In this document: positions 1 to 34,783 of the stretch, piece by piece
Layout of the letters: each line of letters starts with the position of its first letter
Numbering within the stretch: position 1 is the stretch's first letter
IMG/VR virus record: IMGVR_UViG_3300035204_001080
Span: 1 to 34,783 of that record
Source: a virus
DNA: 34,783 nt
Direction: 5' to 3' (one strand)
Notes under the pieces: generated by a model
What the model saw: only the letters and a program-made list of their open reading frames with translations
Told to the model about the DNA's origin: nothing
Database searches by the model: none
Position numbers and translations under genes: made by a program

Positions 1-3000
1 GCTTGACGGGCGGCGCGAATCTCCTTGCTGGTGATCTCAACGAGACCCTCACCAAGCTCCTTCATCTCCCAGCCGGTCTGCTTGGCTGCCGCGGGCGCTG
101 CGTCTGCGCGCTGGAACAGTGTCTGAGAAGTACCCACACGCTTCTTCACATCGGGTGTTATCTCGACGACGTTGAACGACTTACCCAGCATGCCGTGTGT
201 GGCGAAAGACTGCTCAGGGAACAAGTCTTGAGTCCGAATCTTCTTAATGGGAGCCTTCGTGTGCTTTTTAATGACGCTGGGGAGAATCTTGTCGTAGAAC
301 TCCCTCGCCGACTCAAGCGGCATTTGGGCTGCACGATGCGCACCTATACCACTCGTAAACACCACATCATCGAAGCCCTCGTCTGCTGCCATCCGCATGA
401 TGCGCTTGACTGCGAGACCTGCCCACGCCTTGGTGTCCTTGAAGGGGCCGTCGGGTACTCGACCACGAATCACTCGCTCATGAACAGCGCGCGTAAACAC
501 ATCGTCGGGCTGAACCCTAGAGCTATGCGCCCAAGAGAAGCCACGGGCAACGCTGCCGTCCTTGGCCGTCTCTGACGCGGCGCGAATCTGGAGGCCGTGC
601 TGATCGGCGGCGTTAATCACGTTGCGTTGCAATCGACTGAGTGCCGTGCGCCCATACTCGTCTACGGGATCAGCCTTGCTGAGAGCGTCGTGCCACTGGC
701 GGTATGCGCGAAAAGCATGCCTGTCTACCTCTGACATCTCATCGAAGAGACCCTTCCACTGATCCACTGGGTAGTCATACAAGTCGAGTTGTATTCTATT
801 GCCCCGATTGATCTCGTCGGTACGTGGGTTTGCCTGACGCCACTCCCACATCCGGGTACGCTCAGCGTCAAACGCACGCATCGCTTCATCGAATGAAGCT
901 GTCGCCTCGTCGACACTCTCATCGAGATAGCCCTGTGCGCGACCTACCTGGTGCCAATCAGACTGAATCTCCTCAACGAAGAAGACGCGTCTGCCGTCGG
1001 CCGTCTGCCGTATTTTAACTCGGAAGTGGACAACAACGTTCTCCTCACCCGGCCAGTGGTCGTGCGTGAAGTTTATCTTCTTACGAAGATCACGCTGTGC
1101 CGCGAGTATGCCTTCTCGTTGATTTAGGAGAAAGCTGTCGAGTACGGTTCCGTCTGGGGCAGTCGAACGCCAGTTACCTGGAGCCGTCTCTTCGATTCGA
1201 TAACCAGCCGCAATCGGATCGACCGGCTTAGGTAGTAGCTGAATCAGTATTTCTCGATAATCGTCGCCGCCTGGAAGAGTAAGATCCTCGTGGTGCACGG
1301 ACCTGATACTGGCAGCCTCTTCGGCCTCACGAAGTTCCTCTCGTGCACGCAACCAGGCCCTACCGGACTCAGCCTCCAAGATACGAGAGACCGATGAAAT
1401 ATCGCGTGCCGGTCTACGTACTGCCTCAATCGCCTGCCACTCCGAAAGTTGACCTGCTCGATGGCTCGCTAGCACGAATGGCTCAAGTATCTCTGCCAGC
1501 TTTGTGTAATCCTCACCTGTCAGGCGAGAGCCAGCCCTTAGGTGCCCATAAAGATCTATCTCCTCCAGAAACGGGCGAATCGCCTCCGCCATTACAGGCT
1601 CGTCTTCAACCCAGGATTCGTGCAGGTACCGAAGCTCGTGAGCCACGTCTTCTTTGCGCGCCTCCAGCCAGTCTTCTGGATTAGCCAGGAATGCGTGTCG
1701 ATCCGCCGGTGCCGTGTCAGTCCTCGCGAGGGCGGAGATGACTCCTGATCTTAGCTGGTCCATAGAGTCATGAAGCCGCTGCACGTTCTCTGGAACCTGA
1801 TTGCTGATAGTCTCTTCAATCACGACACGATTGTTTGTCAGGTGAGCCAAGACCTCGTCACGGGTGACGCTCTTCTTGCCTTGAGCCGCCGCGTCATCGA
1901 GGAACTCTTGTACGTTCGTCCACTTGATCTCTTCTGCCTTGGCACCCTTACCAGCGAGAAAGCGAACCACGTCACCGACAGCCATCTTCTTCGGCATCGT
2001 CTCCACAATCTGCTCAAGCCGACTGTAGAAGAGGGGGTCCTTGCCATCAATCGCTTGCAGCAGGATGTCCGAGCTCCGGGCCGCAGCACGAATATGCTCA
2101 GGGCGAGTAGCGATTGAATCCATGACACCGCGCTGAGCCAGACTATCCATCAGCTCCGCAAAAGCTCGATTGGCGGTGCGTTGATTCCTGGTGTCCCAAA
2201 TCAATCGATCTCTAAACGACTTCGTTGTGAGATCCATCAGCGATAGAGTCTGCCCCTCTTCCGCCTCATCAATGACCTTCTTGGCGTGCTTAATCGCACC
2301 CTTGACTATGGCTCTCAATCGATCTGCCGACTCCTTGTCGGGGAGGAGCATCACGTGCTTCTTCGCCGCTTGATGCAGTGTGCGCAAGAACGCTTGTGGA
2401 TCGTGAACAACCGTACCCGCGAAATCAATCGCCCGGCGCAACGGACCTTCCTCAAACGCGCGTGTCGCATCATCGATGAAGGCCTCAACCGCGTCTTCGG
2501 CGGCCTTGAGTCGCGTCTTCGCAGTCGCCACTCTCTCACGTGCCTTCAGAAGTTTCGGAGAGTCAACCTTCTTCCTCTTGGGCGAGGCCTTCTCAGCTGC
2601 CTCAAGTGCGTTCGCCTTTCGGTCAACCTTTGCGCCTGCCCGGCCAGCCTTGCCTCGGGCAGATCGGAGTGCCTTCTCGGCAACGTCTCTTGCGTCAACT
2701 GCGTCTCGAACAGCCGCGCGCGCCGCATCCAATGTATCGGGCGTTGCAGGGGTAGTCGGTGCCGCCTCAACGACTTCCTCTACACCACGTCTGACACGAG
2801 TAAGCTCAGTCCGAGCAGCCTTCACGACGCCTGAGGCTTCGTTGCGTGCTGTAGTCGCAGCGGCAAATGCCTCATCGGCTACCCGCTTCGCCTCTACCGC
2901 CTCATCAAGCTCCTTCTGTGCCGCAACAACCCGACGCGTCGCCGGTGTCTCAGCTGCCTTCTTGGCCTCGGCCTGCAGCTTCGCGAGCTTGTTCTCTGCC

Positions 3001-5564
3001 TTCTTTACCGCCGTCTTAGCCAACTTGACTTCACGTAGGAGCTCAGCAGGAATCTCAATGTCAGGAGGATCCTCTGGCGGACCACCAAACAACTTCGCGA
3101 AGAGTGCTTCCTTGTCCTTGAACGCTTCCTTGGGGAACGTCTCAGTAAACCAGTCTTCCGCCGGCCGACCTGTTTGACGCGCCCAGCTATTAGCGCGCAG
3201 ATCCAATATGCGTGCGGCGAGTGTTGCCTGCTTGTCGTTGAACTTAAACGCCTTCTTGATCTGCTTGCGATATCGACGAGCTATCGATGAAAGCTCCCTG
3301 AACTCCTCGAACTTACTGGCCGCCTTCAGAATCAATGGATCTGCCTTCATGAGAGCTCGATCAGCAACGCGCTCTCGAACGAATACCAGGGCAGCCACTC
3401 GCGTCTCTGTGTTCGCTCGCACCGACGACACAGCGCTGGCCAGCATGTTCCTCAGACGATCAGGGCGATCAATCTCGCGGACCTGGATATTGCCGGCAAC
3501 CTTCGTGGTGGTCTCAAGTACATCAGACAAGTCATCAGCCATCTTGCTGACAGTCTTCTCGTCCAAGCCCTTAGTCACAGCCTTGAAGCGGGACACGACA
3601 TCGTCAATCCACCCCGATGGATCGTTCAGCAGCTTGGGTACATTGCGGGTGTCATCCAAGTAGTCGTGAAGGTTCAGCCACGCCTTGAGCTTGTCGGGGT
3701 GCTCAGTCAGGGCGGTGCGGTTCAGCTTCTGCTTCTTGAGCAACTTGTGCACAGACTTACGAACAGGCGCGACCGCCTTCCCAAGCACATCCTTCGTGTG
3801 ACGGAATCGCCCTGCTTGGACATCGTCAATGATGTGTATGAGGTTGTCGATAATCCGGCTGCTGTCGTAGTACTCCGGGTACGGGATAACCGAGGCACCC
3901 TCTTGCTGAAGTCGAAACTTGCGACGACGCGCAGCGGGGTGAATCCCCTCTTCGCGGTAGCCAAACGAGCCGCCAAGTGCCTCGTGAATAGGGCGACTGC
4001 CCTGCGGTGTGATCTCGGGTATGAGCTCAGCTTGTCGGTGATAGATAAGCGAATCAGTCGAGTCGACCTGATCCATCACGCCTGGACCTGACTTCCGCGC
4101 GCCCGCCTCTGCGACCTCTGCTTGACGAGATACTGCCGCCGCCTCTTCCAGGTGTGTCTTGGCTGCATCCAAGTCACCGCGACGAAGAGCCTCCTCTGCC
4201 TCACCCAGAATAGACTCAGCAGCAGTACGACCCTTTGCTGCGTCTGCCATCAACGGCACTGTTTGGCGGGCCACGTCCTTGAAGTGCTTGACATTTTTGA
4301 GTGCGGCGGCCACTCGCTTAGTGACCTTTGCGGCACCACCAACACCAAACATCAAGTCAGGTGTGAGAAGCGTAGCAGCGAGACCTGCAGTACCAAGACC
4401 AAAAGCAGCCAGGCTACTCTCACGCGCAATGTCTGTCGAGAGAGCTGCGTCTATGAACAGCTGACGACGCTCGATACCCTCAAGCGCACCCTCGCTGAAC
4501 TTGTCCATGATGTCGCGTTGATCATCTTCACCAAGCTCAATCAAACCCCCAGCTACCGCCGACTGGACTGCATCTGACATCTCGAAGATGTGCCACGTCG
4601 GATTCGTCAGCTTGAAGACGGGCTCACCGCGAGCGTCCACGCCCACGAGCTCAACACGGACTCGACTGGCACGATCCCATGCCTTCTCAAGCCACGGGTC
4701 GTCTGACTTGCTCACACGCTGATCGGGGAAGATCTTCTCCCAGGAAATGAGTGACGGTGAGATCCACTTCCCTGTCGTCTTCATCAACGCGACTTCACGA
4801 AACGCGCGCCGCCGACTCTGCTGGTAAATCTGGTCGTACTGAGGATCAAACTCATCAATCCCGAGTCGGCCTGCTTGCTTCTCGGTGTAGTACGCCGCCA
4901 TCGGGTCAACGTACTTCTCCATCCCACTCTCGAGGATGATGTTTCGTCCCCACTTCTCCACGAGCTCAGCCCGCATACGACCGTCTTCTGTGCTGTCATC
5001 CAGAAGATCCCGCGTCGTGTGCATGACCGACTCGAACTCTTTCTGCCCCGGCTGAACAACAGCTGCCTCGCCGCCCAGGTCCTCGTCGGGACTGTAGACT
5101 CGGAGCGCAGTGCCTGCCTTGGCGACCTTACGAACAAGCTCTTCAGGGATGATGCCAGTGGCCTCAACCTCTCGACCCTCTCCTCGTATAGCTCTCGACA
5201 GTCCCTGCTGAGCGATTTGCTCCCCACGAACCTGGACCTTTCGAGTCTCTGGCTCGAGTACCGCAGGCGCGCGCTGAGCCTTCAGCTCTGCAACCACATC
5301 CTCGGTAAACCTACCCTTTCGGCCAATCTCGCCGACCAGGTAATCGAGGTCGAGATTCTGGGCCTTAGCCGCCGACTGAAACTGATCAGGAGTAATACCG
5401 AGTTTCCGTGTATGTCGCCGAACAACTTCATTTAGAGACGGAAACTGAGTCTCGACATCACGCCCGCTATCAAGCACCAACGCACGCTTCGACTCAATCA
5501 CACTACCAAGCTCAGGTAGCTTTAGGTCAATGCCAACAGGATCGAACTCTGGCGTCTCTGCCAT
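1..5564 (-). CDS. Large polyvalent protein, internal virion/ejection protein candidate (partial, C-terminus outside window)
   Basis: One reading frame stays open from the ATG at 5564 to the left edge, giving at least 1,854 residues with no stop. Residues about 1420-1780 carry the conserved block known from phage large polyvalent proteins: LPGGDDYREIL (about 1425), VEEIQSDWHQ (about 1530), PDGPFKDTKAWAGLAVKR (about 1710) and EFYDKILPSVIKK (about 1755). A hydrophobic, Gly/Ala-rich stretch lies near residues 380-410. A long Lys/Ala/Glu coiled coil spans about 835-1030. GGAGAG lies about 9 nt before the start and overlaps the stop of the gene upstream. Being last and largest after smaller internal-protein genes, it sits where T7 gp16 does, so I infer that it is packaged and ejected with DNA. 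The domain family is recognised; the biochemical activity is not known from sequence. A papain, transglycosylase or other catalytic domain was not visible in the part present. Confidence 0.85.
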   Translation of the reverse strand, partial: MAETPEFDPVGIDLKLPELGSVIESKRALVLDSGRDVETQFPSLNEVVRRHTRKLGITPDQFQSAAKAQNLDLDYLVGEIGRKGRFTEDVVAELKAQRAPAVLEPETRKVQVRGEQIAQQGLSRAIRGEGREVEATGIIPEELVRKVAKAGTALRVYSPDEDLGGEAAVVQPGQKEFESVMHTTRDLLDDSTEDGRMRAELVEKWGRNIILESGMEKYVDPMAAYYTEKQAGRLGIDEFDPQYDQIYQQSRRRAFREVALMKTTGKWISPSLISWEKIFPDQRVSKSDDPWLEKAWDRASRVRVELVGVDARGEPVFKLTNPTWHIFEMSDAVQSAVAGGLIELGEDDQRDIMDKFSEGALEGIERRQLFIDAALSTDIARESSLAAFGLGTAGLAATLLTPDLMFGVGGAAKVTKRVAAALKNVKHFKDVARQTVPLMADAAKGRTAAESILGEAEEALRRGDLDAAKTHLEEAAAVSRQAEVAEAGARKSGPGVMDQVDSTDSLIYHRQAELIPEITPQGSRPIHEALGGSFGYREEGIHPAARRRKFRLQQEGASVIPYPEYYDSSRIIDNLIHIIDDVQAGRFRHTKDVLGKAVAPVRKSVHKLLKKQKLNRTALTEHPDKLKAWLNLHDYLDDTRNVPKLLNDPSGWIDDVVSRFKAVTKGLDEKTVSKMADDLSDVLETTTKVAGNIQVREIDRPDRLRNMLASAVSSVRANTETRVAALVFVRERVADRALMKADPLILKAASKFEEFRELSSIARRYRKQIKKAFKFNDKQATLAARILDLRANSWARQTGRPAEDWFTETFPKEAFKDKEALFAKLFGGPPEDPPDIEIPAELLREVKLAKTAVKKAENKLAKLQAEAKKAAETPATRRVVAAQKELDEAVEAKRVADEAFAAATTARNEASGVVKAARTELTRVRRGVEEVVEAAPTTPATPDTLDAARAAVRDAVDARDVAEKALRSARGKAGRAGAKVDRKANALEAAEKASPKRKKVDSPKLLKARERVATAKTRLKAAEDAVEAFIDDATRAFEEGPLRRAIDFAGTVVHDPQAFLRTLHQAAKKHVMLLPDKESADRLRAIVKGAIKHAKKVIDEAEEGQTLSLMDLTTKSFRDRLIWDTRNQRTANRAFAELMDSLAQRGVMDSIATRPEHIRAAARSSDILLQAIDGKDPLFYSRLEQIVETMPKKMAVGDVVRFLAGKGAKAEEIKWTNVQEFLDDAAAQGKKSVTRDEVLAHLTNNRVVIEETISNQVPENVQRLHDSMDQLRSGVISALARTDTAPADRHAFLANPEDWLEARKEDVAHELRYLHESWVEDEPVMAEAIRPFLEEIDLYGHLRAGSRLTGEDYTKLAEILEPFVLASHRAGQLSEWQAIEAVRRPARDISSVSRILEAESGRAWLRAREELREAEEAASIRSVHHEDLTLPGGDDYREILIQLLPKPVDPIAAGYRIEETAPGNWRSTAPDGTVLDSFLLNQREGILAAQRDLRKKINFTHDHWPGEENVVVHFRVKIRQTADGRRVFFVEEIQSDWHQVGRAQGYLDESVDEATASFDEAMRAFDAERTRMWEWRQANPRTDEINRGNRIQLDLYDYPVDQWKGLFDEMSEVDRHAFRAYRQWHDALSKADPVDEYGRTALSRLQRNVINAADQHGLQIRAASETAKDGSVARGFSWAHSSRVQPDDVFTRAVHERVIRGRVPDGPFKDTKAWAGLAVKRIMRMAADEGFDDVVFTSGIGAHRAAQMPLESAREFYDKILPSVIKKHTKAPIKKIRTQDLFPEQSFATHGMLGKSFNVVEITPDVKKRVGTSQTLFQRADAAPAAAKQTGWEMKELGEGLVEITSKEIRAARQ

Positions 5565-5570
5565 GGCGCA

Positions 5571-6953
5571 CTACTCTCCGCGTTCTTCCAAGACGTTCTC
5601 CATGTAACCCGCGGCTCTCTTGGCTTGCTCAAGCTGTGATGTTTCCTCCGCTTCTTGTCGACGGAGCTCAGCCATCCTGCCCATAAGCACATCGCGGGTT
5701 CGCCTCTGCTCCGGTCGCCGTGCGCTCATCTCGTGTGCACCAAGAGCAGTCTCCAGTTTACGTAGCTGGGGGCGTATCTTCTGCATCTCGACTCTGCGCG
5801 CCTCACGCCTATCTTCCAACACATCAATGCCTCGCGCCTCTTCACCTTCGCCACGCTCGTATAGACGGGACAAAGCATCTCTTGTCGCCCCCGCGCGAGT
5901 GAGCCCCTCAATAACGCCCGGCTCTGCTGGATGGCGTTCCGTACGGGCAAGCTCAGCTTGGTACTGCACGCCTTCTGGCGGCTTAGGTGCAAAGAGATAG
6001 CCCGCCGGCGCGCGCTTCTCTTCTTGTGCCATAGCAGCCAATGCGGGCACAAATGCACTTGGGTGAAGTGGTGATGCGGATCGAAGTGGATCCAAGCGAT
6101 GGCGTTGATACCCCTCTCCCACAGGCGCGGGTGCTCGTGGCGCTACCTCTGCGTCTGGTCGCTTAGCCCCAGCGGCCTCAAGTGCCGCTCGATTCTCTTC
6201 TATCGCTACTGATAGCTCACGCAGCTTCTCGCGACGCTCATTCGTACCTGCGATGAGAGACGCCTGGTCTGCTGAGAGGGTTTCACCTTCTCGGGCTGCA
6301 ATGCGCGCTTCCTCAGCTCTCACATTTGCTTCGAGAAGTTCCCCTTGATCATCAAGTAGATCGACGCGGTCAGTGAGCAAATCAACCTGCCGATCTGCAA
6401 GCGTCTGCTTACCAGAAGGCGCAACGTCAACATCAGCCGCTGTAACAGCTTCACCGGCAGCTGCGATATCACCACTTTCTTGTGCGGATTGAATCGCTTT
6501 TAGAACCGGGGGCCGGGCACTCTTCAGGGCAGTATTGAACTCTCTCTCAGCGTTCTGTGCCCAGTCTGGGTAAGCCAGGTCGGGTCGCTTATGCTCCCGA
6601 ACAATCTTATCGTACGTCCGCGCATAGCCGAGGTTGGCCATGTGCCAAGCGACATTGGCGTACTCACGCTGGAGACTTCCTTCCGGCGCAGCTTCATAGT
6701 CTTGCGCGGCCTTGTCCAACGCTTCCTGGGCCTTCGTTTGAAGCGCCCTTAGCAGATCTTCGGCTTTGGTCTCTGGTCGCGGAGTTTCCTGGTTGTCATC
6801 GTCGTCATCGTCGTCATCATCAGCAGCAACGTCAGCAGCAACGTCCGCGCGCGTGTCGTCGTCGTCAACATCAACACTTGAGACACGACGGGCTGTTTTC
6901 CCAACAGATCCGCCGGCTATGATCGCCGATACCCCTTTTGCAAAGCCGGCCAT
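5571..6953 (-). CDS. Acidic, coiled-coil virion-associated protein (unknown function)
   Basis: The protein has 460 residues. The N-terminus (MAGFAKGVSAIIAGG) is small and mildly hydrophobic. It is followed by a strongly acidic tract around residues 25-55 with nine consecutive Asp, then long Ala/Glu/Arg-rich helical stretches typical of coiled coils (about 60-260 and 350-455). No catalytic motif is seen. Start and upstream stop share a base (TAATG at 6951-6955), so translation is coupled to the 813-aa gene, and the giant polyvalent gene follows after 6 bp. Position inside the internal-protein block suggests a minor virion or ejected protein; this is inference from neighbours only. Confidence 0.7.
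   Translation of the reverse strand: MAGFAKGVSAIIAGGSVGKTARRVSSVDVDDDDTRADVAADVAADDDDDDDDDNQETPRPETKAEDLLRALQTKAQEALDKAAQDYEAAPEGSLQREYANVAWHMANLGYARTYDKIVREHKRPDLAYPDWAQNAEREFNTALKSARPPVLKAIQSAQESGDIAAAGEAVTAADVDVAPSGKQTLADRQVDLLTDRVDLLDDQGELLEANVRAEEARIAAREGETLSADQASLIAGTNERREKLRELSVAIEENRAALEAAGAKRPDAEVAPRAPAPVGEGYQRHRLDPLRSASPLHPSAFVPALAAMAQEEKRAPAGYLFAPKPPEGVQYQAELARTERHPAEPGVIEGLTRAGATRDALSRLYERGEGEEARGIDVLEDRREARRVEMQKIRPQLRKLETALGAHEMSARRPEQRRTRDVLMGRMAELRRQEAEETSQLEQAKRAAGYMENVLEERGE
6795..6845. repeat. Triplet microsatellite plus 12-bp tandem duplication inside the 460-aa gene
   Basis: Nine GTC/ATC triplets (6795-6821) encode nine consecutive Asp on the minus strand. They are followed by two identical 12-bp copies of AGCAGCAACGTC (6822-6833 and 6834-6845) encoding the repeated DVAA. 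Such in-frame triplet arrays are prone to slippage, so length variation between relatives would be expected. Confidence 0.85.
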
Positions 6954-9394
6954 TATTGGTCACCCGCCGCGGCTTCTACAGGACCTCTCAGTCCCCGCCG
7001 CCTTTTTTCAACTATGCTCTGGAGCAACTGCGCCTCCCGCAGGTCCAGATCTGCTGCTACTCCCTGCTCCTTGGCTGCTGCGAGCTTTCGATTCAAGTTC
7101 TCTTCCACCAGAGCTTCAAGCGCGGGATTCGCCAGATTGAGCTTAGGTAGCTTCTCGATTCGCGCGGCTGTGCCCGGATCTACTGGAGGCAGCGGTGCCG
7201 CCTCGTCTGGCGGTTCTTCATCAACAACAGCCTGAGGCGGCGTCAAAGACAAAGGTGCGCCGGGGGCGGGGCGCACAACCCCTGCTGGCAGCTGAGCCCC
7301 TGCTGGCTCTCTTGGGGGTAGAGTCTCGGGCAATGCCTCGACAGGATCTTCGTCATCCTCGAACAACTCCGCAGGCCTCCGAAACGTGACACCTGCCGTC
7401 TCAGTGATCTCACCGGGGGAGAACTCACCGGGTGGATCGTCTGCAATCTCAAGTCCCAAGTCCTTTGGCGTAAGACTCTTACCCAACTGAGCGGGTAGAC
7501 CCCTCAGCAACGCATTGTCTGCCTCAGCCGCCACCCGCTGATCCTTGTCTTCAATATCCAACGCATCCTGCTCAAGAATCAGCTGGTCGGCACTAAACGG
7601 CTTCCCCAGGTCCTCGGCTGTCAGGTAACGAGCCCCGTCCTCGGTGCGGATAGCTATCGGCTCACGATCAGCCTTGAGCGCGAGGCCGTGGTCTGCGTCA
7701 TCTGACTTAATCTCGGCGACCTGGAACTTACCGCGCTGCAGTTGCCTGGGATCAACCTTGTAGACCTTCTTGCCGTGTACGATGAAGTACCGCGCATTAT
7801 CTCCCTCACCGACGGCTCGTGCTGAGGGCTGAGCCATCGCACGCTTACGCTGTTCCCCTTCGCGAATCGCCTGATACGTCGCTGGGTCCAGGTATCCTTG
7901 GGGACCGACGACGTACTTCTCACCCTCTCGTGCCAAGTCCTCAAGAGGAGCCTCGAGCTCAGTCGCAGTAGCCACAGCCTCCCGAACCTCAGGCTCTTTT
8001 CGCGCCGCCCGACGAGCCAGTCGTCGCTGGCGCAGGCCCACCTTCTGCGGACCCTCTTTGACGATACGAACCTCACCCTGAATCTCATCTGGGCGCAGGA
8101 TGCGGATACCGTCCTTGGTGTTGACTCGAATCGCTCCATACGGGTCAGTGGCATGCCGACGCATGCGCTCACCCGACAACTTCGTCCCGTCTTCCAGCTT
8201 GACACTAATGAACTCATCCGTGCCGACACGTCGAAACGGGCCATAGTTGAACTTCTGTCGCTTGGACTGCCGGTAGTACAGCCTCATAGCGGCAATATCA
8301 TCACCACCCGGCGTGTACTGCCACGTGCCATCAGGGCGCTTCTTCGCCTCGCCCAACGACTCAAAACCATGATCCTCGGCCCAAGCCTGGAACTCTGGGT
8401 CGCCAATCATCTGAGCGCGCTTGTTCATATCAGCGCCCTTGGGCATACCCGGCCCGAGCATTTTAAGAGCCTCCTGGTAAGCGCGACTGCGCGCCATCGA
8501 CTCACCAATCTGAGACTGCACCTCTTCCATGTCGCCGATGTTGTACTGCTGCTTCGTTAGCAGGAAGTACTTCTCCATCGACTCCTTGTACTGCTCGACT
8601 GCTTCGCGTGCTGCTGTGTCATTGCCTTTGTTCAACAGCGACTCTGCCTGCTCTTTAAAGCTATTGGCCTTCTGGAGCTCAGCCTCTCCGTCAGCCGTCT
8701 GACGAACGAACAACTCTTGCCGCTCATTGTACTCATTCATCCGGTCGATGATCGCTTGACCGGTCACAGTCACGGCTTCGCCAGTCGTTGGATCGTCATA
8801 CCGAACAGGCTGAATCCCTGTAAGCTGTGCGCCTGCTTGAGTAAGTATCGCCTTGCCATCCGTGTCGAACTTGATGTACTCCCCTTGTGGGTCAGCGACG
8901 TCAACGACGGCTCGATATGTCTTTAGGAACTTTGGGTCATTGCGATCAAAGCGCATCCCAGGTGCCGTCAAACGAGTATGAAGCGGTCCCATGACAGTTG
9001 CGAACTGACCGCGATTACCGGTCAGACCCGTGGCGAGCCCTGAAGTCCGCCTCCGATTCTCTGCTTCTTGAACTACCTGGTCGTACTGCGCGGCATACTT
9101 GAGCGCGTAGTCCGCCTTAGACTTGACGGCTTGCTTCTCCAGCTCTGTTGCTGACTGGAGCACCTGACGTAGATTACGTCCCTTTGTCTCTACCAGCTTC
9201 GCCTTGAAGTCTTGGATGTTCTTGTTGAGCGCCAGCTGGCCTTTCAATATGCCCAGGTCACGACGAGCACTGACGCTATGCGCATTGTTCTCAAGATCCC
9301 TGAGAATCTTGATCGCCTCGATTCGGTACTTGAGCTGCTCCGCCATAGAGAGCGACTTGAGAACACCTTCAGCTTCACGATAAGACGAGCCCAT
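6953..9394 (-). CDS. Internal virion protein candidate (T7 gp15-like by position and size)
   Basis: The protein has 813 residues. The first 330 are largely helical with charged heptad-like stretches. A mixed region follows at about 390-470 (motifs YYRQSKRQKFNYGPFRR and YGAIRVNTKDGIRILRPDEI), and the C-terminal third is acidic and Pro-rich. No enzyme motif is visible. It is coupled to both neighbours: its ATG shares a base with the stop of the 259-aa gene (TAATG at 9392-9396), and its stop does the same with the next gene. Its size is close to T7 gp15 (747 aa), and it lies between a small membrane-type protein and the giant protein, the same order as T7 14-15-16. I infer a DNA-ejection channel component; sequence similarity itself was not tested. 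Confidence 0.6.
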   Translation of the reverse strand: MGSSYREAEGVLKSLSMAEQLKYRIEAIKILRDLENNAHSVSARRDLGILKGQLALNKNIQDFKAKLVETKGRNLRQVLQSATELEKQAVKSKADYALKYAAQYDQVVQEAENRRRTSGLATGLTGNRGQFATVMGPLHTRLTAPGMRFDRNDPKFLKTYRAVVDVADPQGEYIKFDTDGKAILTQAGAQLTGIQPVRYDDPTTGEAVTVTGQAIIDRMNEYNERQELFVRQTADGEAELQKANSFKEQAESLLNKGNDTAAREAVEQYKESMEKYFLLTKQQYNIGDMEEVQSQIGESMARSRAYQEALKMLGPGMPKGADMNKRAQMIGDPEFQAWAEDHGFESLGEAKKRPDGTWQYTPGGDDIAAMRLYYRQSKRQKFNYGPFRRVGTDEFISVKLEDGTKLSGERMRRHATDPYGAIRVNTKDGIRILRPDEIQGEVRIVKEGPQKVGLRQRRLARRAARKEPEVREAVATATELEAPLEDLAREGEKYVVGPQGYLDPATYQAIREGEQRKRAMAQPSARAVGEGDNARYFIVHGKKVYKVDPRQLQRGKFQVAEIKSDDADHGLALKADREPIAIRTEDGARYLTAEDLGKPFSADQLILEQDALDIEDKDQRVAAEADNALLRGLPAQLGKSLTPKDLGLEIADDPPGEFSPGEITETAGVTFRRPAELFEDDEDPVEALPETLPPREPAGAQLPAGVVRPAPGAPLSLTPPQAVVDEEPPDEAAPLPPVDPGTAARIEKLPKLNLANPALEALVEENLNRKLAAAKEQGVAADLDLREAQLLQSIVEKRRRGLRGPVEAAAGDQ

Positions 9395-10173
9395 TAGCTA
9401 CCACTCCCGCCAGGCACCCTTGAGGCAAAAACTTCAGCGGCCTGAACTTCAGGTGCCACATAGCCCTGGTATGCGCCTTGTTGCACAGCGAGCTGTGATA
9501 CACTTGCACCAGCTTCACCGACGCCCCCAAGCGCACCACTCCAGATATCAGACTTGGCTCCACCCTTCGCTTGTGCCAGCTGAGCTTGCTGAGCCAGAGC
9601 ACTCCCCATCGCCTGCTGAGCGGCTGCCTTCTCACCGAGCGCCTGAGCTGCTGCTGCTTGCTCAATCTGACCAGCTCCTGCCGCAACCGTACTTGCCCTG
9701 CCGCCTTCGATAATATCTCTTAGCGCCGCTTGAGCTCGACCAGACCGCGCTACGCCGCCCTGGGCTGCGATGTCACGTCGCGCCTGCTCTCTTGCTTGCG
9801 CAGTCGAGCCTTCATGCGCCCGGATGATTTCTCCCAGCTGAGCACGCTTAGTCGCCTCTGCCGGACCAAACTCACCGCGCTCCAGCTGCTCACCAGCACG
9901 CCGACCAAGTCGCTGCTGCTGTTGGTAGAGAGCGCCCTCTTCAAACTCTTTGAGACCCTTGAGCCGTGCCCCAGCACCAGCAGCCTTGCCAATACCACCA
10001 AGCAACTTGCCCCCGGCGTAGACAGCCATCAAGGTGCCCAGCGTGATTGGATCAATGGCGAGTGCAAACCCATCGGCCGTTCCGCCGTAGAGCCAACACA
10101 CGGCCAGAGCGACAAGAAACACGAATACGCGTGCTGGTGTGGCCCAGGGGAAGAGCGCATCACGCAAGGTCAT
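9394..10173 (-). CDS. Small internal virion / ejection protein with N-terminal membrane segments (T7 gp14-like)
   Basis: The protein has 259 residues. Residues about 12-30 (ARVFVFLVALAVCWLYGG) form a clear hydrophobic segment, and a second Gly/Ala-rich hydrophobic stretch lies at about 38-65. The rest is an Ala/Gln/Arg-rich helix (about 75-210), as in the internal virion proteins that open the ejection conduit in podoviruses. The start is ATG at 10173 with GGAGG 6 nt upstream. It is the first of four coupled genes running to the left edge. The role in membrane passage of DNA is inferred from composition and gene order. Confidence 0.65.
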   Translation of the reverse strand: MTLRDALFPWATPARVFVFLVALAVCWLYGGTADGFALAIDPITLGTLMAVYAGGKLLGGIGKAAGAGARLKGLKEFEEGALYQQQQRLGRRAGEQLERGEFGPAEATKRAQLGEIIRAHEGSTAQAREQARRDIAAQGGVARSGRAQAALRDIIEGGRASTVAAGAGQIEQAAAAQALGEKAAAQQAMGSALAQQAQLAQAKGGAKSDIWSGALGGVGEAGASVSQLAVQQGAYQGYVAPEVQAAEVFASRVPGGSGS

Positions 10174-10204
10174 GGGAAGCCTCCGTGTCGAGTATATCGT
10201 GTCG

Positions 10205-11065
10205 CTAAAGAAGAGTCAGCACCCGCGCATTTCGGATGCCAAGAGAGATGTGGTTGAACAGCTTGAAAAACCCAACCACCTGAAACTTATCACCATACGT
10301 CGTGGAGCCCGCAGCCTTTGTCTTAACGGTATCCGCCACGTCCAAAGTCATGCGCGCTTGCACACTGATCTCATGGTAACCCTTGAGAGGCAATGAGCTC
10401 GTATCCACGTAGTGCTGATCCCAATGCAGAGCAGAGTGTGCCTCTGAGTCAACAAAGCCGGGGTTACCGCCAGGCTCAGAACCACCGTCCTTACCTGTGA
10501 ACAAGTCGCGTCCAGGAGAAATACTTGAGCCCGGACTCACGGGGTGCACGTGGTTTCGCGTCATCTGCCGCCGCGACACTGCGATCACGGTGCCATCAAC
10601 TACACACCGCAAACGAAGCCCCGGCGTAGCTGTGTGACCATCGCCGTCGCGATCAGTAAACAGCCCCTTCCACCGATTGTGGCTGGTAAAGAAGCTCCAG
10701 TTAGCGACGGCTACACTCGCATCATATGGCTGGTACCACCGCAGAGAACAGCCCGGAAGAGTGAACCACTGATCGTCTGAGTTGTCTCGCGCATCTTCCT
10801 CGGCCACACCATCAGCATACGTTGTACTCGTCGGGATCATGCTCTCCATGCGAGCAATCGCAGTCTCTTCATGCATCACATGATGCTTTCGGACAGTGAA
10901 CCCGCTGACCAGGTTGTCCGTCGTCAAAAACCCATTGGCCGTTGACATCAGCCCCGAACGGACCGTCGTGTCCTTAGAGTGGACATTGTTGTTGTGACCG
11001 GCCGGGTCCAGCACTGTGCCGTCAGGGTACAAATACGCCAGTGTGATGTCGTTTGGATCAGCCAC
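10205..11065 (-). CDS. Tail fibre / virion surface protein candidate
   Basis: The protein has 286 residues and starts with GTG at 11065, one base after the stop of the 694-aa gene, so the pair is probably translated together. It is rich in aromatic, His and beta-type residues and has no signal peptide or coiled coil. The C-terminal segment (FNHISLGIRNARVLTLL) looks like a beta-structured tip. Its place between tail-nozzle/fibre genes and the internal proteins suggests an appendage or receptor-binding subunit. The family is not recognised with certainty. Confidence 0.6.
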   Translation of the reverse strand: MADPNDITLAYLYPDGTVLDPAGHNNNVHSKDTTVRSGLMSTANGFLTTDNLVSGFTVRKHHVMHEETAIARMESMIPTSTTYADGVAEEDARDNSDDQWFTLPGCSLRWYQPYDASVAVANWSFFTSHNRWKGLFTDRDGDGHTATPGLRLRCVVDGTVIAVSRRQMTRNHVHPVSPGSSISPGRDLFTGKDGGSEPGGNPGFVDSEAHSALHWDQHYVDTSSLPLKGYHEISVQARMTLDVADTVKTKAAGSTTYGDKFQVVGFFKLFNHISLGIRNARVLTLL

Positions 11066-11066
11066 G

Positions 11067-13151
11067 CTACTTCTCCACCTTGATGGCGCTCAAGCTGCAG
11101 TTGCCCCACCGCACCTCAAGCCCACGCATGATGTCACGGGTAGGCATACGCCACCGCCGCTTCACTCCCGATGAGAAAGCATCATTGACCATCCACCACG
11201 AAGGCATGGCAGAAGTCACAAACACAGCCAAGCGGTTGATTGTCGTCGCCGAGTCGACAACCCAGAACAATGGGATGTTCGTGTGCTGGAACTCGTCCCC
11301 TGTATACGGCCCACGACCATCGATGTGAGTCTCAACCGCCTCCGTGTACTGCCAGCGTGTCGTCGGTGAATCACTGTCAAACCGAAAGACTCCGTCAATG
11401 CTGCGGTAGTTCTTGTCTCGACCAACCCAGTTGTACCGATTGATCCAAGCGGGCCGCTGGGCATCAACGATATTCCAGGTTGTACCGCCGTCACTTGAGT
11501 AGCCCAACGAGAACGCTGCATACAAGTCAAGGTACTTGTGCGGCTGGTAGAAGCTGATGTAGTCCCGCCAGTTGTCCCGCTCTTCGTCATCCAACAATGA
11601 TATAAAGTTAGATGGCAGCGGCGTGATGCGTCGAAGATTCACATCCGCCATCACCATCATCACCTCATCGGCAGTTGTCGTGAGGCTGCTATCGCTGATG
11701 AGAAGCTGCGTAGCTGAACCAGCGCCGCTATCAGCCAGCATGTGCCATCCAAACTCTTCGGCGGCCGCCGCTGAATCCCAACCTCCAGCCAAGCCCGAGA
11801 GCACATTGTTCTTGAACGTGCCCCAACCAGGCCAACGCGCCCGAGATACTCCTGCTGAGAGCGCGACGCCATCCGCCGTGGTCATCACATTTGGCGTGAT
11901 GACTTGTCGCCCAACAAACTTGACCTTGCTCGGGAGGTGCGTGTTCGGCAACGAGTTGCGCTGAACATCAGCTACACGAATGTCATTGAGACGACTCTCC
12001 AGCTTCTGCGTCGTGTTGGTCGCCATGCGCGCTGACGTGATGCCCGTCTCCGACTCAAAGTTCGGGATGGTCGGTGGAGACACCCTATCAGTGGCGCGTG
12101 CTGCATAAGAGTGAAGCTCCATCGCAAACAGGTTGCGGGAGAACACACCGACATAGTCGCCGACCTTCAGCTGCCGGTCCTTCAGAGGACGCAGGCGACG
12201 TGCGATAATCTCAATCGTGTGGGAACCGGGTGCAACCGGGACAACACAGCCAAGCCGAACAGGCAGCACCTCTGGACCGAGACCAACAGCGCGCTCATCA
12301 GGTACACGCTGGCCAGGCCGAGGAAGGGAATCTGAGTACGTGACCTTCTTCTTGTAGCCCCTCTGGCCACCCAGGCGGTTCTTTGAATCCCCGGCGCGCA
12401 TGCCCTTGGGCTCTCGATCATAAGTGCCCTGCTTCCCTGTGATGGACTCTTCAATGATGCGGCCGTCAATCCGAATAGCGAACTGCACGTTAGCCGCCTT
12501 CTCACCCCGCGAGATGTGATGGTAGCCACCCTGGTCGGGGTTGGCCGCCTCGTACTCCGCGTCAGCTTCTCGAATGGGGTACGCATACGGTGCCCGCTGG
12601 TTACCGTCAGAATCCAGAAACTGAGTCGGCTCCTTCTTAAAGTCACCCTGACTAAGCCATACGCCACCAGACTCACTCTGCTCAGCCTCACCCTTCGGCT
12701 CAAAAAAGCCATTCCAGACGTATTGAGCAAAGCCAGTGATCCAGAGATTGGCCTGGTCCGTCGTCACCGACAACTTCAGCGCAGCTCCGCTGTTGTCCAG
12801 GATAGGCACCCATGCCTGTGTGTTTGGAATCACGAAGATGTCATCGATGCTCGGGTAGCTTGAGCCCGGCGGTATTGGTCGAATCGTTGTGCCATCAGAC
12901 CGAACGAAGTTCATCGTTGTCGTCTCACGGCTCGTGCCCAAGAACACGGGCACGTCGACACTTGCGTAGTGCGTGTTGTAGTACGCCCCCGCCTTAGCCG
13001 TCACACCAGTCTTCAGGTCGTTTGCGATGAAGTTCTTGGCGTCCAGCTTTCCGCTGAGAAGCTCCTGGACCGGCGTGAAGTCCTGGTTCAGGTCATTCGG
13101 ATCAAGGATGTCAGAGCCCTTGAGTCGGCGCTTCGGAAAGATGTAAGGCAC
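11067..13151 (-). CDS. Tail / fibre structural protein
   Basis: The protein has 694 residues and starts with GTG at 13151, with AGGAG 6 nt upstream. The N-terminus (MPYIFPKRRLKGSDILDPND) resembles the attachment ends of podoviral tail proteins that are followed by beta-rich domains. The remainder is rich in Trp, Tyr, Gly, Asp and Thr with many short beta-like segments, consistent with an extracellular, carbohydrate- or receptor-facing protein. No depolymerase active site could be recognised by eye. Neighbours are the nozzle (10 bp upstream) and the 286-aa protein (1 bp downstream). Confidence 0.65.
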   Translation of the reverse strand: MPYIFPKRRLKGSDILDPNDLNQDFTPVQELLSGKLDAKNFIANDLKTGVTAKAGAYYNTHYASVDVPVFLGTSRETTTMNFVRSDGTTIRPIPPGSSYPSIDDIFVIPNTQAWVPILDNSGAALKLSVTTDQANLWITGFAQYVWNGFFEPKGEAEQSESGGVWLSQGDFKKEPTQFLDSDGNQRAPYAYPIREADAEYEAANPDQGGYHHISRGEKAANVQFAIRIDGRIIEESITGKQGTYDREPKGMRAGDSKNRLGGQRGYKKKVTYSDSLPRPGQRVPDERAVGLGPEVLPVRLGCVVPVAPGSHTIEIIARRLRPLKDRQLKVGDYVGVFSRNLFAMELHSYAARATDRVSPPTIPNFESETGITSARMATNTTQKLESRLNDIRVADVQRNSLPNTHLPSKVKFVGRQVITPNVMTTADGVALSAGVSRARWPGWGTFKNNVLSGLAGGWDSAAAAEEFGWHMLADSGAGSATQLLISDSSLTTTADEVMMVMADVNLRRITPLPSNFISLLDDEERDNWRDYISFYQPHKYLDLYAAFSLGYSSDGGTTWNIVDAQRPAWINRYNWVGRDKNYRSIDGVFRFDSDSPTTRWQYTEAVETHIDGRGPYTGDEFQHTNIPLFWVVDSATTINRLAVFVTSAMPSWWMVNDAFSSGVKRRWRMPTRDIMRGLEVRWGNCSLSAIKVEK

Positions 13152-13160
13152 GACAGACTC

Positions 13161-15368
13161 CTACTGGTCGCTTCGCTTGGCTACACGACCACGCGGCGAG
13201 CCACCTGATGCCAGGCTTAGATCAAACGCAAACGCAGCCAAGTGCATCCGGCCAAGATTACCAAGAGGCTCACCCTCAATCTCAATCTCGAATGCCCACG
13301 AGTCCGCACTGCGAATATCGACCGGCAGAGAACGCCAGAACAATCGGGGCTCATGAGCTCTCGCTCGACCAATCACAGCTCGACCAGCAGAATCCACGAC
13401 CACATTCGAACCGTTGTCAGGACCCACCAAGCGCAAGTCTGTCATCTCGCTGATACGCTGCCATGAGCCATTCTTGTACAAGCGAACAACTGCAGTACCG
13501 TTCCACGAATCCAACATACCGATGTACAGCGTGCGTACATTCGTTGGTGTCAGGCCATCCTCAGACGCACGCATCCATGCAGATCGATAAGTGACCTTTC
13601 GAGACGCGGGCCGATAGTCGTTCGTCTCGCGGTTCATCACGAAGACACGAGAGAAGTCCAGCTGCACTTCACCTGTCGTGCCGCCCAGAGGGACATCGAT
13701 ATCAACCTCACGCTCGACATCAGTGCCAATCGCCACCGTGTACTGCCGCCAGTCATCTGTGGTAGCCATATCTGCCACGTGGACACCCATGTCCAGGCGA
13801 CGCCAGAAGGAGCCGTCAAAACACATAATCATGCGGTTGTGGATAGACCCTGCTGGAGCCAGCGCGCAGCGGTACTCACCTGTCTCGGCGTCCACTGAAG
13901 CAACAGCAAGGCGCAGCACAGAGCGATTCACTTCTCGCCGCATGACCTTATCAATAGGGGCACTCAATCGATTAATGCTACCGTCACGAGTCATGCCGTA
14001 GAAACCATCACGGCCAAGCCACACCAAGGTCCCATTCCGAAGCGCCTGGATTGACCGAGGGGCTGTACATCCAATCCCTTGGGTCAGCGGGACGGGTGAG
14101 GCGAACTCGTACAGCGCATAGACACACGACTCAGTAAACGCCAGCAGGGTCCCATTGTGCGAGGCAACTGCTGTAATCTCTGCGCCACTGGTATCCGGAT
14201 AGACAAACTCATCCTTCAAGAACGTGCCTGCAAAGCCGGGCTCAGAGCGGCGCACCAAGCCAGGGTCACCCGGCATGTTCCCGATAATCAACCGCCCCTG
14301 ATGAGCGCACATCACACGGAAGACGGGGACTTCTGCCGTCTCCTGCCAGACACCACTGAGCTCCGTGTCTGACCGATTATCGTCGTAGACCACCTGACCT
14401 GTGCCCGGCACACGAGTCAGGAATCGAGGCACTGAGTCAATATGAAACGTGTCAGGTGTGCGGTAGATGTGTACCGCCGCTGCATGATCAGGCGCGTCTC
14501 CTGCCGTCTTGACCAAGAACCGACGCGTCAGGTTGTCAATCTCAGATGCCTCTTGGTTCGCCGAAGCGGTGACATCGTCATTACCTGACTGAAACGGGTC
14601 GGCCTGATTCGCCGAAAGCTGTACAGCTTCACTCCGAGCTGAGAACGCAGAGAGGTTGCCGAACACATCCTCGTACTGCACATAGTAGTACCAGCGGCCA
14701 GAGAGCAGAGAGCCCGACCTACCCGTCAGAGTGTCTCCTGGTGTCCCGATTCGGCCAGGCCACGAGTACCCCCACGCGTTCGGGTAGTACATGAACGTCT
14801 GCTCGAATGACGCTTTTGCTGGGCTGAACACCTGCGGCGCAGACGGCTTCCGAGAAAACCCGAGACGCTCTACCTGACCCTGGTACGTGAATACTCGCGC
14901 CCGATCAACACCATTGGTCCAAATCACCCGATCATTCAACACGACGTACTGATCCGGGTACAGAGGCACAGCGGCATCACTCAAGCCCGTCACGAGGGAT
15001 TCATCCGCTGGGCTGGCTCCACCGCCGTGAGAGCCCAGGAACCGATAAATAGTGTCGCCGAAGCGGTACAAGAGCAGTGACGCAGAGCCAGCCTGTAGCC
15101 CCGCGTGAAACACGCTGCGGGGCCGGTCAGTGTTCCAGTACCGTAGCGTTGGAGCTGCGCCTGAGGCTGCTACATCACCGGCATCGTGACTGCCTGCGCG
15201 TCGAGTGATTCGCAAAGCGGCAGGACCAGTGATGCTCTTCAGCGTGCCGTCGAGTGTCACCTCAAGATTTTCAATCTTCCACGCGAGTGCCGCCGACGAG
15301 TATGTCTGACGACCCTCACCAGGCGGGATGACAATAGTTTGCGGCTGCTGCTGAGCGGGTCCTGCCAC
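13161..15368 (-). CDS. Tail nozzle / DNA-stabilisation protein (T7 gp12- or P22 gp10-like beta-propeller)
   Basis: The protein has 735 residues and a GTG start at 15368, with AGGAG 7 nt upstream. It contains propeller-like repeats seen in phage stabilisation/nozzle proteins: short blades such as HQGRLIIGNMPG, HNGTLLAFTESCVYALYE and RNGTLVWLGRDGFYGMTRDG (about 370-480). A domain around residues 215-275 has a fibronectin-like look (GRWYYYVQYEDVFGNLSAFS). Such proteins plug the portal-adaptor tunnel after packaging and form the tail tip. The gene lies downstream of the adaptor, as expected. The fold assignment rests on pattern recognition and is not verified by search. Confidence 0.72.
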   Translation of the reverse strand: MAGPAQQQPQTIVIPPGEGRQTYSSAALAWKIENLEVTLDGTLKSITGPAALRITRRAGSHDAGDVAASGAAPTLRYWNTDRPRSVFHAGLQAGSASLLLYRFGDTIYRFLGSHGGGASPADESLVTGLSDAAVPLYPDQYVVLNDRVIWTNGVDRARVFTYQGQVERLGFSRKPSAPQVFSPAKASFEQTFMYYPNAWGYSWPGRIGTPGDTLTGRSGSLLSGRWYYYVQYEDVFGNLSAFSARSEAVQLSANQADPFQSGNDDVTASANQEASEIDNLTRRFLVKTAGDAPDHAAAVHIYRTPDTFHIDSVPRFLTRVPGTGQVVYDDNRSDTELSGVWQETAEVPVFRVMCAHQGRLIIGNMPGDPGLVRRSEPGFAGTFLKDEFVYPDTSGAEITAVASHNGTLLAFTESCVYALYEFASPVPLTQGIGCTAPRSIQALRNGTLVWLGRDGFYGMTRDGSINRLSAPIDKVMRREVNRSVLRLAVASVDAETGEYRCALAPAGSIHNRMIMCFDGSFWRRLDMGVHVADMATTDDWRQYTVAIGTDVEREVDIDVPLGGTTGEVQLDFSRVFVMNRETNDYRPASRKVTYRSAWMRASEDGLTPTNVRTLYIGMLDSWNGTAVVRLYKNGSWQRISEMTDLRLVGPDNGSNVVVDSAGRAVIGRARAHEPRLFWRSLPVDIRSADSWAFEIEIEGEPLGNLGRMHLAAFAFDLSLASGGSPRGRVAKRSDQ

Positions 15369-15386
15369 TGCTTCGCTCCTCGACGA

Positions 15387-15884
15387 TTACAGTCGAACCT
15401 CGTAGTTCTTGTTCTTCCATGCGTCCGAGAGAAGCGCACTTGATGCCTGGTGACCCTTGAGCACCGGCACAGACTTCACTGCACGAGAGCGCCAGGACAT
15501 GAACTTCTCGTTCTCCCAGGGCTCGGGCAGCACAAACACCTTCGTCGACGCCTCCTTCGTGGCCTCAACAGGATCTTCCATCTTGGCGTTCTTCTTCTTC
15601 AAGATCTTCGCCGGGGCTGACCACGACCCAGTCTCAGAGTTGTAAGACCAGCCAAATGGCATCCAGTCATGGATACCGCGATGCTCCACGTCGGAGCTGA
15701 CAAACTCAATGCCGTTCTTGGTCATAAGCGTCGCAGTCCAGCTCGCGGAGTCCGGGTCCGAGCCAATGACACTAAGAACAAGTGCCGACTCATACTGATT
15801 CACCAGCGTGCGTCGATACATCTTGTCGCCAAGCTCTGGACGAGGAATCGCCAACTTGCGTGGATACTGCTTAACTTCTGCCAT
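15387..15884 (-). CDS. Unknown protein between adaptor and nozzle genes
   Basis: The protein has 165 residues, an ATG start at 15884 and GAGGTG upstream. It is soluble and has no membrane segment. The middle is basic (ILKKKNAKM) and several Trp-rich short motifs occur (DWMPFGWSYNSETGSWS, EPWENEKFMSWRSRA). Location between head-tail adaptor and nozzle suggests a tail accessory or assembly factor. I do not recognise the family. Confidence 0.65.
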   Translation of the reverse strand: MAEVKQYPRKLAIPRPELGDKMYRRTLVNQYESALVLSVIGSDPDSASWTATLMTKNGIEFVSSDVEHRGIHDWMPFGWSYNSETGSWSAPAKILKKKNAKMEDPVEATKEASTKVFVLPEPWENEKFMSWRSRAVKSVPVLKGHQASSALLSDAWKNKNYEVRL

Positions 15885-15937
15885 GATTTCACCTCATGTT
15901 GTTGTTCTTCCTACGGGAATCGCAGGAACCAATCCAA

Positions 15938-17899
15938 TCATTCGCTGACTGAGAACTTACCGTATTGGTGCCGGTTGAAGTAACCCGTAATCGGAACGGG
16001 CTCGATGACACCACCCGGATTTGCATACCTGGCTCGATATGACCGGGCCAAGTCTTGGTATCGACTAAGGTGCGCTTGCGCTCCCAGCTGGTCATTGCCG
16101 TCAGCCAGAGCGATGTAGTGAAGCGCCAACTCCAGAAGAGCAGGTACAGCATCACGCTGAATCGGTGCTGTGTCCTGGTCGTTCACAAACTTACGAGGCA
16201 GACGCAAGACCCTGAAGTCGAGCTCGTACCGCGAGTCCTGATGAGGGTAAACCTTCCAAGCGTAGTAGCCCGTGCTGTGCTTCAGCGGTCGATGGTAGTC
16301 GTACAGCTGATCACCATTCCACACAATGCGGCCACCCGTCTTAGCGCCTCGACCCAAGCCTGAGACACTCGCAGGAGCTGTTGTCCCTGCCGTCGTCAAC
16401 ACAGAGACCTGGTCATAGGTCGGCTCTACCTCGCACAGCAAGTGATACCGGAAGTTGGTCTCTACCGAGTTGAGCTCGCCGGCGTTGCCGTCAGCTCCGA
16501 GATGCGCCACATAGTAGCGGATGCGCAGGCCCGTGCGCCCAAACCGAATGTCTGCGCTCCTACCAAACCCGAGCATGGCATCGATGTTGGTCGCGGAAAG
16601 AACAAGCGCGCCGCCACTGGTTTGCTGAACAATCGTCGCAGGAGAGGGAGCACTTTCCCATGTAGGGTCGTGAACCCCGCTGTACTGGTTGACGCCATCA
16701 ACAACACTGCTGGCCGGCTCATATGCCCACGTCAAGTCGTAGGTGCTGTCCTGCTCCGTGTTGCTGCCTGGAGTCACCAGGGGTGACTGCTGCCACTCCT
16801 CATCCCGACGACCCCATACATATGTGTAGCGAATCGCCCATGTGCCTTCACGCAGAGTATCAGTCTCGTGCCACTGATACGCATCTGGTAGAGGTGTCGT
16901 ACCCGTCGATGAGCCCAGTGTAGAAACACCAGGGCCGCTCGACCCTGCGAGAGCTGCAGTCACTACAGGACCCGCAGAGGGACCCGCCGCACCAGAAGAA
17001 AATGACGACGCCGAGCCCGCCGCAGATGGAATCGTCGCTTCCATACTGTCACCAGCACTCGCACTGGGCACCTGTACCGACTCATTCGAGCCTACCTTCG
17101 GCTGAATCGAAGTGCCGATGTTGGGTGCGTTAGTGTCGGGATCGGGATCAGTCTCTACCCCGAAATCTGGGATAACCGGGTTCTCAATCGCCTCGACGAC
17201 CTGTGGTGCTTCCGTCGGGGCGGGGATCTGGAAATGGCGGCCCCTCCACATACGGTAAGGTCGACCACCAGCGTCACCCTGAAAATCAATCATGTCCTGG
17301 CGAGACGCACCTGCGGTATCAATCGCCCAGACCTGCTGCTTGGTGCCATCCCAGATACGACCTGGCTCCAAGAGCTCCATCGCATCGTCTCGGATGTAAA
17401 ACTCCGGCTGGTGAATCCGAAACTTCATCGCTGTGTCAGTGATGTTCCGCCATGGGCGGTCAAGACTCACGTAGTACCTGTCGGGGCTACCAGACGTGTC
17501 CTTCCACCACTCCATACTCTGGCGACGATGAACAACGCCATCTGGGTCGGTGACTTCGAGATGCATGATCCCGTCCCACTCACCCGTAATCGTCGGTCGC
17601 CAGGTGGTGAGAGACGCGCCATCCGCAATGCCGGCACCTGCGGTATCCACAAACTCGAGCACACGCCTATCAGTCGTGAACTTGAGACGAGCCGCCACAT
17701 CGGAGGAAGACGCATCGACATCGGCGTAGAGCACAATGTGCTCTTCGTCTGGAACCAACGCCTCAGGGACATCGCCTGCAAGACGATCAAGGGCCAGGTT
17801 CAATGCCGACCGGGCACGCGAGTTCATCGTATCGCCGGAACTATCCCCCGAACGAAGATTAAAAAGCCGCGCTATCAGGTTGGCCAAGGATACGTTCAC
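15938..17899 (-). CDS. Head-tail adaptor protein with an inserted domain and Ser/Ala-rich linker
   Basis: The protein has 653 residues. I place the start at GTG 17899 because GGAGG lies 4 nt upstream; an in-frame TTG at 17914 would lie upstream of this ribosome site. The first 60 residues (VSLANLIARLFNL, then RSALNLALDRLA) and the last 70 (PALLELALHYIALADG, then HLSRYQDLARSYRARYANPGG) have the helical pattern of podoviral adaptors that sit under the portal. Between them are beta-rich segments (about 60-230 and 345-590) separated by a low-complexity linker (about 245-338) rich in Ser, Ala, Gly and Pro. Adaptors are usually about 200 aa, so this one is expanded. The gene lies between capsid and nozzle genes, as expected. 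Confidence 0.68.
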   Translation of the reverse strand: MNVSLANLIARLFNLRSGDSSGDTMNSRARSALNLALDRLAGDVPEALVPDEEHIVLYADVDASSSDVAARLKFTTDRRVLEFVDTAGAGIADGASLTTWRPTITGEWDGIMHLEVTDPDGVVHRRQSMEWWKDTSGSPDRYYVSLDRPWRNITDTAMKFRIHQPEFYIRDDAMELLEPGRIWDGTKQQVWAIDTAGASRQDMIDFQGDAGGRPYRMWRGRHFQIPAPTEAPQVVEAIENPVIPDFGVETDPDPDTNAPNIGTSIQPKVGSNESVQVPSASAGDSMEATIPSAAGSASSFSSGAAGPSAGPVVTAALAGSSGPGVSTLGSSTGTTPLPDAYQWHETDTLREGTWAIRYTYVWGRRDEEWQQSPLVTPGSNTEQDSTYDLTWAYEPASSVVDGVNQYSGVHDPTWESAPSPATIVQQTSGGALVLSATNIDAMLGFGRSADIRFGRTGLRIRYYVAHLGADGNAGELNSVETNFRYHLLCEVEPTYDQVSVLTTAGTTAPASVSGLGRGAKTGGRIVWNGDQLYDYHRPLKHSTGYYAWKVYPHQDSRYELDFRVLRLPRKFVNDQDTAPIQRDAVPALLELALHYIALADGNDQLGAQAHLSRYQDLARSYRARYANPGGVIEPVPITGYFNRHQYGKFSVSE

Positions 17900-17921
17900 G
17901 CGACCTCCAAGCAAATAACGC

Positions 17922-17939
17922 CGAGGCCCGAAAGCCTCG
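17922..17939. other. Intergenic hairpin between capsid-associated and adaptor genes
   Basis: A perfect 6-bp stem (CGAGGC/GCCTCG) with a 6-nt loop lies in the 66-bp gap. In the leftward direction it is followed by TTATTTG, a poor U-tract. It may act as a partial terminator or RNA-processing site that lowers expression of tail genes relative to capsid. Confidence 0.5.
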
Positions 17940-17965
17940 ACGCCATTGTATCACGCAGTGATTGA

Positions 17966-18463
17966 CTACGGCAGTGTAAGGTACACGGTACCAACTGCAC
18001 TCGTAGCACCGTCAACCGCCATGCCGATAATACGAGCCTCAGTCGATCCAGTTTGGTCAGTGACCTCACCAGATGCGGCAGTCATGATCGCAGCTTCGGC
18101 GGTGATGCCGGTGCCATCTGCAGTAGCCTCCGCACAACCACGACGAATGACCCAACCATACTTACCCGTACCAATCGCATGATTGGTCACACCAAGCACA
18201 GAGGCCGCAGCCGTTGTACCCGCGATAAGGCCGTTGAACAGACCCGCAGAAGCATCGTGCAATACCACGAGATTAGCAGCAACCGCAGTCGTGATCTTGA
18301 CAAAGATCCAAACACGGTCACCTGCGTGGGTGCTATCTGCGGCAACAACATCATCGGCAGACTCAAGTCGAAGCGTACCCAGGGGGTACTGCTCGTCGTC
18401 GTAGACCGTCGAGAATGATGTGCCGTCAAGAGCGGCAGACGTGAACTGATTTCCAAGTGCCAT
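17966..18463 (-). CDS. Capsid-associated (decoration-like) protein
   Basis: The protein has 165 residues, small and beta-rich, dominated by Ala, Thr, Gly and Val. It has the feel of phage capsid decoration proteins (segments KYGWVIRRGCAEATADGTGI and AEAAIMTAASGEV). A very strong ribosome site (AAGGAGG 6 nt before the ATG) and its place directly behind the major capsid gene predict high expression. No membrane segment or enzyme motif is present. Assignment as decoration or stabilisation protein is by context and composition. Confidence 0.6.
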   Translation of the reverse strand: MALGNQFTSAALDGTSFSTVYDDEQYPLGTLRLESADDVVAADSTHAGDRVWIFVKITTAVAANLVVLHDASAGLFNGLIAGTTAAASVLGVTNHAIGTGKYGWVIRRGCAEATADGTGITAEAAIMTAASGEVTDQTGSTEARIIGMAVDGATSAVGTVYLTLP

Positions 18464-18473
18464 GATGTCCTCC

Positions 18474-19523
18474 TTAGACCGCGCCGCCAGACACGCAGCC
18501 CTGGGCCGGAGTCTTGGTGCAGATCAGGTTGCACTGCATAGAGAACAGGGCCGTAACGACGTCCTGGTCACCCACCCGCTCCTTGAACTCCGAAATCGTC
18601 GGGGCCTCAAGAGTCGGCATCTCGATGTAGTCAGTGTTCAGCATGTAAGTCACGCCGTCCGCTGCATCATTCGAGAAGTCAGACCGATCAAGATCGATTG
18701 AAGAGTGAACCTCAGCGAGCCCAAGGTTGAGCCCAAGAGTGTTGCTCTTGTCGATCTTGTCATCGATCAGAGTGACGCGAACGTTGTCACGTCGGCTGTC
18801 CTCAAAGTTGGTGTAGGTATCGTCATCCATGATGACGAGATCCGGCCCCTTCGCAGTCCCACCAGCATAGTGAGCACACTGCCGGTACTGCTTACGAAGA
18901 GTCGTGAGACCCTCAGCAGACCACGAGCTGATGTCGTCATACTGGTTGAAGTGGAAGATGCTGTTGCTCTTCGCCACACCCTGCACAGTGTCCGACTGTG
19001 ACGCAGGCGCAGTGAAGTCAAGCAGACCGTTGGTCACGCCAGTGCCGACACCATCAGTCACGTCCCCGTTCAGGCTCAGGAAGCCCTTGAGCTCCGCCGT
19101 CTGGAAGACCAGGCCCCGACTCACACCAGTGAGAAGGAACTTGTTGATGTCGCCCTTGGCACCATCCATCGTAGTCTGAGGATACTCCTCAATCAGACGG
19201 ATGATTGCGAGCTTACCACTGTTCTGGTTGAGCTCACGCTTGGGGATGTTGATGGCAACGACGACCCGGTGAGGTTCCACCTGGAACTTCCTGATCTGCT
19301 GCCGACGAGTCATGTTCAGAAGCTCGTCACCGACATAGACGCCAACACCGCGGGCAGGGGCACCACCGGAGAAAGAACGCTCAATGTACGTTCCACCCTC
19401 CATGGGCATCCGTGCCTTCTTGTCGAGCGCCATCCACAGCTCATTGCTGCGAATAAAAGAGTTGACCAGAGGCCCGCGGAGGTCCGCGAACGTCGTGTTC
19501 AACAGCTCAGTTGAGATAGACAT
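18474..19523 (-). CDS. Major capsid protein
   Basis: The protein has 349 residues, the usual size for an HK97-fold major capsid protein. Supporting features are the N-terminal helix (MSISTELLNTTFADLRGPL), the 'IERSFSGGAPARGVGVYVGDE' region (about 48-68) resembling an E-loop-type segment, a P-domain-like stretch (KREL..GKLAIIRLIEE), and a beta-rich C-terminal half with LVIMDDDTYTNFED. AGGA lies 5 nt before the ATG. It is first in the leftward structural transcript after a promoter and a structured leader (19559-19697). Fold assignment is by pattern; scaffold, portal and terminase lie on the opposite strand. Confidence 0.82.
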   Translation of the reverse strand: MSISTELLNTTFADLRGPLVNSFIRSNELWMALDKKARMPMEGGTYIERSFSGGAPARGVGVYVGDELLNMTRRQQIRKFQVEPHRVVVAINIPKRELNQNSGKLAIIRLIEEYPQTTMDGAKGDINKFLLTGVSRGLVFQTAELKGFLSLNGDVTDGVGTGVTNGLLDFTAPASQSDTVQGVAKSNSIFHFNQYDDISSWSAEGLTTLRKQYRQCAHYAGGTAKGPDLVIMDDDTYTNFEDSRRDNVRVTLIDDKIDKSNTLGLNLGLAEVHSSIDLDRSDFSNDAADGVTYMLNTDYIEMPTLEAPTISEFKERVGDQDVVTALFSMQCNLICTKTPAQGCVSGGAV

Positions 19524-19558
19524 TTGATTCCTCTTAGTCGGGTAGCGGCGTAGCCTTG

Positions 19559-19588
19559 ACCACCCAACTCATAGGTTGGTTTTGTGGT
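19559..19588. promoter_or_regulatory. Two-tier hairpin in the capsid mRNA leader
   Basis: Outer arms ACCAC (19559-19563) and GTGGT (19584-19588) enclose inner arms CCAAC (19564-19568) and GTTGG (19575-19579) with a 6-nt loop and a 4-nt T bulge. The element lies 36 bp before the capsid start in the untranslated leader. A role in mRNA stability or translation control is inferred. Confidence 0.5.
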
Positions 19589-19668
19589 TCACTGACTTAC
19601 GCCTGCCCGGAAGTGCTTCGTACCAGACCTTGACGGCTACCTGGCACACCAAGAGGGTGCGTGTCGTT

Positions 19669-19697
19669 ACTATACCGAGGTGTGAATGGTCAGGCAA
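19669..19697 (-). promoter_or_regulatory. Promoter for the leftward capsid/tail operon
   Basis: The minus strand reads TTGCCT (19697-19692), a 17-bp spacer, and TATAGT (19674-19669). The predicted start of RNA is near 19662, leaving a leader of about 138 nt before the capsid ATG. It lies just inside the gap after the 48-aa gene, which is where a late promoter would be expected. Confidence 0.55.
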
Positions 19698-19735
19698 CCC
19701 ATAAAGGGAAGAGTTGTCCCGTCAACCTTAGTCAC

Positions 19736-19882
19736 TCAGTATGAGCTGCCCGGCTTCGGCTTCTTGTTCTTCTTCGTGTAAGCCTCAACAACAGGGCGGA
19801 GCTTCTTCTTCTTTTCATCACGTGCTCGCGCCGCCTGGAGGTCCGGCAGCGTCGTCGCGAGCACATCAGATCCAATCGCCAT
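19736..19882 (-). CDS. Small Lys-rich protein (48 aa)
   Basis: The reading frame starts with ATG at 19882, sharing a base with the stop of the preceding gene (TGATG), and ends with TGA at 19738-19736. The 48-residue product begins MAIGSDVLATTLPDLQAARA and continues into a strongly basic stretch (KKKKLRPVVEAYTKKNKK) before a short Gly/Ser/Tyr tail. I do not recognise a family. Coupling to the 71-aa gene and position just before the capsid promoter suggest a small morphogenesis or DNA-binding protein. Confidence 0.55.
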   Translation of the reverse strand: MAIGSDVLATTLPDLQAARARDEKKKKLRPVVEAYTKKNKKPKPGSSY

Positions 19883-20097
19883 CAGTTCATCCCTCGTAGT
19901 GTCTGCGCCAAGACAACCTGGCGAAGTTTCTTACGGTCCTTGGCTGACATCTGCTTGTCACCCTCGCCCTTTTTGCGCAGCCGAGTCTCTTCCTTGCGGA
20001 GGCGCTCAACTGAAATCGTCTCGCCCTTCTTGACACCCATCTCTTTTCGCAGAGCGCCGGGCTCCTTGATTGCCTTTTTGATCCACTTCTCCGCCAT
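19882..20097 (-). CDS. Small basic conserved phage protein (71 aa)
   Basis: I place the start at ATG 20097 (MAEKWIKKAIKEPGALRK) because GGGAG lies 6 nt upstream; an in-frame start 13 codons earlier lacks this support. The N-terminal pattern W-I-x2-A-I-x2-PGALRK-x-GV recurs in many small phage proteins of unknown role found near head genes. The remainder is Lys/Arg-rich and helical, ending LRQVVLAQTLRGMN. It is the first gene of the leftward arm, 45 bp from the divergent terminase gene. Confidence 0.7.
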   Translation of the reverse strand: MAEKWIKKAIKEPGALRKEMGVKKGETISVERLRKEETRLRKKGEGDKQMSAKDRKKLRQVVLAQTLRGMN

Positions 20098-20142
20098 CAA
20101 CAGCTCCCGGCGTAAACCGCACCTACATGATACCATCTCTAT
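20098..20142. promoter_or_regulatory. 45-bp divergent start region between leftward arm and terL
   Basis: Only 45 bp separate two divergent start codons. The leftward gene has a clear GGGAG site. No Shine-Dalgarno sequence is visible before the terL ATG; the preceding bases are ATACCATCTCTAT. Possible -10-like boxes occur in both directions (TACCAT rightward, TATCAT leftward), but neither has a convincing -35. The terL message may be leaderless or nearly so. Confidence 0.35.
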
Positions 20143-21813
20143 ATGGCACTACTGAGCCAGCAGCAAAAGCTACAAGAACAGCTTAGACGATCAACCCTCG
20201 GCGGCGCAAAGTTCGCTGATGTGGATGGCATCCACCCAACCAAACTCAGAGCGATGTTCGCCACGCCTGATGCGTTTGTCTCTATGTGCCAGATCGTCCG
20301 AGAGGACGAGACTACCGGCTACATGGAACCGACGAGCACGCAGAAGCGACTGCTCGACGCTTACGACAATCACCGCTGGATCATGGTCAACAAGTTCCGG
20401 CAGGCCAAGATCACGACCGTCTCAGTCATGCTGCTCCTTAGAGACTGCATGTACCTCTCCGGCGTCAAGGGCCTCCTGATTGCAGAGCGCCAGGACACAG
20501 CTGAAGACATCTTCGAGCGCATCCTCTTCACGTACCACCGACTGCCAAAAGATGTCCGCATGCCCCTGCAGCCTGGCCGTAAAGCCGGCGCAACACAGAT
20601 GCACTTCATCCACGGCGGCGGCATCAAGGTACTCACAGCAGGGGGACGCTCTCCCGCTATCGGTCGCTCAATCGACCGACTCGTCATCACAGAGTTCGGT
20701 GAAGCACAGTGGCAGCGCAAAGCCGCCATCAACATCTTCCCGACCGTCAATAAGCGACCAAACGCCAAGGTGATCCTCGAGTCGACCCCAGGACGGACGG
20801 GCTCTCACCACGAACAAATGTGGCGCTCAGCACTTGAAGGCAACAGCCGATTCCACCCACTCTTCCTCAAGTGGTGGCAAGACGACAGCTGCCAAGAACA
20901 CGACGACGGCTTCGTCGCGACTGCCGTTGAGCAAGAATACATCCAGCGACACGAAGGCATGGGCTACAACAACCTCGCCTTCAGACGAAGAGCCCTTGGT
21001 ACTGAGTTCGTTGGAGACCCCCGACTCTTCTCAAGTAAGTACCCGTCAGACCCCTACGACGGCTGGCTCGGAACCACCAACCCAGTCATGCCCGCTGAGG
21101 TACTCAAGCCCGCACTCGAGCGAGCCATCCCAGAGCCCCCACTACGCGGCGGGATCTGCCACGAGTTTGAAAAGCCCATCCCAGGTCACAAGTACTTGAT
21201 CACAGCTGACCCCGCTGGCTTCGGTGCTTCAGGCGATAAGTCCGCGCTCACCATCTGGGACGCGACCGTTCGCAAAGAAGTCGCCTTCTGGGAAGACCGA
21301 GAGGCACCAGACCGCTTCGCGCGTAGACTACAGAGGGCGCAACAACGTTGGCTCACTGCGATGATTGCCGTTGAGTCCAACGCCACAGCATGTATCGCCA
21401 TACTCAAAGACATGAACACACCCAACCTGCTGTGGACAAACAGGAACCACCCCGGTTGGTACGCTACCGACAAGCGGCTCCAAGAAGCAGAAGCGCGCCT
21501 TGTACAAATGCTCCGGCAAGAAGACATCGAGCTCAGAAGTCGTGGTCTGCTCCATCAACTACTCAACTACGATGGCTCCAGAAAAAAGCGGGTGCGTGGC
21601 AATGACGGCACCATGCACCACTTCGACCGAGCACGAACTGCCGTTATGGCCGCAGATATTCTCTCCCGCAGACATTTCACTGCGACGCCACAAGAGGTAA
21701 TCTCTGAACGAACACCCGGACAGGTTACGATTGGTGACCTCGACAAGTTCAAAGCGCAGAAACGTAGAGAAGCTACGTCCATTTACCAACCCATCTCTAA
21801 AACCTGGATGTAA
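20143..21813 (+). CDS. terL: Terminase large subunit
   Basis: The protein has 556 residues and is the motor that packages DNA through the portal, with ATPase and nuclease domains. The ATPase part shows a Walker A-like segment NKFRQAKITT (83-92), the Walker B RLVITEFGEA (179-188, with E184 as likely catalytic Glu) and the coupling motif ILESTPGR (211-218). The RNase H-like nuclease shows TADPAGF (D356), AVESNA (E411) and AADIL (D505), the expected acidic triad. The start ATG has no clear ribosome site. Two bases after its stop begins the 118-aa gene, followed by the portal. No small terminase subunit is recognisable nearby. Confidence 0.92.
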   Translation: MALLSQQQKLQEQLRRSTLGGAKFADVDGIHPTKLRAMFATPDAFVSMCQIVREDETTGYMEPTSTQKRLLDAYDNHRWIMVNKFRQAKITTVSVMLLLRDCMYLSGVKGLLIAERQDTAEDIFERILFTYHRLPKDVRMPLQPGRKAGATQMHFIHGGGIKVLTAGGRSPAIGRSIDRLVITEFGEAQWQRKAAINIFPTVNKRPNAKVILESTPGRTGSHHEQMWRSALEGNSRFHPLFLKWWQDDSCQEHDDGFVATAVEQEYIQRHEGMGYNNLAFRRRALGTEFVGDPRLFSSKYPSDPYDGWLGTTNPVMPAEVLKPALERAIPEPPLRGGICHEFEKPIPGHKYLITADPAGFGASGDKSALTIWDATVRKEVAFWEDREAPDRFARRLQRAQQRWLTAMIAVESNATACIAILKDMNTPNLLWTNRNHPGWYATDKRLQEAEARLVQMLRQEDIELRSRGLLHQLLNYDGSRKKRVRGNDGTMHHFDRARTAVMAADILSRRHFTATPQEVISERTPGQVTIGDLDKFKAQKRREATSIYQPISKTWM

Positions 21814-21815
21814 TC

Positions 21816-22172
21816 ATGCCGACCAATCCCACCACCCCCGCCACCCCCAAAACGACGCTTGACATCGACCAGATGAAGCGTCTCGCAGCGCAAGACGACG
21901 CCAAGCGCAGGGCGGCCATCGAGAACATGATGAGCTGGCAGCAAGAAGCACTGATGCGCCTTCCCCTCGCCGAGCAGCAAAGACTCCTGTTCGATGTCCA
22001 ACCGGAAGAGCGTGACGCTGCTCTTGAGGCCGAAAAGGCTCGCTACGAAGCTCGGAGGAAGCAGGTCCTTGAGACATCACCCGTCATCGAAGGTGCATTC
22101 GGAGGAGAACCCCTCCCTGGCATCACCCCAAAACCCCTCCCTGGCACCACCCCAGAAGCGCCTAAGAAGTAG
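21816..22172 (+). CDS. Small helical protein between terminase and portal (118 aa)
   Basis: The ATG follows the terL stop by 2 bp, so the pair is translationally coupled. The N-terminus is Pro/Thr-rich (MPTNPTTPATPKTTLD), the middle is a charged helix with Gln/Glu/Arg (about 18-88), and the C-terminus is Pro-rich with a duplicated PLPGITPKPLPGTTPEAP. The family is unknown. A role in packaging or portal assembly is suggested only by position. Confidence 0.65.
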   Translation: MPTNPTTPATPKTTLDIDQMKRLAAQDDAKRRAAIENMMSWQQEALMRLPLAEQQRLLFDVQPEERDAALEAEKARYEARRKQVLETSPVIEGAFGGEPLPGITPKPLPGTTPEAPKK

Positions 22173-22190
22173 CCACGCCCCGAGGCCGCA

Positions 22191-23903
22191 ATGCCCAAGC
22201 TGTCAAAGCTAATCGACCAACACGTTCGCTTCTATAAGCAAAACGAGAAGGTCCCGTTCGACAAGGCACGCCGATTCTATCGAGGCGAGTTCTTCTCCGC
22301 CTCCGGTAATGACCTGGATGACGTTCCGCGCAACTATCTGTGCTCTAAGAACCTCATCTACGCCATTGCGGATACAGCCGTCTCTGCGCTCCTCGGTCCT
22401 AATCCCAGTGTCGCCGCCGTCGCACGAAATCCTGTCTCGCAAGAGAGCGCTACCAGCGTCACAGGACTTATCGAGTACATCCTCGAAACCAACCGGTTCA
22501 GGAGAAAGGCGGCGACATCACTCATCGATGCGGTCCTCTGTAAGCGCGGTATCTTCAAGACCGGCTGGGATGACAAGCGGGACATGCCCGTCATCCGCAC
22601 CGTCAACCCGTCTCAAATCTTCTTCGACCTCACCGTCAGAGACCCGGACGACATCCGCTACTGGATTGAAGTCACAGTCATCTCATACGAAGAGTTCAAG
22701 AAGCGCATCGCCTCCGGTAAGTACACCGGCGTCAAGGCTGAAGACGTAAAGGCCGACCGATACCCGAAGTGGCTACTCGACCCCGAGCAAAAGACGAGCT
22801 CCAACGCGCTTAGAGACACCTTCGAGTGGGTCACGGTCTACGAGTACTACAACCGCGAAACCGGCATCATGCAGCACTACGTGAAGCAAGCCGATGTCGT
22901 CGTGTTCCAGCAGAAGATTGACTACATCCCATACTCAATGTTCAGCCTGAACCAGTCAGGTGTCGACTGTCTGGGACTAAGCGAAGTGCAGCTGGTGCTC
23001 AATCAGCAAGAGACCGTCAATGACCTGCTGACCCACATGAAGCAGATCACCTACCTCATGATCCCTCGCGTCCTCTACGATGCGGGCCGAATCACAGAGG
23101 AAGATCTGAACAAGGCTGTAGAAGCAACGGCGGGCGCTTTCATCGGCATCCAGCCGCAAAACTCGGAAGCACTCCGTACGCTGGCGACACTCTTCTACGA
23201 GATGCCCATGCCGCAAAACCCAGCTGGCGTGAAGGAGTTCATTGCTCGCCAGGAAGACGACGCGGCCTTCATCTCCGCGCTTGCCGAAGCCGCAAGAGGC
23301 CAGGTCACCGGCGCACGAACAGCGACAGAGATGGCCATCATTGATGCCCAGATGCAGACGCGCCTGGCCACCAGAGAAGGGCACCTCAACAGCGCTATTG
23401 AAGATGTAGCCAAGAAGGCCTTCTACCTCTGCAAGAAGTACATGAAAGAGCCGCGCATGGTTCGCATCTCAGGCAACCGTGACTGGGCTGAGCTCAATCA
23501 CAAGAACATCCGAGATGTGGCCGTCGACTTCGAGATGGTCAGCTACAGCCCCATCAGACAGAACCCCTCAGTCATGGCAGAGACCCTCATTCAACTCCTG
23601 CCCTTCCTGATGCAAAACCCGAATATCGATGTACGCCGACTCACAGAAGAGGTCGTCAGCAGCATCAGCCTGCCACAGCGAATCGTTCTGCCCAAGGAAG
23701 ACGTCACTGCCAAGGTCGCAGCTGAGACACTCGCAGCCCAACAGCAGTCTCTTGGCGGAGCCGCCGCTGGCGCAGCTGGGCCTCTACCCCCCGAGATGAT
23801 GGCAATGCTTGGGCTCGAAGGTGGAGAAGCTCCCGTCGGCGCGGAAGAGTCACTCGCCGCAGGCGGCGGCGCTCCCATCCGTGATGGCGCGCCGGAGGCG
23901 TAA
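22191..23903 (+). CDS. Portal protein
   Basis: The protein has 570 residues. Portal proteins form the dodecameric ring through which DNA passes. Supporting features are an N-terminal helical entry (MPKLSKLIDQHVRFYKQNEK), a wing/stem region with many aromatic residues (about 130-260), the typical GLSEVQLVLNQQETVNDLLTH helix (about 263-283), and a long helical stretch ending with EDVAKKAFYLCKKYMKEP (about 405-425). A Gly/Ala/Glu-rich tail follows (about 520-570). GAGG lies 5 nt before the start, 18 bp after the preceding stop. It sits directly downstream of terL, as is usual. Confidence 0.85.
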   Translation: MPKLSKLIDQHVRFYKQNEKVPFDKARRFYRGEFFSASGNDLDDVPRNYLCSKNLIYAIADTAVSALLGPNPSVAAVARNPVSQESATSVTGLIEYILETNRFRRKAATSLIDAVLCKRGIFKTGWDDKRDMPVIRTVNPSQIFFDLTVRDPDDIRYWIEVTVISYEEFKKRIASGKYTGVKAEDVKADRYPKWLLDPEQKTSSNALRDTFEWVTVYEYYNRETGIMQHYVKQADVVVFQQKIDYIPYSMFSLNQSGVDCLGLSEVQLVLNQQETVNDLLTHMKQITYLMIPRVLYDAGRITEEDLNKAVEATAGAFIGIQPQNSEALRTLATLFYEMPMPQNPAGVKEFIARQEDDAAFISALAEAARGQVTGARTATEMAIIDAQMQTRLATREGHLNSAIEDVAKKAFYLCKKYMKEPRMVRISGNRDWAELNHKNIRDVAVDFEMVSYSPIRQNPSVMAETLIQLLPFLMQNPNIDVRRLTEEVVSSISLPQRIVLPKEDVTAKVAAETLAAQQQSLGGAAAGAAGPLPPEMMAMLGLEGGEAPVGAEESLAAGGGAPIRDGAPEA

Positions 23904-23906
23904 ACA

Positions 23907-24365
23907 ATGTCCTGGGTCATGAACAACCTCGTCTGCCACGATTGCGATACTCGTGAGTTCGAGTCCATGTACAAGCGTGCAGATGGACCACCACTCTGCC
24001 CCGAATGCGACCAGACCATGTCAGTCGACCTGAATGGGCTCCGTTTTGCCGTGCACGGTGACGGACCTGGCTCATTCGCACCTGTAGACTTTGGCGTACT
24101 CGGCAAGGCTGAAACACGTGAAGACTACAACCGCTGCATGGCACAGATAAAAGAACGCTTTCCAGGCAGAGACGTGCACATCGAGCATGAAAGCAGCACC
24201 AAAAAGAAAGAGCGCCTCGACGCCATCCGTCACAGGAGCTGGGCGCAGAAGAAGGCCAAAGGCCTCGATGCTTCCATGGTCAAGCAAGCCTCAACACACA
24301 ACAAGAGACTCAAGGCAGAAGGGCGCAAGACCAAGAGTGCCGCAGCGCTTGCGAAGGGGGAGTGA
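23907..24365 (+). CDS. Zinc-ribbon protein (152 aa) in the packaging operon
   Basis: The protein has 152 residues. Cys10, Cys13, Cys31 and Cys34 (CHDC and CPEC) form a zinc-ribbon knuckle pair at the N-terminus. The C-terminal half is strongly basic and helical (about 90-150, many Lys/Arg), suggesting nucleic-acid or scaffold contact. GGAGG lies 8 nt upstream and the stop shares a base with the next ATG (TGATG). The family is uncommon to me; phage head modules often carry such small ribbons. Confidence 0.7.
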   Translation: MSWVMNNLVCHDCDTREFESMYKRADGPPLCPECDQTMSVDLNGLRFAVHGDGPGSFAPVDFGVLGKAETREDYNRCMAQIKERFPGRDVHIEHESSTKKKERLDAIRHRSWAQKKAKGLDASMVKQASTHNKRLKAEGRKTKSAAALAKGE

Positions 24366-24625
24366 TGCCAGACCCGTCACTAAGACACAAGCTGACTGAC
24401 ATTGAGCTCGTTGAGTATGCCCAACGTGTCGCAGCCAGCAACCCGAAAAGCCTGCGCCGAATCACAGATGATGATTACCGAGACGCTGTTATCTACGAAG
24501 ATAGATCAACAGGAGAGCGACGCAGCCTCCCCAATAAGTTCATTCGCTCCATTGGCGTCGCTGCCACTTTTGAGCTCATAAACCCCGAACTGATTCCAGG
24601 CGCACCAATCCCTGAAGTCAGTTAG
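24365..24625 (+). CDS. Unknown small protein (86 aa)
   Basis: I choose the ATG at 24365, which overlaps the previous stop as TGATG; a GTG one codon earlier is possible. The product is soluble, with an N-terminal helix (LTDIELVEYAQRVAASNPKSL) and a short charged middle (DDDYRDAVIYEDRS). No motif is recognised. It lies between the zinc ribbon and the acidic 158-aa gene. Confidence 0.6.
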   Translation: MPDPSLRHKLTDIELVEYAQRVAASNPKSLRRITDDDYRDAVIYEDRSTGERRSLPNKFIRSIGVAATFELINPELIPGAPIPEVS

Positions 24626-24663
24626 TACCCTCGTGGTATTCTCTACCCTCCATAGGAGACATC

Positions 24664-25140
24664 ATGGCTGCCCAGAACAAGAAGACCCCAGAGGTCACTA
24701 AAGAAAACATCGTGCCCGACCGTGACATCAAGCCCGTCATGGATCAGATCGACACAATCATCGCTGAGGCAGGCCCCGCTCCCGAAGAGGCTCCCGTCGA
24801 GGAAGAGGTCATCGCCGAAGAAGTTCCCGTTGAGGAAGCTCCCGAAGGTGAAGACGAAGTCGACCTGGCACCCCTTATGGATACCCTCGGAGCCTCTGAG
24901 GATCGTGCCCGCATGCTCTACGATGCAGCACAGCAGCTGGCGAAGACAGAGGGCAAGACACCACAAGAGCTGGCCGAGATGATCGCAGAGGACTTCGACA
25001 TCCTCATGCAGCTTGAGATGATCGCCGCGCGAGGAGAGGCTCCCCCAGAGATGCCCGGTGCGATGGGCGGACCCCCCGTTGGCGCTGCTCCCCCCGTTGA
25101 GGCCCCCGCGCCTGTCCCCGCTGAAATGGAGAACATCTGA
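24664..25140 (+). CDS. Acidic Pro/Glu-rich protein upstream of scaffold (158 aa)
   Basis: The protein has 158 residues. An N-terminal helix is followed by a Pro/Val/Glu tract (about 38-66: APVEEEVIAEEVPVEEAPEG), a helical core (about 68-120) and a Pro/Gly/Ala-rich C-terminus. AGGAG lies 6 nt before the ATG. The stop shares a base with the scaffold start (TGATG). Acidic composition and the coupling suggest a partner of the scaffold, for example a capsid-assembly chaperone, but no family is recognised. Confidence 0.65.
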   Translation: MAAQNKKTPEVTKENIVPDRDIKPVMDQIDTIIAEAGPAPEEAPVEEEVIAEEVPVEEAPEGEDEVDLAPLMDTLGASEDRARMLYDAAQQLAKTEGKTPQELAEMIAEDFDILMQLEMIAARGEAPPEMPGAMGGPPVGAAPPVEAPAPVPAEMENI

Positions 25141-26183
25141 TGTTCGAGCTCGAAACTGAGACCGACACCGCTATCGATGATGGCGGCAGGGCGGATGTTG
25201 GTGGCGAGGCGAGCGTAGATGTCGGTGGCGGGGAGAGCGCTGGTGATGAGGCGAATGTTGCTGCTTCTGTAGAAGATAGTGGTGACGCCAGCGTTGGCGA
25301 TGAGGCCAACGTCAGTGGCGGGGCCAGCGTCGGCGGCGAGGATGTTGGTGGCGGGGCGAAGGTTGGTGGCGAGGAGGACGTTTCCGCGCCAGAAGCCTTC
25401 GACTGGAACGGTGAGCTCGAAAGCCTCGGCGGCTACGAGTGGTACAAGGGTCTCAACCAGGAGATGCAGGGTGCCGTCCGCATGGGGCTGGAAGCCAAGT
25501 ACCAGAACTGGCAGCGCGGATACACCGAGAAGTTCCAGGCCATCGCACAGCAACGGCGCGATCTGAACGAGCAAGTCGAATCCGTCAGGAAAGAGCAGCA
25601 GCGCGTGCAAAAGTGGCTCCATGGAGACATCGACCCGCTGATTGAGAAGCAGAAGGAGATCGATGACCTCAAGGTCGCACACGGCTCCGCTCAGCAGACA
25701 CTGCGGCGAGAGTTCGAAGAGGCAAAGGAAAAGCTCGAACACGCCCACAGCGGCCAAGTCGAAGAGCTCTCCAGAAAGCTCGCAGAGGCCAACACTCGTG
25801 TCCAAGAGTTCGAGTCCGCCGCCGCTGAAGTCGAGAGGCAACGTAACGAAGAGAGGATCGACCTCCTCGCTCAGCGCCTGGAGAAGGAAGCCCCCGAGAT
25901 CTTCAACAACAACGAAGCACTCGATGACTTCGTGGCGCTCTGCCAGGCAGGCAGGTCAATCGACGACGCAATGGCACTGCTCAAGAAAGCCTACGCCGCT
26001 CCAGAGTCTGCGCCAGAACCTGAGCCCGAACCAGAGCCCGTGCCCGAAGGCATGAAGCTCATGAACATGGGGCCAGATACCGCAGAGTCCACAACGACCG
26101 AGACCAACGACACATACACCGACATCATGGAGCAAAAGCGCCGAGAAGCGCTCCGTGAACAACGACTGCTCATCGGCGGCTAA
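25140..26183 (+). CDS. Scaffolding protein candidate
   Basis: The protein has 347 residues. Residues about 15-85 are a Gly/Val/Asp/Glu low-complexity region built from VGG(E/G) units. A short aromatic module follows (DWNGELESLGGYEWYKGL, about 88-105), then a long highly charged coiled coil (about 130-245) and a Pro/Glu tract (about 285-303). The end is basic (EQKRREALREQRLLIGG), as expected of scaffolds that touch the capsid with a C-terminal basic helix. It lies downstream of portal genes and is the last gene before a strong terminator. The codons of the Gly-rich part (GTT, GGT, GCG) differ from the rest. Confidence 0.65.
   Translation: MFELETETDTAIDDGGRADVGGEASVDVGGGESAGDEANVAASVEDSGDASVGDEANVSGGASVGGEDVGGGAKVGGEEDVSAPEAFDWNGELESLGGYEWYKGLNQEMQGAVRMGLEAKYQNWQRGYTEKFQAIAQQRRDLNEQVESVRKEQQRVQKWLHGDIDPLIEKQKEIDDLKVAHGSAQQTLRREFEEAKEKLEHAHSGQVEELSRKLAEANTRVQEFESAAAEVERQRNEERIDLLAQRLEKEAPEIFNNNEALDDFVALCQAGRSIDDAMALLKKAYAAPESAPEPEPEPEPVPEGMKLMNMGPDTAESTTTETNDTYTDIMEQKRREALREQRLLIGG
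25192..25378. repeat. Degenerate GTTGGTGGCG repeat region inside the scaffold gene
   Basis: GTTGGTGGCG with a purine-rich tail occurs at 25197, 25344 and 25362, with further diverged units such as GTCGGTGGCGGGG and GCCAGCGTTGGCG between them. It encodes the VGGEA/VGGGA protein repeats. Closely similar units appear in the noncoding region 33658-33815. Confidence 0.7.
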
Positions 26184-26199
26184 ACTCTCGGCCCAACGA

Positions 26200-26236
26200 A
26201 AGAGCCCCCGGCTGCCGAGGCGACCGGGGGTTCTTC
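26200..26236. terminator. Bidirectional rho-independent terminator between convergent genes
   Basis: A 12-bp stem is built on CCCCCGG (26205-26211) and CCGGGGG (26224-26230), extended by AAGAG/TTCTT with one G-T pair. It encloses a 12-nt loop. Pyrimidine-rich tails follow in both directions (TTCTTCTTTG rightward, CTCTTTCG leftward). It separates the scaffold gene from the opposed 223-aa gene. Confidence 0.85.
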
Positions 26237-26247
26237 TTTGTCTGGGA

Positions 26248-26919
26248 TTAGGCGTAGACGGTGTACGTCAAGATGTCGCTATCATCGACGTTGCCGCTGA
26301 ACTCCATCTCAAGTGTGCCACTTGAAATGTACGCGCGGATGACCGAACGATCACTGTCGCCCGCGCTTGTGACCACCACTGGTGCGCCATCAAGCTCGGC
26401 GGTAAAGCCGGTCACGGTCGCCGTCGCAGCAGGGGTACCGTTACCCTTAGAGGTGCCCGTTAGTGGAGCGTTGGTACAACCAACCGGTGAGAGAACGTAA
26501 GCGCCCTCAGAAGCGTGAACCTTCGTCACTCGACCAACACGCACATGAAGCGCAAGCCCCTGAGCATCAGCAGGGGCAGTTGGGATAGCACCAAGAGTGA
26601 TGTCACCGCCCGTGCTCATGTAAACCGCCTCGCCAACTTGAGCCGCCGCTGAAGTGTCCTTGTCTGTGACGACCTTGTAGGGGAGTGCCAGGGGCAGGTA
26701 CTCACCAGACGCACCAGCGAAGTCGGCCACGAAGAACGGGCCGCGACACTTGGTAAGGTCCGTGTTGTCTGCAGGCACAACCGACATGAAGTCACCCTGC
26801 ATGCCCGTTGCAACGATGATGTCGTTCTGCGCGATAGCCGCACCGCAGTACACCTTAACGGCGTTTGAGCGCGTCTTGGTGACGCCGGGGATGATTTGGT
26901 CTTGCTTAAACTTAGCCAT
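26248..26919 (-). CDS. Second capsid-decoration-like protein (223 aa)
   Basis: The protein has 223 residues and is beta-rich. The pattern QVGEAVYMSTGGDITLG (about 96-112) and the later VGRVTKVHASEGAYVLSPVG (about 133-152) resemble small phage head decoration proteins of the DUF2190 type, in which VG.A.Y.ST and VGRV segments recur. The C-terminal 70 residues add a Thr/Gly/Asp-rich beta extension. GGAGAGGAATC precedes the ATG. The gene is the last of a leftward series and converges on the scaffold gene. It is separate from the other capsid-associated gene at 17966-18463. Confidence 0.6.
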   Translation of the reverse strand: MAKFKQDQIIPGVTKTRSNAVKVYCGAAIAQNDIIVATGMQGDFMSVVPADNTDLTKCRGPFFVADFAGASGEYLPLALPYKVVTDKDTSAAAQVGEAVYMSTGGDITLGAIPTAPADAQGLALHVRVGRVTKVHASEGAYVLSPVGCTNAPLTGTSKGNGTPAATATVTGFTAELDGAPVVVTSAGDSDRSVIRAYISSGTLEMEFSGNVDDSDILTYTVYA

Positions 26920-27018
26920 GATTCCTCTCCATTATTGCAGTCTTCTACTAAGGAAGATTTCAAAGGATGCCACGGATCACCCGAGACACGACCATCTTAT
27001 CGTATGCGGGATAAGTTG

Positions 27019-27318
27019 CTACAGAAATCGTAAAGTCAGACCAGCAACAGAGAGAACTAATGAGATCAAAGAGAAGACCAGAGCTCGTTTACTGGCTCTC
27101 CAGTTGCGCCCCAGATCATCGTGACGAGTCGCGTAAGCCCAGTGCTGATGAGAAGTCCAGCCCGGTACTGCCTCAAAGAACTCCGAGCAGTCCCTGGACT
27201 CGTAGACCTCGTCTTCAGGAAGGCGAAGTCGATACCACAGGCAAACACCTGAATACTTCTTCTCCTTGTGGTCCTCGGGATACTTAGCCCACAGACCGCA
27301 TCGCCCACATCGCGCCAT
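27019..27318 (-). CDS. Zinc-ribbon protein with C-terminal membrane anchor (99 aa)
   Basis: I choose ATG 27318 (MARCGRCGLWAKYPEDH) because the stop of a small upstream frame overlaps it as TGATG and the cysteine motif starts there; a longer frame from 27417 has no support. Cys4, Cys7, Cys26 and Cys44 fit a small treble-clef or ribbon site. Residues about 80-97 (ALVFSLISLVLSVAGLTL) form one membrane helix close to the C-terminus. The protein therefore appears to be a cytoplasmic metal-binding head on a membrane tail. Its function is unknown; roles in superinfection exclusion or lysis timing are possible but unproven. Confidence 0.6.
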   Translation of the reverse strand: MARCGRCGLWAKYPEDHKEKKYSGVCLWYRLRLPEDEVYESRDCSEFFEAVPGWTSHQHWAYATRHDDLGRNWRASKRALVFSLISLVLSVAGLTLRFL

Positions 27319-27389
27319 CAGTAGTAGCTTAGCCGAAGCGCCAGCACGTAAGTACAAAGAAGGACAAGCGCATAGATGGCGCAGTCCAC
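27318..27389 (-). CDS. Putative 23-aa membrane peptide coupled to the zinc-ribbon gene
   Basis: From a GTG at 27389 the frame reads VDCAIYALVLLCTYVLALRL followed by SYY and TGA, whose last base is the A of the next ATG (TGATG). Nearly the whole peptide is one hydrophobic helix. The ribosome site is weak (GCGAG), and no homologue is known to me. The stop-start coupling is the main reason to list it. Confidence 0.35.
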   Translation of the reverse strand: MDCAIYALVLLCTYVLALRLSYY

Positions 27390-27419
27390 GTCTCGCTGAG
27401 AAGGTCGCAGACAGCATCC

Positions 27420-27459
27420 GGGCCTAAGAAAGGCCCACCGATGGCCAATCCACCGATGG
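27420..27459. repeat. Small hairpin and 10-bp direct repeat in a 174-bp gap
   Basis: GGGCCT (27420-27425) and AGGCCC (27431-27436) form a 6-bp hairpin with a 5-nt loop. CCACCGATGG occurs twice (27435-27444 and 27450-27459). The remaining gap (27390-27563) also has an imperfect CGACCG/CGGTCG inverted repeat near 27515. No convincing promoter or gene was found. Confidence 0.5.
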
Positions 27460-27563
27460 GCTTGTCACCCCAGCACTTTCCTGTCCTCTCGGACATTAGA
27501 GTGTTGGTTTGACGACCGAAAACGGGGATGGAAACGGTCGCCACATGGAAGCTATCATGGAGC

Positions 27564-27725
27564 TCACAACCCATCCAGGTAGCGCCTGCACTGCTTGCAC
27601 GTCACCGCATCGGGCACGGTGGTTCTGCTGAGCAGCACCCAGCGCGAGCAGGCGGTGCGGTAGAGCATGAACCCTGTGGGGTCGCGCTTGCGCTGTGCTC
27701 CGCTTGTCCAGTGCTTGGCCTTCAT
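27564..27725 (-). CDS. Small cysteine-containing protein (53 aa)
   Basis: The frame begins MKAKHWTSGAQRKRDPTGF at ATG 27725, which overlaps the stop of the FmdB-type gene (ATGA), with GAGGG about 5 nt upstream. Cys26, Cys43 and Cys46 (CKQC) suggest a reduced zinc-ribbon with an incomplete fourth ligand; His5 could serve. The ending is RRYLDGL. Many phages carry such single-knuckle proteins in their accessory arm. The function is unknown. Confidence 0.6.
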   Translation of the reverse strand: MKAKHWTSGAQRKRDPTGFMLYRTACSRWVLLSRTTVPDAVTCKQCRRYLDGL

Positions 27726-27931
27726 CCGTCCCTCTTCAGTCCGTAGTTGTCCCTGGCCCAGCCATCGCCGGCGAGCTGGAAGCTGGACACGCTCACCTGC
27801 CGGGTCATGTAGGGCGTCTCATCGGGTAGGGCCTCATCGCACGGCCCACACACGGGCGGTGGGTCGCTGTGCTTCTGGAGCACCTCCAGGCGGTGGCCGC
27901 AGCTATCGCATTGGAATTCGTACAGAGCCAT
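27722..27931 (-). CDS. FmdB-type zinc-ribbon protein (69 aa)
   Basis: The start is ATG 27931, sharing a base with the previous stop (TAATG). The product begins MALYEFQCDSCGHRLEVLQK, which is the hallmark of the FmdB/CxxC regulatory family. Cys8, Cys11, Cys28 and Cys31 form the ribbon, and the later SVSSFQLAGDGWARDNYG matches the family's FQLxGxGW segment. The usual family role is unclear, and assignment as a transcription regulator in the literature is tentative. Codon use and coupling match its neighbours. Confidence 0.8.
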   Translation of the reverse strand: MALYEFQCDSCGHRLEVLQKHSDPPPVCGPCDEALPDETPYMTRQVSVSSFQLAGDGWARDNYGLKRDG

Positions 27932-28356
27932 TACTCCTCGCCTCCTGCAAACTCGAGCGCAGCGACCAGGGCCTCGGCCTCCGTGCTTCCCTCGGAGTCC
28001 CCCGTGTTGCCGACGCGGCATGACCACATAAAGGTCACCCGCCCCGCGTCGTGCACCTCGAGCATCGGCACCACGTGCGCCTCTGGCGCGGTCCACGCCT
28101 CCCGCACCAACGCCAAGATGCAGCCCAACGTGGCAGCATCCGACAAGTCGGGCCAACACCGGCCCCGGTCCGCATCATTGACCCACTGGTCGCCGCACGC
28201 ATACTCCAAATGGATGGTATCCCCGTCGTCTTCATGGACTCTCAGGCCCTGGTAGCCATCGCACAGCGTGCCATCATGGAGCAGCGCCATTCCTGGCATC
28301 CAGCGAAAGCCAGGGCAAGCTACGGCCCGCTTTGCTATTTGCTCGATGTCAGTCAT
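27931..28356 (-). CDS. Conserved phage hypothetical protein (141 aa)
   Basis: The product starts MTDIEQIAKRAVACPGFRWM and later has WPDLSDAATLGCILALVREA (about 68-87). This combination (RWMPGM near the N-terminus and PDLxDxATLGCxLALVREA) recurs in many phage accessory genes of unknown function. AGGAGGG lies 6 nt before ATG 28356, and the start overlaps the RHH stop (ATGA). It is coupled downstream to the FmdB-type gene. No membrane or catalytic motif is seen. Confidence 0.75.
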   Translation of the reverse strand: MTDIEQIAKRAVACPGFRWMPGMALLHDGTLCDGYQGLRVHEDDGDTIHLEYACGDQWVNDADRGRCWPDLSDAATLGCILALVREAWTAPEAHVVPMLEVHDAGRVTFMWSCRVGNTGDSEGSTEAEALVAALEFAGGEE

Positions 28357-28559
28357 CGCTTCCCTCCTGCAGCGATGGTCTCCTTGTGCCTCTCAACGCG
28401 TCGCATCTCGTGAAGCAGAATCCGCTCCACCAGGTGACTCACGGGCCGGCCCTTCTCCCCGGCGTGCTTGTCCAGCCAGACCGAAAGCTCGGAGTCAATC
28501 TCAACGTGAAGAGGCGACTTCTTGCCGCGCTTTCTACCCACCCTCGCCTCCTCGCCCAT
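28353..28559 (-). CDS. Ribbon-helix-helix DNA-binding protein candidate (68 aa)
   Basis: The product is basic at the N-terminus (RVGRKRGKKS), then SPLHVEIDSELSVWLDKHAG forms a beta strand and helix, and RPVSHLVERILLHEMRR the second helix. This is the size and pattern of Arc/MetJ/CopG-type RHH repressors. The ATG at 28559 lies inside the XRE gene (26-bp overlap); a GTG at 28541 is an alternative. Together with the XRE gene it suggests a small regulatory switch. Confidence 0.65.
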   Translation of the reverse strand: MGEEARVGRKRGKKSPLHVEIDSELSVWLDKHAGEKGRPVSHLVERILLHEMRRVERHKETIAAGGKR

Positions 28560-28797
28560 CGCACCCTTCCGCCACGAGCCTCAGCGCCTCAGCGCGTTCA
28601 TCTGCGGATAGGCACAGCACATCGCACACCGCCAGCAACGAGGCCGCAGAGGGCATGATTTGTCCCCGCAACCACCTGTTGACGGCTTGACGAGACGCAC
28701 GCGCCGTGCCTGGGTGCCGCCCAATGGCTCGGCTCAACTCAGACTGAGATAGCTCCGCCTGGTCCATGTACCCCTGTAGCCACACCGCAAACGTCAT
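28534..28797 (-). CDS. XRE/Cro-type helix-turn-helix regulator (87 aa)
   Basis: I place the start at ATG 28797 (MTFAVWLQGYMDQAEL), because GGAGG lies 4 nt upstream; a GTG four codons earlier would overlap that site. Residues about 17-50 (LSQSELSRAIGRH, then SRQAVNRWLRGQIMPS) form a Cro/C1-type HTH, and the later ASLLAVCDVLCLSADERAEAL is the usual helical continuation. The protein is short, like Cro or an excision regulator. It lies directly under a promoter whose spacer contains a palindrome, so autoregulation is plausible. Confidence 0.8.
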   Translation of the reverse strand: MTFAVWLQGYMDQAELSQSELSRAIGRHPGTARASRQAVNRWLRGQIMPSAASLLAVCDVLCLSADERAEALRLVAEGCDGRGGEGG

Positions 28798-28814
28798 TGC
28801 GCCTCCCACACGAG

Positions 28815-28843
28815 AGGCTATCCACGTCGAGGCCTCGTGTCAA
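28815..28843 (-). promoter_or_regulatory. Promoter of the XRE gene with built-in palindrome
   Basis: The minus strand reads TTGACA (28843-28838), a 17-bp spacer and TAGCCT (28820-28815), with predicted RNA start near 28808 and a very short leader. The spacer begins with the perfect palindrome CGAGGCCTCG (28828-28837), adjacent to -35. This is a natural operator position. Confidence 0.7.
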
Positions 28844-28913
28844 CCGCTACTTGCCGCCATCGCGCAAGCAGGCCCCATCCCCCCGCCCGGCGGGACCGGG
28901 TTCCTGCGGGAAT

Positions 28914-28926
28914 GCTCACAATGAGC
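28914..28926. promoter_or_regulatory. 13-bp inverted repeat upstream of the XRE promoter
   Basis: GCTCA (28914-28918) and TGAGC (28922-28926) are separated by CAA. The site lies about 70 bp upstream of the XRE promoter in a gene-free stretch and could be a distal operator. The neighbouring GC-rich sequence (28880-28910) is otherwise featureless to me. Confidence 0.4.
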
Positions 28927-28952
28927 GTCCGGCAATAGACGGGAGGTGGGGA

Positions 28953-28988
28953 GACTACTAAGACTACTAAGGCTACTAAGCCTACTCA
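28953..28988. repeat. 9-bp tandem repeat giving multiple stop codons
   Basis: Four units (GACTACTAA twice, GGCTACTAA, GCCTACTCA) are followed by a partial unit. On the coding (minus) strand they read as repeated TAG codons directly after and in frame with the stop of the 130-aa gene. The array covers the last coding codons and the first bases downstream. Confidence 0.85.
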
Positions 28989-29374
28989 GACTCAATCACA
29001 TCGCCTACCGCGTGAGGTCGGAAGTACTCGCCCTCAACACCAAAGCGAGAGCGTAGGTCGTCGACCAGGTAGTCAGCTCGCTCCAGCGCCTCGCGAGACC
29101 TGCGTGACTCACCACGGTTCAGCATCCGATCCAGCTCCAGCTGATGCAGGTACTCCGCCTTGGCACGGTCGAGCTCCAGCGCCGCCTGTTGGCGACCACC
29201 CGTCGAGAGAATCTGCTCATCCAGAGCCGCCAGCTCACGACGGTGACGACTCCGAGCTGCAGACAATGCCTCAGGAGGAGCCACCAGCTGACCACCCTCC
29301 TGGGCGTCTACGACCCTCGACCGGATGAGCTCCTGGGCATCGCCCAGCTGGGCATCGTCCTTCTTACCCGGCAT
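28982..29374 (-). CDS. Helical, charged unknown protein (130 aa)
   Basis: The start at 29374 has GGAGG 7 nt upstream. The product is dominated by Arg, Glu, Ala and Leu, and residues about 35-110 look like a continuous coiled coil (RSRHRRELAALDEQI, ALELDRAKAEYLHQLELDRM). The last codon block lies in the 9-bp tandem repeat. No membrane segment or known motif is present. It follows the 89-aa gene by 12 bp. Confidence 0.65.
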   Translation of the reverse strand: MPGKKDDAQLGDAQELIRSRVVDAQEGGQLVAPPEALSAARSRHRRELAALDEQILSTGGRQQAALELDRAKAEYLHQLELDRMLNRGESRRSREALERADYLVDDLRSRFGVEGEYFRPHAVGDVIESE

Positions 29375-29386
29375 CGGTATCCTCCG

Positions 29387-29656
29387 CTATCCACGACACC
29401 GTAACACACGGCACGAGCGCGCCGGCTGAGACAAGTCCTCGTCCGGGTAGTACCAAAGGTCCACAGGAGAGCTGCCGTCCGAAGGCGACAGCATCAGACC
29501 CGCCTTGCCCCACGGGTCAAGTCGCGACCCCACACCCACACCCGGACAAGGCTCCACAGCCTCACACATGTAGACCTGGTCCCTGAACCCAACCACCCAC
29601 GAACGATCAGTCTCAACCTCAGAGACCACCACCGCAACCGCGAACAAACTCCACAT
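29387..29656 (-). CDS. Unknown protein with hydrophobic N-terminus (89 aa)
   Basis: I choose ATG 29656 because GGAGG lies 4 nt upstream, overlapping the stop of the previous gene; a frame from 29674 lacks this. The N-terminus MWSLFAVAVVVSEVETDRSW is hydrophobic for about 12 residues, too short for a confident signal peptide. Four cysteines (two in the MCEAVEPCPG segment, two near the C-terminus) could form disulfides or bind metal. Family unknown. Confidence 0.55.
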   Translation of the reverse strand: MWSLFAVAVVVSEVETDRSWVVGFRDQVYMCEAVEPCPGVGVGSRLDPWGKAGLMLSPSDGSSPVDLWYYPDEDLSQPARSCRVLRCRG

Positions 29657-29664
29657 ACTCCCTC

Positions 29665-30192
29665 CTATCCCCAACCAGCGGGGATCAAATGACCAGGACC
29701 ATACGGCGTGTCCTGGACCAACACGCCCTCGCCCCCAGGACCCACTCCCGAGAACACAGGCACGTCATGCAAGTCCGAGTCAGGCGACCAATAAAACGCA
29801 ATCACCTCATCACCCGACTTGCCCCACCAACGCTCCCAACCATGGCCAGCGTAGTACTCGTGCGCCTCACGCTGACTCTCTGGAAACCGCTCGCCCTTCG
29901 ACCAACGACTCCAACCCTCAGGCGGCTTTATAAACCCAGCTGAGTCCCGCTCAATCGGGGCATCTGGCGGCGACTCGACGGGCTTGGCAGCTGACTCAGA
30001 CTTGGACACCGGCGGAGCGGCCGAGCCCTCTAAGACTGATAATCCCTTCAACAAGGCCATCCGAGCTACCAAACGACGATCAACGCGTACGCCAAACTCC
30101 AACGCCGATGGACTGCTCGCGACCTCACCCACCAACGCATCCAGCCGCTCAATAATCGCCGACTCCAGCGTCAGACTTAGCTTCATTCCCAT
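29665..30192 (-). CDS. RHH-like N-terminal domain fused to an SMI1/Trp-rich-type C-terminal segment (175 aa, function unknown)
   Basis: The first 50 residues (KLSLTLESAIIERLDALVGE, then RLVARMALLKGLSVL) have the strand-helix-helix pattern of ribbon-helix-helix proteins. A Ser/Pro/Ala linker (about 58-82) follows. The C-terminal part is Trp/Tyr-rich (PEGWSRWSKGERFPES, YYAGHGWERWWGKSGDEVI, FYWSPDSDLHDVPVF), and I do not assign its fold; the SMI1 comparison is only a loose impression. GGAGAG lies 4 nt before ATG 30192. It is the first leftward gene after the control region. Confidence 0.6.
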   Translation of the reverse strand: MGMKLSLTLESAIIERLDALVGEVASSPSALEFGVRVDRRLVARMALLKGLSVLEGSAAPPVSKSESAAKPVESPPDAPIERDSAGFIKPPEGWSRWSKGERFPESQREAHEYYAGHGWERWWGKSGDEVIAFYWSPDSDLHDVPVFSGVGPGGEGVLVQDTPYGPGHLIPAGWG

Positions 30193-30218
30193 GAGACTCT
30201 CCGGGGCTCGTTGACACT

Positions 30219-30247
30219 ACGGTAATACCGCATAGTTCGAATGTCAA
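30219..30247 (-). promoter_or_regulatory. Leftward promoter with central palindrome
   Basis: The minus strand reads TTGACA (30247-30242), a 17-bp spacer and TACCGT (30224-30219), with RNA start predicted near 30212, about 20 nt before the ATG at 30192. The palindrome CGGTAATACCG (30220-30230) covers the -10. A TTGACA also lies on the plus strand (30211-30216), so the element is flanked by inverted TTGACA/TGTCAA. Confidence 0.65.
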
Positions 30248-30549
30248 GGGGCCGAAATGTCTTGGTGTCAAGTGGGCTGTGTTGGTTGGGGTTGTCGGTG
30301 TGGTATAGGGTTCGGGGAGTGGTTTCGGTCGGGGAAGGGCCCCCCGGCTATGGGTCCCCACTGGCGCTCGGCGGGGTGTACCCCCCTCCCCTACCCCCCT
30401 GGTCCGGCCGGCGGCCCGGCGCTGCCGGCGTGGTCCGGCCGGCCGGGTAGATTGGGATCGGACGCCGGCCGGGTGGCGGGTGTCACCGCCGCGCGGTGGG
30501 GGGCGGATCGGTCGGATGCGGGCCCGGCGGGATCGGCCGTCTGGTTTAT
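30248..30549. other. GC-rich gene-free stretch with TGGTCCGGCCGG repeat
   Basis: No frame here has a ribosome site or protein-like composition. TGGTCCGGCCGG occurs twice (30400-30411 and 30431-30442, 31 bp apart), and GTCCGGCCGGCGG (30402-30414) recurs at 33887-33899. C- and G-runs are frequent (for example 30381-30399). Confidence 0.65.
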
Positions 30550-30583
30550 CTAACGGCCGTTAGGCTGAGATCAGCGAATTCGC
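30550..30583. promoter_or_regulatory. Chain of three adjoining palindromes
   Basis: CTAACGGCCGTTAG (30550-30563, perfect 14 bp) abuts GCTGA-GA-TCAGC (30564-30575), which overlaps GCGAATTCGC (30574-30583, perfect 10 bp). No gene lies here. Such dense dyads are typical of operator or origin sites. Confidence 0.6.
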
Positions 30584-30659
30584 CCGTACTGCGTTCAAAC
30601 CGATCCTGAGTGTAACGGTGTACCTAAGGCATACCGACGCGGTGTAGGCCCCTTAGCGG

Positions 30660-30730
30660 GCGATTAAACCCTATGTTGACTTGTCAAGAGCCAAAATAAA
30701 AGTCAATGATTCTGCATAGTTACGAGGACG
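30660..30730. other. AT-rich island in the control region
   Basis: This stretch is clearly richer in A/T than its surroundings (for example CCAAAATAAAAGTCAATGAT) and contains TTGAC-TT-GTCAA (30676-30687). An AT-rich segment bordered by palindromes may be an unwinding element or a UP-element-type promoter region. Confidence 0.45.
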
Positions 30731-30766
30731 GCACCCCTCGAATCGGTCCATTTCGCCGCCCTAAGT

Positions 30767-30780
30767 ACCTGAAATCAGGT
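30767..30780. promoter_or_regulatory. 14-bp inverted repeat ACCTGA-AA-TCAGGT
   Basis: The two 6-bp arms are perfect. The core CTGA-RA-TCAG is shared with 30565-30574, about 200 bp away, suggesting two copies of one operator. Confidence 0.55.
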
Positions 30781-30788
30781 GGCAGGTC

Positions 30789-30816
30789 TTGACGTGTCAG
30801 ACACGTCTCCTATCCC
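30789..30816 (+). promoter_or_regulatory. Possible promoter overlapped by a 17-bp palindrome
   Basis: GACGTGTC (30791-30798) and GACACGTC (30800-30807) form a perfect palindrome around one base. It overlaps TTGACG (30789-30794), and TATCCC (30811-30816) lies 16 bp downstream of that -35. A third palindrome TCACGTGA follows at 30826-30833. Repressor control is likely if the promoter is active. Confidence 0.45.
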
Positions 30817-30911
30817 CGCGCGCGATCACGTGAGGGCGTGGCTACTCAGCCTGACCCGCACCGTCACGCGGTCGGTAGGAACTGAATCGCAGACTCATTT
30901 GCACTATCTAC

Positions 30912-30940
30912 TTGACGGGGGGTTTCCGCTGCGGTAGGCT
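30912..30940 (+). promoter_or_regulatory. Rightward promoter for the DUF932 operon
   Basis: TTGACG (30912-30917), a 17-bp spacer and TAGGCT (30935-30940) lie 49 bp before the ATG. The spacer (GGGGTT-x-CCGCTG) is nearly the same as in the promoter at 33986-34014. Confidence 0.7.
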
Positions 30941-30988
30941 CTGCCTGAGCACTGAAGCTCACCGGGCCACGAGCCCACTGGAACGACA

Positions 30989-31936
30989 ATGCAAACCACG
31001 ACAACCAACCGACGTCCCCTCGCTACCCTCCGTCTCGACTCGGACCTGCGACGTGCGACACCCGCCCCTCTGCCGATGCTTAAGTCTCAGCAGATCATGA
31101 CCATAGGCGCACCTGAGGCCTACCGCGTGCCTTACTCCGAGGTCTGCGCAGTCGAGGTACCAGAAGCCGAGTACCACCCTCGCAGCGGCAACGCGTCTTA
31201 TCAGCCCATGCCCTATGCGACGTTCATCGATGGCGCACGGGATGCCATGGCCAACGTACTGGACATGGAGCCCACGTTCGAGACCTACGCCCTAAACAAG
31301 TCAGGTAAGGAACTGTTCGGCATGATCGGCTTCCCCTCGGTCGTCGAAGGTCAAGCGATCACGCTCGCACTGCGGTCCAGCTACAACAAGACGTTGGCCA
31401 ATGAGGTAGCCATCGGTTCGGCCCCGTTCATCTGTGCCAATGGCTGTTTCAGCGGTGAGCATATGATCAAGGCCAAGCACACCACCAACGTCTTTGCAAC
31501 GCTGGCCCGTATGCTCGCTGAGATCACCGATACCGCAGTCGGCCCCGTGGTCGAGCGTATGCGCGAGGTCCAGGGCTGGCGCGAGATCCCCGTGAACGAT
31601 GACCTGTTCGCGGCGTACATGGGTGTCTTGTTCGGTCGCGGCCTTGTCAAGGCTCAGGAGTTCACGGCGGCGCACAAGTACTGGCGTGCCTGCACGATGG
31701 CCGCTGAGGAGAAGGGCGACTCGACCAAGTGGCTTCACGCCGACCATGGCCGCCGAGACCTGTTCGGCGCGTACCAAGCCGTAACAGGCGTGGGCCAGCG
31801 CACCAGCCCACGGAACTCGTTCCGTCACTTCGCAGGCATCGACCATGCCACGCGGGCCATCGCGGACGCTGGTGGCAGCGTGACCGACGCTCACATCCCA
31901 ACCTTCGACCTCAAGGTTCGCGAGTTCAGCGGCTAA
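30989..31936 (+). CDS. DUF932 family phage protein
   Basis: The protein has 315 residues. The segment ITLALRSSYNKTLANEVAIG followed by SAPFICANGCFSGEHMIKAKHT (about 125-166) is the diagnostic part of the DUF932 phage/plasmid family: LRSS, then a hydrophobic strand, C.N..FSGE and .KHT. A C-terminal part with NSFRHFAGIDHATRAI follows. The family function is not established; it is common in early arms of large phages and on plasmids. The leader shows GGAACGACA before ATG, and the gene is first under the promoter at 30912. A hairpin follows its stop. Confidence 0.82.
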   Translation: MQTTTTNRRPLATLRLDSDLRRATPAPLPMLKSQQIMTIGAPEAYRVPYSEVCAVEVPEAEYHPRSGNASYQPMPYATFIDGARDAMANVLDMEPTFETYALNKSGKELFGMIGFPSVVEGQAITLALRSSYNKTLANEVAIGSAPFICANGCFSGEHMIKAKHTTNVFATLARMLAEITDTAVGPVVERMREVQGWREIPVNDDLFAAYMGVLFGRGLVKAQEFTAAHKYWRACTMAAEEKGDSTKWLHADHGRRDLFGAYQAVTGVGQRTSPRNSFRHFAGIDHATRAIADAGGSVTDAHIPTFDLKVREFSG

Positions 31937-31949
31937 GCACCGTGCGTTA

Positions 31950-31974
31950 GGCACGGGCCTCCGTGGTCCGTGCC
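31950..31974 (+). terminator. Hairpin after the DUF932 gene (attenuator-like)
   Basis: GGCACGG (31950-31956) and CCGTGCC (31968-31974) form a 7-bp stem with an 11-nt loop. The following bases (TATAGCTCC) are not a real U-tract, so partial termination or mRNA processing is more likely than full termination. Confidence 0.5.
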
Positions 31975-32018
31975 TATAGCTCCGTGCTTAGACGGAACCA
32001 ACCATAGGAAACGACACC

Positions 32019-32501
32019 ATGACAACAACACCTGAAACCATGATCGCCCCAGCCATCGCCGCCGCCATCACCAAGGCAGCGACCGCAGCGGGCTCCAAGG
32101 ACCTTAAGAAGCGCGCCGCTGAGCTCACGCCAGGTGTGCAGCGGGTGCAGGTCACAGTAACCCTTGACGGCCACGTAAAGCGGTACGTCAACCCCACCCC
32201 GTACGACAAGGAGACGATCAAGGGGCTGGACAACGTCACTCAGTGGCTCCTGCAACGAGTCAATGAGGCGACCTATCAAGCGCTGCTCTCGGACCTGACA
32301 AACATCGCGCAAGGCAAGTTCACTGAGCGCAACGGGGACCGCATCACCGAGGTAACGGGTCCGCTCACGACCACCAAGCGAGTCGAGCCCACGGGCAAGG
32401 TAGAGTGGACTGGTCGAGTGATCGTCGAGGACCGTCAGACGAGCGAGGCCCAGCCCGAAGACGTCACTGGTCGCGGCATGACCTTGGTAGTCAACAGCTA
32501 A
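32019..32501 (+). CDS. Unknown early-arm protein (160 aa)
   Basis: The N-terminus is a Thr/Ala-rich helix (IAPAIAAAITKAATAA), followed by alternating strand-like segments (QRVQVTVTLDGHVKRYV, GKVEWTGRVIVEDRQTS). GGAAACGACACC precedes the ATG. No cysteine motif or membrane helix is present. No family is recognised. It lies between two hairpins, which could set its expression apart from neighbours. Confidence 0.65.
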   Translation: MTTTPETMIAPAIAAAITKAATAAGSKDLKKRAAELTPGVQRVQVTVTLDGHVKRYVNPTPYDKETIKGLDNVTQWLLQRVNEATYQALLSDLTNIAQGKFTERNGDRITEVTGPLTTTKRVEPTGKVEWTGRVIVEDRQTSEAQPEDVTGRGMTLVVNS

Positions 32502-32509
32502 GCCCCGAG

Positions 32510-32533
32510 GGGCGGCCCAGGTCGGGCCGTCCC
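32510..32533 (+). terminator. Hairpin between the 160-aa and 101-aa genes
   Basis: GGGCGGCCC (32510-32518) pairs with GGGCCGTCCC (32524-32533) with one bulged base and a 5-nt loop. It is followed by TTGCCCC, with almost no U-tract. A competing CCCC-GA-GGGG dyad begins at 32503. Confidence 0.5.
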
Positions 32534-32557
32534 TTGCCCCACCACTGGAGAAACGAC

Positions 32558-32863
32558 ATGGTCAACGACTTGACACACTACGCGGCTATTCAACGCGCAT
32601 TGAACCCAGCCACAGCGGCCAAAGAACTCGCGCGAGCAAGCGCCGATCTTGCATTCTTGAACGGTACACTGTCAGGGTGTGATTGGTGCTGCGGCGGCGG
32701 CCAGGAATCGTACGATGCCGCTCGTAAGATCCGTGACATCGCGCACCGGACACTGACCGAAGCAATGACGCGCCCAGTTAAATGGTGTACGCGTTGCGGC
32801 CACTATCAGACCAGCACAGGAGTCTGCGACAAATGCAGTACTCACGCGGAGCTTTCAGCATGA
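32558..32863 (+). CDS. Zinc-ribbon protein (101 aa)
   Basis: I use ATG 32558 (MVNDLTHYAAIQRALNPATA) with GGAGAAACGAC directly upstream; an in-frame start 51 codons earlier would lie within the preceding gene. Cys77, Cys80, Cys90 and Cys93 (CTRC and CDKC) form a C-terminal ribbon. Cys41, Cys44 and Cys45 (CDWCC) lie in the middle and may bind a second metal with a histidine. Function unknown; one of several such small proteins in this phage. Confidence 0.7.
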   Translation: MVNDLTHYAAIQRALNPATAAKELARASADLAFLNGTLSGCDWCCGGGQESYDAARKIRDIAHRTLTEAMTRPVKWCTRCGHYQTSTGVCDKCSTHAELSA

Positions 32864-32888
32864 ACTACTGGTAGCCTCAGCAGCAACC

Positions 32889-32917
32889 TTGCCCCACCAC
32901 CACCGCTATGGTATACT
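32889..32917 (+). promoter_or_regulatory. Rightward promoter before the 109-aa gene
   Basis: TTGCCC (32889-32894), a 17-bp spacer and TATACT (32912-32917) lie 23 bp before the ATG. The stretch upstream of -10 (ACCGCTATGG) closely matches the promoter at 33986-34014 (ACCGCTGTGC). The 14-mer CCTTGCCCCACCAC that contains -35 also occurs at 32532-32545. Confidence 0.6.
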
Positions 32918-32940
32918 CAGCATCAACCCGAGGAAACGAC

Positions 32941-33270
32941 ATGTACCAACCCTATTGCCGCCGCCACTGCTACGCAGTCATTCACGACCACGACACCTAC
33001 GATCTTGCGCACGGCCCCGCCGCGTACACGGTAAAGCCGCGGCCCGGTGCCCTACCTGTAAAGGACACGATCCCCGAGGGACCACGCCACACCTGCGATA
33101 GGAAACAGACGATCAATAACTTGATCACCGCGACCACGCGCATGCGAGGCCTTGACGTGGAGCAGGCGAATCACATCTATAATCCAAGCGGTGACCCTGC
33201 AGTCAAGGATCTAATCAGGCGACTGCTCACGCCGGGACGTCACTTGTGCGGCCGTCAGGTGATGCGATGA
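32941..33270 (+). CDS. Unknown Cys/His-containing protein (109 aa)
   Basis: The start is ATG 32941 (MYQPYCRRHCYAVIHDHDTY), with GAGGAAACGAC immediately before; an earlier in-frame ATG overlaps the promoter. Cys6 and Cys10 with several histidines at the N-terminus and two later cysteines (HTCDRK, HLCGRQ) hint at metal binding. The C-terminal part is helical. Its stop overlaps the next start (ATGA). Confidence 0.65.
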   Translation: MYQPYCRRHCYAVIHDHDTYDLAHGPAAYTVKPRPGALPVKDTIPEGPRHTCDRKQTINNLITATTRMRGLDVEQANHIYNPSGDPAVKDLIRRLLTPGRHLCGRQVMR

Positions 33271-33380
33271 TTGACCCGCTCACTCTCTCTTTCATGGTGG
33301 TGGTCGTTCTGGCCGCCATCACCCTGACGCCATTCATAGCGGACTTGATCCGCTGCATCGAAGAGGTGATCCGTGGATGA
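33267..33380 (+). CDS. 37-aa single-pass membrane peptide
   Basis: The frame starts at ATG 33267, overlapping the previous stop as ATGA. It encodes MIDPLTLSFMVVVVLAAITL and then TPFIADLIRCIEEVIRG. One clear hydrophobic helix is followed by an amphipathic, charged tail. The stop lies 8 nt inside the next gene. Size and shape fit small phage membrane proteins such as holin-like or exclusion peptides, but no family is assigned. Confidence 0.65.
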   Translation: MIDPLTLSFMVVVVLAAITLTPFIADLIRCIEEVIRG

Positions 33381-33606
33381 TATCTACCGATACGCATGCG
33401 AGGTAACTATCGGCCCGTGGCGGGACCGCTACGCCATCCGACTGATGGACCCCGCCGAGACCCCTATCCTCGCCTGCGAGGACCGTACGCAGTTGACCAG
33501 GACCCTCGAGCTCGGGGGGTGGAGGCCCGTCGGGGATGGCCGCTGGTACAGGAACCAGACCGGCTATCGCCAGGGCATGGCCCCCGATGTGGAACAACTT
33601 AAGTAG
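33373..33606 (+). CDS. Unknown protein (77 aa)
   Basis: The start is GTG 33373 with GAGG 7 nt upstream, inside the end of the membrane-peptide gene. The product is soluble and alternates strands and charged loops (YACEVTIGPWRDRYAIRLMD, GWRPVGDGRWYRNQTGYRQG). No motif is recognised. It is the last gene before a strong terminator. Confidence 0.6.
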   Translation: MDDIYRYACEVTIGPWRDRYAIRLMDPAETPILACEDRTQLTRTLELGGWRPVGDGRWYRNQTGYRQGMAPDVEQLK

Positions 33607-33629
33607 ACCCCTCCCCTGCACCCCTCCCC

Positions 33630-33655
33630 AGGGCGCGCCTTATGGCGCGCCCTTT
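33630..33655 (+). terminator. Rho-independent terminator with 10-bp perfect stem
   Basis: AGGGCGCGCC (33630-33639) and GGCGCGCCCT (33644-33653) pair perfectly around TTAT, followed by TT C. The U-tract is short, but the stem is strong. It ends the operon begun at 30912. Confidence 0.75.
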
Positions 33656-33815
33656 CACGTTGGTGACAAGGCTCAACGTTGGTGGCGGGGCGCTGGTGGC
33701 AAGGCGCGGCGTCGCGCTACCCCGATCCTCAGCGGCACTATCAGCGTTGGTGGTAGCTGCTGTGAAGGTAGGTGGTGCTATCAGCGTCGCGCCAGGGCGC
33801 GGCGTTGGTGGCGGG
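33656..33815. repeat. Noncoding GTTGGTGGC repeat region
   Basis: GTTGGTGGC-type units start at 33659, 33678, 33746 and 33804, with CTATCAGCGT repeated at 33738 and 33778. GTTGGTGGCGGGGCG (33678-33692) is identical to 25344-25358 in the scaffold gene. The ORFs here are not convincing genes. Confidence 0.65.
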
Positions 33816-33822
33816 TATCGGC

Positions 33823-33918
33823 GTCCGGCGTGTGTCCGGCTGAGGGTCCGGCGTGGGTCCGGCGTGGTCCGGCAGTCCGGCAGTGTGTCCGGCCGGCGGG
33901 GTCCGGCGGTAGTCCGGC
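33823..33918. repeat. Array of nine GTCCGGC heptamers
   Basis: GTCCGGC starts at 33823, 33834, 33846, 33857, 33867, 33875, 33887, 33901 and 33912. Intervals are 11, 12, 11, 10, 8, 12, 14 and 11 bp, close to one helical turn, so the copies tend to lie on one face of DNA. The array lies in a gene-free gap upstream of a promoter. Confidence 0.85.
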
Positions 33919-33938
33919 GCGCGGCCCAGGCGGCAAGC

Positions 33939-33962
33939 TCACGGGGCGAATCACGGGGCGAG
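33939..33962. repeat. 12-bp tandem duplication before the promoter
   Basis: TCACGGGGCGAA (33939-33950) is followed immediately by TCACGGGGCGAG (33951-33962), ending 23 bp before the -35 of the promoter at 33986. Confidence 0.75.
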
Positions 33963-33985
33963 TCAGTTTTTCTTGCGGGCTGGGT

Positions 33986-34014
33986 TTGACATGGGGTTAC
34001 CGCTGTGCTATACC
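33986..34014 (+). promoter_or_regulatory. Promoter of the DUF7227-like gene
   Basis: TTGACA (33986-33991), a 17-bp spacer and TATACC (34009-34014) lie 52 bp before the ATG. GGGGTT and CCGCTG in the spacer match the promoter at 30912. The RNA start is expected near 34021. Confidence 0.72.
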
Positions 34015-34066
34015 TATAGTACCCCGGTGGATTGACCGTCGGCGGAATCGACAAAAGGTAACGACA

Positions 34067-34783
34067 ATGAACAAGAACGGACTGGTACTTTGGGAAGGCC
34101 CATCAGCTATTAACGGCGAGCCTATCGTGGTGATTGCTACGGGGCTCACGCGCAAGAGCTCCAACGGGAAGATTGGCGCGGACACGGTCCAGGTTTGGTA
34201 TTTGCCCCGTGACGTCGCGCCCAACGTGGCCGTGAAGACTGGCGACGACGAGGCTGTGTGTGGCGACTGTATCCACCGTCCAAGCAAGGGCGGTAGCTGC
34301 TACGTCGTGACGTACCAGGCTGCGCGTGCCATCTGGCAAGCCTATCAGGACGGTAGCTATGCAAGCTGGAACGGCAACACGCTGCCCTTCATCGGGCGCG
34401 TGGTTCGCTTCGGTGCTTGGGGCGACCCGGCATCCGTGCCCGCCGGAACGCTCGCGGCTATCCGTGACGTAGCTCGCCGCCACATGGCCTACACCCACCA
34501 ATGGAAGCGCGAGAGTGCGAGTCACCTGCGAGATTGGTGCATGGCTTCAGTAGACTCCATGCCTGACTACCTCCGAGCTCGCTCTGCAGGCTGGCGCACG
34601 TTCCGCGTGCGCGACGCTGGCGAAGAGCTCCAGGCGCGCGAGCGGATGTGCCCCGCTGCCGATGAGTCGCCCGTGTCCGCTGCCATGGACTGCGGCAAGT
34701 GCAGCGGTTGTGATGGACTGGCCCGTGGAGCCAAGCGCCCGAGCTACGCTATCGTGGTGCACGGCTCACGCGCGGGACGATTC
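34067..34783 (+). CDS. DUF7227-like cysteine-rich phage protein (partial, continues past window)
   Basis: The frame starts at ATG 34067, after AAGGTAACGACA, and is open for 239 codons to the window end. The product has CGDCIHRP with a following Cys (65, 68, 78), an RVVRFGAWGDPASVP segment (about 124-138), a DWCMASVDSMPDYLRARSAG block (Cys158), Cys195 and a CxxCxxC cluster (209, 212, 215). This order of motifs is that of a conserved phage family of unknown function (DUF7227 in my recollection). The last visible residues (IVVHGSRAGRF) resemble the usual family end, so little may be missing. The cysteines could hold zinc or an Fe-S cluster. Confidence 0.75.
   Translation, partial: MNKNGLVLWEGPSAINGEPIVVIATGLTRKSSNGKIGADTVQVWYLPRDVAPNVAVKTGDDEAVCGDCIHRPSKGGSCYVVTYQAARAIWQAYQDGSYASWNGNTLPFIGRVVRFGAWGDPASVPAGTLAAIRDVARRHMAYTHQWKRESASHLRDWCMASVDSMPDYLRARSAGWRTFRVRDAGEELQARERMCPAADESPVSAAMDCGKCSGCDGLARGAKRPSYAIVVHGSRAGRF

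Follow-up and report, generated by a model that had tools for sequence, protein, structure and literature searches.

The window analysed here, 34,783 nucleotides in length, is a whole virus record (IMG/VR IMGVR_UViG_3300035204_001080) and yet a fragment, with genes running off both ends. The terminase, portal and major head protein were recognised in it. The head protein matches 77 viral contigs at 71–87% identity, some of them 65–74 kb long, and the phage belongs to an uncultured podovirus-like group with genomes of ~65–74 kb. The phage collection that was searched gave no match to the head protein and no closer relatives at the DNA level, and no counterpart of the group was detected there by capsid protein or control-region DNA. 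Nineteen relatives were retrieved for comparison. Most of them share a layout in which a leftward gene, F4, is followed by a divergent gap and then by a rightward early region, and relatives encode a DUF927 primase/helicase, DNA polymerase A, a helicase, recombination proteins and a putative small terminase subunit.

The second control region of the window is a gene-free gap that contains the array described below (Table 1). This gap is G-rich on the + strand, the rest of which is mostly C-rich. Near its start is an inverted repeat that is terminator-like but weak, because its T tail is only TTT, and that is not among the calls of the terminator scan. A search of viral contigs with the small protein encoded before the array gave no closer relative. 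A looser repeat cluster directly precedes the array; three of its four GTTGGTG copies are GTTGGTGG, its GNTGGTGG is Chi-like, and copies similar to GTTGGTGG also occur in the divergent gap of one relative (G001). The array ends 67 bp before the −35 box of the early rightward promoter. The original prediction had placed the array between a terminator and a promoter, of which the promoter stands and the terminator is reduced to the weak hairpin.

Table 1. Features of the two control regions of the window, and the box-containing gaps of related phages (record handles given where coordinates are not those of the window).
Feature	Coordinates	Strand	Remarks
Gene F4	29665–30192	-	Conserved leftward gene next to the control region; small, helical N-terminus as read from the sequence
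Divergent control gap	30187–30988		
Two TGGTCCGGCCGG copies	30400–30442	+	31 bp apart; in the divergent gap
DUF932 gene promoter	30912–30940	+	Operator-like TTCCGCTGCGGTA at 30924
DUF932 gene	30989–31936		
Gene-free gap with array	33607–34066		460 bp; empty in the codon-usage gene call
Perfect inverted repeat GGGCGCGCC-TTAT-GGCGCGCCC	33631–33652	+	9-bp arms; TTT tail
Looser repeat cluster	33659–33811	+	GTTGGTG ×4 and one GCTGGTGG; all on one strand
GTCCGGC array	33823–33918	+	Starts 33823, 33834, 33846, 33857, 33867, 33875, 33887, 33901, 33912
Two direct CACGGGGCGA copies	33940–33961	+	12 bp apart; between array and promoter
Sigma-70-like promoter TTGACA-N17-TATACC	33986–34014	+	21/29 identical to the DUF932 promoter
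Palindromic operator-like site TACCGCTGTGCTA	33998–34010		One mismatch to TACCNCNGNGGTA; overlaps promoter spacer/−10
ORF with ribosome site	34067–34783	+	Cut by window end (717 bp); matches C-terminal half of phrog_2554
GTAACAC/GTGTTAC gap, L226 (G002)	6340–6730		
GTAACAC/GTGTTAC gap, L278	7158–7548	-	
GTAACAC/GTGTTAC gap, L273	11040–11425		
GTAACAC/GTGTTAC gap, L015	2521–2911		
GTAACAC/GTGTTAC gap, L276	1290–1690		
GTAACAC/GTGTTAC gap, L016	1630–2030		

An exact search of the window found nine perfect copies of the heptamer GTCCGGC in the array, all in one orientation and on the same strand as the genes that follow. Their start-to-start spacings of 11, 12, 11, 10, 8, 12, 14 and 11 bp (mean 11.1) leave spacers of 1–7 bp, so the heptads are gapped throughout, and conservation of the repeat ends sharply at 7 bp. 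The array is 78% G+C. The array is thus confirmed as originally described, with exact copies in one orientation 8–14 bp apart and about 11 bp on average, and the related copies predicted for the divergent gap are also present, namely two GTCCGGC within TGGTCCGGCCGG at 30400–30411 and 30431–30442. Equal density elsewhere, which would have counted against a special role, was not found: the 34.8-kb window holds 14 copies in total (13 of them on the + strand), nine in this 96-bp cluster and five outside it. Furthermore, the 411-bp gap around the array was dinucleotide-shuffled 5000 times, and the commonest 7-mer of these shuffles had five copies, compared with the nine observed.

Several other readings of the gap were tried and rejected. 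An RNA element found no match in Rfam, and the array as RNA folds less well than shuffled versions of it (z = +2.3), which counts against an RNA role. As DNA, the whole gap forms secondary structure no better than shuffles, and the four-run G3 pattern of a G-quadruplex was not found on its + strand. Finally, a coding repeat is disfavored by the array spacings, few of which are multiples of three, and by a gene caller that leaves the gap empty.

We then asked how the array is distributed. Two or more closely spaced GTCCGGC were found in only two of 28 other records, and an unbiased search for clustered 6–8-mers outside coding phase returned three records: the window, G023 and G022. In G023, eight GTCCGG and seven GGCGGACC (39575–39773) lie directly before a similar promoter of the homologous downstream gene, with 19 of 22 GWCCGG on that gene's strand. 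G022 has twelve GGACCGGC upstream of the homologous gene, mostly at 8 bp, and a third relative, L296, has six GTCCGGC (1680–1769) in a gap downstream of the homologue. All three have clusters of GWCCGGC close to the homologous gene, for the most part on the same strand, and the spacing in them is free (7–21 bp or perfect 8-bp tandems). Five further relatives (G026, G021, L286, L289 and L293) have the homologous gene and not this array. The original prediction had named absence from relatives, or free spacing in them, as grounds against it, and this was found in part, because most relatives lack the array.

The shared position of these clusters may be partly coincidental, since the downstream gene of the window has closer homologues (47% each) in Caulobacter phage S2B and Mycobacterium phage jiawei; those of G022 and G023 are at 37–38%. 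Some unrelated phages with a homologue of this gene carry arrays of quite different units, such as GCCTGTG at 8 bp and CGCCGAC at 7 bp. Across 61 homologues, arrays lie upstream in 15 and downstream in seven (Wilcoxon P 0.047), a weak enrichment, and a general association of arrays with the gene family was set aside on this account. Short-site arrays in the 5′ region of the phrog_2554 homologue were seen in the unrelated L377, L349, L354, L363, L311, L350 and L319, including GGGCACC(ATCA) at 11 bp in L311. A scan of the collection for three spaced heptamers gave at least 119 stretches, many of them in-frame coding repeats, and among the matches listed none is evidently from this phage group. 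Likewise, among the literature matches listed for the heptamer GTCCGGC, none is related to this site.

The spacing had been described as near-helical, placing most copies on the same face of the DNA. It varies less than under random placement (SD P = 0.008), and six of the nine copies deviate from the mean face by no more than 60 degrees, with two others off by ~100 degrees or more. Phase coherence at 10.5 bp per turn is nevertheless not significant (R = 0.53; P = 0.08 versus random placement in the span and P = 0.32 given spacings of 8–14 bp), and at the same pitch phasing is absent from the clusters of relatives (R = 0.28 in G023 and 0.20 in G022). The statement that most copies share a face is loosely true, yet it is a weak one and gives no evidence of phasing. 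A helically phased cooperative operator for a phage repressor would fit the mean spacing of 11 bp and the early promoter nearby. Given the coherence values, and an array that is not conserved at this promoter in relatives, we regard such an operator as highly improbable.

The early promoters, moreover, bear a different conserved palindrome. One-mismatch versions of TACCNCNGNGGTA overlap the spacer and −10 element of both rightward promoters of the window (30924–30936 and 33998–34010), and TACCNCNGNGGTA itself is found again immediately upstream of F4 in most relatives, as well as within the DUF932 promoter in G001. The array is therefore probably not the main repressor site, and the repressor-operator reading first offered for it does not hold; TACCNCNGNGGTA is the better operator candidate for this phage group. 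Its ligand is possibly F4, which from a reading of its sequence is possibly a DNA-binding regulator; a Foldseek search of the PDB with the F4 fold gave no match.

Heptamer arrays that are conserved sites do exist in this phage group, as six sister phages (G002, G003, G006, G008, G009 and G014) keep ~ten GTAACAC/GTGTTAC boxes in a comparable early gap. Most of these boxes are invariant and their spacing is fixed, and the sequence between them varies; they make a strong candidate for a control or origin array. Like the GTCCGGC array, these are heptamer boxes in a gap of ~380–460 bp, between rightward early genes in most cases. They differ from it in occurring in both orientations, in their conserved spacing, in the heptamer itself and in the flanking genes.

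The main rival to a binding-site reading of the GTCCGGC array is neutral growth of a short repeat, in which slippage and segmental duplication in an unconstrained gap would have produced a GC-rich minisatellite that binds nothing in particular. The array holds an internal duplication of ~52 bp (TRF period 55, 1.9 copies), relatives carry perfect 8-bp tandems, of which that of G022 looks like recent slippage, and most relatives lack the array altogether. The different units near the same gene in unrelated phages, with their weak upstream enrichment, also fit this account. On the other side, the nine cores are perfect while their spacers differ in sequence and length. Between the ~52-bp duplicated halves, the heptamers are identical in 28 of 28 columns and the spacers in 8 of 16 (Fisher P = 7e-5), a contrast to be read knowing that the core was picked because it is conserved and that repeat homogenisation could mimic selection. 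Heptamers that stay unchanged while spacers diverge favor selection on the motif. Neutral growth also does little to explain why the same motif recurs, mostly on the same strand, in G023 and L296. We consider neutral growth a serious possibility, although on balance an improbable one.

The evidence fits an array of cis-acting sites better: no heptamer carries a mismatch, the spacers have diverged, and some relatives have the motif too. This much of the iteron array or cooperative operator first proposed is retained, whereas its specific readings as origin, partition site or repressor operator are not upheld. From sequence comparison, we give roughly an even chance to the array being a fast-evolving cluster of direct repeats, a putative protein-binding site upstream of the early promoter whose ligand is probably encoded by the phage. 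Several protomers of such a DNA-binding protein would load next to one another on the GTCCGGC heptamers, and the nucleoprotein patch so formed in the early control gap may help to activate the early cassette or to assemble replication proteins. Because both the sequence and the spacing of the sites change fast between related phages, contacts between protomers would need to be flexible and could not be locked to the helical repeat. Switching the promoter on and off would probably fall to the separate palindromic operator that overlaps the −10 element.

If the array does bind a protein, it marks a control center of this phage group and illustrates how such short arrays of binding sites can differ in sequence and spacing from one related phage to another. 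The early-gap heptamer arrays of the group might even be sites of a nucleoprotein complex whose heptamer (GTCCGGC, GGACCGGC, GTAACAC) and spacing switch between lineages, a co-evolving pair of protein and site that sets replicon or regulatory identity in the manner of immunity or incompatibility groups, although we find this doubtful. If the array is neutral, it warns against taking every dense set of short repeats in a GC-rich phage gap for an origin or operator.

Among known systems, the iteron origins of RK2, P1 and R6K and the lambda ori resemble the array in having direct repeats of one orientation in a control region, and the nine copies here adjoin an early promoter, as would be expected if a phage initiator bound them as iterons. 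The unrelated phage L377 lends this some further appeal, as the 5′ region of the homologous gene there contains four DnaA-box-like GTTATCCACAG, two of which lie 11 bp from each other. However, described plasmid iterons are 17–22 bp (PMC4980987) and the unit here is 7 bp. No AT-rich unwinding element adjoins the array, as the minimum of the gap is 47.5% G+C per 40 bp, and no DnaA box occurs in the gap within one mismatch. In agreement with the original prediction, no initiator linked to the array was recognised in the window, which as a fragment includes just 717 bp of the next gene, and the primase/helicase and DNA polymerase of relatives are located elsewhere. The GC-skew check proposed earlier, run on the fragment and on long relatives, gave no minimum near the control region and a maximum there in G023 and G026, values that are confounded by gene strand. 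An origin at the array thus appears unlikely, and that part of the prediction is not upheld. The lowest G+C of any 40 bp in the window (30%; 30672–30711) is found in the divergent gap, which also has two GTCCGGC and is a better place to search for an origin than the array gap.

A second comparison is with partition sites. The parS of mycobacteriophage RedRock, from extrachromosomal mycobacteriophage prophages, consists of eight 8-bp repeats (PMC7157519), and that of pSM19035 consists of 7–10 non-palindromic 7-bp repeats that overlap promoters and are bound by the ribbon-helix-helix protein Omega (PMC9499535). In number and length the units of the array are very similar to both, being short direct repeats, and an integrase search of 13 records from the group gave no match, as might be expected of a phage-plasmid carrying a parS-like centromere. 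Unlike RedRock, however, the group has no match to ParA (PF13614) or ParB_N (PF02195) in 13 records (the window and 12 relatives), although a ParB of the ribbon-helix-helix type would escape PF02195. Omega heptads directly adjoin one another and lose activity once gaps are introduced, whereas the heptamers here are separated by variable spacers and are unrelated in sequence; most relatives, furthermore, are without the array. The partition function once suggested for it is accordingly abandoned as very unlikely.

Lastly, the stoperators of Cluster A mycobacteriophages are asymmetric intergenic sites that point in the direction of transcription (PMC9283540), and the array resembles them in this respect, as all nine of its copies lie on the + strand. 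Stoperators are 13-mers scattered genome-wide, whereas here nine of 14 copies are gathered in one cluster upstream of a promoter.
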